Shown here piece after piece: positions 1 to 53,170 of a stretch of 53,170 nucleotides of DNA. The stretch is from Chitinispirillales bacterium. GTDB lineage: Bacteria; Fibrobacterota; Chitinivibrionia; Chitinivibrionales; Chitinispirillaceae. Within the stretch, counting starts at the first letter, position 1. Every line of letters starts with the position of its first letter. The stretch lies in assembly GCA_031254105.1 (NCBI GenBank), contig JAIRVB010000030.1, forward strand, positions 1 to 53,170, read 5' to 3'. Below the pieces are notes generated by a model. The model had not been told where the DNA came from. It was given only the letters and a program-made list of their open reading frames with translations, and did no database searches. Both the position numbers and the translations under genes were made by a program.

Positions 1-343
1 TCGCTGTTATGTATGGGCAGCATCCCCCGCGTCTACCGTCACTACCGTGAAGGCGGGGTTATCGCGGGCCTTTGTTAGTTTAGTATGTAAAGGGCGGACA
101 ACTGAGCCGCCCGTTTTCCCGCGCATACTAGTATTCTGTAAATCTGATTTGACATAATATAAACTTCGTATTGTTGAACAATATCCATACAAATTGCATG
201 ACTATATTATGTTAAATGATATTTACGTAACATTAGCCATGCCTCTTTGATCCATCCATCTCGCGAAAGCCGGCACTGTTTTTGCGACTCCATCAGCAGT
301 TCACTGACTACTAACCACCAGCCGACTATAAATAAGGGGTTCA
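1..343. other. Non-coding left edge with GC hairpins
   Basis: I see no convincing gene here. A short minus-strand reading frame covers a GC-rich imperfect palindrome (CCCCGC near 27, GCGGGG near 53) and reads like repeat-derived translation. A hairpin with GGGCGG/CCGCCC arms around 91-111 is followed by GTTTT and could be a weak plus-strand terminator for a gene to the left of the window. The last part is the leader of the gene starting at 344, with an AAGGGG ribosome binding site. Confidence 0.4.
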
Positions 344-622
344 ATGAAAAAGCGGAATCACTATATCGTTGGAATTCATATTGATGACCGGGTGAGCCAT
401 GTGCCTCAGGTGCAGGAGATTCTCACAAAATTTGGCTGCTTTATAAAGACCCGTATTGGGTTACATGATATAGGGTTGCATGATGTGGGCGAGAGCTCCT
501 GTTCGTCAAACGGCATTATAATTGTGGAGCTTTTGGGTGACAGCGGAAGGTTTGAGGAGTTTACATCCGCGCTTTCAGGCGTGGATGGCGTGGATGTACA
601 GTATATGGTGTTTGAGCATTGA
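344..622 (+). CDS. TM1266-like iron-only hydrogenase system putative regulator
   Basis: This 92-residue protein matches in length and pattern the small ACT/NikR-C-like TM1266 family, often annotated as putative regulators of iron-only hydrogenase maturation. The family-like features are the start HYIVGIHIDDR, the central RIGLHD segment, the CSSNGIIIVELLGD strand and the C-terminal VQYMVFEH. The ATG is preceded by AAGGGG at a suitable distance. A small in-frame duplication (IGLHD-IGLHDVG) is visible in the middle. No hydrogenase gene lies in the window, so the link to hydrogenase is family knowledge only and the ligand is unknown. Confidence 0.7.
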   Translation: MKKRNHYIVGIHIDDRVSHVPQVQEILTKFGCFIKTRIGLHDIGLHDVGESSCSSNGIIIVELLGDSGRFEEFTSALSGVDGVDVQYMVFEH

Positions 623-723
623 AGCTGGAATTCATGATATTCATGCGGGAATATTATGGAATTAGAGAATTCGTAAATATATGGGGTGGAGGGCGTTGCG
701 CGCAGCGCCCGTACGTATTTGGA

Positions 724-1152
724 TTAGATGTTTTTGCTTCTTGAATATTGTCGTTTCTTAGAGCTGCGCTTTCGCGTTTTTTTTCTCTTCCTGCGTTTGG
801 GAGATGTAAGATAGATAATTACGCAGGTTATAAGAGAGATTGCGAATACTGGTATCACAACAAATATTCCAAGCATTAAAGAGGCGACAGCGAGTTCAAA
901 CTGCTTTATGGGGTCACTGTTTTCTGAGAGGCTCCGAAACAGCGCGGGGAGCAGGCAGAGCGCGTTTGCAAGCGGAATAACGAAGTAATTAAGCGTGAAT
1001 TTTTTACATATAAATATCAGGCACAGGCTTAAAGCCAGTATGGTCAAGCCAACAACAAAGCTCTGCTGATAATCACTGATTGAAAATACAAGCGCTGAGT
1101 ATGTAATTGTTATGATAAGTATAATCAGCAGGTAAGTTACGAGTTTCCCCAT
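724..1152 (-). CDS. Small integral membrane protein, unknown function
   Basis: I do not recognise a family. The 142-residue product has about four hydrophobic helices: residues 5-27, 33-50, 55-72 and 85-115. It ends in a strongly basic tail rich in Lys, Arg and Ser (PKRRKRKKTRKRSSKKR). By the positive-inside rule the tail is predicted to be cytoplasmic and might bind nucleic acid or acidic lipid, but that is inference. The ATG has a GAGG ribosome binding site upstream. It is divergent from the M50 protease gene and shares its 170-bp upstream region. It could be a small transport or stress membrane protein. Confidence 0.6.
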   Translation of the reverse strand: MGKLVTYLLIILIITITYSALVFSISDYQQSFVVGLTILALSLCLIFICKKFTLNYFVIPLANALCLLPALFRSLSENSDPIKQFELAVASLMLGIFVVIPVFAISLITCVIIYLTSPKRRKRKKTRKRSSKKRQYSRSKNI

Positions 1153-1323
1153 TATTTCCTCGTTGGCGGTGACGCGTTTTTCTTCAAAAAGATGTGAATA
1201 TTTATACCTCTATTTTAGCGTCATTCATAAAAAATGTCAATAAGCAGACTCCTTATGGTCTATTATTTGCGCCATTTCAATTGAAACAGGTAAATCTGTC
1301 GCGTCGAAACGGAGGGCTTGAGC

Positions 1324-2451
1324 ATGTTCGGCAGAAAGATACGGTTATTTTCGATTTTCGGCTTTCAGGTTAGTATTGATATGAGCTGGATTATTATCGC
1401 GGTTCTTATAACCTGGTCGCTTGCTCAGGGGGTGTTTCCGCTTTTTTATAAAGATCTGACACCCGCCGCTTATTGGATAATGGGAGCGGTGGGAGCAGTT
1501 GGACTTTTTGCCTCAATAGTATTTCATGAGCTCTGCCATTCACTTGCAGCGCGCCGCTTTGGCCTTCCCATGAGAGGGATAACGCTCTTCATTTTTGGCG
1601 GCGTTGCGGAGATGGAGGATGAACCCCCTTCCGCCAGGGCGGAGTTTTTCATAGCTGTAGCCGGTCCTGTCTCATCCGTATTTTTGGGATTCTTTTTCTG
1701 GGGAGTTCTTCTGCTGGGGTCTTCATTTGCCTGGCCAGTACCTGTTCTTATCATATTCAGTTATTTACGCATAATAAACCTTGTTTTAGCCGTGTTTAAT
1801 ATGCTGCCTGCATATCCCCTTGACGGCGGGCGGGTGTTCCGCTCTATACTGTGGGGCATAAAGGGGAATATAGTGTGGGCGACAAAAGTGGCTTCCGCGG
1901 TAGGAACCGGTTTCGGTTTGGCGCTGGTAGCCGCAGGTATTTTTTCTGTTTTTACAGGAAATATAGTTACAGGAATCTGGTGGGCGCTTATAGGGCTTTT
2001 CGTAAGAGGCGCTTCCCGCATGTCTTACGAGAACGTTCTTGTGAGAGGCGCTCTTCAAAATGAACCGGTAAAGCGGTTTGTGGATTCTGACCCGGTAACA
2101 GTTCCCGCTTATACTACAGTCGATCATATGATTGAAAATTATGTTTACAAATACGATTTTAATATATACCCTGTAGTTGGCAACTGCAATTTAAAATGTG
2201 TCAATGTAGATGATGTAAAGAGAGTTCCGCGTCCGGAGTGGCCGTCTCATAAGGTTGATGAATACGCCAAACCGTGTTCTTCGGATAACAGTGTGCTTGA
2301 TTCCGAAAACGCAATGAAAGCTCTTGCCGTAATGAACCGGACCGGAAACAGCCGCATTATGGTAGTCACCCAGGGCGGGGAGCTTGTCGGAACTGTGAGT
2401 CAGAATGATTTGGTGAGGTTTTTAATGGTTAATAAGGTAACGCGTAAATAA
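1324..2451 (+). CDS. Site-2-protease-type M50 metalloprotease with CBS domains
   Basis: This is a polytopic intramembrane zinc protease of family M50. The zinc site is visible as HELCH at about residues 68-72, within FHELCHSLAARRFG, and the third ligand lies in NMLPAYPLDGGR (Asp near 167). Both are set in hydrophobic helices. The last 130 residues form a CBS-like pair, probably sensing a nucleotide, which is the common S2P-CBS layout of bacteria and archaea. I take the ATG at 1324 rather than the TTG at 1318 because GGAGGG at 1311-1316 gives proper spacing only for the ATG. The substrate is unknown; family members cleave membrane-bound anti-sigma factors or signal peptides. No anti-sigma gene is next to it. 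Confidence 0.9.
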   Translation: MFGRKIRLFSIFGFQVSIDMSWIIIAVLITWSLAQGVFPLFYKDLTPAAYWIMGAVGAVGLFASIVFHELCHSLAARRFGLPMRGITLFIFGGVAEMEDEPPSARAEFFIAVAGPVSSVFLGFFFWGVLLLGSSFAWPVPVLIIFSYLRIINLVLAVFNMLPAYPLDGGRVFRSILWGIKGNIVWATKVASAVGTGFGLALVAAGIFSVFTGNIVTGIWWALIGLFVRGASRMSYENVLVRGALQNEPVKRFVDSDPVTVPAYTTVDHMIENYVYKYDFNIYPVVGNCNLKCVNVDDVKRVPRPEWPSHKVDEYAKPCSSDNSVLDSENAMKALAVMNRTGNSRIMVVTQGGELVGTVSQNDLVRFLMVNKVTRK

Positions 2452-2522
2452 TAGCGGCAAAGTACTCGTATATTTTATATATTATTGTTGATAAGTCTGT
2501 ATCGCTTTAAAAGGGGGATAAT

Positions 2523-2807
2523 ATGGCTGCGCGTCATATGCTTGCCTGTGAGATTACTAACAAAGAAGCTTTGAACAGTGTCATGCATGACAAAGAGCGT
2601 GTTTTGGTACGCAGCGGCAAGAAAACTATCGGGGCTTTTGTTACAGCGGAAGAACTTGAAATACTGGAAGAAATTGAACGCCGTGAAGATGAGATCGACC
2701 GTAAAAAAGTATTGAAAGCGCGTGAAGACCTTAAGACCGGAAAACAGAAGCTTATTCCGTGGGAAGAAGTGAAAAAAAACTTGGAATTGAGTGATATATT
2801 AAACTAA
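2523..2807 (+). CDS. Phd/YefM-like antitoxin
   Basis: This 94-residue protein has the look of a type II antitoxin. An N-terminal DNA-binding half (about 1-55, containing ITNKEALNSV and VLVRSGKKTIGAFVTAEELEILEEIE) is followed by a charged, probably disordered helix that would wrap the toxin. The ATG has a strong AAAGGGGG ribosome binding site. The toxin-like frame begins 17 bp downstream, as expected for an antitoxin-first operon. The antitoxin is intact while the toxin is frameshifted, so it may now be an orphan or serve to neutralise related toxins elsewhere. The exact subfamily is uncertain. Confidence 0.7.
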   Translation: MAARHMLACEITNKEALNSVMHDKERVLVRSGKKTIGAFVTAEELEILEEIERREDEIDRKKVLKAREDLKTGKQKLIPWEEVKKNLELSDILN

Positions 2808-2823
2808 AAAGGTTATTGGAGTT

Positions 2824-3100
2824 ATGGTGGGATACGAGTCTGAGGCTGTATACAAGCTTCATGTTATGACCGCGGCAGAAAAATCACTCGAAAAACTCCC
2901 CAAAGAACCGCGATTAAAAATTGCCAAAAAATTGAAGCGTTAAAATACAACCCGCGTCCTTATGGTATGTAAAACTAGAAGGTATAGATAAGACATATCG
3001 CATAAGAACAGGCGATTACCGTGTTGTGTATGAGATACATGACAATGTGCTGACTATTATAGTAATTGACATTGATCACCGAAAAGATATCTATCGCTGA
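2824..3100 (+). pseudogene. RelE/ParE-family toxin, broken by two frameshifts
   Basis: Read across three frames this gives a typical RelE-like toxin. Frame 1 begins at the ATG at 2824 and contains AAEKSLEKLPKEPRLKIAKK. Frame 2 continues KIEALKYNPRPYG, and frame 3 continues VKLEGIDKTYRIRTGDYRVVYEIHDN, ending HRKDIYR at the TGA at 3098-3100. The first lesion fits loss of one A in the A-run near 2925-2931. The second lies near 2967. The family core (RTGDYRVVYEI) is well preserved, so the damage looks recent. Without frameshifting only a 39-residue peptide is made. Sequencing error in the A-run could explain the first lesion only. Confidence 0.8.
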
Positions 3101-3121
3101 AAAACGTTAGTTTACGTTAAA

Positions 3122-3559
3122 TCAATTTCCCCTGTGATACTTCCTGTTATGCTTAATAGAAATCGCCCGGTAAATCTGCTCAAGCAAAAACATCCGCGCC
3201 ATCTCATGTGTAAAAGTCATTTTGGAAAGTGACAACAATACGCGGCTCTGCGACTTAACGGAAGGGCTTACCCCATCAGGTCCGCCGATCACAAAAAGTA
3301 TACGCGCTCCTAAATTTTCTAAAAGTGTAGAAAAATCTTTGGAACTGTATTGAGTTCCCTCTTCGGTGAGTGTTACAAGCGTCCCGCCGTTTCTGGCCGC
3401 GAGGTCAAGAAATTTCGCGCCCTCAGATTCCACTCCGCAGTCTTTTATCTCCACTATCTCAATACGGCAGTCATGGGAGATTCTCTCTCCGTAGTCACGA
3501 ATCTTTTCCAAAAGAAATTTGTCTTTGATTTTGCCCGCTGCCGCAATTTTAATGTTCAT
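3122..3559 (-). CDS. rlmH: 23S rRNA (pseudouridine1915-N3)-methyltransferase RlmH
   Basis: RlmH is a SPOUT-class SAM-dependent methyltransferase that modifies pseudouridine 1915 in helix 69 of 23S rRNA in assembled 70S ribosomes. The product begins MNIKIAAAGKIKDKFL, the usual family start. It carries the SPOUT knot motifs VIGGPDGVS and LSLSKMTFTHEMARMFLLEQIYRA and ends in the HNRKYHRGN tail that binds the rRNA site. The open frame extends 56 codons upstream, but the 145-residue form from the ATG at 3557-3559 matches the family length. It stands alone, convergent with the broken toxin gene. Confidence 0.93.
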   Translation of the reverse strand: MNIKIAAAGKIKDKFLLEKIRDYGERISHDCRIEIVEIKDCGVESEGAKFLDLAARNGGTLVTLTEEGTQYSSKDFSTLLENLGARILFVIGGPDGVSPSVKSQSRVLLSLSKMTFTHEMARMFLLEQIYRAISIKHNRKYHRGN

Positions 3560-3711
3560 CAGATTAAAATAATAGGATGCGATTTCCTGTGTTCTGATTT
3601 TTGAAAAAAGATGGCACAGGTATTGCGATATTTCCCCCTTCCGATAAAATTGGCGGTTTGTAGGACAGAACAAATACGCGGGTTCGCCGATACATGAATA
3701 CCGTGTTGAGT

Positions 3712-3728
3712 AATGAGAAGTTCTCATT
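3712..3728. promoter_or_regulatory. Palindromic operator-like site
   Basis: A 17-bp perfect palindrome, AATGAGAA-G-TTCTCATT, lies about 110 bp upstream of the glycosyltransferase start at 3837. Its symmetry fits a dimeric repressor site. No regulator is identified, so its role is a guess. Confidence 0.35.
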
Positions 3729-3836
3729 TTTGCGAAAATCGATTCCCGTTTCTGAAAAAATATAAAAACCGCTGTTTCAATTACTATATTGTTAATAATT
3801 ACTCACTTAAATATTTCACCAAAAGGAGAAGTCTGT

Positions 3837-4994
3837 ATGCGTATCGCGATGTTGGCATGGGAGTCTTTGCATTCTGTAGCTTTGGGCGGTGTGGCGGTTC
3901 ATGTTACTGAGCTGTCCGCGGCTTTGGAGAGAAAGGGGCATGAGGTTCATGTATTCACCAGAATGAGGTGGCATGACGACTGGCAATACAGTAACATCCA
4001 CGGAGTGCATTATCACCGTGTGCCGTATTCGGGTGATGGGGATATGATAAATGATATAAATAACATGTGCCGCTCCTTTGTGGATTGCGTGTTTGGCGTT
4101 GAGGATTATATGGGAGGATATTTTGACATAGTCCACGCTCACGACTGGATGACCTCTAACGCGATGGTGTGGATAAAGCAGGGCCGGGGCAGAAAAGGCG
4201 TTTTAACAATGCACTCAACCGAATACGGCAGGTGCGGCAACAATTTTTATGAGGGCAAAAGCTCCCGCATTATGGATCATGAGCGTCACGGAACTTTTTG
4301 CGCCGATAAGGTGATCACTGTTTCTAATCTGTTAAAAAATGAGATTCAGTGGATTTACAATGTTCCTGACTGGAAGACTCACATGGTTTACAATGGGATC
4401 TCATGCGGCGACTTTAACGGCTGGGTTGATCCCGGTGAGATTAAGGGACGCTACGGCATCGGCCCCCTTGATCCTACAGTACTGTTTGTCGGCAGAATGA
4501 CTACTCAGAAAGGCCCCGATCTCCTTGTGCGCGCTATTCCTTATATTCTGCATCACCACCATAACGCGAAGTTCATCATGTCCGGTGATGGCGATATGCG
4601 CGGGCATGTAGAACACCTTGCTCACAGCCTGGGGGTTGCTCACGCTTGCAGATTTTACGGTGTCTTTTCCCGCGGAGAGGTTGCGGATCTGTACCGCGCC
4701 TGCGACTGTGTGGCGGTGCCGTCGCGCAATGAGCCGTTTGGACTTGTAGTACTTGAGGCATGGGCTGCGGGAAAACCTGTGGTCGCTACTCACAACGGTA
4801 CTGAGTTTGTCTGGCATGATATAAACGGATTCAAAGTGTATCCGAATCCGGAATCTATCGCGTGGGGGATAGGGTCTCTGTTTGCCAACTTCGATCATGC
4901 GCGCTGGATGGGGGAAAAGGGGCGGGAGGCGGCGGAAAACACATTTTCCTGGGATTTGATTGCGGATCATACTGTGGGTGTTTATAGCTGTTGA
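3837..4994 (+). CDS. GT4-family glycosyltransferase (glycogen-synthase-like)
   Basis: This is a retaining GT-B glycosyltransferase of family GT4. The N-terminal Rossmann half opens MRIAMLAWESLHSVALGGVAVH, with the glycine-rich acceptor-side loop. The C-terminal half has the nucleotide-sugar signature GRMTTQKGPDLLV and the EX7E motif in RNEPFGLVVLEAW (Glu near 299 and 307). I start at the ATG at 3837 because AAAAGGAG lies eight bases upstream and the Rossmann strand begins at once. It is followed by a degenerate paralogue and a GH57 branching enzyme, which suggests synthesis of an alpha-1,4-glucan or maltose-1-phosphate-type product in the cytoplasm. The substrate is inferred from context only. 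A related polysaccharide role is possible. Confidence 0.85.
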   Translation: MRIAMLAWESLHSVALGGVAVHVTELSAALERKGHEVHVFTRMRWHDDWQYSNIHGVHYHRVPYSGDGDMINDINNMCRSFVDCVFGVEDYMGGYFDIVHAHDWMTSNAMVWIKQGRGRKGVLTMHSTEYGRCGNNFYEGKSSRIMDHERHGTFCADKVITVSNLLKNEIQWIYNVPDWKTHMVYNGISCGDFNGWVDPGEIKGRYGIGPLDPTVLFVGRMTTQKGPDLLVRAIPYILHHHHNAKFIMSGDGDMRGHVEHLAHSLGVAHACRFYGVFSRGEVADLYRACDCVAVPSRNEPFGLVVLEAWAAGKPVVATHNGTEFVWHDINGFKVYPNPESIAWGIGSLFANFDHARWMGEKGREAAENTFSWDLIADHTVGVYSC

Positions 4995-5020
4995 TGAAGA
5001 GATAGGGGACAGGTCTGAAT

Positions 5021-5087
5021 GTCCAAAATCAAAATGGCGGTGAAAACAGTTGATAGCGTTTTCCAATAAAGCCATTTGATTTTGGAC
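5021..5087. repeat. Long two-stage hairpin between the glycosyltransferase genes
   Basis: Arms 5021-5038 and 5071-5087 (GTCCAAAATCAAA-TGGC and its complement) pair over 17 bp with one bulge. An inner GAAAAC/GTTTTC stem lies in the loop. It sits in the 127-bp gap after the first glycosyltransferase stop. It lacks a T-run, so it is more like a repetitive palindrome or an mRNA stabiliser than a classical terminator. Confidence 0.6.
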
Positions 5088-5121
5088 TTACTGACTCCCT
5101 GACTAACAAAGGAGAGATCAG

Positions 5122-6873
5122 ATGCCGGTTACGACAGAAAAGCTTGATAAAAATGTTGAGGAATGCCTGCCTGTGCTGGAGGACAGCGGGAGTGTTGACC
5201 CGCACTTATGGCATCAGGATAACGCGGTTTTGCGGGAGTTGTGCTGGAAGATGGGTGAGAGGTTTCCCAGTACCTTTTTACAGGAGGGATTTTCTCTTCT
5301 TGCCGTGTATCCTCATCTTGGATTTCTTCAGTGGCATGTTTCTGAGACAACCGCTCTCAAGGTGAGAGAGGAATATGGTAAAGGTTTTGATCATGAGCCG
5401 CGTTTTGTGCTGCGGGTGTATGATGTAACCGGAATCGAATTTGACGGCTTTAACGCTGTCCGCCAGTATGATATAAATGTATCGTCGCTTTGCGGATGCT
5501 ATTACCTGAATATTGACCGTTTTGAAAGCTGTCTCATGGCTGAAGCGGGGTATGTGTTCGCGGACGGCAGTTTTAAACCGTGCGTGCGTTCAAATGTGAT
5601 GTATTTCGACCGTCCCCGCAAATCCTCCTGTTTTCGCACCACAGGTCTTTATGTCAGTCAGGCGTTTACAAGAGTGTTTGCGGTAGAGAATGTGACGTGC
5701 TCGTCGGTTTTTGACGAAATGAACAGCATCCTGGAGAAAGCGGGTGATCCGCTGCTCAGCGCCGCGATTTTTCTTAATGAGAGCGCGGTTTCAGACGCTA
5801 ATTATAAAGAGCGTCCGGTAACCCGCTTTCTTTTCAGCGTCATAGAGAAGTGCAGGGCAATGGGAGCGAAGCCCCATATATTTACGCCTGACGAAAGTCT
5901 TATATCAAGCGTTGCCTCACTTCCTCTTGTTAAAAGGGTAGAGCTGCTTTCTAAGGATATCGCCGCCCATTTTGAAACCTCTCACACTCCCGCTTCATTT
6001 GGCTGTGTTCAGTGTCATGACTGGTACAGCGCTCCTGTAGCTATGGATATCAGCAAAAAGAACAATTTACCTCTTATTGCGGTTATCCATTCTCTTGAGG
6101 CGGAACGCAGCGGCGGGCAGCCAAACGCGATATCAAAAAAAATAGAGCGTCAGGAATTTAACCTTATCAAAGAAGCTCACAGTGTGCTTGTGTCAAGCGA
6201 ATCGATACGTGAAATTGTCATACGGGATTACGGTAAATCTTCCGATTCTGTTTTTATCGTACCCGATACTCTTACTGCCGCTCCCGATGAAGGCAGGTCT
6301 TCCGATTATGTCAGATGCAGGTACGGGCTTTCGGATAAAGATCCGGTGGTGCTGTTTTCCGGAGAGATCTCATGGGACAGCGGCGCGGATCTTTTGGTAG
6401 ACGCGGCAGCGCAAGTGTCAAGAGAATATCCGCAGGCTCAGTACGTGTTTGCGGGTGACGGGCCGATGCGCCATGATCTTGAGCATAAGGCGTGGTGCTG
6501 CGCGATAGCGGACCGCTGCCGTTTTCCCGGAGATGTACCTGTCGAAATTTTTGAACAGCTTTTAAGCGCCTGCGATTTTGTCGTGATACCTGCCCGCGCT
6601 CCCGCGCATGGCGGGCTTTCGGCAGCCGCGCTTCGCGCCGGAAAGCCTGTCGTCGCTACTCATCAGGCAAGACTGCACGATATACGCCATGATGTTAACG
6701 GGCTTTTGATTTATGATAATCATGGATCTGTGGTGTGGGGTGTAAGACAGATGCTTTCAAACCCCTTAAGGATTCTGCGCTCATCGGTGAGTGACGGAAG
6801 CACGCTTTTGCGCACTACCGAATGTATCGCGGCAATGTACATATCGCGCTGGGCCAGCGCGGCGCTAAACTGA
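5122..6873 (+). CDS. DUF4912 domain fused to a degenerate GT4 glycosyltransferase
   Basis: The 583-residue protein has two parts. Residues about 30-180 resemble DUF4912 (LRVYDVTGIEFDGFNAVRQYD, then CGCYYLNIDRFE and a FADGSFKPCVRSN strand). Residues about 200-575 resemble the neighbouring GT4 enzyme. The key GT4 residues are gone: GRMTTQKG of the neighbour reads GEISWDSG here, and the EX7E region NEPFGLVVLEA reads APAHGGLSAAA. The fold core (CDFVVIPARA, AGKPVVAT) is kept. I infer a pseudo-glycosyltransferase, perhaps a scaffold or regulatory partner for the upstream enzyme. The start has a clear AAAGGAGAG ribosome binding site. An unrecognised catalytic chemistry cannot be excluded. Confidence 0.8.
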   Translation: MPVTTEKLDKNVEECLPVLEDSGSVDPHLWHQDNAVLRELCWKMGERFPSTFLQEGFSLLAVYPHLGFLQWHVSETTALKVREEYGKGFDHEPRFVLRVYDVTGIEFDGFNAVRQYDINVSSLCGCYYLNIDRFESCLMAEAGYVFADGSFKPCVRSNVMYFDRPRKSSCFRTTGLYVSQAFTRVFAVENVTCSSVFDEMNSILEKAGDPLLSAAIFLNESAVSDANYKERPVTRFLFSVIEKCRAMGAKPHIFTPDESLISSVASLPLVKRVELLSKDIAAHFETSHTPASFGCVQCHDWYSAPVAMDISKKNNLPLIAVIHSLEAERSGGQPNAISKKIERQEFNLIKEAHSVLVSSESIREIVIRDYGKSSDSVFIVPDTLTAAPDEGRSSDYVRCRYGLSDKDPVVLFSGEISWDSGADLLVDAAAQVSREYPQAQYVFAGDGPMRHDLEHKAWCCAIADRCRFPGDVPVEIFEQLLSACDFVVIPARAPAHGGLSAAALRAGKPVVATHQARLHDIRHDVNGLLIYDNHGSVVWGVRQMLSNPLRILRSSVSDGSTLLRTTECIAAMYISRWASAALN

Positions 6874-6884
6874 TTCAACTTCAA

Positions 6885-6967
6885 AATAATAACGCGGAAC
6901 GCGGAAATAAAAACATCGACTCTCGATAATTTCTGCGTTCCGCGTTTTTATTTCCGCATTAATAATA
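6885..6967. repeat. Intergenic palindromic element (copy 1) with two exclusive hairpins
   Basis: AACGCGGAACGC (6891-6902) is the perfect complement of 6934-6945. GCGGAAATAAAAAC (6901-6914) is the perfect complement of 6943-6956. The two stems overlap and cannot both form. The core resembles the elements near 25.7, 26.7, 36.2, 40.3 and 43.3 kb, so it is one of a dispersed family. It fills the gap between the pseudo-glycosyltransferase and the GH57 gene. Confidence 0.7.
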
Positions 6968-7012
6968 CCTTTTCAAGTAGAATGACTATACCTAATAAAG
7001 GGGAGGTAAATA

Positions 7013-8593
7013 ATGGCTAAAGGATATTTGTCTATTGTACTTCACGCGCACCTGCCTTTTGTAAGGCATCCGGAGTACAGCTCATTTCTTGAGGAACGGT
7101 GGTACTTTGAGGCGATGAACGGTACCTATATCCCGCTTGTCGCCATGTTAAAGCGGCTCATTTCGGAAGATGTTCAGTTTGAGCTCACGCTCTCTCTCTC
7201 GCCAACGCTTCTGTGCATGATGGAAGATCCGCTTCTCTCAAAGCGCTACAGTGAACATCTTGAGAAACTTATAGAGCTTGCGAAAAAAGAACAGGAACGC
7301 AATCGTGACAATGGGCACTTGCGCTGGCTTGCGGATTACTATTTAGACAGCTTTACCGCGGCCCGTGATATTTTCAATGAATGCGATGGAAAAATTTGCA
7401 AACATTTTCGTGATCTAGAACTTACCAAAAAAGTTCATCTTATCACCACCAGCGCCACTCACGCGGTTTTGCCGCTTCTTATGTCTGAACCAGCGGCAGT
7501 GCGCGGGCAGATCGAAACCGGTTTGAAAACATTCTCCAATGTATTTGGCTACAGGCCGCGGGGGTTTTGGCTCCCGGAGTGCGCGTTTCATCCCGGGATA
7601 GAGGAGTACATGCGGGAAGCGGGCATCCGTTACTTTTTCCTTGAGTCACACGGCATAGATCACGCCGATGTGCTTCCTCTTTACGGAGTATACGCTCCAT
7701 TGTTTACTCCTTCCGGGGTGGCCGCGTTTTCCCGCGATCAGGCAAGCACGGAAGAGGTATGGTCGGCTCAAAAGGGTTATCCCGGCGATCCTGAGTACAG
7801 GGAGTTTTACCGCGACATCGGGCATGAACTTGATATGGAATATATCAGGCCGTATATATCGGATGGAGTGAGGGTGGATACAGGCATAAAATACTGGAAA
7901 ATAACAGGCCCGCGCAGTCAGAAGGATTTTTATAATCCGCACAGAGCGCGTGAAAGGGCAGCTTTCCACGCGGAATGCTTTTATGATAAACGGGTTTCAC
8001 AAGTAGAGTATCTGGCGCGGACAATGGGTAAGGCTCCTGTAATAGCGGCTACTTTTGACGCGGAGCTTTTTGGTCTCTGGTGGTATGAGGGGCCGCAGTG
8101 GCTCGAGTTTCTCATTCGCCGTATCGCTTCGGATAATTCGAGGCTGGCGCTTGTCAGTCCGGATACGTATCTTGACCAGCATCCAGTGCATCAACGGGGA
8201 GAACCCTGTATGTCAAGCTGGGGCCACAGAGGATATTTTGAGGTGTGGTGCAACGGCAAAAACGACTGGATTCTGCGCCACATTCATGAATGTATAAGAC
8301 GCATGATCTCACTTGCCTCCCGCTTTGGGCCGGAACCCTCTCTTGAAGAACGCCGGGCGCTCAATCAGTGTATGCGTGAGCTTCTTCTGGCGCAGTCTTC
8401 GGATTGGCCCTTCATGATTACAAACGCGACATCAGGGCAGTACGCCTCACGGCGGGTATGCGATCATGTGAGCCGCTTCCATTTTCTGGCCGACGGCCTC
8501 GAAAACGGTTCTCTTGACAGGGAGAGCGTAGGAGCGTTGGAATATTTAGACAGCGCGTTTCCTGACGCGGATTATCGTGTGTTTGTGAAATAA
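7013..8593 (+). CDS. GH57 (DUF1957-type) 1,4-alpha-glucan branching enzyme
   Basis: This 526-residue protein carries the GH57 signatures. HAHLPFVRHPE is at residues 11-21. WLPECAFHPG holds the predicted nucleophile Glu189. ATFDAELFGLWWYEGP holds the predicted acid/base Asp349. The length and the C-terminal DUF1957 helical region fit the short GH57 branching enzymes typified by the Thermococcus enzyme, which move alpha-1,4 chains into alpha-1,6 branches. The start has AAAGGGGAGG upstream. Together with the GT4 gene it makes a small glucan-building cluster, probably cytoplasmic since there is no signal peptide. Alternative GH57 activities such as amylase or 4-alpha-glucanotransferase are less likely given the residues around the catalytic sites. 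Confidence 0.88.
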   Translation: MAKGYLSIVLHAHLPFVRHPEYSSFLEERWYFEAMNGTYIPLVAMLKRLISEDVQFELTLSLSPTLLCMMEDPLLSKRYSEHLEKLIELAKKEQERNRDNGHLRWLADYYLDSFTAARDIFNECDGKICKHFRDLELTKKVHLITTSATHAVLPLLMSEPAAVRGQIETGLKTFSNVFGYRPRGFWLPECAFHPGIEEYMREAGIRYFFLESHGIDHADVLPLYGVYAPLFTPSGVAAFSRDQASTEEVWSAQKGYPGDPEYREFYRDIGHELDMEYIRPYISDGVRVDTGIKYWKITGPRSQKDFYNPHRARERAAFHAECFYDKRVSQVEYLARTMGKAPVIAATFDAELFGLWWYEGPQWLEFLIRRIASDNSRLALVSPDTYLDQHPVHQRGEPCMSSWGHRGYFEVWCNGKNDWILRHIHECIRRMISLASRFGPEPSLEERRALNQCMRELLLAQSSDWPFMITNATSGQYASRRVCDHVSRFHFLADGLENGSLDRESVGALEYLDSAFPDADYRVFVK

Positions 8594-8617
8594 TCGTGTG
8601 TAAAATTAGGAGAAAAA

Positions 8618-9435
8618 ATGTCTGATATTATAAAATTACCGGAATATCGTGACTGGCTGCGCGATTTGAAAGAGCAGATCAAAAAGGGGCAGATAAAAGC
8701 CGCTCTTTCAGTGAACAGTCAAATGATTATGCTCTATTGGGATTTAGGCAGGCAGATTGTCGAAAAGCAGGAGGAAGCCAAGTGGGGTAGTGGCTTTATA
8801 GAGCAACTGAGCAGAGATTTGAAGAAAGAATTTCCTGAAATGACTGGATTTTCTCGGGCTAACTTGTTCAGAATCAAGAAGTTTTATAAATTTTATTCAT
8901 CTATTTTACAAGGCTCCGAATTTGTCGCACAACCTGTGCGACAATTAGAAAATAACGGTTCTGAATTTGTCGCACAACCTGTGCGACAATTAGAAAATAA
9001 TGGTTCTGAATTTGTCGCACAACCTGTGCGACAATTAGAAAATAGCGGCTTTGAATTTGTTGAACAAGATGCGGAACAGATTCAAGCGTCTGATATAAAA
9101 TTGAAACAACTTGTTCAACAAGCAGCCTTAATTCCCTGGGGACACAATGTATGCATTATTGAAAAAGTCAAAGATGTAAATCAAGCCCTTTTCTACATCA
9201 CCAAAGCTATAAAAAACAATTGGAGCCGCTCAGTACTTGAATATTAAATTGAGACAGGTCTCTACAACCGGCAGGGAAAAGCTGTTACGAACTTCAGCCA
9301 AACGCTGCCTCCACCGCAAAGCGATTTAGCTAATGAATTGATGAAAGACCCCTATAATTTCGATTTTCTGCGCTTATCGGAAAAAGTGAAGGAAACCGAT
9401 CTCGAAAATGGGCTCATACAGCATATTACGCAATT
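8618..9435 (+). pseudogene. DUF1016 (YhcG-like) PD-(D/E)XK nuclease gene: stop codon and lost C-terminus
   Basis: The first 209 codons encode the N-terminal DUF1016 region (RDWLRDLKEQIKKGQIKAALSVN, YWDLGRQIVEKQ, LIPWGHNVCIIEKV). A TAA at 9245-9247 then interrupts the frame. Reading continues in the same frame with family sequence (IETGLYNRQGKAVTNF, LPPPQSDLANELMKDPYNFDFL, GLIQHITQFL), so a single CAA-to-TAA change explains the stop. Homology ends near 9435, before the PD-(D/E)XK catalytic core that should carry the nuclease residues. The gene is thus both stopped and truncated. DUF1016 proteins are usually tied to restriction-modification and mobile islands. The linker contains 45-bp tandem repeats, listed separately. 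Confidence 0.85.
8912..9067 (+). repeat. 45-bp tandem repeats, each with a 10-bp perfect palindrome
   Basis: Three near-identical 45-bp units (8912-8956, 8957-9001, 9002-9046) and a partial fourth encode the 15-residue repeat SEFVAQPVRQLENNG. Each full unit holds TTGTCGCACA-ACC-TGTGCGACAA, a perfect inverted repeat (first copy 8922-8944, next copies at +45 and +90). The palindromes could form three hairpins in the mRNA or serve as binding sites. Confidence 0.9.
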
Positions 9436-9474
9436 TCTACCCGAACCTGATATGAGCGCTCATTATCATTTTCA

Positions 9475-9497
9475 AAGAGAGAAAGTTTATTCTCTCT
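9475..9497. terminator. Small hairpin at the end of the helicase gene
   Basis: AGAGAGAA and TTCTCTCT form an 8-bp inverted repeat around the helicase stop codon. It lacks a proper T-run, so termination is only a possibility. Confidence 0.3.
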
Positions 9498-11076
9498 CCT
9501 GTTTCAATTTTTTCAACAAGTCAATTATTTCTTGTTTGTTAAAATCACTCAGCTCTTGTATTAAAGATAAAAGCTCATTATTCTCATCGTTTGTTTGCTG
9601 TACATCTGTTTCACATTGCGTAGCTGACGCCGCTTCGTTCAACTCATTACTTTGTGTCAACAAAATCGGCTGAGAGCTTTTTTCCGGCAGAGCTGCTGTT
9701 ACTGTTTCTTGGGCGCTGTCATCCATATTTGTTACTGGAGTAACGGAGCGCATAAACTCAGCGACATTTGGATCTACCTCAACATCTCTTAGCAGGATCG
9801 GTCTTGTCAGGTATAACGCGTCCATACTGCGGCATCTGGAGAGAGCCACGTATGTCTGGCCGGCCGCAAACGCTCCCCAGCTCATGTTTATGACAACCGA
9901 TTCATAGGTCTGTCCCTGCGCTTTGTGTATTGTGAGCGCCCAAGCCAATTTTACGGGATACTGCTCGAAAGTCGCGATTACTTTCTGCTCAAGGCTTTGG
10001 GTTTTGGAATCATATAAATACTTTCTCTTCTCCCATACTTTTCTGCTTACCGTACACTCCGCCCCGCTGCCGCTCATCTTTACCCTGATAAAATCACTGT
10101 CAAGATGACTCACTGCCCCCAGGCTCCCATTAACCCATCCGCCGGTTTTGTTATTGTCAAGCATAACAACCTGAGCGCCAACTTTTAGCTCAAGTTTAAC
10201 AGGCGCCGGATATTCCGACGCGGATATTTTTCCCTCTATTTTAGCCTCGTATGTGAGCGGGCGCAATGGCGGTATCTTTCTCAATTCTCTGTTGTTTATA
10301 GCGTCAGCAGTCGCGTTAGTCGGTACAAGCGTTAGAAATGAATTTTCTTTGTCAATTTCTCTCAAGCACCTTTTGTTAAGCAGATCCAGATCCTCCTGTG
10401 CTGCGGTTCCTAACCGTATTTTATTCAGGATGTCAATAAACTCCCTGTCTCTCTTTTGTCTGAACACCTTTGTTAATTCGTGAACCGCTAAAGGATGATC
10501 CCTGAATACAGGAGCGGAAAAGAAAAATGGACTTGTGTATATGCTTCCAAGGTAATCGCTGATACCTTCCCCCTCCACCACAGGCGGAAGCTGATATAAA
10601 TCTCCAAACATTATCACCTGCTTCCCGCCAAAAGGCAGGTCATTGCCGTTTGCCATTTTGAGCTTTACATCTATCATATCCATTAAGTCAACGCGAACCA
10701 TCGAAACCTCATCTATTACTATAACCTCTGTGCGCCGCAGCGTTTCCAATAAGTTTCTGCTCCACGTTTCTATCGGAGCGGTCTCCTTTGGGATTTGCAC
10801 TGCAGGCGCCAGATGGAAAAAGGAGTGCATGGTTTGCCCGCCGATATTAATAGCAGCCATTCCGGTAGGCGCTACGACAGCGGCTTTTTTGTTCGTGTTC
10901 TCAACGAAATATTTCAGAAGGAGAGATTTACCGGTGCCAGCCTTGCCAGTGATAAATATTATGCCGCGGGTGCTTTCCATTTGGGTGTAGGCGTGGTGTT
11001 GGTCGGGGCCCAATGAGTTTTGGGGTGTCGGTCTTTGCATTATCGCTGATTTTAATTTGTCGTCGTAGGGGTTCAT
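9487..11076 (-). CDS. Pif1/RecD-like superfamily 1B DNA helicase
   Basis: The 529-residue protein is a Pif1-like 5'-3' helicase. Walker A is GKAGTGKS (Lys near 50). Motif Ia is APTGMAAINIGGQTMHSFF. Walker B is VIVIDEVSMV (Asp-Glu 122-123). Motif III is MFGDLYQLPPV. The C-terminal motifs PVKLAWALTIHKAQGQT and YVALSRC are also present. The final 100 residues are low-complexity and charged. Such helicases unwind G-quadruplexes and forked DNA, and are often carried by mobile islands in bacteria. It runs toward the dead DUF1016 gene and ends about 50 bp from its break point, so its arrival may have caused the truncation. The start at 11076 has only a weak GAG ribosome binding site. Confidence 0.88.
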   Translation of the reverse strand: MNPYDDKLKSAIMQRPTPQNSLGPDQHHAYTQMESTRGIIFITGKAGTGKSLLLKYFVENTNKKAAVVAPTGMAAINIGGQTMHSFFHLAPAVQIPKETAPIETWSRNLLETLRRTEVIVIDEVSMVRVDLMDMIDVKLKMANGNDLPFGGKQVIMFGDLYQLPPVVEGEGISDYLGSIYTSPFFFSAPVFRDHPLAVHELTKVFRQKRDREFIDILNKIRLGTAAQEDLDLLNKRCLREIDKENSFLTLVPTNATADAINNRELRKIPPLRPLTYEAKIEGKISASEYPAPVKLELKVGAQVVMLDNNKTGGWVNGSLGAVSHLDSDFIRVKMSGSGAECTVSRKVWEKRKYLYDSKTQSLEQKVIATFEQYPVKLAWALTIHKAQGQTYESVVINMSWGAFAAGQTYVALSRCRSMDALYLTRPILLRDVEVDPNVAEFMRSVTPVTNMDDSAQETVTAALPEKSSQPILLTQSNELNEAASATQCETDVQQTNDENNELLSLIQELSDFNKQEIIDLLKKLKQERE

Positions 11077-11297
11077 TTTGGTCTCGATGGTTTTATTTTT
11101 GGATTGTGTTTTCTGTTTTAAAAGTAATATTACGGTGTCACCATATTAAGATACTTCCCGCCACAGGTTTACGTTTATCTAGTACAATGTGTGATCAAAA
11201 TGTGCTGAATATTAATTCTGTACCGTGAATGAAGTTACTTAGCTCTTATTGCAACATAATGTAATCAATATTTCAGAGGTGATATTATGTATATGAA

Positions 11298-11319
11298 TAA
11301 AGGATAACTGCATATTATC
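11298..11319 (+). repeat. Left copy of a perfect 22-bp inverted repeat
   Basis: The copy contains AAAGGATAACTGCATATTAT and is reproduced exactly on the other strand at 14536-14557. It ends one base before the ATG of the ATP-grasp gene. The unit is itself partly symmetric (GATAA-N7-TTATC), as an operator or recombinase site would be. Confidence 0.9.
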
Positions 11320-11320
11320 T

Positions 11321-12277
11321 ATGTGCAAGAAAAAAATTTTATTTTTAGCAAAATACGCTGAAGAAATTAACTACAGCTTTGAAAATGAATGGGAAGAGGA
11401 CTATTGTAAAAATTATCATAAGCCATTACGCTTGGCACTTGAAAATACAGGACATACTATAATCAGCACTACTGATAGAGATTATTTGTGTAAAAATAGC
11501 GACATCGATTTGGTTTTTAGCGTATATTACAATATGAATTTTCAAAATAGTGATGCGTATATTAGTTTGCTTTGTGAAAAATTGAGCATTCCATATCTTG
11601 GAGCAAGTCCTAATGTTAAAATAATTGACAATGACAAGGCATTGGCTAAACTTATAGCAAAAGAATTAGATATTAAAACACCAGAATTTATATGTATCAA
11701 TAAACACAAAATTTTTCCTAAAAAAATACCTTTTACACCACCTTATTTCGTTAAACCAAGATTTGGAAGCACATCAAGATGGATAGATGACACTTGTATT
11801 TGCCAAGATTATGAGACATTAAAGAATAAGTCAGAGTTATTTTTGAAAGCTGATATAGATGTTATTATAGAAAAATTCATTGACGGTGTGCCACATTCTA
11901 TGCCACTGATATATGGTGCGCCTGTTATCACAACTAAGCCATACTATATAAAGCCAACGTGTTCAAAAGTTTTTGGATTTGAAGCAAAAATGAATGGTTA
12001 CGCAGAATGTAAAATTTCAGAAGATGAATTAGTAAATTCTGCTATCCGAAATATGGCTACACGATATTTCAATGAGATTCAAAGATGTGACTACGCTAGG
12101 ATTGATTTTATAATTGACAAAACAAAAGAAATATATTTTTTAGAAATTAATACAACACCAAATCTAGGACTTCATGGCGGATTTGCACAGACATTGCTTG
12201 ATGAAAAATGTTTTAAAACATATGACTCAATCGTAAAGCATTTGGTTGAATTAGCAATCAAGCGATCTAATAAATAA
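11321..12277 (+). CDS. ATP-grasp ligase, D-Ala-D-Ala-ligase-like
   Basis: The 318-residue protein has the fold signatures of an ATP-grasp ligase. After a preATP-grasp half (about 1-95), it has FVKPRFGSTSRW with the nucleotide-binding Lys145, IIEKFIDG (Glu184), and the metal site ARIDFII...IYFLEINTTPNLG (Asp262, Glu275, Asn277). The Ddl consensus after EINT is altered (PNLGLHGGF), so the substrate may not be D-alanine. Peptide or amino-acid ligation is likely. The gene is clearly AT-rich compared with its surroundings and lacks other peptidoglycan genes nearby, which points to transfer. It overlaps the convergent STAND-like gene by 27 bp, and both genes start right inside the same 22-bp repeat. 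Confidence 0.8.
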   Translation: MCKKKILFLAKYAEEINYSFENEWEEDYCKNYHKPLRLALENTGHTIISTTDRDYLCKNSDIDLVFSVYYNMNFQNSDAYISLLCEKLSIPYLGASPNVKIIDNDKALAKLIAKELDIKTPEFICINKHKIFPKKIPFTPPYFVKPRFGSTSRWIDDTCICQDYETLKNKSELFLKADIDVIIEKFIDGVPHSMPLIYGAPVITTKPYYIKPTCSKVFGFEAKMNGYAECKISEDELVNSAIRNMATRYFNEIQRCDYARIDFIIDKTKEIYFLEINTTPNLGLHGGFAQTLLDEKCFKTYDSIVKHLVELAIKRSNK

Positions 12278-14533
12278 CTCGAAATCTGGTTGTCTATATA
12301 AAAGATGTCCAAAATATAAAAAATATTTCAATCGCTCCCTTATAGTCGAGGCATCTGTTTTGAGTGCGTTGTCAAACCTATCTCTATAACTTGCATATTT
12401 GTAATCTTTGGATTCCATCAAATATTTTTTTGATTTTTCCATCAATTCTGTATTTTCGGTTATTTTTGCAAGAATGTATGTATTTTGCCAGTAGATCAGT
12501 TTTGTTACTTCAATAGACGATTTGTTAATTTCGGATTCCAATAAAATATAATCGGAAATATCGATTTCCGAGGATTTCTTGTTTTTTCTGTTACGCAAAA
12601 TATTGTACAAACATAAATTTTCTATGCTACTTTGTTCATGAGATTTTGTAATGCATCTATCTCGGTAAGCTAAGAACTCGTCTTCCTCCACCGGTTTATC
12701 CGTTAAAATTTTAAACACGCAATAATTGTGTGCTAAAAAATTATAATCCGCATTAAATATAACATCTATTATAGGATGTAGTAGTTTCTCAATTTCTTCT
12801 TGAAGTGTTGGCGTAGGATTCATTTCGTAACGCAGAATTAGAAAAACAAAATAATTGTTGAGCAAGCGATAATGAAAAATGCTATCTTTTGATTCCATAT
12901 TCAATGAGTTTTTAAAAAGTGCCTTGCAAGTTTCGTAATCTTCAAGGTAACATGCCATAATGTTACCTAAAATATGATAATAATCTGAGTTTTTGTAATT
13001 TTCATAATATAGTGGACTGCTTTTATTAAACAATATGTTATGCGCTTGTTTACTTCTGTTTTTTTTGTTTAAGTTAATCGTAAAAAGATAGATAAGTAAC
13101 AACGCAGAATAATTAGAATTTAATTCTTTGTTTTTAATAATTTCTTCTTCTAATATTTTACCATTAACATTCAGTTGTTGTCGCTCTTTAAATAATAAAT
13201 CTATTATTAGATATTGTTTGCTAAAAGATTTTTTAATTAGCGGATCAAGTTTAAGATTTCTAAACAATCTATAAAGACCAAAATTATATGCTTTCACTAT
13301 CATTACTTTATAATCGTTTATAAAATGTATATTTATTTCTGTGCTTAGGCAACTTTTAAATATTTCATAACTTGATGTTTTTTTTAGTAAGGATAAACGC
13401 AGTTTATTTAACACTTGATTGATATTTGATAAAAACCCATGTAATGAATTAAATTTGAGATAGATTGATTCCAAGAACTCCTCGTTAAACCCATCAAAAT
13501 TTTCTGCATTATCTAAAAAGTAAGCTGATATTGCCTTGCAAATCATTTCGTCTTTAAGCTTTGGGGCAAAATTATCATGATTTAATTTACTTACAACACT
13601 TCCACTTACGGAAATTAAACCATTGAAAATGAGATTTCGTAATATCGGTTCGACGTCACCATAAGAATTAAGGTTTCTTTGACCATACTTGTTAAATATG
13701 GTACTGATGTTTTCCAATTCAATGGGACACTTAAGATAATAAAGAAAAGAATATACAAGTCTTTCGCTATCCGAAAGAGCTACTTGCTTTTTTACTCTTG
13801 CAAGCAGGTCTCTCATGTTCGTAAAATCCCTAAAATTTACACCGTGATACTCAATTTTCTCTCCATCTTGTTTTAAGCCATCTAGTATTGTTCTAATATC
13901 ATCGTCATCCTTAGGATACTTAAACTCCCTTTCTTCAAAACTTGGTAACCCCCGCTTAAGCTTATTAATTACTATATCTAATGTTTCAGATTTAAGAGCG
14001 AGAATAAACTTTATAGAGTCGTTCCAAGAAAAAAGGGCTCTGATGAAATTTATATCTTCATCAACCATTCTATCCGCATCATCAATAATTACGATACTAT
14101 TTTCTCCAAGTGCCTTTGCCAATATAGACTCAAGATCAAAAATTGATTTTTTCTCGATATATTTCTTTATTGCGGTTGACGAAAGATTTACAAAAAAACT
14201 GATTAAAGGATTCGTGGTTTTTAATAGACACCCTATGCCCTCGAATATTTTCTTTATTATGTTGATTAAACTTTCTTTATCATTTTTCTCTTTTTCCAGC
14301 AATTTTAATATTTCATCAAATTTGTTTTCAAACTGTTTTTTTAAGCCGATCGCACGGAAGTAGTTTATTTTAACTACATTATCATAGTCTTCGTAAACTT
14401 GCTCCAAAAATGTTGACATCCCATTTTTTTCAGAATTGTAAAAAATCAACAAACTTTTTTTGTCCAGATTTTCAGCCAACCAATAAAAATCCGTTTTGCG
14501 GTCATAACAATATACTTTAGTTTCTTTAACCAT
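12251..14533 (-). CDS. STAND-like P-loop ATPase with long helical C-terminus
   Basis: I do not recognise a named family. The 760-residue product begins with a P-loop-like domain. The Walker A position (YNSEKNGMSTF, residues 32-42) lacks the lysine and first glycine, while Walker B is good (SIVIIDDADRM, residues 146-156). It is followed by a sensor-like strand, IKFILALKSETLD. The rest is predicted helical, with many TPR-like stretches. This layout is that of STAND or AAA-16 NTPases, many of which are antiviral or stress sensors. The coding is strongly AT-rich. It converges on the ATP-grasp gene with a 27-bp tail overlap. Nucleotide binding may be lost or unusual because of the altered P-loop. 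Confidence 0.65.
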   Translation of the reverse strand: MVKETKVYCYDRKTDFYWLAENLDKKSLLIFYNSEKNGMSTFLEQVYEDYDNVVKINYFRAIGLKKQFENKFDEILKLLEKEKNDKESLINIIKKIFEGIGCLLKTTNPLISFFVNLSSTAIKKYIEKKSIFDLESILAKALGENSIVIIDDADRMVDEDINFIRALFSWNDSIKFILALKSETLDIVINKLKRGLPSFEEREFKYPKDDDDIRTILDGLKQDGEKIEYHGVNFRDFTNMRDLLARVKKQVALSDSERLVYSFLYYLKCPIELENISTIFNKYGQRNLNSYGDVEPILRNLIFNGLISVSGSVVSKLNHDNFAPKLKDEMICKAISAYFLDNAENFDGFNEEFLESIYLKFNSLHGFLSNINQVLNKLRLSLLKKTSSYEIFKSCLSTEINIHFINDYKVMIVKAYNFGLYRLFRNLKLDPLIKKSFSKQYLIIDLLFKERQQLNVNGKILEEEIIKNKELNSNYSALLLIYLFTINLNKKNRSKQAHNILFNKSSPLYYENYKNSDYYHILGNIMACYLEDYETCKALFKNSLNMESKDSIFHYRLLNNYFVFLILRYEMNPTPTLQEEIEKLLHPIIDVIFNADYNFLAHNYCVFKILTDKPVEEDEFLAYRDRCITKSHEQSSIENLCLYNILRNRKNKKSSEIDISDYILLESEINKSSIEVTKLIYWQNTYILAKITENTELMEKSKKYLMESKDYKYASYRDRFDNALKTDASTIRERLKYFLYFGHLLYRQPDFELFIRSLDC

Positions 14534-14535
14534 TT

Positions 14536-14557
14536 GATAATATGCAGTTATCCTTTA
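14536..14557 (-). repeat. Right copy of the 22-bp inverted repeat
   Basis: This is the exact reverse complement of 11298-11319. It ends two bases before the start codon of the STAND-like gene. The pair therefore bounds a 3.26-kb segment with one convergent gene starting at each end. Confidence 0.9.
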
Positions 14558-15090
14558 CTTAACAGATTGACCTGAACCACAACAAAAACCGTTAAAATGC
14601 CCCTATTTTTTAACAAGTAGTTATACTCTATTCAGAAGCTTAAATCAAAAATTAAAATCGTTAAAACTAATAAATAGTTACTATAACAATATACAACCCG
14701 CCACCGCCTAAGCATATAAAAAAGCCAAAAAAAATCCACCCGTAGTTACTCCCTCTAAATCACCCCTTACACTATTGTTTTATACTATGCCAAAACAATA
14801 CCAAAGTAAAGCAACTCCACTCTTATTTTCACACGCTTCATCTTTACTTTTTTTAATTTTTACAAGCATCTATAAAGTGCCATTTGTATTTTTACATTTG
14901 CTCATTGGTAAATAAAATCATCTTTACTTATTTTAAAAACAAAAGCTTTTGCAAAGCATGCTTTCAGGAGAACATTGAGGCTGGTAATAAAGATTTAAAG
15001 ATTACAAAATGTCAAATTAATATCAAGTTAATATATAATACTTTAAACTCAAAAAATCCGATACACGCCGCTCAGGGAGAAATAATAACA
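14558..15090. other. AT-rich gap with repeats near the recombinase
   Basis: No gene is evident. TCATCTTTACTT-TTTTAA-like direct repeats lie at 14838-14856 and 14918-14936, 18 of 19 bases identical and 80 bp apart. The octamer CTTTACTT also occurs next to the right 22-bp repeat (14553-14560), with an inverted copy at 14804-14811. ATTGTTTT/AAAACAAT arms (14774-14781 and 14792-14799) flank a 10-bp centre like a recombinase core site. These may be arm and core sites for the tyrosine recombinase downstream. Confidence 0.45.
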
Positions 15091-15996
15091 ATGACAATAA
15101 AAACAGCAATACAAAACTATCTCACCCAATGTTCTGATATTAAAAAATTAGAACCATTGACCTTAAAGGCATATACTATTGACTTAAAACAATTTTATGA
15201 ATTCGCCTCTTCCAAAGCAACATCTGTTTCAGAATTAGATAAGACGCTCGTCCAGGGTTATATAGAAGAGATAAGCAAAAGATACGCGGCTAAATCTTTA
15301 AAGCGTAAAATCGCGTCAATCAAGGCATTTTTTAATTACCTTGAATTCGAGGATTTAATTGTGGTAACGCCGTTCAGGAAAATACGGGTAAACATTAAAG
15401 AACCGAAACGTCTTCCTAAATCGTTGTCCTTATTTGATATGGAAAAATTATTATCCTTTTTATATTCGCGGCCTCATGTTAAAAAAATATTTATTCGAAA
15501 TCTTGCCATATTTGAACTTATGTTTGCTACGGGAATCCGTGTTTCGGAATTATGCAATATCAGGCTGTCGGACATAAACCTGGAAGCGCAGGTATTATCG
15601 GTCAATGGCAAGGGTAATAAGGAGCGTTTAAGCGTAGTTAGCAATCCTTATGTTATTTCCGCGTTACAGGACTATCTTTCGATACGCCCGTCCACCGGTT
15701 CCCCATTTCTTTTTATAAACCGAATCGGAAGGCGGGTATCACCTCAATCGGTACGTTTTTTTATAGAGGCGCTTGGTAAAACGGTTCTTGAGAAACTCGT
15801 TACTCCACACATGATTCGCCACACTTTCGCGACGCTTTTATTGGAAGAGGGTGTTGACATTACACATATAAAATCTTTTCTTGGACACGCTTCGATTTCA
15901 ACAACTCAAATATATGCCGCCTCTACTACTCATAAGCAGAGACAGATACTGACCGCGTTGCATCCCAGAAACAGGATTCGAATTTTCCGCGAATGA
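15091..15996 (+). CDS. XerC/D-like tyrosine recombinase
   Basis: The 301-residue product has an N-terminal SAM-like core-binding domain (about 1-95) and a full catalytic domain. The active-site set is complete: Arg150 (ATGIRVSEL), Lys174 (GKGNKERL), His240 and Arg243 (HMIRHTFATLL), His266 (LGHASISTTQIYA) and the nucleophile Tyr275. The frame is open from 14884, but the ATG at 15091 with AGGGAGAA upstream gives the standard XerC/D length. It lies 530 bp from an inverted-repeat-bounded segment and beside other repeats, so it may act locally as an invertase or integrase rather than as the chromosome dimer resolvase. The true XerCD pair would normally be elsewhere. Confidence 0.88.
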   Translation: MTIKTAIQNYLTQCSDIKKLEPLTLKAYTIDLKQFYEFASSKATSVSELDKTLVQGYIEEISKRYAAKSLKRKIASIKAFFNYLEFEDLIVVTPFRKIRVNIKEPKRLPKSLSLFDMEKLLSFLYSRPHVKKIFIRNLAIFELMFATGIRVSELCNIRLSDINLEAQVLSVNGKGNKERLSVVSNPYVISALQDYLSIRPSTGSPFLFINRIGRRVSPQSVRFFIEALGKTVLEKLVTPHMIRHTFATLLLEEGVDITHIKSFLGHASISTTQIYAASTTHKQRQILTALHPRNRIRIFRE

Positions 15997-16020
15997 ACCG
16001 CACGCCAAAATTATCTTTAA

Positions 16021-17010
16021 TTAACCTTTAATAACCGCGTACATCCTCATATCCATCATTTGCCCATTTTTAACAGCGTTTTTGCGCAGAACCCCCTCAA
16101 ACTGAAATTCCGCCTTTTCCAGCACCCTGCAGGAAGCTGTGTTATTCGCGTAGGGCTGGGCAAATATTCTGATTATATCGGTATTTTCAAAAATATAAGC
16201 GCACGCCTGTTTTACAGCCTCAGTCATAAGCCCTTTACCCCAATAGGGTTCGGCGATATAATAACCCATCTCTGCTGTCAAGCGGTGAACATTTTCTTTT
16301 CGGAACGCGCCGATACTGCCGATGACCTTGCCGTTGTATGTAATGGCAAAGGCGTACTGCGTTCCTTTTTCGGCTGCCAGCGTAGCGTTGATAAATTCAA
16401 CGGCGTCTTTTTCCGTATAGGGAAAAGGGATGCCGTCCCTCACGTTGTCAAGTATATTTTTGTTGTTAATAGCGGCCGCCAGCTCCGGCGCGTCCTCAAT
16501 TTTCCAGCTTCGTAAATTTACGCCTATCTCTTTTATCATTATATAATCCTCATGATTCGCGTGATCCGTTTTTTCTCCTGTAATTTTGTAACCAAGCCGT
16601 TTGTAAAACCGTACAGCCGGATTATCTTTTTGCACGGAAAGGGATGTGCGGCTATATCCATGTTCCCTAAGCAGCTCAAACAGATGAGTCATCATCATTG
16701 TTCCGATACCCTGCCCGCGGTATTGCGGCAGGACTGATATGGCAAGTTCCGGCGTATCCTCATCTACATGCCCGTAAGCGGGAATGATCCTTGTCCATGC
16801 CGCGCCCGCGATATTACCGTTTGTCATAGCTGTTACGGCATAATCGCCTTGCTTACTGCCAAAGCCGTCAATGTAAATATATATTTCCGGTTCGAAAATA
16901 ATATCACGGGGAACCGGATCCGCGCCGGGCGGCAGAAAAACAGCGTTGTAAAGAAAATCTTCCAGAAGTGGATACTCTTCAGAAGTCATCTCTCTGATAA
17001 TCACGCTCAT
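16021..17010 (-). CDS. Fused double GNAT N-acetyltransferase
   Basis: Two GNAT domains are joined in one 329-residue chain. The first (about 1-160) has the acetyl-CoA motif VLPQYRGQGIGTMMM and NPAVRFYKRLGYKITGE. The second (about 165-329) is RimJ/RimL-like, with LRSWKIEDAPELAAAINN, YYIAEPYWGKGLMTEAVKQ and NTASCRVLEKAEFQFEGVLRKN. Each half looks complete. Substrates cannot be told; RimJ/L-like domains often acetylate ribosomal proteins or small amines. It ends 25 bp from the stop of the convergent recombinase gene, and the DUF1905 gene lies 22 bp upstream on the same strand, so the two are probably co-transcribed. Confidence 0.85.
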   Translation of the reverse strand: MSVIIREMTSEEYPLLEDFLYNAVFLPPGADPVPRDIIFEPEIYIYIDGFGSKQGDYAVTAMTNGNIAGAAWTRIIPAYGHVDEDTPELAISVLPQYRGQGIGTMMMTHLFELLREHGYSRTSLSVQKDNPAVRFYKRLGYKITGEKTDHANHEDYIMIKEIGVNLRSWKIEDAPELAAAINNKNILDNVRDGIPFPYTEKDAVEFINATLAAEKGTQYAFAITYNGKVIGSIGAFRKENVHRLTAEMGYYIAEPYWGKGLMTEAVKQACAYIFENTDIIRIFAQPYANNTASCRVLEKAEFQFEGVLRKNAVKNGQMMDMRMYAVIKG

Positions 17011-17032
17011 ATTAGGTTCACTTCCTGGTTAT

Positions 17033-17320
17033 TTATCTCTCCTGTATAGTCACCCTAACCGTATCGCCGGCCTGTTTCCCGATTTTGGCGCGGATCTCCT
17101 TGAGTACGCCAATGATGTAACATATGGAACCATCGGTATTCTTTACGCCCATATTAACCACACTGCCGTCGCAGGGTTCGCCGTCAAACGCGGCGCGGAC
17201 TTTAACACGCCCCTTGCCGAATTCAGCGCGGATATCATAGGGAAAAACCACATACGCGCCGCCTTTGCCGGCTTCGGATTGTCTTATAACAGCTTCAAAT
17301 TCATAGGTCTTGAGATTCAT
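17033..17320 (-). CDS. DUF1905 domain protein
   Basis: This small protein matches DUF1905 in its whole length: YEFEAVIRQSEAGKGGAYVVFPYDIRAEFGKGRVKVRAAFDG, then VNMG and a C-terminal IGKQAGDTVRVTIQ. The fold is a small beta-barrel of unknown function, often found in or beside YdeI-like proteins. The frame is open for 30 more codons to 17410, but the ATG at 17318-17320 gives the usual length of about 95 residues. It precedes the double GNAT gene in the same direction. The ribosome binding site is weak at either start, so the start is uncertain. Confidence 0.75.
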   Translation of the reverse strand: MNLKTYEFEAVIRQSEAGKGGAYVVFPYDIRAEFGKGRVKVRAAFDGEPCDGSVVNMGVKNTDGSICYIIGVLKEIRAKIGKQAGDTVRVTIQER

Positions 17321-17563
17321 AAGTTTTACTTGACAGCAGGCCGCGCGCCAATCATCCGTTGGGTTTTTGTCATCAAATCTTCGTGTTATGATAAAAATAT
17401 TTTTTGCCATTCCGGTTTGTGGGATTATGAATGAATGTTATATTTGTATTTTTAAAATTAATGCGTTCACCCTTTTCTTTTGCGGTTTTCATTTGTATTT
17501 TTATTGTTGGATTGATAACTTTAACGGAACGAAAAGGCAGCCGCGCGAAGACGGTAATTTCAT

Positions 17564-18523
17564 ATGGAATTGACAGAACAAATACAAAAGTGCGCAAAAC
17601 TTCTGCGCGGCGGCGGCGTAGTCGCGTTTCCAACAGAGACGGTTTATGGTCTTGGCTCAAGCGCGTTTAATGAACAGGCAGTCGCGCGGATTTTCGAGAT
17701 TAAGCGTCGGCCCTATTTTGATCCGTTAATTTTGCATATAGCGCACAGCGGATGGCTTGATGAGCTTGCTCTTGATGTTCCGGTATCAGCGCGGAAACTT
17801 ATACGTGAATTTTGGCCCGGGCCTCTTACGGTTGTTCTTCCTAAAAAACCTGTTGTTCCGGACATAGTCACATCGGGGCTGCCCGGAGTCGCGCTGCGTA
17901 TGCCTTTAAATGAGATCGCGATAAAACTTATAGATTCCGCAGGCATGCCGCTGGCGGCTCCAAGCGCGAACCTGTTCGGTTCCGTAAGCCCGACAACCGC
18001 GGATCATGTGGCAGACCAGCTTGGCGCCTCTGTAGATATGATTATTGACGGCGGTCCATGCGCGGTCGGCATAGAATCAACCGTTGTATCATTCATGACC
18101 GGTACGCCGGCGCTGCTGCGGCCGGGTGGAACCGAGCTTGAAAAAATCGAAAGTATTATCGGTAAGGTAATGATTCCAAACCGCGCGGAACTTGTCAATC
18201 ATTCCCCGGGCAGAAGCGAACAGCATTACGCTACCGCGGCGCCGCTCCTGCAAATCAATGATATCAACGAAATACCAACCGCCGAAAGTAAAGTCGGACT
18301 GCTTTCGCTTGTTCCGCTTGACAGCAGCGGCTTTCCGCCGAATGTTAAGGTAACCGAGTACCTGTCGGAAGATGGAAACCTGCGTGAGGCGGCCTGCAAT
18401 CTTTTCGCGGCAATGCGCAGATTGGACGCTTTCGGGGTGGATATAATCGCCGCGCTGCCGGTTCCAAATATGGGTCTTGGGATGGCTATAAATGACAGAC
18501 TTTATCGGGCGTCAAAAAAATAG
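17564..18523 (+). CDS. tsaC: L-threonylcarbamoyladenylate synthase (TsaC/Sua5 type)
   Basis: The enzyme makes threonylcarbamoyl-AMP from threonine, bicarbonate and ATP for the t6A modification at position 37 of ANN-decoding tRNAs. The YrdC domain is clear: GGVVAFPTETVYGLG, the KRRP motif in IFEIKRRPYFDPLILHI, and the conserved APSANLFGSVSPT. At 319 residues it is the long Sua5 form, with a C-terminal Sua5 domain (LLSLVPLDSSGF...GLGMAINDRLYRASKK) after a linker carrying PGRSEQHYATAAP. The start at 17564 has a poor ribosome binding site. It faces the Omp85 gene tail to tail. Confidence 0.93.
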   Translation: MELTEQIQKCAKLLRGGGVVAFPTETVYGLGSSAFNEQAVARIFEIKRRPYFDPLILHIAHSGWLDELALDVPVSARKLIREFWPGPLTVVLPKKPVVPDIVTSGLPGVALRMPLNEIAIKLIDSAGMPLAAPSANLFGSVSPTTADHVADQLGASVDMIIDGGPCAVGIESTVVSFMTGTPALLRPGGTELEKIESIIGKVMIPNRAELVNHSPGRSEQHYATAAPLLQINDINEIPTAESKVGLLSLVPLDSSGFPPNVKVTEYLSEDGNLREAACNLFAAMRRLDAFGVDIIAALPVPNMGLGMAINDRLYRASKK

Positions 18524-18573
18524 GTTTTCATACAAACGCGAATAAAGGCTGTAAGAAAAAGTTAGAGGCGCTC

Positions 18574-20022
18574 TTAATAAAACATATCCAGATAACCATG
18601 CAGAACCGGTTTCCACTCATGCCCCGACCCCTTCTTAACATCCCTTCGCCCATACACTAAATCAGCGCATCCGCTGATTTTTATCTCCGGAATCACAACT
18701 CTTATTCCGCCTCCAAGCCCCGTACCGCTCTGCCAGGGGCCTTTAAGATGTAAAATCCCCTGAGGATTATTGTAAAGACGGGCGTAGTCCGCTATCAATG
18801 CCGCGTCTATACGGTATGAGAGTTCATTTACGCCGCTGTATACCGTATTGACTAAAGGCATTCGCGCTGCCTGAGCTCTCCAGACCGGTTTATGGTATTT
18901 GACCGATGCTAAAACAGAACTGTTCGCGACAAAGCGCCATCCAAGAGCTTTTGAATTGTAGCCGCGGATCTGCCCCGCGTCTCCGTAAAGCAGCCGGTGA
19001 TACGTACCCGCGTCGCCGTCGCGCAATGTCGCTGATATCCGCAGAACCGCCATATCATCAAAAAAAAGTGGTTGATAATACCGGAACTCATTTCTTAACT
19101 GCCAGAACGGAAGCGTCTGGTCGTAATAAAGCCGGTTTGTGCTTATTTCAGTGCGCAGGAACCAGCCGCTCTGAGGATCAAACCTGGAGGAGCGCAGATC
19201 ATTGACAACTCCCAAAACGCCGAACGCTTCATAAATGTCCCGCCCGATTACTAACGGTATTACAAGCGTATCATCGATGATCACAAATTTTTCTTTTAAA
19301 GTTCTGTTACGGTGTACCGGTATTGCGGAGAGGGAGATCTGAGAGTACCGTCCTATGTATCTGCCTGCTGTCATTCTTGCTGAAATATCGCGGTAATCAA
19401 GAGGCAGTCTTTCATCCGGGTAAGCTGATATGGCTGCGCCCGCTCTTATGAAGTAAGGCGTTGACAAAAACGGTTTATGCCAATATGCGCTCAGTCCCCG
19501 GTATTCCCAGAAACTCACGCCAAAGGAGAGCTCCTCAAGTTGTCCTCTGAAATTGCTTAGTCCCGCGTTTAGATGTACGCTCCACCAGAGCTTATCGTTT
19601 CCATATTTGTGGGTTCCGTATTGTCCGCTGTAATTCAGCGACAGCCGCACCGCTTCCTTCAGGATTATAAAAATGTGCGCGCCGTCTTCGCGCATGTGTG
19701 TGAGTATGTCAACTTTTTGAAAGAGCTGGGTTCTGATAAGATTACCGCGCGTGATACGAATCGCGGATGTATCAAGCGGGTCTCCGGCCTCAAATACTAT
19801 GAACCGTTTAAGTACTTCGGGACGGGTGACAAGCTCCCCGTAAATTTCAATATTGCTGATGTAAACAACCGCGCCGGGGCCGTTTGACGTTTGCGGTGAA
19901 ATGTCGTCAGCTTTCGCGGCTAACGCGGAAAAAATAATGCAGAATGCGAAAATAAAGTAAAAGGGATATGCATAGTTATCTTTGTATCTCAAATGTTTTT
20001 GATCATGTTTGGCATTCAACAT
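18574..20022 (-). CDS. Omp85-superfamily outer-membrane protein with a POTRA domain
   Basis: The 482-residue protein has a signal-like hydrophobic segment (FYFIFAFCIIFSALAAKA, residues 22-39). One POTRA-like domain follows (VVYISNIEIYGELVTRPEVLKRFIVFEAGDPLD...VDILTHM), and then a C-terminal beta-barrel. The barrel shows Omp85-like GDAGQIRGYNSKALGWRF and ends in a terminal aromatic (LDMFY). With one POTRA it resembles short TamA/ShlB-like or TpsB-like members rather than BamA. It probably moves or inserts a protein at the outer membrane; no partner gene is adjacent. The part encoding the signal peptide overlaps the left arm of a dispersed palindrome, which is unusual. Confidence 0.8.
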   Translation of the reverse strand: MLNAKHDQKHLRYKDNYAYPFYFIFAFCIIFSALAAKADDISPQTSNGPGAVVYISNIEIYGELVTRPEVLKRFIVFEAGDPLDTSAIRITRGNLIRTQLFQKVDILTHMREDGAHIFIILKEAVRLSLNYSGQYGTHKYGNDKLWWSVHLNAGLSNFRGQLEELSFGVSFWEYRGLSAYWHKPFLSTPYFIRAGAAISAYPDERLPLDYRDISARMTAGRYIGRYSQISLSAIPVHRNRTLKEKFVIIDDTLVIPLVIGRDIYEAFGVLGVVNDLRSSRFDPQSGWFLRTEISTNRLYYDQTLPFWQLRNEFRYYQPLFFDDMAVLRISATLRDGDAGTYHRLLYGDAGQIRGYNSKALGWRFVANSSVLASVKYHKPVWRAQAARMPLVNTVYSGVNELSYRIDAALIADYARLYNNPQGILHLKGPWQSGTGLGGGIRVVIPEIKISGCADLVYGRRDVKKGSGHEWKPVLHGYLDMFY

Positions 20023-20023
20023 T

Positions 20024-20065
20024 TTTCGTTAAAAATTTCCGCGTTTCGCGTTATTATTTCTGCGG
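20024..20065. repeat. Palindromic element (copy 2), right arm
   Basis: The stretch TTTCCGCGTTTCGCGTTATT has a partner at 19920-19965, which lies inside the start of the Omp85 gene (AACGCGGAAAAAATAATGCAG). Together they resemble the family core seen at 6.9 and 43.3 kb, though pairing is imperfect. Confidence 0.5.
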
Positions 20066-20076
20066 TACATAAAAAC

Positions 20077-20504
20077 GGACGGAAAGGATCTGTAAGCCGG
20101 GTTCTGTCTGTCTCCAAAAGAGAGAGGCAGCCATTTGTCTGGCCCCAAAAGACGCGCGTCTTTGAAGCGTTGAGCGGCCTACCCGGGGAGATGAGAGCGG
20201 AACCACTCCCTCCCCGTAAAGGGGAACTCCGCCTGCTTGGCCTTGCACCGGATAGGGTTTGCCGGCTCCCGCGGCTTTGCGGGACGGTGGGCTCTTACCC
20301 CACCCTTTCACATCTCACCCCATTTGGTAAGGGCGCGCTTGCGCGCGCACGTTATCCAAAGAGAGCGGTCTTCTCTCTGCGGCACTTTCCGTACCCTTAC
20401 GGGCCCCCCTCTAACAGGGTATCCTGTCCTGCGGTGCCCGGACTTTCCTCTGCAAGCATACACAATTTCTTGTGCGTTTACAGCGGCTGCCCGATCCTCC
20501 GTCC
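20077..20504 (-). ncRNA. rnpB: RNase P RNA (catalytic subunit)
   Basis: This is the ribozyme that trims tRNA 5' leaders. The minus strand shows AGGAAAGTCCGGGC (20436-20449) for the conserved P4 5' strand and ACAGAACCCGGCTTACAG (20090-20107) at the 3' side. P1 closes the molecule by pairing GGACGG at the 5' end (20499-20504) with CCGTCC at the 3' end (20077-20082), with a further GGATC/GATCC. The size of about 428 nt and the conserved core fit a bacterial type A RNA. Protein-like open frames on both strands here are artefacts of its GC-rich sequence. Confidence 0.95.
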
Positions 20505-20552
20505 AGTATTAAAGATAATCTATGCCCCAGTGTATATGCTTTCGATCTCCCC

Positions 20553-20583
20553 AAAAGAAAAAGGGCGCCTGCGAGGGGCGCCC
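20553..20583 (-). terminator. Rho-independent terminator of the TPR gene
   Basis: On the minus strand a GGGCGCC/GGCGCCC stem (20563-20583) is followed by TTTTTCTTTT (20562 down to 20553). It lies 90 bp after the TPR gene stop and just before rnpB on the same strand, so it separates the two transcripts. The stem resembles a hairpin at 52389-52409. Confidence 0.8.
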
Positions 20584-20674
20584 AAACGGGGTGGATAAAG
20601 AGGTATTAGTAGAGCAAAGCACGGACAGGTATATCATATCTTGGATTCCTGTCTTTGCGTTATCTGAGTTCTGA

Positions 20675-22495
20675 CTAAACCTTCTCTTTACTATTAAGCT
20701 TCTTCATAATCTCCTCAACTTCATTGTTCTTGCCGCCGGCTTTTACATAGCGCTTGAAGAAATCTTTGGCTTTCTTTTCATTTGTCAGTTTTGAGTAGTA
20801 GATGTGGCCGATCATGCGCAGAGCCTCAATGTTGCTGCCGCCGCGCTGCTTCAGTGAAGCCTGGTACGCGGTGACGGCTGATTCGTGATGATTGCATGCC
20901 TGATACATCTGTCCGAGCATAAAGTGCATTTTGGAATCTTTTGGGTAGATTTCAAGACCCTGCGTCAGATACTTAACAGCTGCCTTGTAATCGCCCGCTT
21001 CCGATTTTTTTACCGCAATTGTCATATGTATTTCAGGGTATTCAGGGTAGATTGCGGCTACTTTTTCGTAGATCTCAACTGCGCTCTCCTGTGAACCCAT
21101 TTTTTCGTAAGCTTTTGCCTGGTCAATTAAAATCCGCATGTTAACCGGATCCTGAGAGTAAGCAAGGTTGAAGAATACCATAGCTGAGTCGTATTCGTTA
21201 CGGTTGGTCAGTATCCGTGCAAAACCCGCGTTTACATGTGGATTTTCCTGATTAAACTTGTGTGATGTCAGATACGCGATCCAGGCTAATTCCGGGTTGT
21301 TTTGAGCTTCGTAAATTCTGCCCTGAGCTGCCTGATACCATGCGATGCTTTTAGCGCTTGCGAACCGGGCAAGTGTGGCGGCGGCCTGCTTAAGATTATC
21401 CATTGTGCAGTATATGTCTACAAGTCCGTAGAGGTTTTCACTGTTATCAGGGTTTTTTGCCGCCGCGCTCTCAAGAAAGATTACAGCTTCTTTGAATTTC
21501 ATATCAAGAGCAAGCGCTTTTCCAAGTTTGTATGTTATCTGGCCGTTTGCTCCCGCTTTTTCCATTACTGTAAGGTAATACTTGCACGCTTCCTTAAACT
21601 TCATCTCTGTTACTAAAAGATCAGCCAGAGCTTCCATGGACTGGAAGTCTGCGGGAGAATAGCTGAGGGCGCTTCTGAGAGCTTTTTCCGCCGCCGCTGT
21701 TTCGCCGTTTACATTGTGAATCATAGCGGAAAGATAGAGCGCCTGCGGGTCTTTTGGCGCGTTTTTCAAAGCGGCGGCGATCTCCCCAGCCGCGATTCTG
21801 TGACGGTTAGTTAATGATGCGCTGTATGCGTGAAACGCCTGATAGTGGGGATTATCAGAATTAAGCAGAACCGCTTCGCTGAATTTTCTGAAAGCGTTTT
21901 CTGCGTCTCCGTTAGTAAGCATGATCTTGCCGTATTCAAATTTTGCGACGGCGCATGAGCTGTTGATTTTTATTGCGTTGATGAGCAGCGGCTCCGCCTT
22001 TGCGTTCATACCCTTTGATACATAGTATAAAGCGAGCTGTAACTGGTTCTGCCAGCTGCGCTGTGAGAGGGCCGCTGCCTGTAAAAGGTGAAAATGACGC
22101 AGGGAGTCATTTCCCAGCTGATTGTAAACTTGCGCCATAAAACGGTGAGGAGCTTCATCTGAGGGTATTATAGCGGATGCTTCCTTTAATGTTTTTATAG
22201 CTTCCGCTGATTTTCCCTGGGTGGACATGACATTGCCGAGCTCAAGGCGCAGATCAAAACGTCTTGGCTCCATAGCTGACCAGGCGCTCAGAACTTCGCT
22301 GAGCCCGGTAAGGTCATTGCTGTTGCGGTACTGATCGGCAAGAATCTTAAGTTCTTCAACAGAATACTGCCTCTGTTCCAGAACGGATGTTTGCTGCGGT
22401 TCGACTTTGGCATTTTTGCCCTTTTTTGCCGCTTCCGCTCCAAATGATACCGAAAGCATCAGGATTGCCGCGAGAAGATAGGTTTGAGTTTTCAT
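20675..22495 (-). CDS. Secreted TPR-repeat protein
   Basis: The 606-residue product starts with a clear signal peptide (MKTQTYLLAAILMLSVSFGAEAA, cleavage near AEA-A). A Lys-rich linker follows, and then about 14 tetratricopeptide repeats from residue 45 to 590. Several keep the W/L-G-Y-A-P pattern, for example AEAIKTLKEASAIIPSDEAPH, AAVKYLTQGLEIYPKDSKMHFMLGQMY and ESAVTAYQASLKQ. It is likely a periplasmic protein-binding scaffold, perhaps for envelope assembly. No catalytic domain is seen. It is single, with a leader region of about 740 bp upstream and its own terminator downstream. Confidence 0.85.
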   Translation of the reverse strand: MKTQTYLLAAILMLSVSFGAEAAKKGKNAKVEPQQTSVLEQRQYSVEELKILADQYRNSNDLTGLSEVLSAWSAMEPRRFDLRLELGNVMSTQGKSAEAIKTLKEASAIIPSDEAPHRFMAQVYNQLGNDSLRHFHLLQAAALSQRSWQNQLQLALYYVSKGMNAKAEPLLINAIKINSSCAVAKFEYGKIMLTNGDAENAFRKFSEAVLLNSDNPHYQAFHAYSASLTNRHRIAAGEIAAALKNAPKDPQALYLSAMIHNVNGETAAAEKALRSALSYSPADFQSMEALADLLVTEMKFKEACKYYLTVMEKAGANGQITYKLGKALALDMKFKEAVIFLESAAAKNPDNSENLYGLVDIYCTMDNLKQAAATLARFASAKSIAWYQAAQGRIYEAQNNPELAWIAYLTSHKFNQENPHVNAGFARILTNRNEYDSAMVFFNLAYSQDPVNMRILIDQAKAYEKMGSQESAVEIYEKVAAIYPEYPEIHMTIAVKKSEAGDYKAAVKYLTQGLEIYPKDSKMHFMLGQMYQACNHHESAVTAYQASLKQRGGSNIEALRMIGHIYYSKLTNEKKAKDFFKRYVKAGGKNNEVEEIMKKLNSKEKV

Positions 22496-23237
22496 TTGCC
22501 GCTCCTTTGGGTTTAGTTATCCGTTTAAATCAACTTCTGATCTTATGTTACATATCGAAAAAACGCGAAATCAACATTTTTTTCAATTTTTTTTATTTTT
22601 TTCAAAATGCTGATTTTAACGGGCTTATTTGAAGGATATTTGCATATTTGGGGCCAAAAAATAGGCGGACTATTATCTAAATACTCAATTTAACGCGGCG
22701 GCGGCGGATTTTAAATAGCTGAGATAAAATATCTAATTCAACATAAAGAAAGAAATGTATCTTTTTAAAAAAACCAGTTAAATAAAAAAACTAAAGCGTG
22801 ACGCGATAAGTGTTACACATCATACGGTATTGGATTAAAGGAGAGAGATTTAGAATATAATACTGCAAAAAGTTTGAATGGTAATGTAATTCTCAACCAC
22901 GGTATTAACTAAAAAGGCTGGGATAGGCTTCAAGATATGACTCGACTGTTTTCAGGTATATCAACCATCTCCGCTGATTGTGTAACATTTAAGCGCCGGG
23001 GCGCTTATCCGCGTTGCGTTAAATAAAAATGCAACCTGATGTTATTGAGTTTTTACCTCCCCAATATTTGATTTCTGTTGCGGATTGTCCCTGCAAGATG
23101 TATTTCCTTTAGTATTGCGGTAGAGGTAAAGAGAGCAGATAAACAATTTAATTTCAGAGGCGAGAACTATATTTTATTTAGGCGTATTAACGGCTGAGAT
23201 CACGGGAGCAAAATTTAACATATCATTTGGCAGGAAA
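22496..23237. other. 742-bp non-coding region between divergent envelope genes
   Basis: No reading frame with family likeness is seen. The region is AT-rich with long T/A tracts near 22570-22610. It contains a perfect palindrome TAAGCGCC-GG-GGCGCTTA at 22990-23007 without a T-run. The divergent promoters of the TPR gene and the barrel-protein gene should lie here. A small RNA or peptide cannot be ruled out. Confidence 0.4.
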
Positions 23238-24587
23238 ATGAAAAAGGTACCGATAGTATTTCTGTTGTCGTTCTGCTTGTGCTCGGCTGCGTTTGCTCAG
23301 GACAGGGGTGGGAGTCCGGCGGTTGAAGAAGTTACTCAGGCAGCTCAGGAGGCGGCTCTTGCCGGAGAGGAAGAGAGCGCTGAGGAGCGGCAGGAGCCCG
23401 CGGCGTCCGATGGGGAACCCGGCGCGGCTGGGAATGAACTTTCGGTTGATGAAAGCGGTACCGCAATTCAGCTATCCGGCAAAGAGATAATCGCTGTTTA
23501 TGTAATTGGCGGTAATGATCAGGATGAAAATATTACGCTTGGCGGCCGTATAACCGGCGCGATATTGGGTGGTGAGCGTTTTATGGCGGTAGAGCGCACA
23601 AAAGCGTTTACAGCAAGAGCCGCCAGGGGAAAGAGAACGCGGCGCGTTGATTCCGGGAGCGTTACCGCGTCCGCTTCACCGGAGCGGATTACTCGTCCGG
23701 ATTTTAAGCGGATTGGCGCCTGGGGTAAGCAAAATGGCGCAAACTATGTGTGCCTTGTGGAAGTAAAGCAGGCGGGTAAATCATATAAGCTGTCTATACA
23801 TATAATAAGCGCGGAATCCGGAAATTCGCTTATCTCTGTCAGATCCGGTTCTATAGAGACAAGGGAAAAGCTTCGGGATGTCGCGGTTACAGCTGTCAAC
23901 GCGATGCTGAGTGTGTTTGTTCCGGAACAGAGGTACAAAAGGGTAAAATTCGGAGCCAGAACCGCGTACAATGTATCTCACGTGGGAAAGGTAGATGACT
24001 TTTCCGCAAATTATCATGACGGCCAAACGGTTCGTTCCATTTATACAAAAGATAATGATAAATTTATAAATGGTCTTAACGGCATTGAGTTTGGGCTTGT
24101 AATGAATATAGAAATCTGGCGTTTTTTAGCGTTTAATTTAGAATCAAACTTTGTTTACAGAACGCCGCTTAACGGTAAGTTTACCGGGAGCAGGCGCGGC
24201 GATTACAGTTTAAGAGAGTACGCTGTAAGTTTTCCTGCGCTGTTTCAGTTAAAACTTTCAAATCCGCTTTTTCTCTTAGCCGGAGTACAGCTGGATATTC
24301 CTTTTAATACAAAACTCAAATGGGAAGAGGTGTTGACTGTTGAAATTGACAACAGAAAACCGGTTGATTTTGGGTTAACGGGAGGATTGGGCTGGCGTAT
24401 AGGTCAGAATTTTGTACTTGATGTAAGATACGTTTACAGTCTGACAAAATTTATTCCCAACACAGAGTATGTAAAGTATGAATGGTATTGGGATTATGAT
24501 ACCGAAACCGGTGATTACCGGTATCTGGAAAAAGAAAAGAAACACCGCCTTTATCAGATTAATGCGGGAGTGCAGTACTTATTTTAG
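23238..24587 (+). CDS. Predicted outer-membrane beta-barrel protein
   Basis: I do not recognise a named family. The 449-residue protein has a signal peptide (MKKVPIVFLLSFCLCSAAFAQ, cleavage after AFA). An acidic, Glu/Ala-rich linker (25-75) follows, then a mixed alpha/beta domain (about 80-235; KEIIAVYVIGG..., GANYVCLVEVK, VAVTAVNAMLS) that resembles periplasmic lipoprotein-like domains. From residue 240 there is an amphipathic strand region (FGLVMNIEIWRFLAFNLESNF, DFGLTGGLGWRIGQNFVLDVRYVYSL) ending INAGVQYLF, the usual barrel signal with a terminal Phe. This is the PorT/OmpA-barrel style common in FCB bacteria. It stands alone. Function unknown. Confidence 0.7.
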   Translation: MKKVPIVFLLSFCLCSAAFAQDRGGSPAVEEVTQAAQEAALAGEEESAEERQEPAASDGEPGAAGNELSVDESGTAIQLSGKEIIAVYVIGGNDQDENITLGGRITGAILGGERFMAVERTKAFTARAARGKRTRRVDSGSVTASASPERITRPDFKRIGAWGKQNGANYVCLVEVKQAGKSYKLSIHIISAESGNSLISVRSGSIETREKLRDVAVTAVNAMLSVFVPEQRYKRVKFGARTAYNVSHVGKVDDFSANYHDGQTVRSIYTKDNDKFINGLNGIEFGLVMNIEIWRFLAFNLESNFVYRTPLNGKFTGSRRGDYSLREYAVSFPALFQLKLSNPLFLLAGVQLDIPFNTKLKWEEVLTVEIDNRKPVDFGLTGGLGWRIGQNFVLDVRYVYSLTKFIPNTEYVKYEWYWDYDTETGDYRYLEKEKKHRLYQINAGVQYLF

Positions 24588-24634
24588 TTAATAACGAAAA
24601 ATTCAGAGTATTGGAAGCGGGAGCTTTTCGGATT

Positions 24635-24653
24635 TTTCAAGGAAGCCTTGAAA
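24635..24653. repeat. Short perfect hairpin after the barrel gene
   Basis: TTTCAAGG-AAG-CCTTGAAA forms an 8-bp stem in the 234-bp gap downstream of the barrel protein gene. A T-run does not follow, so it is only a possible transcript end. Confidence 0.4.
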
Positions 24654-24821
24654 TATGGAAAAAAATGGCGCTTTTTCACGTAAATACTCAATTACGTATA
24701 AAGCAGGAACGGCGCGGCAAAAGATTGAGATTTTAGACAAACCAGATAAAAGAAATTGTGAATCTGCCAAATTTAGATAATAACAAATGGAACAGGTTCG
24801 TTATCAGTTAAGGTTGTTATC

Positions 24822-25658
24822 GTGAAGTTTTTTTCAAGCGTACACAGAAGCATGTTCGACCCATTTTTTTACCGGGAGGTGATTAAGCTTTCCGGGATAG
24901 CTGTAGTTATGTTTTTATTAAAGCTTCTTTTGCTTACTGCGCTTGTGTCGGGTATTTTTAAAACTTATTACCTTATACATGCGCAGCGGGGGATTACGCC
25001 TGTTGTAAGTACCATGTTTGGTGAGATGGAGATCAGAAACGGTGAGCTTATTACAAAACGTGAAACGCCTTTCGCGCTTTCGGAAGACTTGACAGGAACG
25101 CTGTTGGACAGGCTTGCAGGTTTTACTGTTTTTCGGCGGGTACCTGAGAATTTTTTGGTTGTAGACACAAAAAATTCTCAGGGCGGCGATGAGAAAATCG
25201 TAAAGGCGTCAAAAGTTTTACTCAAGGAGTCCTCCGTATTATTTAAAGATATGCGCATGGAGGTGCCTTATGAGCTGCTTGTTGGGAAAAATTTTGATTT
25301 TACTGTTTCTGAAGTGCAAAGTTTTTTACAGAGGAACGCCCTGTCTTTTGTAATCAATTTTTTTGTTCTTAGTTTTTTTTTCACGCTGTCTACAGTGCTG
25401 TTGAGCGCGTTTTTTCTCTCGCTTGCGGCATATCTTTTCAGTATTGACAAAACAAAAAGATACGGATATTTTATCAGGATAACGTGTTTTTCAATCACCC
25501 CGGTAATGATTGGCAGTGCGCTTGTTGCGGCTTCGGGGGTGAGCGCTGAGTGGGCGTGGTATATTTTTATAGTATTGTCAACAATGATAATGTTCAGGGG
25601 CATGATGCATGCATCCAATAATATGCCCTCTGTGTCCGATGAAAAAAATAGTGAGTAG
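24822..25658 (+). CDS. DUF1189-like membrane protein
   Basis: The 278-residue protein begins FFSSVHRSMFDPFFYREV, typical of DUF1189. It has one N-terminal membrane helix (about 24-50), an extracytoplasmic domain (60-165) and three further helices (170-210, 220-240, 245-262). The start is a GTG with a modest AAGG upstream. Function is unknown for the family. It is followed at 129 bp by a protein of unknown function in the same direction, with a dispersed palindrome between them. Confidence 0.65.
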   Translation: MKFFSSVHRSMFDPFFYREVIKLSGIAVVMFLLKLLLLTALVSGIFKTYYLIHAQRGITPVVSTMFGEMEIRNGELITKRETPFALSEDLTGTLLDRLAGFTVFRRVPENFLVVDTKNSQGGDEKIVKASKVLLKESSVLFKDMRMEVPYELLVGKNFDFTVSEVQSFLQRNALSFVINFFVLSFFFTLSTVLLSAFFLSLAAYLFSIDKTKRYGYFIRITCFSITPVMIGSALVAASGVSAEWAWYIFIVLSTMIMFRGMMHASNNMPSVSDEKNSE

Positions 25659-25745
25659 CGGAAATAATAACGCAGACTGTGTTTATTGAGCCGCAAAGCG
25701 GTGTGGAATGCGGAAATAAAAAATCAAAAGATCATTTCTGCGTTA
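25656..25745. repeat. Dispersed palindromic element (copy 3)
   Basis: GCGGAAATAATAACGCAG (25658-25675), AATGCGGAAATAAAAAATC (from 25707) and CATTTCTGCGTTA (25733-25745) are arms of the family also found at 6.9, 26.7, 36.2, 40.3 and 43.3 kb. It sits between the DUF1189-like gene and the next gene, and the upstream extension of that reading frame runs through it. Confidence 0.6.
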
Positions 25746-25787
25746 GGACATTTCATTTTTGTTTTTTTAAAGGGGAAGAGGTGTGAG

Positions 25788-26681
25788 GTGGCAGTTAACC
25801 GGGTATTGAATGTTGAACAGAAAAAAGGTGATCCCGCCCGTCTTGATGGACAGGTAACGGTGTACGCGGTTATTGATATAGATCCCGCCGAACTTATGAG
25901 TATGAAGCACCCCATTGTCTCCATGGTGCACGGGGGGCTTTTGGTTGCCGTAGGCAACTACAGGGAGCAGAACAGTCTGAGGGATTTTCTGCGCTCTGAG
26001 ATGGGCATCTCTCTTGAGGAGGAAGGACTTGGCGAGGGGCTTGCCGATATGATTGACAAAATGGAGGGGCTTGAGAGCGCGCTTGACCCGCAAAAGCTTC
26101 GAGAGAGGCTTGAAAACATGGGAGAGCTTGAGGAGTTTATTCCCACCCCTGCCAAGGTGGTGTCGTTTCACTCTGAGCAGGAGCTGTTGTCTCAGCCCGG
26201 AGATGTGTTTTTTACGGGAACTTTCAAAAAAATCGGTAACGCGGTGCTAAGCGTAAACGCGGTGCCTGTTGTATACCAGGCGGTTTTTCGCGAACAGCAG
26301 ACAGAAACCGTGCGTAGTGAGATAGAGTCGCTTATAGCCCAGATAGAACGCAGCGAACCTTCGTCAAAAACTATTTCGTCTGTAGGGATAAACGTCGAAG
26401 AGATATTGTCAAAAGAGTATATTCCCTCCATGCTTTACCAAAGAGGAAACGCGCCGGAGTTTGCCTCCGCTGTAAAGGGTTTTCGCGCCTTTATGAGCGG
26501 CTACCGCTTTAGAGATGATGTAGAGGCGGTTCTTAATCTGATATCAAAAAATGAGGAGCTTGACGCGGCGGATCTTAAGCTGCTTGAACTTTACACTAAA
26601 AAAATAACTCTAGTGCAGAGTGAGGATTTTGCCGGTGTTGAAGCGGTAGTAAAAGAGATAGAGCGGTTTAAGGAGTCTTGA
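25788..26681 (+). CDS. Protein of unknown function, cytoplasmic
   Basis: I do not recognise a family. The frame opens at 25686, but those codons translate the repeat element. I choose the GTG at 25788, preceded by AGGGGAAGAGG, giving MAVNRVLNVEQKKGDPARLDG and 297 residues. The first 80 residues look like a beta-rich domain (TVYAVIDIDPAELM, GGLLVAVGNYREQNSL). The middle is Glu-rich and helical (EEEGLGEGLADMIDKMEGLESAL) and the end is helical. There is no signal peptide or membrane segment. It is probably co-transcribed with the DUF1189-like gene. Confidence 0.65.
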   Translation: MAVNRVLNVEQKKGDPARLDGQVTVYAVIDIDPAELMSMKHPIVSMVHGGLLVAVGNYREQNSLRDFLRSEMGISLEEEGLGEGLADMIDKMEGLESALDPQKLRERLENMGELEEFIPTPAKVVSFHSEQELLSQPGDVFFTGTFKKIGNAVLSVNAVPVVYQAVFREQQTETVRSEIESLIAQIERSEPSSKTISSVGINVEEILSKEYIPSMLYQRGNAPEFASAVKGFRAFMSGYRFRDDVEAVLNLISKNEELDAADLKLLELYTKKITLVQSEDFAGVEAVVKEIERFKES

Positions 26682-26723
26682 TACAGGTAGATAGTGTAAG
26701 CCGTTTTGATATGTGCGTATGAT

Positions 26724-26806
26724 ATTGTTAACGCAGAGATAATAATTCAGAATTAAGAGATGATTAAGATTTGATGTTTCTATTTCTGCATTATTATTTT
26801 GAAGAT
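26724..26806. repeat. Dispersed palindromic element (copy 4)
   Basis: AACGCAGAGATAATAATTC near 26730 and TTTCTATTTCTGCATTATTATTTT around 26777-26800 form opposed arms with the family core. It is placed directly before the MITE-like element. Confidence 0.55.
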
Positions 26807-26810
26807 GAAT

Positions 26811-26974
26811 TAGAGCGTGTTCACACTATGCGGAATATTTGGATTTTGAAAGGATTTTATGTTAGACAAGGCAGATTTTCGCGGGAATACTTGCGGTATT
26901 TCAGGAAAAATTAAAGCAGTATAACGTAAAATACATCAAATGACAGGCGTTTTGGATAGTGTGAACACGCTCTA
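26811..26974. mobile_element. MITE-like element with 19-bp perfect terminal inverted repeats
   Basis: TAGAGCGTGTTCACACTAT (26811-26829) is the exact complement of 26956-26974. If the outer TA pair is a target duplication, the 17-bp repeats GAGCGTGTTCACACTAT bound a 160-bp element, a size and TA flank typical of IS630/mariner-derived MITEs. A second inverted repeat lies inside (ATTTTATGTTA near 26857, TAACGTAAAAT near 26922). No transposase is encoded. It ends 45 bp before the histidine kinase gene and may supply or disturb its promoter. Confidence 0.7.
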
Positions 26975-27018
26975 TTATAAAACCACCCGCGAAAAGTCAG
27001 CGGCAGGAAGAGAAGCAT

Positions 27019-28689
27019 ATGCAGCATGGTGGACATTTGCTTGCCAGGGTTATAGAATACACGCCGATAGCAATACTTATTTTGCGAAAGGACGGCGTGG
27101 TAGCGTTTGTTAATCAGTACGGGCAAAAATTATTTGGCCGCCCGTGGGGTGAAATTACCGGAAAACCGGTCTTAAATTTATTTGATCCTCAAAATAAAAT
27201 CACCGATAACGGCCCTGTTTACAAAAGTATAATAGAGGGTTCGCTTGCTGATCACAAAATAGTTTTGTCCCGTATGGGTTTTTCCGACCGCACATGCGTC
27301 ATGAGCGCTTTTAAAACAGGAGGAGCCGGTGCGTATCAGGATAGTGTAACGCTTGTTATCAGAGATATTACCGAAGAGCTTGCCGCCGCGGACAAAATAG
27401 AAAAAAACAGTCTTGAAATAGCTAAGATGGAGAGTGAACTTATCCGTTCAAAAGCTGAACTGAAAAAACTTTCCGGGCTCAAGTCTAATTTTTTAAACAT
27501 CGCTTCTCATGAGTTAAACACGCCGCTTACATCCATTAAGGGCTACTCCGACATCATTATTGACAATATGAAGGATAAGGTTGACCCTAGTGTTTTCAGG
27601 ATGATAGAGAGCATAAACCGCGCCGCGGACAGGCTCCATAAAGTTGTAAATAATATGCTTGACGTATCAAAAATTGAGCAGAAGCGGCTGCGTTTACATC
27701 CCGAAATGCTTGACCTTGGAGCTATCGCGAGGGATTGCATAGAGGAACAGTTTCAGTTGTCAGACAAACGCGCGATTAATTTTCGCGCCTTTACTGCCGA
27801 TTCTCTCCCGCAATTTTACGGCGACAGGGCCAGAATTCAGCAGATGTTTACAAATCTTTTCAATAACGCGATAAAATATTCACCGGACGGCTCATATGTG
27901 GACGTAAGCATAGAGGTTGAGCAGGAGAACCGTTTTCATATCAGTGTAAAAGATCAGGGCATAGGTATAGACAAGAACGAATATAAATATATTTTTGATC
28001 CCTTTTACGAAGTGGGCAACGCTAACCGCCACTATACCGACAGCACTAAATTTATGGGCGGCGGGAGCGGTCTTGGGCTCTCTATTGTAAAAGGAGTAGT
28101 TGAACGTCACGGAGGAAAAATCTGGATTGAGAGCAAAGGCGTAAAGAAGGGAAGCTTTCCTGGCAGCTCGTTTCATATATTGCTGCCGCTGCGCTCTGCG
28201 ATAAGCTGGGACGATGATGATACCAGATCTCCTGACACACAAAGATTACAAGAGGCCGCTTCCATTGATTTTGAAGCGTTGAACGCAAAGCAGGAGCAGG
28301 CAAGACCACTTATTCTCTTTATCGATCCGGATAAGGAGGGCGTTGAGATTGCAAGTGTAATCCTTGAGAATGTTTTTGATATTTTAGCCGCGCAAAGCGG
28401 CGAACAGGGGCTCCTGATGGCCTTTGAACACAAACCGATGCTGATTCTCATGGATGTTAAACTTCCCGGCCTTGACGGTTACCGCATATGCAGGATACTG
28501 AAATCCCAGGAAGAAACCCGCGATATCCCTATCGCGTTCTTTTCAGCCGATGCCAAAAATGACGAAATCCAGCGCTGCTTCCTGAGCGGAGCCGACGATT
28601 TTATTGTCAAACCCTTCAGCGGGAAAGAACTTGTTGAAAAGGTATGGCGGCTTATGATGAAGAAGAGGGAAGAAGAAACGTTTAAGTAG
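27019..28689 (+). CDS. Hybrid sensor histidine kinase (PAS, HisKA, HATPase, REC)
   Basis: The 556-residue protein has a PAS domain (about 8-120; VIEYTPIAILILRKDGVVAFVNQYG). A coiled coil follows (125-155), then HisKA with phospho-acceptor His164 (IASHELNTPLTS), HATPase_c with NLFNNAIKYSPDG, KDQGIGIDKN and GGSGLGLSIVKG, and a C-terminal receiver with acceptor Asp479 (ILMDVKLPGLDG) and Lys in FIVKPFSG. There is no transmembrane segment, so it is a cytoplasmic sensor. The receiver at the C-terminus suggests a phosphorelay with a separate output protein. It sits between the MITE-like element and the pst cluster, but nothing ties it to phosphate. The ribosome binding site is AGGAAGAG. Confidence 0.9.
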   Translation: MQHGGHLLARVIEYTPIAILILRKDGVVAFVNQYGQKLFGRPWGEITGKPVLNLFDPQNKITDNGPVYKSIIEGSLADHKIVLSRMGFSDRTCVMSAFKTGGAGAYQDSVTLVIRDITEELAAADKIEKNSLEIAKMESELIRSKAELKKLSGLKSNFLNIASHELNTPLTSIKGYSDIIIDNMKDKVDPSVFRMIESINRAADRLHKVVNNMLDVSKIEQKRLRLHPEMLDLGAIARDCIEEQFQLSDKRAINFRAFTADSLPQFYGDRARIQQMFTNLFNNAIKYSPDGSYVDVSIEVEQENRFHISVKDQGIGIDKNEYKYIFDPFYEVGNANRHYTDSTKFMGGGSGLGLSIVKGVVERHGGKIWIESKGVKKGSFPGSSFHILLPLRSAISWDDDDTRSPDTQRLQEAASIDFEALNAKQEQARPLILFIDPDKEGVEIASVILENVFDILAAQSGEQGLLMAFEHKPMLILMDVKLPGLDGYRICRILKSQEETRDIPIAFFSADAKNDEIQRCFLSGADDFIVKPFSGKELVEKVWRLMMKKREEETFK

Positions 28690-28819
28690 CTGATAACCGA
28701 TAACTTTATATGGAAGATGGCCTTTAAGTTATACCGTTCTACAAAATAGGATACTTTGCGGCAGTTATCAAATGACTATATATCTCCCCCTGTCCGTAGT
28801 TGATCATACTTTTAAATGA

Positions 28820-28880
28820 TTTTACACGAATTTTACATGAATTTTGTTTACCCCTGACATGTGTTGTGTATCTTTTAAAT
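28820..28880 (+). promoter_or_regulatory. PhoB-box-like promoter of pstS1
   Basis: Direct repeats spaced 10-11 bp (TTTTACACGAA, TTTTACATGAA, TTTTGTTTACC) start at 28820. GTATCTTTTAA begins at 28868, exactly 37 bases after TTTTACAT at 28831. The same TTTTACAT and GTATCTTTTAA with the same 37-base step occur before pstS2 at 35197-35244. Tandem boxes upstream of a -10 are typical of PhoB activation, where they replace the -35. Confidence 0.7.
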
Positions 28881-28945
28881 TAACCCGGCGGCGCTGCAGC
28901 GATTTTGGATATGGGTTAAAAATTATTAGTTCTCAAGTGAAACTG

Positions 28946-29800
28946 ATGAGGGAGTGCGTGGAAAAAATCCTGTATTTTGTATTTGCGGCAGGCGTGTCGC
29001 TGTTTTTTAACGTTAGCTGCGGCGGTAACGTGAATAATGAGATCACGGTAATTTCCCGTGAAGAGAGTTCGGGTACGCGGGGCGCTTTTGACGAGCTTAT
29101 AAAAATAAGCGATGGCAAAATCAACATGCTTTTCCGCGAGGCGATAATAGTAAGCTCTACAGATGAGGCCGCGTTTAAAACCGAAGTTGATAAAAGAGCG
29201 ATAGCGTACACTTCCATTGGTTCTGTTACCGGGAAGATAAAAACGCTTGCCGTAGACGGTGTCGAAGCAAATGAGGAAAACGTAAAGAGGGGCGCCTATA
29301 AAATTTTCCGCCCCTTTGTTGCAGGCGTGCCGGGCAGCGGCTCCAGCCCGCTTGCGCGGGATTTTATCAGCTATCTTGTTTCGCGCCAAGGGCAGAAAAT
29401 AGTAGTAACGGCAGGTTATATAGCGCCCAATGATGAGGCGTCTGTTTACAGCGCAAGCGGTCTTGCCGGCAAACTGACGCTTTCCGGATCAACTTCAGTT
29501 GAAAAAATTATGGAGCGGCTCAAGGAGGAGTACGTCAAATTTAATCCTGATGTAAAAGTTGAAATTAACTACACCGGCTCCACCGCGGGCATTAAGGACT
29601 GTCTGAGCGGCAAGAGTAATATCGTGATGAGTTCCCGCGCTTTTAAGGCGGATGAAAAAGAGAAACTTGAAGGGTACGCGTTCGCGCTTGACGCTATTGC
29701 GGTTATAGTTAATAAAAATAATCCGATTGATGAAATATCGTCTGAAATGGTGACTAAGATTTTTAAAGGTGAAATCCGAAGCTGGAGCGATGTGAAATAA
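28946..29800 (+). CDS. pstS: Phosphate-binding lipoprotein PstS, circularly permuted
   Basis: This is the extracytoplasmic phosphate receptor for the PstCAB importer. I use the ATG at 28946, which gives a signal peptide ending in VSC-GGN, a lipobox, so the protein is probably lipid-anchored. The order of the two lobes is swapped against classical PstS. ITVISREESSGTRGAF, normally in the second half, comes first (residue about 30), with TSIGSV and LAVDGVEANEENVKRGAYKIFRPF following. LSGSTSVEKIMERL, INYTGSTAGIKDC, NIVMSSRAFKADE and IAVIVNKNNPIDE..IFKGEIRSWSDV, normally the first half, come last. Phosphate ligands of both lobes are retained. The stop is 2 bp before pstC. A similar copy lies at 35.4 kb. 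Confidence 0.9.
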   Translation: MRECVEKILYFVFAAGVSLFFNVSCGGNVNNEITVISREESSGTRGAFDELIKISDGKINMLFREAIIVSSTDEAAFKTEVDKRAIAYTSIGSVTGKIKTLAVDGVEANEENVKRGAYKIFRPFVAGVPGSGSSPLARDFISYLVSRQGQKIVVTAGYIAPNDEASVYSASGLAGKLTLSGSTSVEKIMERLKEEYVKFNPDVKVEINYTGSTAGIKDCLSGKSNIVMSSRAFKADEKEKLEGYAFALDAIAVIVNKNNPIDEISSEMVTKIFKGEIRSWSDVK

Positions 29801-29802
29801 AT

Positions 29803-30660
29803 ATGAAAGAAAAAATCGCCGAATACTTTTTTCTTATTTGTTCGCTTATCTCAATAGGCGCGGTGGCGCTCATTTGCTTCTTTATTTTCAGAGGCGCGTA
29901 TCCTGCCGTACAAACGGTCGGACTATGGCCTTTTTTGACAGGCGGTTTGTGGAAGCCTACCGACATACCTCCGCTTTTCGGCATCTTCAATATGATTGTG
30001 GGTAGTGTTTATGTAACGGCAGGCGCCTGCCTGATAGGGGTTCCTGTAGGGGTGTTCACCGCTGTATATATGGCAAAATACTGTCCGCAAAAAATTTACG
30101 CCGGCATGTCGCAGTTAGTATCGCTGCTTGCAGGAATACCCTCTATTATTTATGGATTTTTCGGTATGATGCTGATTGTTCCTTTTATCGCCGATAACTT
30201 CAGCGGCAACGGCAACAGCGTTCTGGCGGCGAGTATTGTTTTAGGGGTTATGGTGCTGCCGACTATTATAAAGGTATCTGAAGTGTCTCTAAAGGCTGTG
30301 CCGAAAACTTATTATGAGGGCGCTCTGGCGCTTGGAGCAACTAAGGAGCAAAGTATCTTTTTCGTACTGATACCTGCCGCTAAGAGCGGTATTTTAACAG
30401 GAATTGTTCTTGGGATAGGCCGCGCGATAGGTGAAACGATGGCGGTTGTTATGGTTGCGGGAAACGCGAATATCTTGCCTGAAACCATTTTTAAATCTGT
30501 AAGAACCCTTACCGCGAACATAGTTCTTGAGATGGGTTACGCATCGGGGACTCATTTTGACGCTATTGTCGCTACAGGAGCGGTGCTCTTTGTGTTCATA
30601 CTGCTTCTTAACCTTGTGCTTGGCGTGATCAATAAAGGATCAAAAACAGCCGGAACTTAA
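29803..30660 (+). CDS. pstC: Phosphate ABC transporter permease PstC
   Basis: PstC is one of the two membrane subunits of the high-affinity phosphate importer. The 285-residue protein has six hydrophobic helices, a large N-terminal loop with GLWPFLTGGLWKPTDIPPLFGIFNMIVGS, and the MetI-type permease motif EGALALGATKEQSIFFVLIPAAKSGI that docks on PstB. GIGRAIGETMAVVMVAGN is the PstC-specific signature. It follows pstS by 2 bp, indicating translational coupling, and is 107 bp from pstA. A partial GATAATAATGCGGAAC-like repeat core lies in that gap at about 30673. Confidence 0.95.
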   Translation: MKEKIAEYFFLICSLISIGAVALICFFIFRGAYPAVQTVGLWPFLTGGLWKPTDIPPLFGIFNMIVGSVYVTAGACLIGVPVGVFTAVYMAKYCPQKIYAGMSQLVSLLAGIPSIIYGFFGMMLIVPFIADNFSGNGNSVLAASIVLGVMVLPTIIKVSEVSLKAVPKTYYEGALALGATKEQSIFFVLIPAAKSGILTGIVLGIGRAIGETMAVVMVAGNANILPETIFKSVRTLTANIVLEMGYASGTHFDAIVATGAVLFVFILLLNLVLGVINKGSKTAGT

Positions 30661-30767
30661 GTATATGGGGAGATAATAATGCGGAACCCAGACAAAATAA
30701 AGAAGTGAATTTTCGCTTTCAGGTTTTATCTGAGCTTTGAGTTATGTATTGAATTATTTGGAGAAAT

Positions 30768-31610
30768 ATGGCATCTCGGAAAAACGTATTTTCTATCATT
30801 TTAAAAGTTTTTGTCTATCTCGCGATGGGTGTTACGGTTTTATCTCTCGCCGGAATTCTTAGTTACATACTTGTAAACGGTGTGAAGACGTTTAAGTGGT
30901 CATTGATTTTTGGTAAGTTTTCCTCTCAAAACCCTTCGATGTCGTTTGCTATTGTCACAACGTGCGTAACAATTTTCCTGACTCTTTTAATGGCTGCCCC
31001 GCTTTCGGTTTTTTGCGCTGTCTATCTTACCGAATACGCTAAACGCGGCAGTAAAATAGTTCGGTATGTACGGCTTGCCACCGAGACTCTGGCCGGGATA
31101 CCATCCATAGTTTTTGGGCTTTTTGGGGCGATATTTTTTGGTACGGTTCTGGGATTCGGGTATTCGATTCTGACGGGTTGTTTTACAGTAGCGATAATGC
31201 TTCTCCCCGTTATTATTCGTCAGACTGAAGAGGCGATTAAAGCAGTTCCTGATCTTTACCGTGAGGGAAGCTACGGGCTTGGGGCGTCTAAGCTTAGGAC
31301 GGTGTTTAAAATAGTTGTCCCTTCCGCTGCGCCGGGGATAGTATCAGCGATAATTTTAAGTATGGGTAGAATAATAGGCGAAACGGCAGCTCTTATATTT
31401 ACGCTCGGATCTGTTGCGCAGCTTCCCGGAAGTCTGCTTGACAGCAGCCGTACACTTGCGGTTCATATGTACATTGCTACACGTGACGGAGGCGCGGCGG
31501 GACGTGAAGTCGCGTTCCTGACCGGTACTGTGCTTGTATTTATTATATTTCTTATGAATGTCGCCGCGTCTTACATAGGCGGAAAGGTAGGCAAAGATTT
31601 TGAAAATTAA
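30768..31610 (+). CDS. pstA: Phosphate ABC transporter permease PstA
   Basis: The second permease subunit, 280 residues, has six membrane helices. It shows [28 protein letters not shown], and the coupling-helix motif [44 protein letters not shown] is typical of PstA. The ATG has a GGAG ribosome binding site. Its 3' end overlaps the pstB start by 11 bp, so the genes are coupled. Together with PstC it forms the channel that receives phosphate from PstS. Confidence 0.95.
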
Positions 31611-32346
31611 CATTGAAAATATGAACTTGCATTACGGCGCTTTTCATGCCTTGCACAATGTAAACCTTGGGATAGATGAGAATGAGATCACCGCTTTTAT
31701 CGGACCATCAGGCTGCGGTAAATCTACTCTTTTAAAATCTCTCAACCGCATGAACGACCTTGTCCAAACCTGCCGCATTACAGGCAAGATCACGCTTGAT
31801 GGTGAGGATATTTACGGCAATATTGATGTAAACATGCTTAGAAAACGGATGGGAATGGTGTTTCAGAAACCAAATCCATTTCCCATGAGTATATATGATA
31901 ATGTCGCTTACGGCCCAAGAACGCACGGTATCAAAAAGAAGAGTGAGCTTGACCGCATAGTCGAAGAGAGCCTTAAAAACGCGGCTATTTGGGACGAGGT
32001 GAAGGACAGGCTCAAAAAATCGGCTTTAGCCGTATCCGGGGGGCAGCAGCAGCGGCTCTGTATCGCGCGGGCGCTTGCGGTAAAACCGGAGGTGCTTTTG
32101 CTTGACGAGCCCACATCCGCGCTTGACCCGATATCAACTGTTAAAATTGAGGATCTGCTGTTGGAGCTTAGAGAGAGGTATACAATAGTAATTGTCACCC
32201 ACAATATGGGGCAGGCGGCAAGAATATCGGACAAGACCGCGTTTTTTCTTCATGGAGAGATTGTCGAGTCCGGTTTGACAATGGATATTTTTTCGAATCC
32301 AAGCGATAGAAAGACGGAAGATTATATTACCGGGAGGTTTGGCTGA
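31600..32346 (+). CDS. pstB: Phosphate ABC transporter ATPase PstB
   Basis: This is the nucleotide-binding subunit of the phosphate importer, 248 residues. Walker A is [19 protein letters not shown], which is a PstB hallmark. The Q-loop is [18 protein letters not shown], the ABC signature is VSGGQQQRL, Walker B is [12 protein letters not shown], and the switch His is in VTHNM. Translation starts at a TTG within the end of pstA; the next ATG is seven codons later and would cut the first strand. phoU follows after 2 bp. Confidence 0.96.
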
Positions 32347-32348
32347 CA

Positions 32349-33005
32349 ATGCGCAACAAATTTGACCAGGAACTGGAAAATCTGCACGGCGATCTGGTGC
32401 AGATGGGGCATTTTATCGAAACTACTATCGATAAAATGATGTCGGCGTTCACAGCGGATAACTATGAACTGGCAAGAGAAGTTTACGAAAACGATGATAT
32501 AGCCGATGATCTTGAGTTGCAGATTGAGCGCCGCTCCCTCCGCATTCTGCTCTCTCAGCAGCCTGTCGCGAGAGATTTACGAACCATTTCGACAGCGCTT
32601 AAAATGATAACCGATATGGAACGCATCTGCGATCTGGCAAGGAACATTTCCAGAACGGTGCTTCGCTTTGAGGGTCAGGAACTGATAAGAAAGCCGGAAA
32701 ATGTACTTCTGATGAGTGAAAAGTGCGTTATAATGGTAAACAAATGCGTTCAGGCTTTTATTAATAATAATCTGAATCTCGCTAAAGAGGTTATCGCTTT
32801 GGATGATGAAGTTGACGCGCTATACAAAAACGTTCATGACAATATTGCTCCGCTTGTGGCGCAGAATCTGCGTACTGTGGATCAGGCGGTTGATCTTGTT
32901 ATGATTGCCAAACACTTTGAACGCATAGGCGACCATACTGTGAATATTGCCGAATGGGTTGAGTTTAATATCACAGGCGAACACAAGAGTCATAAACTGT
33001 TATGA
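32349..33005 (+). CDS. phoU: Phosphate signalling protein PhoU
   Basis: PhoU is a cytoplasmic double three-helix bundle that links PstB activity to PhoR and holds the Pho response off when phosphate is ample. The 218-residue protein has the paired metal-binding helices with ENDDIADDLELQIERR (first repeat) and DDEVDALYKNVHDN (second repeat), and ends KHFERIGDHTVNIAEWVEF. It lies 2 bp after pstB and overlaps phoB by 4 bp (ATGA), so its level is tied to both. Confidence 0.95.
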   Translation: MRNKFDQELENLHGDLVQMGHFIETTIDKMMSAFTADNYELAREVYENDDIADDLELQIERRSLRILLSQQPVARDLRTISTALKMITDMERICDLARNISRTVLRFEGQELIRKPENVLLMSEKCVIMVNKCVQAFINNNLNLAKEVIALDDEVDALYKNVHDNIAPLVAQNLRTVDQAVDLVMIAKHFERIGDHTVNIAEWVEFNITGEHKSHKLL

Positions 33006-33676
33006 TCTATATTGTTGAGGATGACAAGAATATACGTGAACTTATTATCGCGACTCTTGAGGCCGCCGGCCATAAGGTGAAAGCTTTTGACAGAGGGAAC
33101 ACTCTGTTTAGCAATGGTGATTTCGCAAAGGCGGATCTTTATCTGCTTGACATAATGCTGCCTGATATGGACGGCTATAAAATATTGGAAAAACTTAGAA
33201 AGTCAACCGATGCTCCTGTTATATTTTTAACTGCCAAATCCACCGAGATAGACAAAGTCAAAGGGCTTCATCTGGGAGCGGACGACTATATTACAAAACC
33301 TTTCAGCGTACTTGAGTTTTTAGCGCGAATTAAAGCCGTGATGCGCAGGTTTGAAAAAGTAAACGCGAAAGTTATGGAATTTGGAAACCTGAGGATAGAC
33401 TCCGACAGTAAAACCGCGTTTGTGTCGGATAAACCTGTAAAGTTGACATACAAAGAGTTTGAACTGTTATCATACCTTGCGCAAAATAGAAATAGGGTAC
33501 TTTCAAGAGAACAAATTTTGTCAGCGGTTTGGGGGTTTGATTTCGATGGAGTTACAACAAGAACTGTTGACATTCACATTAAAACTCTTCGGCAAAAATT
33601 AGGTGATGACGCCGAAAAACCGCTGTTTATTGAGACTGTGCGCGGGTATGGATATAAATTCATACATGATTTTTAG
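33002..33676 (+). CDS. phoB: Phosphate response regulator PhoB
   Basis: This is an OmpR/PhoB-family response regulator of 224 residues. The receiver domain (1-115) has the phosphorylated Asp50 in LYLLDIMLPDMDGYKI, the acidic pair EDD at 5-7 and Lys in DDYITKPFS. The winged-helix domain (about 125-224) has YKEFELLSYLAQNRNRVLSREQIL and TVDIHIKTLRQKLGD..IETVRGYGYKF. It should activate both pstS promoters through the boxes at 28.8 and 35.2 kb. The partner kinase PhoR follows after 183 bp. Confidence 0.92.
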   Translation: MIYIVEDDKNIRELIIATLEAAGHKVKAFDRGNTLFSNGDFAKADLYLLDIMLPDMDGYKILEKLRKSTDAPVIFLTAKSTEIDKVKGLHLGADDYITKPFSVLEFLARIKAVMRRFEKVNAKVMEFGNLRIDSDSKTAFVSDKPVKLTYKEFELLSYLAQNRNRVLSREQILSAVWGFDFDGVTTRTVDIHIKTLRQKLGDDAEKPLFIETVRGYGYKFIHDF

Positions 33677-33859
33677 GTTGTGATTATTTGGATGCGTGGT
33701 TTATCATTTCCGTCCGTCCGCCCCGCGGGAATTTGAATCAATTGTCCCTATGTAAGGAACTATTATTGATCGTTGCGCCATATCAACCTGGAACAACAGA
33801 CCTTGTTTTGGCGGATGTTACATTAGAATTAAATTTTTATCTATTATTAAGAAATTAAT

Positions 33860-35011
33860 ATGAAAAAATACACATTAATAATTGCTGGTATCTTGCTGAC
33901 GGTCATAACAGTTTCTTTCTTATGGTTTTCTTACAATCACCAAAGACAGATACGTGTTTCTCTCAACACAACGCTTCAGGTTATCATCGCCGGCGGCAGT
34001 ATAGATGATTATCAGAATTTTGTAGATAACATTGAGGGCGTGCGCGTCAGTATAATTGACGAAAGCGGCAAATTGCTTGCGGATAACCGCATTGACAAAA
34101 ATACCGCGTCAAACTATACCGGACGTCCGGAATTTATAGCTGCGCGAAGCGGCGGATATGGTGAAGCGGTGCGTATATCTCATAATACCGGAAAGAAAAG
34201 TATTTATGTTATAACAAAATTATCTGACGGAATATATGTCCGCGCAGCCCAGCCAGTCTCCCTTACTAATGAGTTTTTATTGTGGCTGTTTATGCCTGTT
34301 CTGCTTCTAAGTGCCTGTCTTACGGTACTTATGATAATATTTGCCAGAAGCAGGCAGCTTGAAAAAATGCGTCAGGAGTTTGTAGCCAATGTATCTCATG
34401 AGCTCAAAACACCGCTTACTTCAATAAAAGGTTTTGCTGAACTCACCGCGGCAGGACTTGTAAACGGCGTTGAGGCTGTTAAAAACTATCAAACCAGAAT
34501 AATCAGCCAAAGCGACCGCTTATTGACTATTATAAATGATATAATGCATCTGTCAAAACTTGAAGGTGACAGACCCAAAAATTTAGTGTCTGTAAATACA
34601 CGCTCCGCGGCGGAACAAGTTAGGGAAACGCTCAAATTCAGCGCCGATAAAAAAAACATTATTATTCAAGTATCGGGCGAAGGAAAGGTAACGGCGGAAA
34701 CCGAACCGATCTATCATATGATTTACAATTTAGTAGATAACAGCATTAACTACGGAAAGCGCGGCGGGTTTGTAAAAATTATCCTGGACGGCAAAAAAAT
34801 AACAGTTGCCGATGATGGTATAGGCATCCCGCAAAACGATATCGAACGTGTATTTGAACGGTTTTACAGAGTAGATAAATCACGAAGTACCGAAACCGGC
34901 GGCACCGGTCTTGGGCTTGCTATTGTCAAACACACCGTGCAAAAGTACAACGGTGCCGTTACATTGAAAAGTGAAAACGGAACGCAGGTTTATGTTGAAT
35001 TTCTCAAGTAA
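33860..35011 (+). CDS. phoR: Phosphate sensor histidine kinase PhoR
   Basis: This is a 383-residue membrane kinase. An N-terminal helix (4-24), an extracytoplasmic stretch of about 110 residues (VEGVRV-like PAS fold; IEGVRVSIIDESGKLLADN) and a second helix (about 143-163) come first. HisKA with His180 (ANVSHELKTPLTSIKGF) and HATPase_c with NLVDNSINYG, VADDGIGIP and GGTGLGLAIVKHTV follow. The H-box and the context in the pst-phoU-phoB cluster identify it as PhoR. The 183-bp gap after phoB may contain a further promoter. The ribosome binding site is weak. Confidence 0.9.
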   Translation: MKKYTLIIAGILLTVITVSFLWFSYNHQRQIRVSLNTTLQVIIAGGSIDDYQNFVDNIEGVRVSIIDESGKLLADNRIDKNTASNYTGRPEFIAARSGGYGEAVRISHNTGKKSIYVITKLSDGIYVRAAQPVSLTNEFLLWLFMPVLLLSACLTVLMIIFARSRQLEKMRQEFVANVSHELKTPLTSIKGFAELTAAGLVNGVEAVKNYQTRIISQSDRLLTIINDIMHLSKLEGDRPKNLVSVNTRSAAEQVRETLKFSADKKNIIIQVSGEGKVTAETEPIYHMIYNLVDNSINYGKRGGFVKIILDGKKITVADDGIGIPQNDIERVFERFYRVDKSRSTETGGTGLGLAIVKHTVQKYNGAVTLKSENGTQVYVEFLK

Positions 35012-35185
35012 ATTTTCCCGTAATTCCCGCGAATGCGGAAAGCTGGTTTATCGAATCGTAAGGCGATCCGTTGTTCATGTTTTTTTGTTTTTAATCTTCA
35101 TAGAGAACAATAAACCGCGCCTTCGCGGGGTGACGCCAACGCGTACTTTTTAGATAGAACAACTACATCTTCATTTCCCCAAATT

Positions 35186-35246
35186 ATTTACAAAACTTTT
35201 ACATACTCTTTTTTCTGATTGAACACTGCCGCAGTATCTTTTAAGT
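35186..35246 (+). promoter_or_regulatory. PhoB-box-like promoter of pstS2
   Basis: The repeats TTTACAAAACT and TTTACATACTC lie in tandem, and GTATCTTTTAA starts at 35234, 37 bases after TTTTACAT at 35197. This copies the spacing of the pstS1 promoter at 28.8 kb although the bases between differ, so selection for the arrangement is likely. Confidence 0.7.
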
Positions 35247-35353
35247 ATAATAAAAATGTTTCTAACCCAGTTGTTGGAAACTATATAGTAATTCGAAAAC
35301 ATGTCAATGTCATGTTAAGTTGCTATAATAACTATTTAATCGAAAGGGATTGT

Positions 35354-36199
35354 ATGAACAAGATTCTGTTGTTTGGGGTTGCGTCGGTTCTTTCGTTGTC
35401 TTTCGTTGTAAACGCTCAGGGCAGGAAGAGCAGGAACACGGAGATCACTGTTATCTCCCGCGAGGAGAGTTCAGGTACGCGCGGAGCTTTTGATGAGCTC
35501 ATGAAGATCAGCGATGGTAAAACCAATGTGCTCTTTAAGGAAGCTGTGATTGTAAGTTCGACGGATGAGGTAGCTTCCAAAGTAGAAGTTGACAGAAGAG
35601 CGATAGGATATACCTCTCTTGGTTCTGTTACAAGTAAGGTAAAGGCGCTCTCTGTAGATGGAGTTGCGGCTACCGGAGAAAATGTGAAAAACGGAACTTA
35701 CAAAATTTCACGTCCCTTTGTAGTTGCGGTAGAAAAGAACGTTTCGAATCCGCTGACGCGGGATTTTATAAAGTATATAATGTCAAAGGAGGGACAGGAA
35801 ATAGCCGCTAAAGGCGGCTATGTCACATCTGACAATAATGCCTCTTATATGGCAAACGGTCTCTCCGGTAAGCTTACGCTTTCGGGTTCCACTTCAGTCG
35901 AAAGAGTTATTGAGCGGCTTAAGGAAGGGTACATTAAGCTTAATCCTAATGTAAAAATTGAGATTAACTACAACGGTTCATCGGCAGGTATAAAGGATTG
36001 CTTAGGCGGTAAAAGCAATATGGCAATGAGTTCCCGTGAGCTTAAAGTTGATGAAAAGGATAAGCTTGACGGACACACATTCGCGCTTGACGCTATTGCG
36101 GTTATTGTCAATAAAGATAATGCGCTTAATGGGATAACTTCAGAAATGGTGACCAAGATATTCAAAGGCGAAATTCGCGGCTGGAATGATGTAAAATAA
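35354..36199 (+). CDS. pstS: Second phosphate-binding protein PstS, circularly permuted
   Basis: This is a close paralogue of the protein at 28.9 kb, with the same swapped lobe order (ITVISREESSGTRGAFDELMKISDGK first, LSGSTSVERVIERLKEGY last, ending FKGEIRGWNDVK). I choose the ATG at 35354, which gives a signal peptide ending VNAQG; there is no lipobox cysteine, so this copy is probably released into the periplasm while the other is lipid-anchored. It has its own Pho-type promoter and a hairpin terminator. It may serve as a high-abundance scavenger working with the same PstCAB. Confidence 0.9.
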   Translation: MNKILLFGVASVLSLSFVVNAQGRKSRNTEITVISREESSGTRGAFDELMKISDGKTNVLFKEAVIVSSTDEVASKVEVDRRAIGYTSLGSVTSKVKALSVDGVAATGENVKNGTYKISRPFVVAVEKNVSNPLTRDFIKYIMSKEGQEIAAKGGYVTSDNNASYMANGLSGKLTLSGSTSVERVIERLKEGYIKLNPNVKIEINYNGSSAGIKDCLGGKSNMAMSSRELKVDEKDKLDGHTFALDAIAVIVNKDNALNGITSEMVTKIFKGEIRGWNDVK

Positions 36200-36217
36200 T
36201 TTATTTTTAGTCGTTTT

Positions 36218-36300
36218 ACTTAAAAAACAGACGGTTGGAATGCGGAAGTTATTGAATTTTGATGTTTTTATTTCTGCGTTCCGGCCGTCTGTTTTAAAGT
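36218..36300. terminator. Bidirectional terminator formed by a dispersed palindrome (copy 5)
   Basis: ACTTAAAAAACAGACGG (36218-36234) pairs with CCGTCTGTTTTAAAGT (36285-36300), with an inner GGAATGCGGA/TCTGCGTTCC pairing. A/T runs on both outer sides let it end pstS2 on the plus strand and the cotransporter gene on the minus strand. Confidence 0.75.
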
Positions 36301-36387
36301 AAAATCAGTATAATTATCCGGTTTTACCGCTTTTTAAACGTAGCGAAAGTATTTACAAATATCATGTTGACAGATAAGTTTCAGAAT

Positions 36388-38148
36388 TTAAACCGCGCCG
36401 GGCGAAAGCGTTTCCTTAGCCTGTCTGCGCGGCTGCGGCAGCTGGCCTGCGTATCCACCTTTGCCCATCATAACCTCCGCTATGTTCAACACGTGCTCCT
36501 TTACCCTGCGGTAACTTACCAGCATATCCGGAAAAGTTGTGCTGAGAAGGGGGTGGAGAGGGGTCTCGGCCAGACGCGCCACGTGTCTGCCGCGCAGATC
36601 GCGTATTTTTTGAGTGATTATTTCGCCCTGCACATCGGCTCCGGCGATAATCGAGATGATTTTCCCGCTGTATGCCCGGTTTACCAGAGCAAAATACTCC
36701 GACACCGTATCGTGCAGCTCAAGAAGCTCATTGAGCATAACGTCAGGTATGGTAAGACCTGCGTTCCTTATGCGCAGATAAAGTTTTAGCTGCGCGGTCA
36801 TATAGTCGCTTATTGTCTCGAATTCACTGGCGAGGCGGATCTGCTTTTGGGCTTCCTCACTCAAACTGCGCGGAACCTGAGCTGAAAGAAGATTTGTTAA
36901 AAATTCGGTTATCTCTGCCTGCATAGCGTCAAGTCTGCTCTCTTTTTTGAAAAGCTTCTTTACCTCATCTTCATCTACCTTTTCGGACGAAAGTATGGCT
37001 TTAAGCATATCAAACATTTCGCAATCCACCCTACCCATGTAGATTGTCTCTTTTTTGGACTGCGCTATAGCTACCGCCGGAGAATCGAGCATGAGGTTGC
37101 TCAGTTTTGTGTGACGCGCAGCAGCCTTCGCCGGTTTGTCCTTTACTGTTTTTTCTAGAACCATCGCCATTACGCGCGTAAAAGGGAGGAAAAGGAGTGT
37201 ATTTAAAATATTGTATCCCGTGTGGGTAGCGGCTATGGCGGTTAAGATGTATGGGTAAACAATTCCTTGCGCGTCGCCGGCAGCCGCCATTATTATTGTG
37301 TTGGGGTCGTGGCCGATAAAAAAAGTTATCATTTTTATAAACACCGGAAACGCGGCTGTAATCCAGGCCACCCCAATTATGTTAAAAGAGATGTGCGCAA
37401 AGGCTGCCCGGCCCGCGTTTGTTGTTCCTCCCAAAGAGGCAAGGTAGGCGGTAAAAGTCGTGCCGAGATTCTCGCCGATTACGAGCGCGGCGGCAGTCTC
37501 AAACGGAATGACCCCGGAAGCGGCCAACCCCATTGTTATACCTATAGTTGCCGTTGAGGACTGTACAACAATGGTTACTATACACCCAACAAACGCGCAC
37601 TTAAGTATGCCAAAATAGCTGTTGGCCGAGAATCTGGAGAACCACTCTAAATACTGCGGTATGTCGCGGATCGGCGCGAAACCGTTTTTCATCATAATGA
37701 GACCGGCAAACACCATGCCCACTCCCATCAGCACTAAAGCAGTATAACGGACTTTCTCGTTTTTAGAGAACAGGTAGAAAAAAATAGCAATCCCCATAAG
37801 CGGCAAACCGTATTTGTCAACATTGACTGCAAGCAGCCATCCGGTAAGCGTAGTACCTATATTTGCGCCGATTATAACGCCGATGGCCTGATGCAGACCC
37901 ATAAGCCCCGCGTTTACGAATCCCACGGTTATTACGGTGGTTACCGATGAGGATTGAATTATGCAGGTAACAAACGTCCCAACTCCAATGGCCATGAACC
38001 GGTTGGGGGTAGCCATGCTTATCAATTTACGCAGCCGCGCCCCCGCAATGGTCTGCAAACCATCGGAGAGATGCCTCATGCCGAGCAGAAATAGTCCAAT
38101 CCCGCCCAAAACGTTAAATATCATATCAAGGCGGATACTGTTATACAT
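36388..38148 (-). CDS. Na+/phosphate cotransporter of the NptA/PNaS family with PhoU-like C-terminus
   Basis: The 586-residue protein has the duplicated Na/Pi cotransporter repeats with the QSSS motifs (TCIIQSSSVTTVITVGFVNAGLM and TIVVQSSTATIGITMGLAASG) and GANIGTTLTGW/GENLGTTFTAY. About eight membrane helices precede residue 330. A PhoU-like helical domain fills the last 200 residues. It is a low-affinity sodium-coupled phosphate route complementing the ABC importer on the opposite strand. The start has AAGGAA upstream. Direction of transport in vivo cannot be read from sequence. Confidence 0.9.
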   Translation of the reverse strand: MYNSIRLDMIFNVLGGIGLFLLGMRHLSDGLQTIAGARLRKLISMATPNRFMAIGVGTFVTCIIQSSSVTTVITVGFVNAGLMGLHQAIGVIIGANIGTTLTGWLLAVNVDKYGLPLMGIAIFFYLFSKNEKVRYTALVLMGVGMVFAGLIMMKNGFAPIRDIPQYLEWFSRFSANSYFGILKCAFVGCIVTIVVQSSTATIGITMGLAASGVIPFETAAALVIGENLGTTFTAYLASLGGTTNAGRAAFAHISFNIIGVAWITAAFPVFIKMITFFIGHDPNTIIMAAAGDAQGIVYPYILTAIAATHTGYNILNTLLFLPFTRVMAMVLEKTVKDKPAKAAARHTKLSNLMLDSPAVAIAQSKKETIYMGRVDCEMFDMLKAILSSEKVDEDEVKKLFKKESRLDAMQAEITEFLTNLLSAQVPRSLSEEAQKQIRLASEFETISDYMTAQLKLYLRIRNAGLTIPDVMLNELLELHDTVSEYFALVNRAYSGKIISIIAGADVQGEIITQKIRDLRGRHVARLAETPLHPLLSTTFPDMLVSYRRVKEHVLNIAEVMMGKGGYAGQLPQPRRQAKETLSPGAV

Positions 38149-38502
38149 AGTAATTCCTTATTGAAAGAGGAGTCATTGGGAAAGTGAATCGCCGTTGTTT
38201 CTAATGCCTGGCAAATTCAAAAACAGACTATGTGGCATGGATGAGCTCCATGTCAGGGTTTTGAAAATGAGTTTAGACGTCTGTATCATTTTTGTAGAAA
38301 TCATGTGAAGGGGTAAAATACATCCTTGGTAGCATGAGGCACAATTTTTTGATTTTATAACGGCTGCGAATTTGATTTTTTGCCGCTTCCGTCCCATTAC
38401 CCGCGGAATTCCTCAAATAGGTTACTCCTTTTAGAAGCGGGAAAAGTATTTTTGTAAATTGATACGAAATCAGGAGAATGATAATTTTTCCCCGCGAGGA
38501 CA
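38149..38502. other. 354-bp gap between cotransporter and pyrK genes
   Basis: No gene or strong hairpin is seen. It must contain the divergent promoters of the cotransporter gene and the pyrK-pyrD operon. I find no PhoB-type tandem repeats like those before the two pstS genes. Confidence 0.4.
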
Positions 38503-39273
38503 ATGTTGAAACAACTCCAATCTCAGGTTCTTTCCAACAGGCAGATCAGCGCCGATTTTTTTGAGCTGTCTATGCGTTGGGATAAAACGGCAGGTATTGC
38601 GCTGCCGGGACAGTTTTTAACGATTCGCGTCTCGCAGGATTCTGTGCCGCTCCTGCGGCGCCCCTTTGCTTTTGCGGGCTTTGATGAGCCGGAGCAAACA
38701 GCTTCCATAATTTACCAGAAGCGGGGAAGGGGGACTGAAATTCTGTGCGGTAAGCAGGCGGGGGAGTCTCTTGATGTTATAGGCCCTTTGGGAAATCATT
38801 TTCCGGTAAATGATGGACAAGGTGAATCGGTTGCTGCGGCAGGAGGAATAGGACTTGGGCCTATTCTATTTTTAGTAAACTATCTGAGAGAGCGCGATGT
38901 TCCGGTAACATTTATTTTCGGGTGCCGCAACTCTTCTTATATCCCTGACAACACAGCGTTCAAAACTGCTTCACCAAATATTTGTACGGATGACGGGAGC
39001 GTTGGGTTTAAAGGCAATACCATATCTTATCTTGAACAAAATATAAAAATCAACGATAAATCTGTTCTTTACGGATGCGGGCCGGAAGCGATGCTAAAGG
39101 GACTGAGCGGTTTCGCTGATTCTGTAGGAGCTGCAAGTTTTGTTTCTGTTGAACAGGTGATGGCCTGCGGGGTAGGGGCGTGCATGGGATGCGTTGTGAA
39201 GACGGCATCCGGCTATGCCCGCTCATGTAAAGAGGGTCCGGTTTTTAGCGCAAAGGATATCGTATGGGAATGA
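38503..39273 (+). CDS. pyrK: Dihydroorotate dehydrogenase electron-transfer subunit PyrK
   Basis: PyrK carries FAD and a [2Fe-2S] cluster and passes electrons from dihydroorotate oxidation to NAD+. The 256-residue protein has the FAD motif PLLRRPFAFAG, the NAD-binding GGIGLGPILFLVNYL, and the C-terminal cysteine cluster in VEQVMACGVGACMGCVVKT...ARSCKEGPVF. It overlaps pyrD by 10 bp, the usual order for a class 1B enzyme. The GAGGAC ribosome binding site is acceptable. Confidence 0.95.
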   Translation: MLKQLQSQVLSNRQISADFFELSMRWDKTAGIALPGQFLTIRVSQDSVPLLRRPFAFAGFDEPEQTASIIYQKRGRGTEILCGKQAGESLDVIGPLGNHFPVNDGQGESVAAAGGIGLGPILFLVNYLRERDVPVTFIFGCRNSSYIPDNTAFKTASPNICTDDGSVGFKGNTISYLEQNIKINDKSVLYGCGPEAMLKGLSGFADSVGAASFVSVEQVMACGVGACMGCVVKTASGYARSCKEGPVFSAKDIVWE

Positions 39274-40181
39274 GTGTGGATTTGAGCGTAAAAATAGGTT
39301 CAAAAACGCTTCCCAACCCGGTAGGCGTAGCGTCCGGAACTTTTGGCTACGGAAGCGAATATGAAGAGCTTCTTGATCTTTCATGCGCAGGCGCGATATT
39401 TACAAAAGCCGTCACCCTTGAGCCAAGGGTAGGTAACGATATCCCCCGCATCATCGAAACGCCTTCGGGGATGCTTAATTCAATCGGACTTGCAAATGCA
39501 GGGGTCAAAAAATTTGTATCGGAAAAGATGCCCTATCTGAAAAAGCTGCCGTGCGCTATTGTGGCGAATGTGGCGGGGGCGACAGAACCTGAGTATATTC
39601 AGGTTGTAAAAGAACTTGAAGAAGCGGATGGCCTCTGGGGATACGAAATAAACGTCTCCTGCCCTAATGTAAAGGAGGGCGGGCTTGCGTTTGGAACTGA
39701 TCCCGGACAAGTTGAGCGGTTGACATCCACACTTAGAAAATTGACGTCAAGACCGCTGATTATAAAGCTCACGCCAAACGTTACCGACATAACGGTAATA
39801 GCGCGAGCGGCCCAGAGCGGCGGGGCGGACGCGGTGTCGCTTATCAATACATTGGTAGGGATGGTAATTGACGTCAAAAAGAAAAAACCTGTGCTTGCCG
39901 CAAAAACAGGCGGACTTTCAGGCCCTGCGGTTCGGCCTGTGGGCGTTGCTCTTACCTATAGAGTAAGCCGCGCTGTATCAATACCTGTAATAGGTATGGG
40001 CGGAATCTCAAATGCCGATGACGCGCTGCAATATATGCTTGCGGGAGCATCTGCAATACAGATAGGAACCACGAATTTTATCGATCCGCGGGCTCCGTAT
40101 ACTGTTCTTGAGGGGATTCGTGAGTATTGCGTGGGGAATGATATTGACACTGTAGACAGGTTGCGTGGCATTATTAGTTAA
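39264..40181 (+). CDS. pyrD: Dihydroorotate dehydrogenase class 1B catalytic subunit PyrD
   Basis: This is the fourth step of pyrimidine synthesis, oxidising dihydroorotate to orotate on FMN, in the cytoplasm with PyrK. The 305-residue protein shows NPVGVASGTFGYG, IETPSGMLNSIGLANAG, the catalytic-loop cysteine in EINVSCPNVKEGG (Cys rather than Ser, as in class 1), IIKLTPNVTDI and IPVIGMGGISNADDALQYMLAGASAIQIGT. Coupling with pyrK by overlap confirms type 1B. Confidence 0.96.
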   Translation: MGMSVDLSVKIGSKTLPNPVGVASGTFGYGSEYEELLDLSCAGAIFTKAVTLEPRVGNDIPRIIETPSGMLNSIGLANAGVKKFVSEKMPYLKKLPCAIVANVAGATEPEYIQVVKELEEADGLWGYEINVSCPNVKEGGLAFGTDPGQVERLTSTLRKLTSRPLIIKLTPNVTDITVIARAAQSGGADAVSLINTLVGMVIDVKKKKPVLAAKTGGLSGPAVRPVGVALTYRVSRAVSIPVIGMGGISNADDALQYMLAGASAIQIGTTNFIDPRAPYTVLEGIREYCVGNDIDTVDRLRGIIS

Positions 40182-40694
40182 TTGATGGTATCCATTATAG
40201 CTGATTTAAACTACTCAACACTATAGTTATTCAACTTGAAAAAGAGCCTTATTAACGCAGAAACAGATGTTCAAATATAGAAATGATTGTAATCTAATCT
40301 TTTATTTACGCATTCGACATCTATTTTGAAGTTGAATTATCATATCGAACAACTCCTGCTCTTCCTCTCCGGCGCCCTGAGGGGGCGTACAGCCGTTTCG
40401 GCTGTCTCTATAGCCTCGGGTTTTAACCCGGGGCCGCGCGTGACGCGCGAAGGAAGCATGTTTGTAGGGAACGGTCAGTGACCGTTCCGCCATTCCGGGG
40501 CCGCGCGTGACGCGCGAAGGAAGCATGTGTAAGAAGATGTTTGGTTTATTGATGCGGCAGGTGAGTTGTGCCTTGTGGTTCCCACCCCCATTCTAAGCGC
40601 GGGGGTTATATATACAGCCCGCGGCCCCTTCAGGGCGGGGAGAAAGTCCTGATGGATAATTTGAATTTAAAAAAGGTCTTCTCTCACCATCACA
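40182..40694. repeat. Cluster of hairpins and a 34-bp duplicated element
   Basis: The region holds no credible gene. It contains copy 6 of the dispersed palindrome (about 40236-40337) and small hairpins (ACAGCCG-TTT-CGGCTGT near 40390; CGGGTT-TT-AACCCG near 40417; GGAACGGTC-AGT-GACCGTTCC near 40469). A 34-bp direct repeat beginning CCGGGGCCGCGCGTGACGCG is present at 40428-40461 and 40495-40528. A GC-rich stretch follows to about 40640. Such clusters often arise from repeated REP-like insertions. Confidence 0.7.
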
Positions 40695-41442
40695 CTAAAA
40701 AATATCTTTCATAGCCCGAAGCTTCGCAAACACCGCGACAGGCGACCGCTCTACCATGTCAAGTTTCCGGCGTATTGCAATTTCCCCGCAGCGCAAAAAC
40801 GGATTAGTGCGTTTTTCCAAATCTATTGTTGACGGTATGGTAAATCCGCCGTCAGCCCTGATTCGTTTTACCTCACTGTATCTTGCCGCAAGCCCACTGT
40901 TATCAGGTTCCACTGTTAAGGCAAACTCAATGTTTTGTGTATTCATGGCCAAAATAAACTTTTGTTCTCTCAGGAAGTGAAGCGAGTTTTTCAAGAGAGT
41001 GAAACATCGCGTCCGCATTGCCCTCAAAAATCCGCCCGCAGCCGGCCCCAAAAAGCGTATCTCCTGTAAAAACACACTTACTCTCTTCAAGCAGATATGC
41101 CGCTTGAAATTTAGTATGCCCGGGTACATGCATCACCTTGAACGTAATTTTATCAAAACTTACACTCTCCCCATCTGTCAATACCTTATCAATCCCTGCG
41201 GTACGTTCGTCAATAGCGGCAATTTTGCAGCCGGTAGCTTGCTTTAAAGCCAAATTACCGCGTGTATGGTCAGAATGGCGGTGAGTCGAAAGAACGGCAA
41301 GCAGATTCAATGAGTGTTTATTAATATGCTCAAGGATAGGCGGCGCGTCAGAAGCATCAATAACTACAGCATCGTCGCCTTGTGATATTACATATGAAAA
41401 ATTGTCAGAAGATATGAGAATGGAAACAATTTTGACCTCCAT
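40695..41442 (-). pseudogene. gloB: Hydroxyacylglutathione hydrolase-like metallo-beta-lactamase, frameshifted
   Basis: The first frame (41442 to 40927) has the metal site STHRHSDHTRGN, VPGHTKFQAAYLLE, CVFTGDTLFGAGCGR and KVYFGHEYT, then runs into a stop after two codons. The next frame continues the family sequence QNIEFALTVEPDNSGLAARYSEVKRIR...TIPSTIDLEKRTNPFLR, the glyoxalase II C-terminal helix region. Loss of two bases in a short AC run (near 40935) would explain the shift. All metal ligands are intact. The lesion could be a pseudogene event, a phase-variable tract or an assembly error. An unbroken protein would be about 240 residues and would detoxify methylglyoxal. Confidence 0.8.
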
Positions 41443-41467
41443 GCAGCCACCCCCTTAATCAAATTAC

Positions 41468-41540
41468 AATGTATAATGTACAATGTACAAATACGGAAAG
41501 AATCAGTGTTTTCCCTGTTTTTATTTGTACATTATACATT
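41468..41540. terminator. Long hairpin between argS and gloB
   Basis: AATGTATAATGTACAA (41468-41483) is the perfect complement of 41525-41540, with a small GGAAA/TTTCC stem in the loop. It is AT-rich and without a clear T-run, so it may be a repeat or transcript-end structure. Confidence 0.45.
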
Positions 41541-41547
41541 TGCCGTA

Positions 41548-43224
41548 TCACATTTCCTCAATCGTTTCTATTCCCAAAAGCATCAGGCATTTACTAAGCG
41601 TTAATCTGAATGAAGAGGTCAGATGAAGCCTGAAATTTTCGTTATCGCTTCCGATAACCTGATGACTATGGTAAAACTCGTTGAAACTCTGTGCCAGATC
41701 AAAGGCGTAGTTTGCTATAACTGAAGGTGAAAGACGCTCGCAGGCAAAATTGACCGCGGAAGGAAAGAACGCGATTTTTTTGACAAGCTTGATTTCTCCG
41801 GCTTCGGGGTTGGTAATAACCGGCGCCTGGAGCGGCGGAGCTTTACGCAAGATAGAGGAGGCTCGGGCGTAACTGTAAAGAAGATACGGGCCGGTGTCAC
41901 CCTCAAAACTGATCGCCTTTTTAGGATCAAAAACCATTGTTTTTGTAATATCAACTTTCAGCAGCTGGTACTTGATCGCCGCAAGAGCGATTTTGAGACT
42001 TCTCTCTTCAATTTGCTCCTCGCTTATCCGGTATCTCGCGGCTACTTCCTCTTTGGCAAGGTTAGCGGTTTCTTTGATGAGATCATCCGCGTCTACAACT
42101 GTGCCTTCTCTTGATTTCATCTTGCCTTCAGGAAGTTCCACCATGCCGTAAGAAAGATGTTTCATTTTATCGGCTGCGCTTAATCCAAGTTTTCTGAAAA
42201 TAGCGGTAAGTACGGCAAAATGATAATCCTGTTCATTGCCTACCACATAAAAGGAACGGTCGTAATGAAAGTCCTGATCTTTAAGGAGCGCCAAAAAGAG
42301 ATCTTGCACAATGTAAACGCTTGTGCCGTCGGGCCGTAAGAGCACTTTCTCTCCAAGTTTCTCCCGCTCCAGGTCAACAACAACCGCGCCGTCTTTTCGT
42401 TTGCTGAAAATATTTTTGTCAAGCCCTTCCTGTACAATCTCTTTGCCGTTTTTGTAAATATCGCTTTCATAGTATTCTTTGTCAAATGAAATTCCAAAGA
42501 GGCGGTATGTCTCCCTGAAGCCGTCTAAAGCCCAACGGTTCATTGTGCGCCACAGTTCAAGCGTCTTTTGGTCGTTATTCTCCCATTTTTGCAGCATCTC
42601 CTGAGCGTCTTCATTCCAGGATGGGTATTTGACCGCTTCCTGATTAAAAAGCACATAATAATCGCCCACAAAGTGGTCGGATTTTATACCCGCGCTTTCA
42701 GGCGTAGCGCCTTCCCCGCGGCGCAGATACGCAAGCATCGATTTACATATATGAACGCCGCGGTCATTGTTTATGCTGGTTTTTGTTACATCACATCCGC
42801 AGAATGACAGAATGCGGGTGACGCTGTCGCCTATAGACATGTTACGCAGGTGTCCCAGGTGAAGCGGTTTATTTGTATTGGGCGACGCAAATTCAATCAC
42901 AACGCGCTGCCCGGTATTCCGCTTTCCAAAGGTATCCTGTGAAGAGAGATCTATCGTAGACGCGGCTAATTGTTTTTTGTCAACAAAAAAGTTGAGATAC
43001 CCGCCGGTGATTTCTACTTTTATTCCATCAATATGAAGCTTCTCTTTAAGCTGGCCGGCTATCTGAACAGGATTTTTTTTAAGTATTTTGGCAAGGCCAA
43101 AGCATGGGAATGCGTAATCGCCTAAATTATCCGAAGGCGGTATTTCAATAGCCTTTTCTATCTCCTGCAGATCAAGCTGTCCCCGCAGTTCAGCCGCGAG
43201 CGCGTCTGCTATCTGTTCTTTCAT
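41548..43224 (-). CDS. argS: Arginyl-tRNA synthetase
   Basis: This is a class I aminoacyl-tRNA synthetase of 558 residues. The Add1 N-terminal domain opens it (MKEQIADALAAELRGQ...PPSDNLGDYAFPCFGLAK). The HIGH motif is in SPNTNKPLHLGHLRNMSIGDSV near residue 120. ArgRS commonly lacks a canonical KMSKS, and GKMKSREGTVVDADDLI fills that position here. The C-terminal DALR anticodon domain ends FRLTLSKCLMLLGIETIEEM. The full length is present. It is a single gene with dispersed repeats on both sides. Confidence 0.96.
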   Translation of the reverse strand: MKEQIADALAAELRGQLDLQEIEKAIEIPPSDNLGDYAFPCFGLAKILKKNPVQIAGQLKEKLHIDGIKVEITGGYLNFFVDKKQLAASTIDLSSQDTFGKRNTGQRVVIEFASPNTNKPLHLGHLRNMSIGDSVTRILSFCGCDVTKTSINNDRGVHICKSMLAYLRRGEGATPESAGIKSDHFVGDYYVLFNQEAVKYPSWNEDAQEMLQKWENNDQKTLELWRTMNRWALDGFRETYRLFGISFDKEYYESDIYKNGKEIVQEGLDKNIFSKRKDGAVVVDLEREKLGEKVLLRPDGTSVYIVQDLFLALLKDQDFHYDRSFYVVGNEQDYHFAVLTAIFRKLGLSAADKMKHLSYGMVELPEGKMKSREGTVVDADDLIKETANLAKEEVAARYRISEEQIEERSLKIALAAIKYQLLKVDITKTMVFDPKKAISFEGDTGPYLLYSYARASSILRKAPPLQAPVITNPEAGEIKLVKKIAFFPSAVNFACERLSPSVIANYAFDLAQSFNEFYHSHQVIGSDNENFRLHLTSSFRLTLSKCLMLLGIETIEEM

Positions 43225-43247
43225 AAATGTTCCTTCGCTTTAATATA

Positions 43248-43374
43248 ATGCGAAAATAATAATGCGAAATGCATAAATAAAACCTATAGCATTGGATTTA
43301 CCGATATAAACATGCTTTGCGTATTTTATTTTGTTGTTTCTAATTTTTGCATTACGCATTATTATTTCCGCATT
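43248..43374. repeat. Dispersed palindromic element (copy 7), best-preserved copy
   Basis: The left arm 43248-43278 and the right arm 43344-43374 agree at about 26 of 31 positions when reverse-complemented. The right arm shows the core AATGCGGAAATAATAATGCG on the minus strand. The arm touches the stop codon of the gene ending at 43373, so it probably caps that transcript. Confidence 0.75.
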
Positions 43375-44977
43375 AATTTGAAATGGCGTTATAAGATTGC
43401 GTAACAGTAATCTCAAGCATCTTAAACGCGTCCCTGTCCATGTGCTTTTTTAGCGGTTTTTTGTTTTTCTCAAAACCGTTATATGCTTCTTTTATCTTGT
43501 TGTTTTCAATAAGTGTATAAATGCGTTTTGAAATTTCATCCGCTCTCTGACGGTTTTTGTCAACTTTGCCGGAGTTTGTTCTTGCGGTTTGCGCCGGTCT
43601 TGCGCTCTGCTGAGCGCTTGCGGCGCTTTGCGTTACGGTGAGCTCAAGCATCTCAAAAGCGCTTGGAGCCATTACTGAAGATAAAAAAAGTTTCTCTCTC
43701 GCAAGAAGCTGCGATGCCTCTCTGAACCTGTTTTGCTCAAGGAGCGTATAGATATCAAGGCTGATTTTTTGAACTTTTTCATGAACCGCCCTTATGCTGT
43801 CGGCTCTGTCCTGCGCCCTTTTTCGCGCTTTTTCCTGCATTTCTGTGAGCATCTCGTATCTGTCAGGTTCGTTTGACGCGTAGTCCTCAACAATTTTTGG
43901 TTGATTTGCGGCAGCCTTCTCCGGCCTTGAACGCAGTATCGCCTGATCGACAAAAGAGGTGCGGTCGTTTGACATATTCATTCTCTTCTGCAGAACATCA
44001 TGCAGATATTCACTCGCCGCGTCAGGCCCCTGTTTTTCTAATACCGACATTGCGACTCTAACAAGCGAGTCTTCACGGCTGTCAAGAGCGCGCAGAGCGC
44101 GGTTTACCCTTGCCGACAAAGCGCTTGCGTCTTTTTGAGGCAGAAAACTCTGAATTTCACTTATACGGTTACGCGCCATAATAAGACTTGCGCGGCTTTC
44201 AGAAAGTCTGAACTCAAACGCGGCTCTCTCTCCAGAGCTAAGTTCAGCCTCAATACGCGGAACTTCATTATGAGCGTTTTGCAGTTTTTCGAACCGTTCT
44301 CTGAGTCTTGACAGGCGTGAGTCACTTATCATCAGATAGAATTTATTCTTCTCGCAATACTCAAGTTCCCGTTTGGCTAAGTCCGCGTCATTAGCCACAA
44401 GCGCCTTTTCAAGAGAAACCATCGCTTCCCGTGAGATCTGTCTGTAGCGCTTATTATATGAATCAGCCAAGTTATTAGCCTGGCGTGTATCTACCTCAGA
44501 CATTCTTCTGAAAAGACCTCTGAGTGTCGCGAAATCAGGGCGCGTCTTACCGACTTCCGAGTTATACTGAATCACAAGCTGATTCGCGGTAAGTACTCGT
44601 TTCTCATCGGCGATACGGCGAACCTCTTCTTCCTCAAAGTTAATCTGATATTCAACCTCGCTTATTTTCCACAGCGCGTATTTTTCGTTGGGGTCGCCTT
44701 TTGCCTGCTGTTTTAATCTGTTAAGAACCTGCTTCGCCTGAATAATAGCGTCATTTTGCTTATTGTTCATCCCCGAAAATGTTTGCGCTTCATTGAGGAT
44801 ATAGAGAGCGCGCATAACGGTTGTGTCAACATATTCCTGAGTCAGAAGGCTTTTCTGAGCGTAGACGCTTAAGCCTGTTTTATGGCAAATGTCAGACGTT
44901 TTTGGTGACAAAGCCAAAAAAGGCAGCAATGGCACAATCAGAACTGTAAGTAAGCGCAGGTGCATGCTTTTTTTCAT
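43373..44977 (-). CDS. Exported helical protein with duplicated C-terminal module
   Basis: I recognise no family. The 534-residue product has an N-terminal hydrophobic signal (LLTVLIVPLLPFLALSP), then mostly charged helices with coiled-coil character (45-400). Two related C-terminal modules of about 45 residues follow: KISLDIYTLLEQNRFREASQLL...SAFEMLELTVTQS and EISKRIYTLIENNKIKEAYNGF...DAFKMLEITVTQS. A linker rich in Ala, Gln and Thr separates them. The modules look TPR-like. A periplasmic or surface scaffold is plausible. It is transcribed alone. Confidence 0.65.
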   Translation of the reverse strand: MKKSMHLRLLTVLIVPLLPFLALSPKTSDICHKTGLSVYAQKSLLTQEYVDTTVMRALYILNEAQTFSGMNNKQNDAIIQAKQVLNRLKQQAKGDPNEKYALWKISEVEYQINFEEEEVRRIADEKRVLTANQLVIQYNSEVGKTRPDFATLRGLFRRMSEVDTRQANNLADSYNKRYRQISREAMVSLEKALVANDADLAKRELEYCEKNKFYLMISDSRLSRLRERFEKLQNAHNEVPRIEAELSSGERAAFEFRLSESRASLIMARNRISEIQSFLPQKDASALSARVNRALRALDSREDSLVRVAMSVLEKQGPDAASEYLHDVLQKRMNMSNDRTSFVDQAILRSRPEKAAANQPKIVEDYASNEPDRYEMLTEMQEKARKRAQDRADSIRAVHEKVQKISLDIYTLLEQNRFREASQLLAREKLFLSSVMAPSAFEMLELTVTQSAASAQQSARPAQTARTNSGKVDKNRQRADEISKRIYTLIENNKIKEAYNGFEKNKKPLKKHMDRDAFKMLEITVTQSYNAISN

Positions 44978-45050
44978 CTTGATTTTGCTGCTGAATTTGA
45001 TAGTTTAAAGGGTGGTTATTTTCTCATTAATTTAAAGTAATAAATGACGG

Positions 45051-45293
45051 TATGAAGGTGGGATTTTTTTCGTATATTGGAGAAAAACAGAAGGGCGTAA
45101 TACCTACGAGGTCGATTTTATTTTTCAATATAAAGGAAAAATACTCGCTATGAAGGTAAAAAGCGGAACCACCAAAATAAAGAGCTTCGCGAAATTCAAA
45201 GAGCGGTTTCCGGATGCCATGATATTAATAATAGGCAAAGCTGGGATTCCATGGCAGGAGTTTATCGCGGGGAAAATTGAACATCTGTTTTGA
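45051..45293 (+). pseudogene. C-terminal remnant of a DUF4143 AAA+ ATPase gene
   Basis: The frame FFVYWRKTEGRNTYEVDFIFQ, then KGKILAMKVKSGTTKIKSFAKFKERFPDA and an ending at the TGA 45291-45293, matches the tail of ATP-binding proteins with DUF4143, a PD-(D/E)XK-like domain (EVDF and KVKSG). The ATPase part and start are absent. It marks the left border of the CRISPR-Cas locus and suggests a deletion or insertion there. Confidence 0.7.
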
Positions 45294-45315
45294 GATGTGG
45301 AGAAAAGTTTTGTAT

Positions 45316-45403
45316 TGAGTAAAAGTTTCAGCCTGTCTGAGTAATCCTTGCAATTTTATTGAGTAAATATTGTAAATGTATTGAGTAAAACTTATATTCT
45401 ATA
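45316..45403 (+). promoter_or_regulatory. Four 22-bp iterons before cas9
   Basis: TGAGTAA occurs at 45316, 45338, 45360 and 45382, exactly 22 bp apart, each opening a 22-bp unit; three of the four are preceded by TAT. A further TATTGAGT is at 45453. TATAAA at 45402-45407 with TTGAGT of the last unit could be the cas9 promoter, so a protein bound to the units would touch it. Strict phasing on one DNA face is typical of cooperative operator or plasmid-origin iterons. Confidence 0.75.
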
Positions 45404-45500
45404 TAAAAGTACCTTTTTTAGAATCGATACGGTTATTTACTTTGTAAATATATATTGAGTATTTTTTGCGGATATTCATCAGGAAGTGAGGCCGGTAGTT

Positions 45501-48500
45501 ATGAAAAAAATATTAGGATTGGATTTGGGGACTAATAGTATTGGGTGGGCGTTGATCAATGAGGCTGAAAACAGTAATGAAAAATCATCAATCGTCAAGC
45601 TTGGCGTACGGGTAAATCCGCTGACTGTTGATGAGCAGCAGAACTTTGAAAAAGGAAAGAGCATTACCACCAATGCTGACCGTACTCTCAAACGCAGTAT
45701 GCGCCGAAATCTGCAAAGATATAAACTCCGTCGCGCAAATTTGATTGAAATTTTAAAAAAACGAGATTTCATTTCGGATGAAACGGTTCTATCAGAAAAT
45801 GGCAACCGTACAACATTTGAAACATATCGGTTGAGAGCCAAAGCCGCTACAGAAGAAATATCATTAGAGCAGTTTGCACGCGTATTGCTGATGATTAATA
45901 AAAAGCGCGGCTACAAAAGCAGCCGCAAGGGAAAAAATAAAGAAGAAGATGGAGCTTTAATTGATGGGATGGAGATTGCTAAAAAATTGTCCCATGATAA
46001 ACTCACACCCGGACAGTATTGTTTACAACTGTTAGAAAATGGGAAAAAAAGTCTTCCTGATGATTTTTACCGTTCTGATTTACAGACTGAATTTGATAGA
46101 ATTTGGACAAAGCAAAAAGAATTTTATCCTGAAATTCTTACTGATAAACTTAAAGATAATTTAAAAGGAAAAAATGAAAAAGCAACTTGGGCGATTTGCA
46201 AAGAGCCGTTTGACATAGTTGGTGTAGCGCGGGAAACCAAGGGCGATGAACAGAAGAAAGAGAATTATATCTGGCGTGTTAAAGCTCTTGCAGAAAAAAT
46301 GTATTTGGAAAGTTTAGCTGTCGTTTTACAAAAAGTTAATGCTCAAATCAGCGGTTCGAGCGGCTATTTGGGAAATATCAGTGATAAAAGTAAAGAACTG
46401 TTTTTCAAAAGATTGACAGTTGGTCAATATCAAATGGATATTTTAGATAAAAATCCCAATGCAAGCTTGAAAAATATGATTTTTTACCGTCAGGATTATT
46501 TAGACGAGTTTAACAGAATTTGGGAAACGCAAGCGAAATTTCATAAGGAACTAACCGATGAGTTAAAACATGAAATTCGTGATGTGGTAATTTTCTACCA
46601 GCGTCGCCTGAAAAGTCAAAAAGGTTTGATCAGTTTTTGCGAATTTGAAAGCAGGCGAATAGAAGTGGAAGTTGAGGGGAAAAAGAAAACCGTAACAACA
46701 GGAAACCGTGTTGCTCCTCGTTCATCCCCTCTATTTCAGGAGTTCAAAATCTGGCAGGTTTTAAACAATATTGAAATTGCCGATAAAAGTACAGGCGAGG
46801 TAATGGCGCTTGATTTGGACGAAAAGAAAAAACTATTCGCAAAATTACAAATCGCAGAAAAATTAACACCAAAGGAAGCATTGGAAACATTATTTGAAAA
46901 GAAAGCAAAAAATTATGAACTGCTGAATTACAAAGAGAAAATAGAGGGCAATAGAACCAGAGCAAAAATTTGTGAGGTTTTATGTGAGACCTTAACGAAT
47001 GAAAAATTAAATGAGCTCTGGCATTTGCTTTATTCCTGGGAGGGTGAAAATGATGACCTTTCAAAAAAACTAATCCTCAAATATGGTTGTTCAGAAGATA
47101 TAGCTAAAAAACTGTCAAATATAACGCTTAGTGACGATTATGGTTCTTTAAGTTCAAAGGCGATAAAAAAGATATTGCCGTATTTAGAGCAAGGTAAACA
47201 GTATGATAAAGCTTGTGAACTTGCCGGTTACAGGCATTCGAAGTCATCGTTGACTAAGGAGGAAATTGAAAACAAAGTATTGAAAGATAAGTTGAAAGTT
47301 CTCCCCAAAAATTCTTTACGCAATCCTGTGGTTGAAAAAATTCTTAATCAGATGGTTCATGTAGTCAATGGAATTATTGATGCCTATGGAAAGCCTGATG
47401 AAATACGTATCGAATTGGCGCGGGAACTGAAGAAAACCGCAAAACAGCGTGAAGAATTAACAAAATCCATAGCCGATACAACAAAATTGCACGAACACTA
47501 TAAAGAAAAAGTTTTATCAAAAGCGCCCTTTAATCTTCCATATATAAGCCGTGCAGACATAATTCGCTACAAACTTTACGAAGAATTGAAAGACAACGGA
47601 TATAAGACACTATACTCCAACACTTACATTTCGCAGGAAGATTTATTTAGCGGAAAATTTGATGTTGAACATATCATTCCGCAATCCCGATTGTTTGACG
47701 ATTCTTTTTCAAATAAAACATTAGAATTAAAGGATATAAATATTGAAAAAGGAAGCCGGACTGCGCACGATTTTGTAAAAGAAAAATATGGCGAAAGCGA
47801 AAATGATAATTCTCTTGATTCGTATCTGAAAAGAATCGAAAAATTGTACAAGGATGGGAAAATTACTCGTGCTAAATACAATAAACTCAAAATGAGCGAA
47901 GATAAGATTCCCGACGGCTTTATCAATCGTGATTTAGCAAACACTCAGTATATTACCAAAAAAGCCAAAGAAATGCTTGAGGATTTGGTAAAAGAATCCG
48001 TTGTTTGTACGACCGGTTCAATTACAGACCGGTTGCGCGAAGATTGGCAGTTAGTGGATGTAATGCAAGAATTGAATTGGGATAAATATAACACACTCGG
48101 ACTGACCTACTACGAAGAAAATCGCGATGGCAAAAAACTGAAACGTATTAAAGATTGGACAAAGCGTAACGATCACCGACATCATGCAATGGACGCTTTG
48201 ACTGTCGCATTTACAAAACGAAATATAGTTCAATATCTAAATAGTTTAAATGCAAGAAATGATAAAAGCTCAACTACTTATGGAATTGAGCAGAACGAAC
48301 TTTATCGTAATGACAAAAACAAATTGTTGTTCAAACCACCTTTTGTTTTAGATGAATTTAGAAGCGAAGTCAAAAAATATTTAGAAAATACACTGATTTC
48401 CATAAAGGCAAAAAATAAAGTTGTTACGCAAAATGTAAATACTACGCAAAAATCTGGCGGAACAAAGAAAAAGGTTCAGCAAACACCGCGCGGGCAGTTA

Positions 48501-49526
48501 CATTTGGAAACGGTTTACGGCAGCTGTAAAAAAATCGTAATCAATGAAGAGCCTGTAAATGCAAAATTCGATGAAATCAAAATTTTGACAGTAACAAAAC
48601 CTGCGTACAGAGAAGCCCTGTTGAGACGGTTGCGTGAAAACGGAAATGACCCGAAGAAAGCATTTACCGGGAAAAATAGTTTGAGTAAAAATCCGGTTTG
48701 GCTGGACGAATTGCACACGCAGCAAGTACCGGAAAAGGTGAAAACGTCTTCATTTGAAACCGTTTATACTATCCGTAAACAAGTATCTCATGATTTGAAT
48801 ATTGACAAGGTGATTGATGATAAGGTTAAACTGATATTGAACAAACGGCTGCAGGAATTCGGCGGTGATGCAAAAAAAGCATTCGCAAATATTGACGAAA
48901 AACCGATTTGGCTAAATGAAAAGAAGGGAATCTCAATAAAACGTGTAACGATTTCCGGAGTCAGTAATGCCGAAAGTTTGCATCATAAGCGTGATAAGGA
49001 TGGCAATTTTATTTTAGATGAAAACGGCAGTAAGCAGTCTGTTGATTTTGTAAATACCGGAAATAACCACCATGTAGCTGTTTACCGTGATGCGGAAGGC
49101 AATTTACAGGAAAAAGTTATATCATTTTTTGAAGCGGTTGAACGTCGGAACAAGGGTTTGCCGATTATTGATAAAAGTTACAAAAAAGAGGATGACTGGC
49201 AGTTCCTTTTTAGTATGAAACAGAACGAATATTTTGTGTTTCCGAATGAGGAGACGGGTTTTAATCCGAAAGATACTGATTTACTTAATTCTGACAATTA
49301 CGCTTTGATTAGTCAGAATTTGTTTAGGGTGCAGAAAATATCTTCAAAAAACTATCTTTTTAATCACCATTTGGAAACAAAAGCAATAACGGGTGATGAT
49401 TTGAAAAACAAAAAGCAATTATCTAAAATAGCTTATAACTTCATTCAAAGTCTTCCACCGATTGCAAACATTGTCAAAGTTCGCATCGATCACATCGGCC
49501 AAATTGTATCGGTTGGTGAGTACTAA
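45501..49526 (+). CDS. cas9: Type II-C CRISPR effector nuclease Cas9
   Basis: Cas9 cleaves DNA matched by a crRNA:tracrRNA guide. From the ATG at 45501 it has 1341 residues (a GTG at 45486 is also in frame). RuvC-I is ILGLDLGTNSIGWAL (Asp8). The Arg-rich bridge helix is TLKRSMRRNLQRYKLRR. RuvC-II is IRIELAREL (near 634-642). The HNH motif is FDVEHIIPQS (His724). RuvC-III is DHRHHAMDAL (His895, Asp898). All catalytic residues are present. VAPRSSPLFQEFKIWQ resembles Bacteroidetes II-C enzymes, which also run longer than the usual 1000-1100. Two related motifs (KKAF...NPVWLDE near 1050-1071 and KKAF...KPIWLNE near 1122-1142) sit in the PAM-interacting end. cas1 starts directly after the stop. 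Confidence 0.97.
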   Translation: MKKILGLDLGTNSIGWALINEAENSNEKSSIVKLGVRVNPLTVDEQQNFEKGKSITTNADRTLKRSMRRNLQRYKLRRANLIEILKKRDFISDETVLSENGNRTTFETYRLRAKAATEEISLEQFARVLLMINKKRGYKSSRKGKNKEEDGALIDGMEIAKKLSHDKLTPGQYCLQLLENGKKSLPDDFYRSDLQTEFDRIWTKQKEFYPEILTDKLKDNLKGKNEKATWAICKEPFDIVGVARETKGDEQKKENYIWRVKALAEKMYLESLAVVLQKVNAQISGSSGYLGNISDKSKELFFKRLTVGQYQMDILDKNPNASLKNMIFYRQDYLDEFNRIWETQAKFHKELTDELKHEIRDVVIFYQRRLKSQKGLISFCEFESRRIEVEVEGKKKTVTTGNRVAPRSSPLFQEFKIWQVLNNIEIADKSTGEVMALDLDEKKKLFAKLQIAEKLTPKEALETLFEKKAKNYELLNYKEKIEGNRTRAKICEVLCETLTNEKLNELWHLLYSWEGENDDLSKKLILKYGCSEDIAKKLSNITLSDDYGSLSSKAIKKILPYLEQGKQYDKACELAGYRHSKSSLTKEEIENKVLKDKLKVLPKNSLRNPVVEKILNQMVHVVNGIIDAYGKPDEIRIELARELKKTAKQREELTKSIADTTKLHEHYKEKVLSKAPFNLPYISRADIIRYKLYEELKDNGYKTLYSNTYISQEDLFSGKFDVEHIIPQSRLFDDSFSNKTLELKDINIEKGSRTAHDFVKEKYGESENDNSLDSYLKRIEKLYKDGKITRAKYNKLKMSEDKIPDGFINRDLANTQYITKKAKEMLEDLVKESVVCTTGSITDRLREDWQLVDVMQELNWDKYNTLGLTYYEENRDGKKLKRIKDWTKRNDHRHHAMDALTVAFTKRNIVQYLNSLNARNDKSSTTYGIEQNELYRNDKNKLLFKPPFVLDEFRSEVKKYLENTLISIKAKNKVVTQNVNTTQKSGGTKKKVQQTPRGQLHLETVYGSCKKIVINEEPVNAKFDEIKILTVTKPAYREALLRRLRENGNDPKKAFTGKNSLSKNPVWLDELHTQQVPEKVKTSSFETVYTIRKQVSHDLNIDKVIDDKVKLILNKRLQEFGGDAKKAFANIDEKPIWLNEKKGISIKRVTISGVSNAESLHHKRDKDGNFILDENGSKQSVDFVNTGNNHHVAVYRDAEGNLQEKVISFFEAVERRNKGLPIIDKSYKKEDDWQFLFSMKQNEYFVFPNEETGFNPKDTDLLNSDNYALISQNLFRVQKISSKNYLFNHHLETKAITGDDLKNKKQLSKIAYNFIQSLPPIANIVKVRIDHIGQIVSVGEY

Positions 49527-50459
49527 ATGATAAAACAGACCCTCTGTTTCGACAACCCCGCATATCTAAGCGCAAAAAACGAGCAATTAATAATAAAGAC
49601 ATCAGATGGGCGGGAAATTTCCCGCCCAATCGAGGACATCGGCGTTGTCATTTTAGACAATCCGCAGATCACAATAACACAAAATGCCGTTATAAAACTT
49701 TTGCAAAATAACGCTGCCGTAATTCACTGCAACGAAAAGCATCTGCCTGTTGGGATGCTGTTTAACTTAGATGGGAATACTTTACAAAGTCAAAAATTTA
49801 AAAGTCAGATTTCTGCAACCGAAGTACTAAAAAAGAATTTATGGCAGCAAACGGTTAAAGCAAAGATTCAAAATCAGGCGGCTGTTTTGAAAATTGCCGG
49901 AAAAGACAGCAGGCGGCTTGATCATTTAGCAAAAAACGTAAAGCCCGGCGACAGCGGAAACTACGAAGCGCAGGCGGCAATTTGGTACTGGAATTTAGTG
50001 TTTTCTGATTATGTTGAGAATTTTTCACGTATCTTTACAATCGGTGGTGTAGTCAACAATATGCTTGACTACGGTTACGCGGTTATGCGCGCGGCTGTGG
50101 CAAGAGCATTGACAGGTTCGGGACTTTTGCCAACGCTTGGAATTTTTCACAGGAATCAGTATAACGCATATTGCCTTGCCGATGACATTATGGAGCCGTT
50201 CCGCCCCTTTGTTGATTTGGCGGTTTTAGAAATCTTACAGGAAAATTCCATTGATAGTTTACAGGAGATAAACAGGGGAATCAAACAAAAATTACTGTTG
50301 GTTCTGCAATGCGACTGCTTTTTCAAGAAAGAAAAAAGTCCGTTATTAGTGGCTCTTACCCGCACAACAGCTTCGCTTTGCGCTTGCTTTGAAGGTAAAA
50401 AGCGTAAAATACTTTACCCGGAGATAAAACATGAACCTAAGCGCGATAAGTCAGTATAG
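49527..50459 (+). CDS. cas1: CRISPR integrase Cas1, type II
   Basis: Cas1, with Cas2, inserts new spacers next to the leader. The 310-residue protein has the beta domain (1-90) and the catalytic helical domain with Glu147 (NYEAQAAIWYW), His208 (GIFHRNQYNAY) and Asp219-Asp220 (LADDIMEPFRPFVD), the complete metal site. The sequence is of the type II kind. It starts immediately after the cas9 stop and overlaps cas2 by 29 bp. No cas4 or csn2 is present, which fits subtype II-C. Confidence 0.96.
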   Translation: MIKQTLCFDNPAYLSAKNEQLIIKTSDGREISRPIEDIGVVILDNPQITITQNAVIKLLQNNAAVIHCNEKHLPVGMLFNLDGNTLQSQKFKSQISATEVLKKNLWQQTVKAKIQNQAAVLKIAGKDSRRLDHLAKNVKPGDSGNYEAQAAIWYWNLVFSDYVENFSRIFTIGGVVNNMLDYGYAVMRAAVARALTGSGLLPTLGIFHRNQYNAYCLADDIMEPFRPFVDLAVLEILQENSIDSLQEINRGIKQKLLLVLQCDCFFKKEKSPLLVALTRTTASLCACFEGKKRKILYPEIKHEPKRDKSV

Positions 50460-50793
50460 GGTTATGTGGATTTTCGTGTTTTACGATTTACCGACAGAAA
50501 CAAAAATCCAACGAAAAAATCATTCAAAATTCCGTAAAAACTTAATTGAAGACGGCTTTAATATGTTTCAGTTCTCTGTATATTTTCGTCATTGCTCAAG
50601 CAAAGAAAATTTGGAGGTTCACGCTAACAGAGTAAAATCGTTCATGCCTGAAATGGGTAAAATCAGTATTGTAAATTTCACAGACAAACAGTTTGAAAGG
50701 ATGGAAGTTTTTTACGGCAAAAAGCTGCCCAGGAATCACAAAAAAACCAACGCCAAAGAATTACAGCCGCCAATGCAGTTAGAACTTTTTTGA
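50431..50793 (+). CDS. cas2: CRISPR adaptation nuclease Cas2
   Basis: The 120-residue ferredoxin-fold protein has the strand RVMWIFVFYDLPTETK with the metal-binding Asp19, and GFNMFQFSVYFRHCSSKENLEVH. The ATG at 50431 has GGAG upstream and gives the N-terminal extension typical of type II Cas2; an ATG at 50464 would also be possible. Its stop codon is part of the -35 box of the tracrRNA promoter. Confidence 0.95.
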   Translation: MNLSAISQYRVMWIFVFYDLPTETKIQRKNHSKFRKNLIEDGFNMFQFSVYFRHCSSKENLEVHANRVKSFMPEMGKISIVNFTDKQFERMEVFYGKKLPRNHKKTNAKELQPPMQLELF

Positions 50794-50818
50794 CTTTACC
50801 GCGGGATATTATTATATT
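50790..50818 (+). promoter_or_regulatory. tracrRNA promoter
   Basis: TTGACT (50790-50795) and TATATT (50813-50818) are separated by 17 bp, a near-consensus vegetative sigma-factor promoter. The predicted start, about 50825, is just before the anti-repeat. The -35 overlaps the cas2 stop. Confidence 0.8.
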
Positions 50819-50824
50819 ATAAAC

Positions 50825-50903
50825 AATGCGAAAGCAATTCACAATAAGGATTATTCCGTTGTGAAAACATTAAGGGTGGGGGGTAACTCTCGCCCTTTTA
50901 TTT
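50825..50903 (+). ncRNA. tracrRNA
   Basis: The anti-repeat ATGCGAAAGCAATTCACAAT (50826-50845) pairs with the first 20 nt of the CRISPR repeat at 51837, with 19 Watson-Crick pairs and one G:U. A small nexus hairpin with GGA-TTAT-TCC (50848-50857) follows inside AAGGATTATTCCGTT, which resembles AAGGCTAGTCCGTT of the S. pyogenes tracrRNA. A terminator stem AAGGGTG/CGCCCTT (50872-50878 and 50891-50897) and a T-run (50895-50907) close it. The RNA would be about 80 nt and acts with Cas9 and crRNA. Confidence 0.88.
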
Positions 50904-50907
50904 TTTT
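50872..50907 (+). terminator. Rho-independent terminator of tracrRNA
   Basis: A 7-bp stem with a 12-nt G-rich loop is followed by TTTTATTTTTTT. It also forms the last hairpin of the tracrRNA. Confidence 0.8.
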
Positions 50908-51087
50908 AGCTGAAACTGCAAAATTTTATAGTTCCACGTTTTTCATCTCCTGTCTCTTTATATTTTCATTTTTATATTTTAGATAGTGTCAATGAAATTT
51001 CACTTTCGAGAGTTTGTAAATGATTAAAAAGCCTAAGGCATTATTTGCGGGTTGTTTAGTAAAACGGCGCGAATAGGGGCACGTCAT

Positions 51088-51741
51088 TTGACCGATAATA
51101 ATAAAACTTCGTTTAGTCTGCTTACTATGAAAGATGCTGCGCAAGCTGTGCCTGAAGGTATAAGCGCGAGATTAAAAACTTTCTGGGCAAAAGTAGTCAG
51201 CGGAAGAAGAAAATTAAATGGTAAGCATTCAATATGTATAGGCGAAATATCAGAAAAAGTTAAAAATGCTGTGTTTGACATATATGGAAAAAATGTTACA
51301 AGACAAACGATAACAATTGATGATATGAAACACATTTATTATCGGCATGGTAAAAATATTGCGAAAGAATTGGCCGATGGGCAGATTCCTGTAACCGAAG
51401 AAATTGTCGCTTTGATTCCGGATGTTTTAACAGATCCTGATCATATTAATTGCGGAGGAAAAACCAAAGGACAGGGATATGATACGATAGTAGTTTCAAA
51501 GGAATACGCAGATGGATGCGTTCACACGGTACATGCGGTCATAAACGATTCTACATTAAAAATTCACACATTGTACGTTTGGAATGAAGAGAAAGCAAAA
51601 AATAAGCGTTTGGATTGTGGAGAAGTCACCGACTCCCGACAGCTTAGGGCAACAATGCCCGATCCTCAAAATGAGGCGCCGTCCAATCCAAACGTTTACA
51701 TTAATAATATAACCAATTCTATCGAAAAAATCAATACCTAA
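51088..51741 (+). CDS. Predicted phage-type (PBECR-like) nuclease domain protein
   Basis: The core (IGEISEKVKNAVFDIYG, then DMKHIYYRHG, TEEIVALIPDVLTDPDHI, and the strands YDTIVVSKEYADG and VHTVHAVI...KIHTLYVWN) resembles the phage Barnase-EndoU-ColicinE5/D-RelE-like nucleases found at the end of phage head-morphogenesis and polyvalent proteins. I propose the TTG at 51088 with AGGGG upstream; a TTG at 51052 and an ATG at 51127 are alternatives. The opening NKTSFSLL looks like the linker of a longer protein, so this may be a detached C-terminal domain. It sits between the tracrRNA and the only CRISPR repeat. No immunity gene is recognised. The family assignment is by pattern only. Confidence 0.55.
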   Translation: MTDNNKTSFSLLTMKDAAQAVPEGISARLKTFWAKVVSGRRKLNGKHSICIGEISEKVKNAVFDIYGKNVTRQTITIDDMKHIYYRHGKNIAKELADGQIPVTEEIVALIPDVLTDPDHINCGGKTKGQGYDTIVVSKEYADGCVHTVHAVINDSTLKIHTLYVWNEEKAKNKRLDCGEVTDSRQLRATMPDPQNEAPSNPNVYINNITNSIEKINT

Positions 51742-51836
51742 AATGTCAATAAAAGCAAATTTCAATAATACAAGCGCAAAAAATATACCAAATTTATCTT
51801 TAACCTGCATGGAATGTCTGTGAGCGCAAGTGTGAA

Positions 51837-51884
51837 GTTGTGAATTGCTTTCGCATTTTTCTATTTTAGGGTGATTCGCAACAG
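51837..51884 (+). CRISPR. Solitary 48-nt CRISPR repeat
   Basis: GTTGTGAATTGCTTTCGCAT opens a 48-nt unit ending ATTCGCAACAG. Its ends form a 9-bp inverted repeat (GTTGTGAAT/ATTCGCAAC). The length and GTTGTG start are those of Bacteroidetes type II-C repeats, and the first 20 nt pair with the tracrRNA. No second copy is found within 30-40 nt on either side or elsewhere in the window. A crRNA made here would use the 30 nt before the repeat (51807-51836) as guide. TATAAT lies at 51904-51909. Confidence 0.85.
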
Positions 51885-51955
51885 AAAAGGCGTTATTGAT
51901 AGTTATAATCATAAATAACCAGTGAGTCCCAAAAACACAGTAAAGGAGCGCCCAA

Positions 51956-52387
51956 ATGTCTAATATGTCTGATAGGCTAATGGTAATGGAGAACAAAATT
52001 GTCCGATATGCGCAAACCGAATATAAAAAGCTCAATTTACCGCAGGATTTTGAAACGGGTATTGAGATCCAATTTGAAGGCGGCCAATGCACGCATTTAA
52101 TTGATGAAAGCGAACCCCATATATTTAACCTGTTCGAAGCGCAGATTTTAGGTATGGTATTGGGCAGCTCAAGCTATGCCGCTGCTGGAACCCGAACGAT
52201 CACATGCGATTTCGAAAAACTACTACAAAAACGTTTTAGGCAGAAACGTTTTGAGAATTTAGGGGATAGCCACCATATGAAGATGGCCGCCGCGATTCTT
52301 TATGACAATGGCAAAGTACGGGTTATAAACTTACGCACGGAGTGCGCTGAGGATTTTGTTTATGAGCTTTTCGATGGTGAAATATGA
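51956..52387 (+). CDS. Protein of unknown function
   Basis: I do not recognise this 143-residue protein. It has no signal peptide or membrane helix. Notable parts are EIQFEGGQCTHLIDESEPHIFNLFEAQILGMVLGSSSYAAAGTRTITCDF in the middle and a Lys/Arg-rich KLLQKRFRQKRFENLGD. The ATG has AAAGGAG nine bases upstream, so it is probably expressed. It lies just after the CRISPR repeat and may belong to the same accessory island. Confidence 0.65.
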   Translation: MSNMSDRLMVMENKIVRYAQTEYKKLNLPQDFETGIEIQFEGGQCTHLIDESEPHIFNLFEAQILGMVLGSSSYAAAGTRTITCDFEKLLQKRFRQKRFENLGDSHHMKMAAAILYDNGKVRVINLRTECAEDFVYELFDGEI

Positions 52388-52388
52388 C

Positions 52389-52409
52389 GGGCGCCCGCGA
52401 GGGGCGCCC
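52389..52409. repeat. GGGCGCC hairpin
   Basis: GGGCGCC (52389-52395) and GGCGCCC (52403-52409) form a stem almost identical to that at 20563-20583 (GCGAGGGGCGCCC in common). It lacks a T-run here, so it seems to be a dispersed repeat rather than a plain terminator. Confidence 0.6.
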
Positions 52410-52478
52410 TACAGTGTGGTGGCGGAACGTATCTTAGTTGTATAAAAATTGCAGTACATCTTTATTAAAAGGGAGATT

Positions 52479-53170
52479 ATGAATAACGATACAAGGACAA
52501 ACAGAGAGTACAAAGATAGTGTTTTTACACTACTTTTCAGCGAAAAAGATAAGCTGATTGAATTGTGTAACGCTTTTTTAGATACTAATTACGGGCCTGA
52601 TACAGAAGTGCAGATAACTACACTCAGAAACGTACTGTTTATGGAGCAGGTGAATGATATTTCGTTTGTGATAGATGGAAAAATAGTTGTTCTTATAGAG
52701 CACCAGTCCACTATCAACGAAAACATTCCTTTGCGGATGCTGCTTTATATTGCGCGTGTATACGAGAAAATTTGTGAGAATAAGAACTTATACCGCATAA
52801 ACAGAATAGATATTGCGCGGCCAGAATTTATTGTAGCTTATAACGGTAAAGATGAGTATCCGGATGAACAGGTTTTAAAGCTGTCGGATATGTTCGCCGA
52901 ATGTGGAGAAAAAAATCCGATAGAGCTTGAACTTTTGGTGAAAGTGTATAATATTAATAATGGGCGCAATGTGCATATTGCCCAAAAGAGCCGAACCCTG
53001 AGCGAGTATGAAATATTTATAGATACGGTTCGCAGGTATAAAGAGGAAACAAATAATTTAGCCGATGCGGTAACACAGGCAGTAAAAGAGTGTATTGACA
53101 AAAATATATTAAAAACGTTCCTGAACAACCACGGAAGTGAGGTTACAAATATGCTTTTGACAGAATGGAA
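52479..53170 (+). CDS. Rpn-family PD-(D/E)XK recombination-promoting nuclease/putative transposase, partial
   Basis: The gene starts at the ATG at 52479 with GGGAG upstream and runs out of the window. The translation has the family pattern: NREYKDSVFTLLFSEKDKLIELCNAFL at the start, NDISFVIDGKIVVLIEHQSTINENIPLRMLLYIARVYEKI in the nuclease core (Asp, Glu-x-Gln motif), and PEFIVAYNGKDEYP after. Rpn proteins nick DNA and raise RecA-independent recombination; they occur in many copies in spirochaetes and FCB bacteria. The C-terminal part is missing only because the window ends. Confidence 0.88.
   Translation, partial: MNNDTRTNREYKDSVFTLLFSEKDKLIELCNAFLDTNYGPDTEVQITTLRNVLFMEQVNDISFVIDGKIVVLIEHQSTINENIPLRMLLYIARVYEKICENKNLYRINRIDIARPEFIVAYNGKDEYPDEQVLKLSDMFAECGEKNPIELELLVKVYNINNGRNVHIAQKSRTLSEYEIFIDTVRRYKEETNNLADAVTQAVKECIDKNILKTFLNNHGSEVTNMLLTEW

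What the first reader, a model, noticed from the sequence alone, without database searches (positions are those of the whole stretch)
11298..14557. Convergent ATP-grasp and STAND-like genes enclosed by perfect 22-bp inverted repeats beside a tyrosine recombinase
The repeats (11298-11319 and 14536-14557) are identical and end 1-2 bp before each start codon. A tyrosine recombinase with all catalytic residues lies 530 bp away. Inversion of the segment would exchange which gene stands behind each outside promoter, giving a phase switch. Alternatively the repeat is a shared operator (GATAA-N7-TTATC) that co-regulates both genes, or the boundary of a mobile two-gene cassette.
Basis: partly seen in the sequence, partly recalled or inferred. 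Interest (0 to 1): 0.85.

Follow-up and report, generated by a model that had tools for sequence, protein, structure and literature searches.

The report
Invertible, exchangeable two-gene cassette with recombinase
Two convergent genes are held between mirror-image recognition sites of a neighbouring DNA recombinase, and comparison with unrelated bacteria shows that such gene pairs are flipped and swapped as units, which looks like a so far unrecognised mobile cassette system that carries, among other things, anti-virus defence genes.

Summary
In detail: identical 22-bp inverted repeats (11298-11319, 14536-14557) stand 1 and 2 bp before the start codons of two convergent genes whose 3' ends overlap, with a catalytically complete tyrosine recombinase 533 bp away. 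A 22-bp repeat is not chance (longest in 300 shuffles: 17 bp). The repeats contain ATAA-N7-TTAT. Thirteen of 13 relatives of this recombinase with both flanks available (Fibrobacterota, Bacillota, Campylobacterota) have a convergent gene set between two inverted copies of such a site, with N7 identical at both ends but different between loci; 0 of 6 distant XerC/D-like controls do. Two Aliarcobacter cryaerophilus plasmids carry the same 3.46-kb ATP-grasp/STAND cassette in opposite orientations (99.9% identity, collinear flanks, breakpoints at the repeats), so inversion happens. A. faecis and five Streptococcus plasmids carry unrelated cassettes between conserved flanks, so cassettes are also exchanged; one locus holds Thoeris, another HEC-01. 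Best reading: recombination sites bounding an orientation-neutral cassette that can invert and be replaced but not simply excised. A host operator is disfavoured: the site occurs only at this genome's two recombinase loci and in none of 167 other genomes of the phylum. Recombinase-driven exchange, and inversion in this organism, are inferred.

The parts
11298..11319 (+). Distal recombination site, TAAAGGATAACTGCATATTATC; core GATAA (11303-11307), 7-bp centre CTGCATA (11308-11314), TTATC (11315-11319)
14536..14557 (-). Recombinase-proximal site, identical sequence in inverted orientation; core 14536-14552
11321..12277 (+). ATP-grasp gene, D-Ala-D-Ala-ligase-like (318 aa); starts 1 bp inside the distal site
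12251..14533 (-). AAA/STAND-like NTPase gene (760 aa), degenerate Walker A; starts 2 bp inside the proximal site and overlaps the ATP-grasp gene by 27 bp
14536..14622 (-). Docking flank: 87 bp (site included), 88.5% identical to flank plus site of the carbamoyltransferase cassette on contig C14 (L006 about 11932-12018); backbone outside the cassette
15091..15996 (+). XerC/D-like tyrosine recombinase, 301 aa, all six catalytic residues present; below every NCBIfam cut-off
11080..11297 (.). AT-rich non-coding outside flank in front of the ATP-grasp gene; presumed promoter region (inferred; the consensus scan was not informative)
14558..15090 (.). AT-rich region between cassette and recombinase; presumed divergent promoters (inferred)

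Best explanation
The two repeats are the recombination sites of the adjacent tyrosine recombinase, each made of a recombinase-binding arm on either side of a 7-bp centre (ATAA-N7-TTAT). They bound a cassette of two convergent genes with overlapping 3' ends and no room for promoters of their own, transcribed from outside on both sides. Because the sites face each other, recombination between them inverts the cassette and cannot simply excise it; because both genes start directly at a site, the cassette should work in either orientation. Because strand exchange needs matching centres, N7 would act as an address: sites with the same N7 can invert a cassette or trade it for another, while cassettes with another N7 are insulated. 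Shown: site anatomy, recombinase linkage, natural inversion in A. cryaerophilus, replacement of whole cassettes between conserved flanks. Inferred: that this recombinase does it, that exchange is a double site-specific event, and that the window's cassette is active now. The ATP-grasp/STAND pair probably acts in defence or signalling, judged only by the company it keeps.
For: Sites linked to the recombinase: in this genome sites with up to 3 mismatches occur only at the two loci with 90%-identical recombinases; a 20-bp form of the site is absent from 167 other genomes of the phylum. A 70%-identical recombinase in a termite-gut Bacillota MAG has the site overlapping its stop codon. Paired inverted sites with matching N7 next to 13/13 complete family loci, 0/6 controls. 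Inversion: L020 8969-12426 equals L024 4425-969, 99.91% over 3458 bp, flanks collinear at 99.85-99.90%, 10 kb further upstream collinear at 99.89%. Replacement: A. faecis has a 97.8%-identical recombinase and about 91% identical flank but a GNAT/methyltransferase cassette; Streptococcus plasmids have GNAT-like/methyltransferase, polyprenyl synthetase/unknown and SHMT-like aminotransferase/TPR cassettes between conserved flanks, all with N7 TAAATTG. ATP-grasp plus NTPase pairs recur at window, L020/L024, L048, L034, L037 and L049. MAG contigs end at or just past the site: L012 and L043 exactly there, L045 3 bp, L044 about 70 bp, L037 about 110 bp, as expected if the sequence behind the site varies in the population.
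Against: No inverted reads, activity assay or second strain exists for the window itself. The natural inversion comes from a 43%-identical recombinase and one pair of isolates. Cassette replacement could also occur by homologous recombination in the flanks. Contig ends at a site can have other causes (repeats, coverage). HEC-01 on L006 has only one flanking site and no convergent partner. The ATAA/TTAT columns in the site table are fixed partly because that pattern was used to collect sites, although most pairs were first seen as plain inverted repeats.
Confidence: 0.8

Rival explanations
1. A classical inverton (phase-variation switch): the recombinase only inverts, the two outside regions differ in promoter strength, and inversion chooses which gene is highly expressed. 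Different cassettes at the same place arise by homologous recombination in the flanks, not by the recombinase.
For: Inversion is directly seen. In Aliarcobacter, L034, L049 and L006 the recombinase-side gene lies directly behind the recombinase stop codon, so its expression may be tied to that of the recombinase, whereas the far side has a separate outside region. Known tyrosine recombinases such as PsrA invert over 15-bp repeats in vitro (PMC7096588).
Against: Cassette replacement breakpoints coincide with the inner ends of the sites at both ends in three Streptococcus cassettes and in A. faecis against A. cryaerophilus, and different cassettes at one place keep the same N7. Both genes of a Thoeris pair are needed, so favouring one makes little sense there.
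Confidence: 0.3
2. The repeat is a shared operator or promoter element that co-regulates both genes; the recombinase is an unrelated neighbour.
For: It lies directly before each start codon and reads GATAA-N7-TTATC, operator-like; the inner part resembles a -10 box.
Against: N7 varies between loci but matches within each pair; the site follows recombinase genes across phyla; it occurs nowhere else in the genome or phylum; isolates differ by inversion exactly at it. A secondary regulatory role is not excluded.
Confidence: 0.03
3. An integron-like array in which the recombinase inserts circular single-site cassettes at an attI-like site.
For: Arrays of successive cassettes beside one recombinase (L006, L037) and variable cargo.
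Against: Sites face each other rather than repeat in the same direction; the recombinase is far below the integron-integrase cut-offs (TIGR02249 89 bits against 265); cassettes hold two or more convergent genes.
Confidence: 0.05

Closest known systems
Tyrosine-recombinase invertons (Mpi, FimB/FimE, PsrA with type I restriction hsdS genes)
   Same: Short inverted repeats next to a XerC/D-like tyrosine recombinase; the enclosed DNA inverts. PsrA acts on 15-bp repeats (PMC7096588).
   Different: Here whole convergent gene pairs rather than a promoter or half-genes are inverted, cargo differs at the same place between strains, and the site centre is locus-specific.
Mobile integrons
   Same: A tyrosine recombinase with exchangeable promoterless cassettes, including defence genes.
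   Different: Inverted rather than direct sites, core sites with a 7-bp centre, convergent two-gene cassettes, no integron-integrase match above cut-off.
Engineered recombinase-mediated cassette exchange with inverted, heterospecific lox/FRT sites
   Same: Cassette between inverted sites, matching spacer needed, inversion or replacement but no excision (established knowledge).
   Different: That is a laboratory design; here the arrangement is natural. Exchange by the recombinase is inferred.
Xer chromosome-dimer resolution (XerC/XerD/XerA, dif)
   Same: Same protein superfamily (XerA 5hxy E 7e-36, XerD 1a0p E 6e-32) and a dif-like ATAA-spacer-TTAT core (dif recalled from memory).
   Different: Below all XerC/XerD/XerA equivalog cut-offs, paired inverted sites around cargo genes.
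Thoeris (ThsA/ThsB) and HEC-01 defence modules
   Same: One cassette (L021) is a ThsA (E 3e-97) plus TIR pair; L006 carries HEC-01 A/B (E 2e-187, 3e-85).
   Different: The window's own pair matches no PADLOC model.

Membership tests
Tyrosine-recombinase inverton | Inverted repeats enclosing a segment, adjacent site-specific recombinase with complete catalytic residues | tested here: met
Tyrosine-recombinase inverton | Both orientations exist in nature | tested here: met
   Met for a relative (A. cryaerophilus plasmids); no second strain available for the window itself
Tyrosine-recombinase inverton | Recombinase-dependent inversion | not testable with these tools
   needs an assay
Integron | IntI-type integrase | tested here: not met
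   TIGR02249 89 bits against cut-off 265
Integron | Directly repeated attC-bounded single-ORF cassettes | tested here: not met
   sites are inverted around convergent pairs
Natural recombinase-mediated cassette exchange | Unrelated cassettes between conserved flanks, breakpoints at the sites | tested here: met
   Streptococcus and Aliarcobacter plasmids
Natural recombinase-mediated cassette exchange | Same site centre in exchangeable cassettes, different centre elsewhere | tested here: met
   TAAATTG in all Streptococcus, TAGGATA in all Aliarcobacter at that locus, other centres elsewhere
Natural recombinase-mediated cassette exchange | Exchange catalysed by the recombinase | not testable with these tools
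   needs an assay; homologous recombination in flanks not excluded
XerC/XerD housekeeping recombinase | Equivalog score above cut-off | tested here: not met
   XerC 233 bits against 335, XerD 216 against 330
Host regulon operator | Occurs at other promoters of the genome | tested here: not met
   only 5 sites, all at the two recombinase loci
STAND NTPase | P-loop NTPase of STAND type | tested here: inconclusive
   sub-threshold matches and degenerate Walker A in the window protein; homologous position in L034 and L049 has intact P-loops
D-Ala-D-Ala ligase-like ATP-grasp | Pfam Dala_Dala_lig_C above gathering score | tested here: met
   57.1 bits against 24; profile of cassette ATP-grasp proteins matches D-Ala-D-Ala ligase structures E 6e-30

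The most novel reading that the evidence does not exclude
A natural recombinase-mediated cassette exchange system, spread over at least three phyla and distinct from integrons: one tyrosine recombinase, inverted sites with interchangeable 7-bp address sequences, and orientation-neutral convergent gene pairs that are swapped between chromosomes and plasmids as a mobile defence/signalling repertoire, so that a docking site is re-loaded rather than emptied.
Probability: 0.45. Interest if true: 0.92.

Novelty: new variant of a known kind. Interest (0 to 1): 0.85.

Why it matters
If right, bacteria have a mobile cassette system built on inverted, address-coded sites that inverts and trades gene pairs without losing the slot. 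It would give a handle for finding new defence and signalling gene pairs (whatever sits between matched ATAA-N7-TTAT sites beside this recombinase family), explain a class of convergent gene pairs next to 'tyrosine-type recombinase/integrase' annotations, and make the open question of why recombinases accompany defence genes directly testable. The recombinases could also be compact tools with programmable site centres.

Tried and rejected
Chance repeat: rejected by shuffles. Host operator: rejected. Integron attC: a 41-bp stretch before two sites looked attC-like, but it is conserved docking flank and the sites are inverted. Empty site in the nearest genus relative: only the TsaC/Sua5-like gene matched, no synteny at the insertion. 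Viral contigs: the exact site pattern gave nothing, single-sequence recombinase queries gave nothing, the alignment query gave one 34%-identical locus used as control. A wider scan of 398 genomes around the Bacillota MAG gave no new locus (at most five candidates per genome were scored). The window NTPase has no homologue by sequence in 167 other phylum genomes. Promoter scan found no excess of promoter-like sites. Literature: ten searches found invertons and PsrA/PinQ work but no description of this arrangement; the library lacks most subscription papers. My first reading that all three Aliarcobacter cassettes differ was wrong: two are one cassette in opposite orientations.

Full report
Observation. 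The window holds two convergent genes, ATP-grasp (11321-12277, +) and an NTPase-like gene (12251-14533, -), whose 3' ends overlap by 27 bp, between identical 22-bp inverted repeats that end 1 and 2 bp before the start codons. The segment is AT-rich (about 24-33% GC in 500-bp windows, against roughly 40-55% around it). A tyrosine recombinase with all catalytic residues begins 533 bp to the right. In 300 shuffles of the region the longest exact inverted repeat was 17 bp.

The site belongs to the recombinase. In the rest of this genome the repeat (up to 3 mismatches) recurs only on contig C14, three times, beside a recombinase 90% identical to the window's. That locus (L006) has a HEC-01 pair (AAA_21 plus DUF4276) behind one site, then a carbamoyltransferase and TPR gene convergent with a 1090-aa restriction/STAND-like gene between two further inverted sites, and on the other side of the recombinase a GNAT-like/methyltransferase pair between 63-bp inverted repeats, one of which overlaps the recombinase stop codon. 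The pattern AAAGGATAACTNNANRTTAT is absent from 167 other genomes of the phylum. A 70%-identical recombinase in a termite-gut Bacillota MAG carries the site over its stop codon, where the contig ends. More distant recombinases in MAGs of the window's phylum (44-46%; I take it to be Fibrobacterota from genome sizes, not from a name) also have the site at the contig end or close to it.

Site anatomy. All sites fit ATAA-N7-TTAT. At every complete locus N7 is the same at both ends when read into the cassette, and it differs between loci: CTGCATA in the window; CTTCAAA and CTGTATA in L006; TAGGATA and TAGGTAA in Aliarcobacter; TAAATTG in Streptococcus; CTATAAA, TATTAAA, CTATGAA and TACACAA in L021, L034, L049 and L037. 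This is what a tyrosine-recombinase core site with a 7-bp overlap region looks like: arms bound by protein, centre required to match between partners (established knowledge). Thirteen of 13 family loci with both flanks have such a matched inverted pair within 6.5 kb; none of six distant XerC/D-like controls do, though two of those controls had short flanks. In the tree L049 groups with controls on a long branch, so the family is not cleanly one clade.

Inversion is real in a relative. Plasmids pACRY43158 (bovine, UK) and pM830MA (mussel, New Zealand) of Aliarcobacter cryaerophilus share recombinase and flanks in the same orientation (99.85-99.90%), but the 3458-bp cassette between the 17-bp inverted repeats is reversed, with three differences in all; 10 kb further upstream is collinear. 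Its two genes are an ATP-grasp enzyme and an NTPase/TPR protein, the same kind of pair as in the window (ATP-grasp 28% identical over 148 residues; NTPase not alignable by BLAST).

Cassettes are replaced. A. faecis has a 97.8%-identical recombinase and about 91% identical far flank but a GNAT-like/methyltransferase cassette, homologous to the pair at L006 (30% and 40%). Five Streptococcus megaplasmids share recombinase, pezT on its other side and outer flanks, but hold three unrelated convergent cassettes, with homology breaking at the inner ends of the sites. ATP-grasp/NTPase cassettes appear in six settings: window, L020/L024, L048 (a second recombinase on the same Aliarcobacter plasmid), L034, L037 and L049 (Paenibacillus plasmid). 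A human faecal contig has Thoeris ThsA/TIR. In most of these cassettes the 3' ends of the two genes overlap by 4-65 bp.

Mechanism. Inverted sites permit inversion within a molecule and, with two crossovers, replacement of the cassette by another one between sites with the same N7; they do not permit simple excision. Genes that begin at the site and converge remain readable in either orientation if the outside supplies transcription on both sides. In several loci the recombinase-side gene directly follows the recombinase stop codon, so it is probably co-transcribed with it. Arrays such as L006 and L037 carry different N7 for successive cassettes, which would insulate them. The 88.5%-identical 87-bp docking flank shared by the window and L006 in front of different cassettes fits replacement within one genome. 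Several MAG contigs ending at or just past a site of only about 20 bp fits variation in the population. Shown: anatomy, linkage, one natural inversion, cassette replacement. Inferred: catalysis by this recombinase, double-crossover exchange, activity in this organism, the purpose of inversion.

Known systems. The recombinase is XerC/D-like but below all curated cut-offs. The layout resembles tyrosine-recombinase invertons (PsrA acts on 15-bp repeats, PMC7096588) and works like engineered cassette exchange with inverted heterospecific sites. It is not an integron. No paper in the searched library describes it, but subscription journals are largely missing, so novelty is provisional. A defence role for the ATP-grasp/NTPase pair is suggested only by neighbours in the same format.

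Noticed in passing
L006 6805-6867 and 8531-8593 (contig C14 of the same genome): 63-bp, 97% inverted repeat around a GNAT-like/methyltransferase convergent pair that extends into the first codons of both genes (both proteins begin MGRNMEQL); one arm overlaps the recombinase stop codon.
   Followed up: yes
L006 9914-11944: HEC-01 pair (AAA_21 plus DUF4276) behind a single site with its own centre CTACATG and no convergent partner or second matching site: possibly a decayed or different cassette format.
   Followed up: partly
L048 and L020 (plasmid pACRY43158): One plasmid carries two recombinases of this family, each with its own ATP-grasp/NTPase cassette and different site centres (TAGGTAA, TAGGATA).
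   Followed up: yes
L037 11554-15452: Two cassettes back to back in a Bacillota MAG with different centres (TACACAA, CTGTAGA); the contig ends about 110 bp past the second site.
   Followed up: partly
window 12251-14533: Walker A motif of the NTPase-like protein lacks the lysine (YNSEKNGMST), and the L037 counterpart is degenerate too, while L034, L048 and L049 are intact.
   Followed up: partly
window 8618-9247: ORF with three 45-bp in-frame tandem repeats (SEFVAQPVRQLENNG), apparently a shortened DUF1016/YhcG-like protein (identification from memory).
   Followed up: no
window 15994-16030: Unlike L006, L012, L034 and L045, no site abuts the window recombinase's stop codon; an AAAATTATCTTT stretch nearby might be a remnant.
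   Followed up: no
L020 8940-8968: Between the Aliarcobacter recombinase stop and the first site lies a degenerate inverted copy of the site (AATATCCTATTA), able to form a hairpin with it: accessory site or terminator.
   Followed up: no

Follow-up and report, generated by a model that had tools for sequence, protein, structure and literature searches.

In plasmid iterons, direct repeats lie about two helical turns apart and upstream of the gene for a DNA-binding Rep initiator. In a defence island, three 9-bp promoter repeats with a TAGCTA palindrome are bound by RptR, a small separate repressor, according to the accessible part of the report (PMC12255303). Direct repeats of the heptamer TAACTGA were described upstream of start codons in the Beggiatoaceae and in distant phyla, and in the available portion of that source no functional pattern is seen among the genes downstream of them (PMC4679880). 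The candidate phage-defence family PDC-S01 is described, in the sections of the source that were accessible, as having an ATPase plus PD-(D/E)XK architecture and as occurring 29,494 times in bacteria and 9,986 times in archaea (PMC12988326); the accessible part of another study reports it to be more frequent than any other single locus in rumen genomes (PMC13356809).

The window analysed here, i.e., the whole stretch of 53,170 nucleotides, is the entire contig C55 of a Chitinispirillales genome (G000) and carries phased direct repeats directly upstream of cas9. We assign a probability of about 0.8 to the reading that its four units are the orphaned operator (iteron) array of a PDC-S01 cassette. 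The features of the locus are as follows.

45036 to 45293, plus strand: pseudogene, the 3' remnant of a gene for an AAA+/DUF4143 ATPase of the PDC-S01 type (residues about 317 to 402), with one internal TGA
45313 to 45334, plus strand: iteron unit 1, TATTGAGTAAAAGTTTCAGCCT
45335 to 45356, plus strand: iteron unit 2, GTCTGAGTAATCCTTGCAATTT
45357 to 45378, plus strand: iteron unit 3, TATTGAGTAAATATTGTAAATG
45379 to 45400, plus strand: iteron unit 4, TATTGAGTAAAACTTATATTCT
45453 to 45476, plus strand: fifth site, possibly a degenerate promoter-proximal unit, 8 bp out of phase
45486 to 49526, plus strand: cas9, GTG start at 45486 as listed; TIGR01865, E=3.5e-163
49527 to 50459, plus strand: cas1, type II Cas1 by TIGR03639, E=1.9e-86
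50431 to 50793, plus strand: cas2, in a row with cas9 and cas1
50825 to 50907, plus strand: probable tracrRNA, with a 20-nt anti-repeat AATGCGAAAGCAATTCACAA, a hairpin, and a strong terminal hairpin with a T run
51837 to 51882, plus strand: solitary CRISPR repeat of 46 nt, identical to the repeat of the array on contig C38

The earlier note had reported four TGAGTAA heptamers in strict 22-bp phase together with a fifth site, and both the coordinates and the spacing were confirmed. The heptamers start at 45316, 45338, 45360 and 45382, which is exact 22-bp phasing, while the fifth site, TATTGAGT, begins at 45453, 74 bp after 45379; this could be a promoter-proximal unit that has degenerated, as its likeness to the leader of G019 but not to that of G022 would allow, or a product of chance. 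The units share about 16 conserved bases, TATTGAGTAAAannTT, and are longer than the heptamer. The same note had asked whether four phased heptamers are to be expected in such AT-rich DNA. Using the criterion of a heptamer in at least four equally spaced copies at a spacing of 10-60 bp, none of the 5000 dinucleotide shuffles of 44978-45486 and none of the 200 shuffles of the whole window produced a heptamer in four equally spaced copies. The unshuffled window has heptamers in at least four equally spaced copies at two places, the array upstream of cas9 and a repeat at 8918-9067; the latter is a nearly perfect 45-bp tandem repeat of 3.3 copies that lies within or overlaps ORF 8618-9247. Across the host genome (3,684,628 bases in 56 contigs), the pattern TGAGTAA-N15-TGAGTAA gave three overlapping matches, all of them in this array, and the reversed control pattern gave none; a 33-base two-unit pattern that was allowed up to three mismatches matched at the same place only.

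The array is adjoined directly on its 5' side by the remnant of an ATPase gene. In a tblastn search, the remnant (aligned over 45036-45290) was 61% identical to the intact ATPase of genome G019 (E=5.8e-29), and at the nucleotide level it was 68-70% identical to both G019 and G022 (blastn). When the intergenic region was compared by blastn with 24 genomes of the family, two pieces were found in G019 and G022: positions 45070-45293 of the window corresponded to the 3' part of the gene, and the iteron region corresponded to DNA lying about 1 kb further upstream. Taken together, the tblastn match of the remnant and the blastn match of the iterons indicate that the window holds a broken ATPase gene and an array of its family. 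Only about the last 86 residues of the ATPase are left in the window, and the intact ATPase and nuclease motifs are absent; it is a relic of a PDC-S01 ATPase and not a member of the family. The intact relatives encode ATPases of 402-414 amino acids with AAA_14 and DUF4143 domains. The one in G019 was classified by PADLOC as PDC-S01 (PDLC04791, E=5e-155) and has DUF4143 (E=4e-24) and AAA_14 (E=2e-18) domains. EVD and EVKS are invariant in the ATPase alignment, and we read them as its putative PD-(D/E)XK motif.

The arrays of these relatives were found where the gene is intact. In G019, eight TGAGTA cores and variant units stand directly before the ATPase start codon in a 22-bp phase that is interrupted once; in G022, the same position holds four units in a 22-bp phase, three with an exact TGAGTA core and the fourth a variant, and 22-bp units directly precede the intact ATPase gene of G029 as well. 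Of 167 genomes from the phylum, 17 have the ATPase subfamily according to a profile search and four have the exact paired core, namely the host genome itself (G000), G019, G063 and G160. The paired core of both G063 and G160 adjoins an ATPase of the same subfamily, which is 5'-truncated in G063. Reading the DNA upstream of the ATPase at 16 loci showed phased units about 22 bp apart at most of them, with no clear array at L343 and L310, and the core of the unit varied with the gene: TTGAGTAA, ACTCA..TATACTGAGTA, TTGAACATTTTT or TTGAGAATTTT. Homologues that are 38-47% identical extend the observation to plasmids of other phyla. A Bacteroides finegoldii plasmid homologue (WP_022276062.1) has units at -62, -40 and -18, and the Collinsella aerofaciens plasmid NZ_OY725718.1 (L304:923-2300) has palindromic units in a 22-bp phase both upstream of the ATPase gene and right after its stop codon; the identity of the Bacteroides and Collinsella homologues falls at 38-43%. 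The spacing is also found, but with different cores, on a second B. finegoldii plasmid, on a scaffold from a phage collection and, next to a more distant homologue, on Rhizobium etli p42f. The array and the ATPase thus co-occur both in relatives and on plasmids from other phyla. In viral contigs, a search with a single ATPase sequence gave no matches, and one with an alignment gave 22 loci, two of them in the subfamily; the paired TTGAGTAA had at least 120 matches there, a number that we judge plausible for chance in AT-rich DNA.

This distribution bears on the idea that the array is a neutral minisatellite, i.e., a 22-bp tandem duplication that was expanded by slippage and then diverged, with no function in binding. 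Tandem Repeats Finder did report a period-22 array with 80% matches at this site, as such an origin would lead one to expect. However, both the core and the phase recur before homologous genes of other phyla, whose proteins are 38-47% identical, although the intervening bases vary, and the core differs from one ATPase clade to another at equal spacing. We therefore regard a minisatellite as very improbable. The origin of the array from a cassette of a PDC-S01-family ATPase, on the other hand, is in our opinion highly probable.

A maximum-likelihood tree of 20 ATPases showed that the motif classes group together across phyla. The Collinsella sequence and four genomes of the Fibrobacteraceae family f8 were joined at 100/100, and all of them have palindromes of the ACTCA or ACCCA type; G019, G022 and G029 were also joined at 100/100, and in their units TTGAGTAA precedes TTAC or a close variant of it. 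No single clade has TTGAGTAA to itself, since it is also present in other branches of the tree. Broadly, the motif follows the ATPase clade more than the host phylum. Such grouping suggests that the sites and the protein diverge together and, by extension, that the ATPase is the probable binder. A structure model was obtained for L309, a 44%-identical homologue (pLDDT 89.0, pTM 0.88), and its residues 1-288 resemble the archaeal ATPases 2qen (Z 16.9, rmsd 3.3, 261 aligned) and 2fna (Z 16.7). The model also scored against CED-4 (Z about 15) and archaeal ORC2 and ORC1 (Z about 14), with Z 14.3 for 1w5t (rmsd 3.6, 257 aligned) and Z 14.2 for the archaeal ORC1-DNA complex 2v1u (rmsd 7.3, 257 aligned). 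The best Foldseek match was ORC1 with DNA, at a TM of only about 0.3. The core of the ATPase may combine AAA+ and winged-helix parts in an archaeal ORC/STAND-like arrangement. A search by sequence gave no solved homologue, and the fold resemblance extends over residues 1-288, short of the C-terminal residues 320-395.

The regularity of the spacing was assessed with a periodicity test, in which the best ungapped self-match of the 160 bp upstream plus 12 bp, at shifts of 12-60, was compared with dinucleotide shuffles. The test set comprised 20 subfamily genes, seven of them loci from other collections, and G063, G066, G041 and G036 were left out because they have no 5' end. The best shift fell at 21-23 bp, a range that was chosen after the window had been seen, in 15 of the 20 genes and outside it in five; 13 of the 20 additionally had p<=0.05. 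The remaining seven, L334, L336, L339, L343, L310, L301 and L306, failed one or both criteria. Among 124 controls, 16 had p<=0.05, and two of the 124 did so at a shift of 21-23, one of these being the cas9 of the window. Fisher's test of 13/20 against 2/124 gave p=7e-12, a value that overstates independence since the subfamily genes are mutually related and the effective sample is smaller. Other DUF4143 genes (32 tested, after 32 of 64 loci had been dropped on account of an ORF or Walker motif that was unmatched by the regular expression, a short upstream region or duplication) had p<=0.05 in 11 cases, at shifts of 23, 32-34 and 44, and 21 were not significant. Most of the viral DUF4143 genes tested from outside the subfamily had no significant periodicity. 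For 16 plasmid genes with annotated starts, which were analysed with 170 bp upstream and some of which are shared with the subfamily or other DUF4143 sets, eight were significant (p<=0.05) at 22 or 23 bp, three at 32, 40 and 44, and five were not significant; of the 10 among these 16 that were new to the analysis, six had a 22- or 23-bp shift with p<=0.05. In the host genome, different phased repeats were seen, by eye or by the test, before the start codons of its own DUF4143 ATPase genes L255, L260 and L262 (about 22-23 bp), while L256 and L257 have their own repeats at about 33 bp and L266 has spaced palindromes.

Comparison of related genomes also bore on how the array and the gene are gained and lost. 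In G019, they sit in a gap of about 1640 bp between a histidine kinase gene, whose stop codon lies inside the first iteron, and a downstream stretch. An orthologous kinase and the same downstream stretch are found in G022:C58 and G023:C252 without the array and the ATPase, with gaps of about 265 and 62 bp, respectively. Within one lineage, therefore, the array and the gene are either both in place or both missing. The 62-bp gap of G023:C252 (L352, after 2559) contains AATAGTTACCAAT, which resembles half an iteron and may be a scar of excision or deletion. On plasmids, DUF4143-type ATP-binding genes were observed within a row of ABC-transporter genes in Thermus oshimai pTHEOS01 (L301) and between arabinose genes in Emticicia pEMTOL02 (L307), as an insertion would place them. 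Homology resumes just 3' of the ATPase on the Thermus plasmid. Exact insertion ends were sought on the Thermus and Rhizobium plasmids and rejected: the left flanks were unmatched, and hence there was no clean empty site.

Based on these observations, we propose that the cassette would consist of a single ATPase gene with an AAA+ part, a winged-helix region and a PD-(D/E)XK-like C-terminus (DUF4143), preceded directly before its start codon by gene-specific sites two helical turns (22 bp) apart. The winged-helix region would bind these phased sites cooperatively and on one face of the DNA, and the bound ATPase would control its own promoter, by analogy with the autorepressors of defence genes. 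Judged from the sequences, such self-binding and autoregulation has about an even chance of being correct. Gained and lost as a unit, the cassette would have landed here beside a CRISPR-Cas locus, after which the ATPase gene would have decayed to its 3' fragment while the DNA of the array stayed and now makes up much of the region before cas9. The order at this locus is remnant, array and cas9. The array thus lies on the 3' side of the remnant but on the 5' side of the ATPase gene in G019 and G022, which speaks against the proposed reading. This order would require either a tandem cassette from which a second ATPase was lost or a 3' array such as that of Collinsella.

The CRISPR-Cas locus itself has the parts of a type II system: cas9, a type II cas1, cas2, a probable tracrRNA and an array, the last on contig C38. 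The more likely start of cas9 is the ATG at 45501, MKKILGLDLGTNS, rather than the GTG at 45486. The first 20 bases of the probable tracrRNA pair with the CRISPR repeat, and its fold z-score was -4.41; another RNA of the window, the bacterial class A RNase P RNA, lies at 20075-20502 on the minus strand. The array of 13 repeats at C38:637-1593 has the same repeat as the solitary copy in the window. Because the last 119 bases of C55 are the first 119 of C38, the CRISPR array very likely lies on the same stretch of the chromosome. Genes separate the solitary repeat from the 13-repeat array, one of them spanning the contig end, and the arrangement looks like an insertion of DNA into the array or beside it. 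An ORF at 51052-51741, flanked by the tracrRNA and the solitary repeat, has a PBECR3 domain (phage-Barnase-EndoU-ColicinE5/D-RelE-like nuclease 3). The position of the phased units directly upstream of cas9 and the solitary repeat in the window might suggest an element related to CRISPR, such as the remains of a CRISPR array or a site through which Cas9 would regulate itself with a crRNA-like or long-tracrRNA guide; the 46-nt repeat is, however, unrelated to the array units, and we consider this the least credible of the explanations. Autoregulation of Cas9 by CRISPR RNA was rejected after a comparison of the promoter region with 12 spacers and with both flanks of the solitary repeat, in which the longest exact match was nine bases.

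The earlier note had suggested that the units might be operator sites for the dose control of cas9. As a conserved cas9 operator, this was not borne out. A survey of 80 related cas9 loci located the Cas9 start motif in 45 and left out 35 (that of G010 was not located), and phased TGAGTA units were found within 420 bp upstream at none of the 45 testable loci, one of which had a single TGAGTA; the array is thus not a feature of cas9. G038, G021, G046, G057 and G059 were also without a phased array upstream of cas9. The nearest named cas9, from a Candidatus Fibrimonadaceae MAG, is 72% identical, and the DNA directly upstream of the 72% identical cas9 of L004 is different from that of the window. 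In G001, the only other genome of the genus among those listed, argS and its neighbour are retained, and a different gene occupies the place of the ATPase remnant and the cas genes. What stands of the earlier description is that the phased array is real; its simplest reading is one of putative protein-binding sites that are foreign to cas9 and were trapped there.

A captured operator is a different matter, since an array of foreign origin might still serve as a binding platform or promoter element that sets the dose of cas9 through a host regulator or a distant PDC-S01 ATPase. The array occupies about half of the gap from the stop of the remnant to cas9, and any cas9 promoter has to be located within it or beside it. 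In spite of the broken ATPase gene, the left arms of the units are kept at 34/36 positions (124/135 in relatives), a degree of conservation that would also fit continued use before cas9; the right arms are kept at 12/24 positions compared with 65/90 in relatives (p=0.05). The leader at 45460-45500 resembles the ATPase leader of G019 to a degree that was reached by none of 5000 shuffles, and its score was matched by none of 44 other cas9 leaders, although the next reached 30 against 32. Compared with the leader of G022, however, its score was reached by 1287 of 5000 shuffles and by 20 of the 44 cas9 leaders. A promoter scan found one plus-strand site and three sites in all against 2.3 expected. 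With regard to a possible regulator, the host genome has 17 DUF4143 matches, but a profile search found no member of the subfamily in it at E<=1e-40, and the best match to the ATPase other than the remnant was 24% identical. Because the genome has no intact cognate ATPase, the array is orphaned before cas9. Considering also that no other testable cas9 has the array, we find a captured operator unlikely, and a present effect of the array on cas9 is equally doubtful. The array is probably an unoccupied relic.

The other suggestion of the earlier note was that a trapped plasmid-type origin had brought the CRISPR-Cas locus in. In form, 22-bp phased direct repeats in AT-rich DNA do resemble plasmid iterons. 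Nevertheless, a search for the Rep_3 initiator family gave no matches in the host genome (the control search was positive in two of 14 genomes), and the sole plasmid match of the DNA, at 13% coverage and E=0.5, was not meaningful. Moreover, an array of the same kind precedes a single-gene ATPase cassette in relatives. A plasmid origin is thus highly implausible, and the orphaned operator array of a PDC-S01 cassette remains our preferred reading.

A wider hypothesis, which we put forward tentatively, is that PDC-S01/DUF4143 ATPases, reported to be the fourth most common prokaryotic defence family, could be initiator-like, self-recognising genes. Each would have its own array at 22 (or 32-34/44) bp with a motif that diverges together with the protein, the array and the gene would move as one cassette, and the AAA+/winged-helix part would read the array. 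At this locus, the array would have become the promoter region of cas9 and placed CRISPR immunity under the operator of another defence gene. If this is true, the array would be a key to the regulation of PDC-S01, its self/non-self recognition or its spread. A gene-specific phased array before PDC-S01 genes offers a concrete and cheap handle on a candidate defence family and hints at how it may be controlled. It is also worth mentioning that arrays from lost cassettes can be mistaken for a promoter or origin belonging to a gene nearby, such as cas9. We found no published account of PDC-S01 genes with their own iterons in a search that covered few subscription papers and no preprints.

Compared with the systems described to date, the TAACTGA repeats of the Beggiatoaceae differ in the heptamer, and, as far as the accessible part of that report goes, in what lies downstream, which here is one ATPase family. 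The array resembles plasmid iterons in the spacing and position of its repeats, and the predicted fold of the ATPase may resemble that of archaeal ORC proteins. The difference is that here there are single-gene cassettes with no Rep_3 protein and no evidence of an origin. The intact relatives of the remnant belong to the PADLOC candidate PDC-S01 (AAA_14 and DUF4143), whereas the gene of the window is broken and has left the DNA of the array and a 3' fragment; the accessible parts of the PDC-S01 literature (PMC12988326, PMC13356809) do not mention upstream iterons. The likeness to RptR, as the available portion of its description presents it, is that the promoter of a defence gene contains direct repeats and that a locally encoded protein binds them, the binder being putative here. 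The arrays described in this study differ from that system in having a 22-bp unit and a gene-specific motif, and their likely, putative binder is the ATPase itself.
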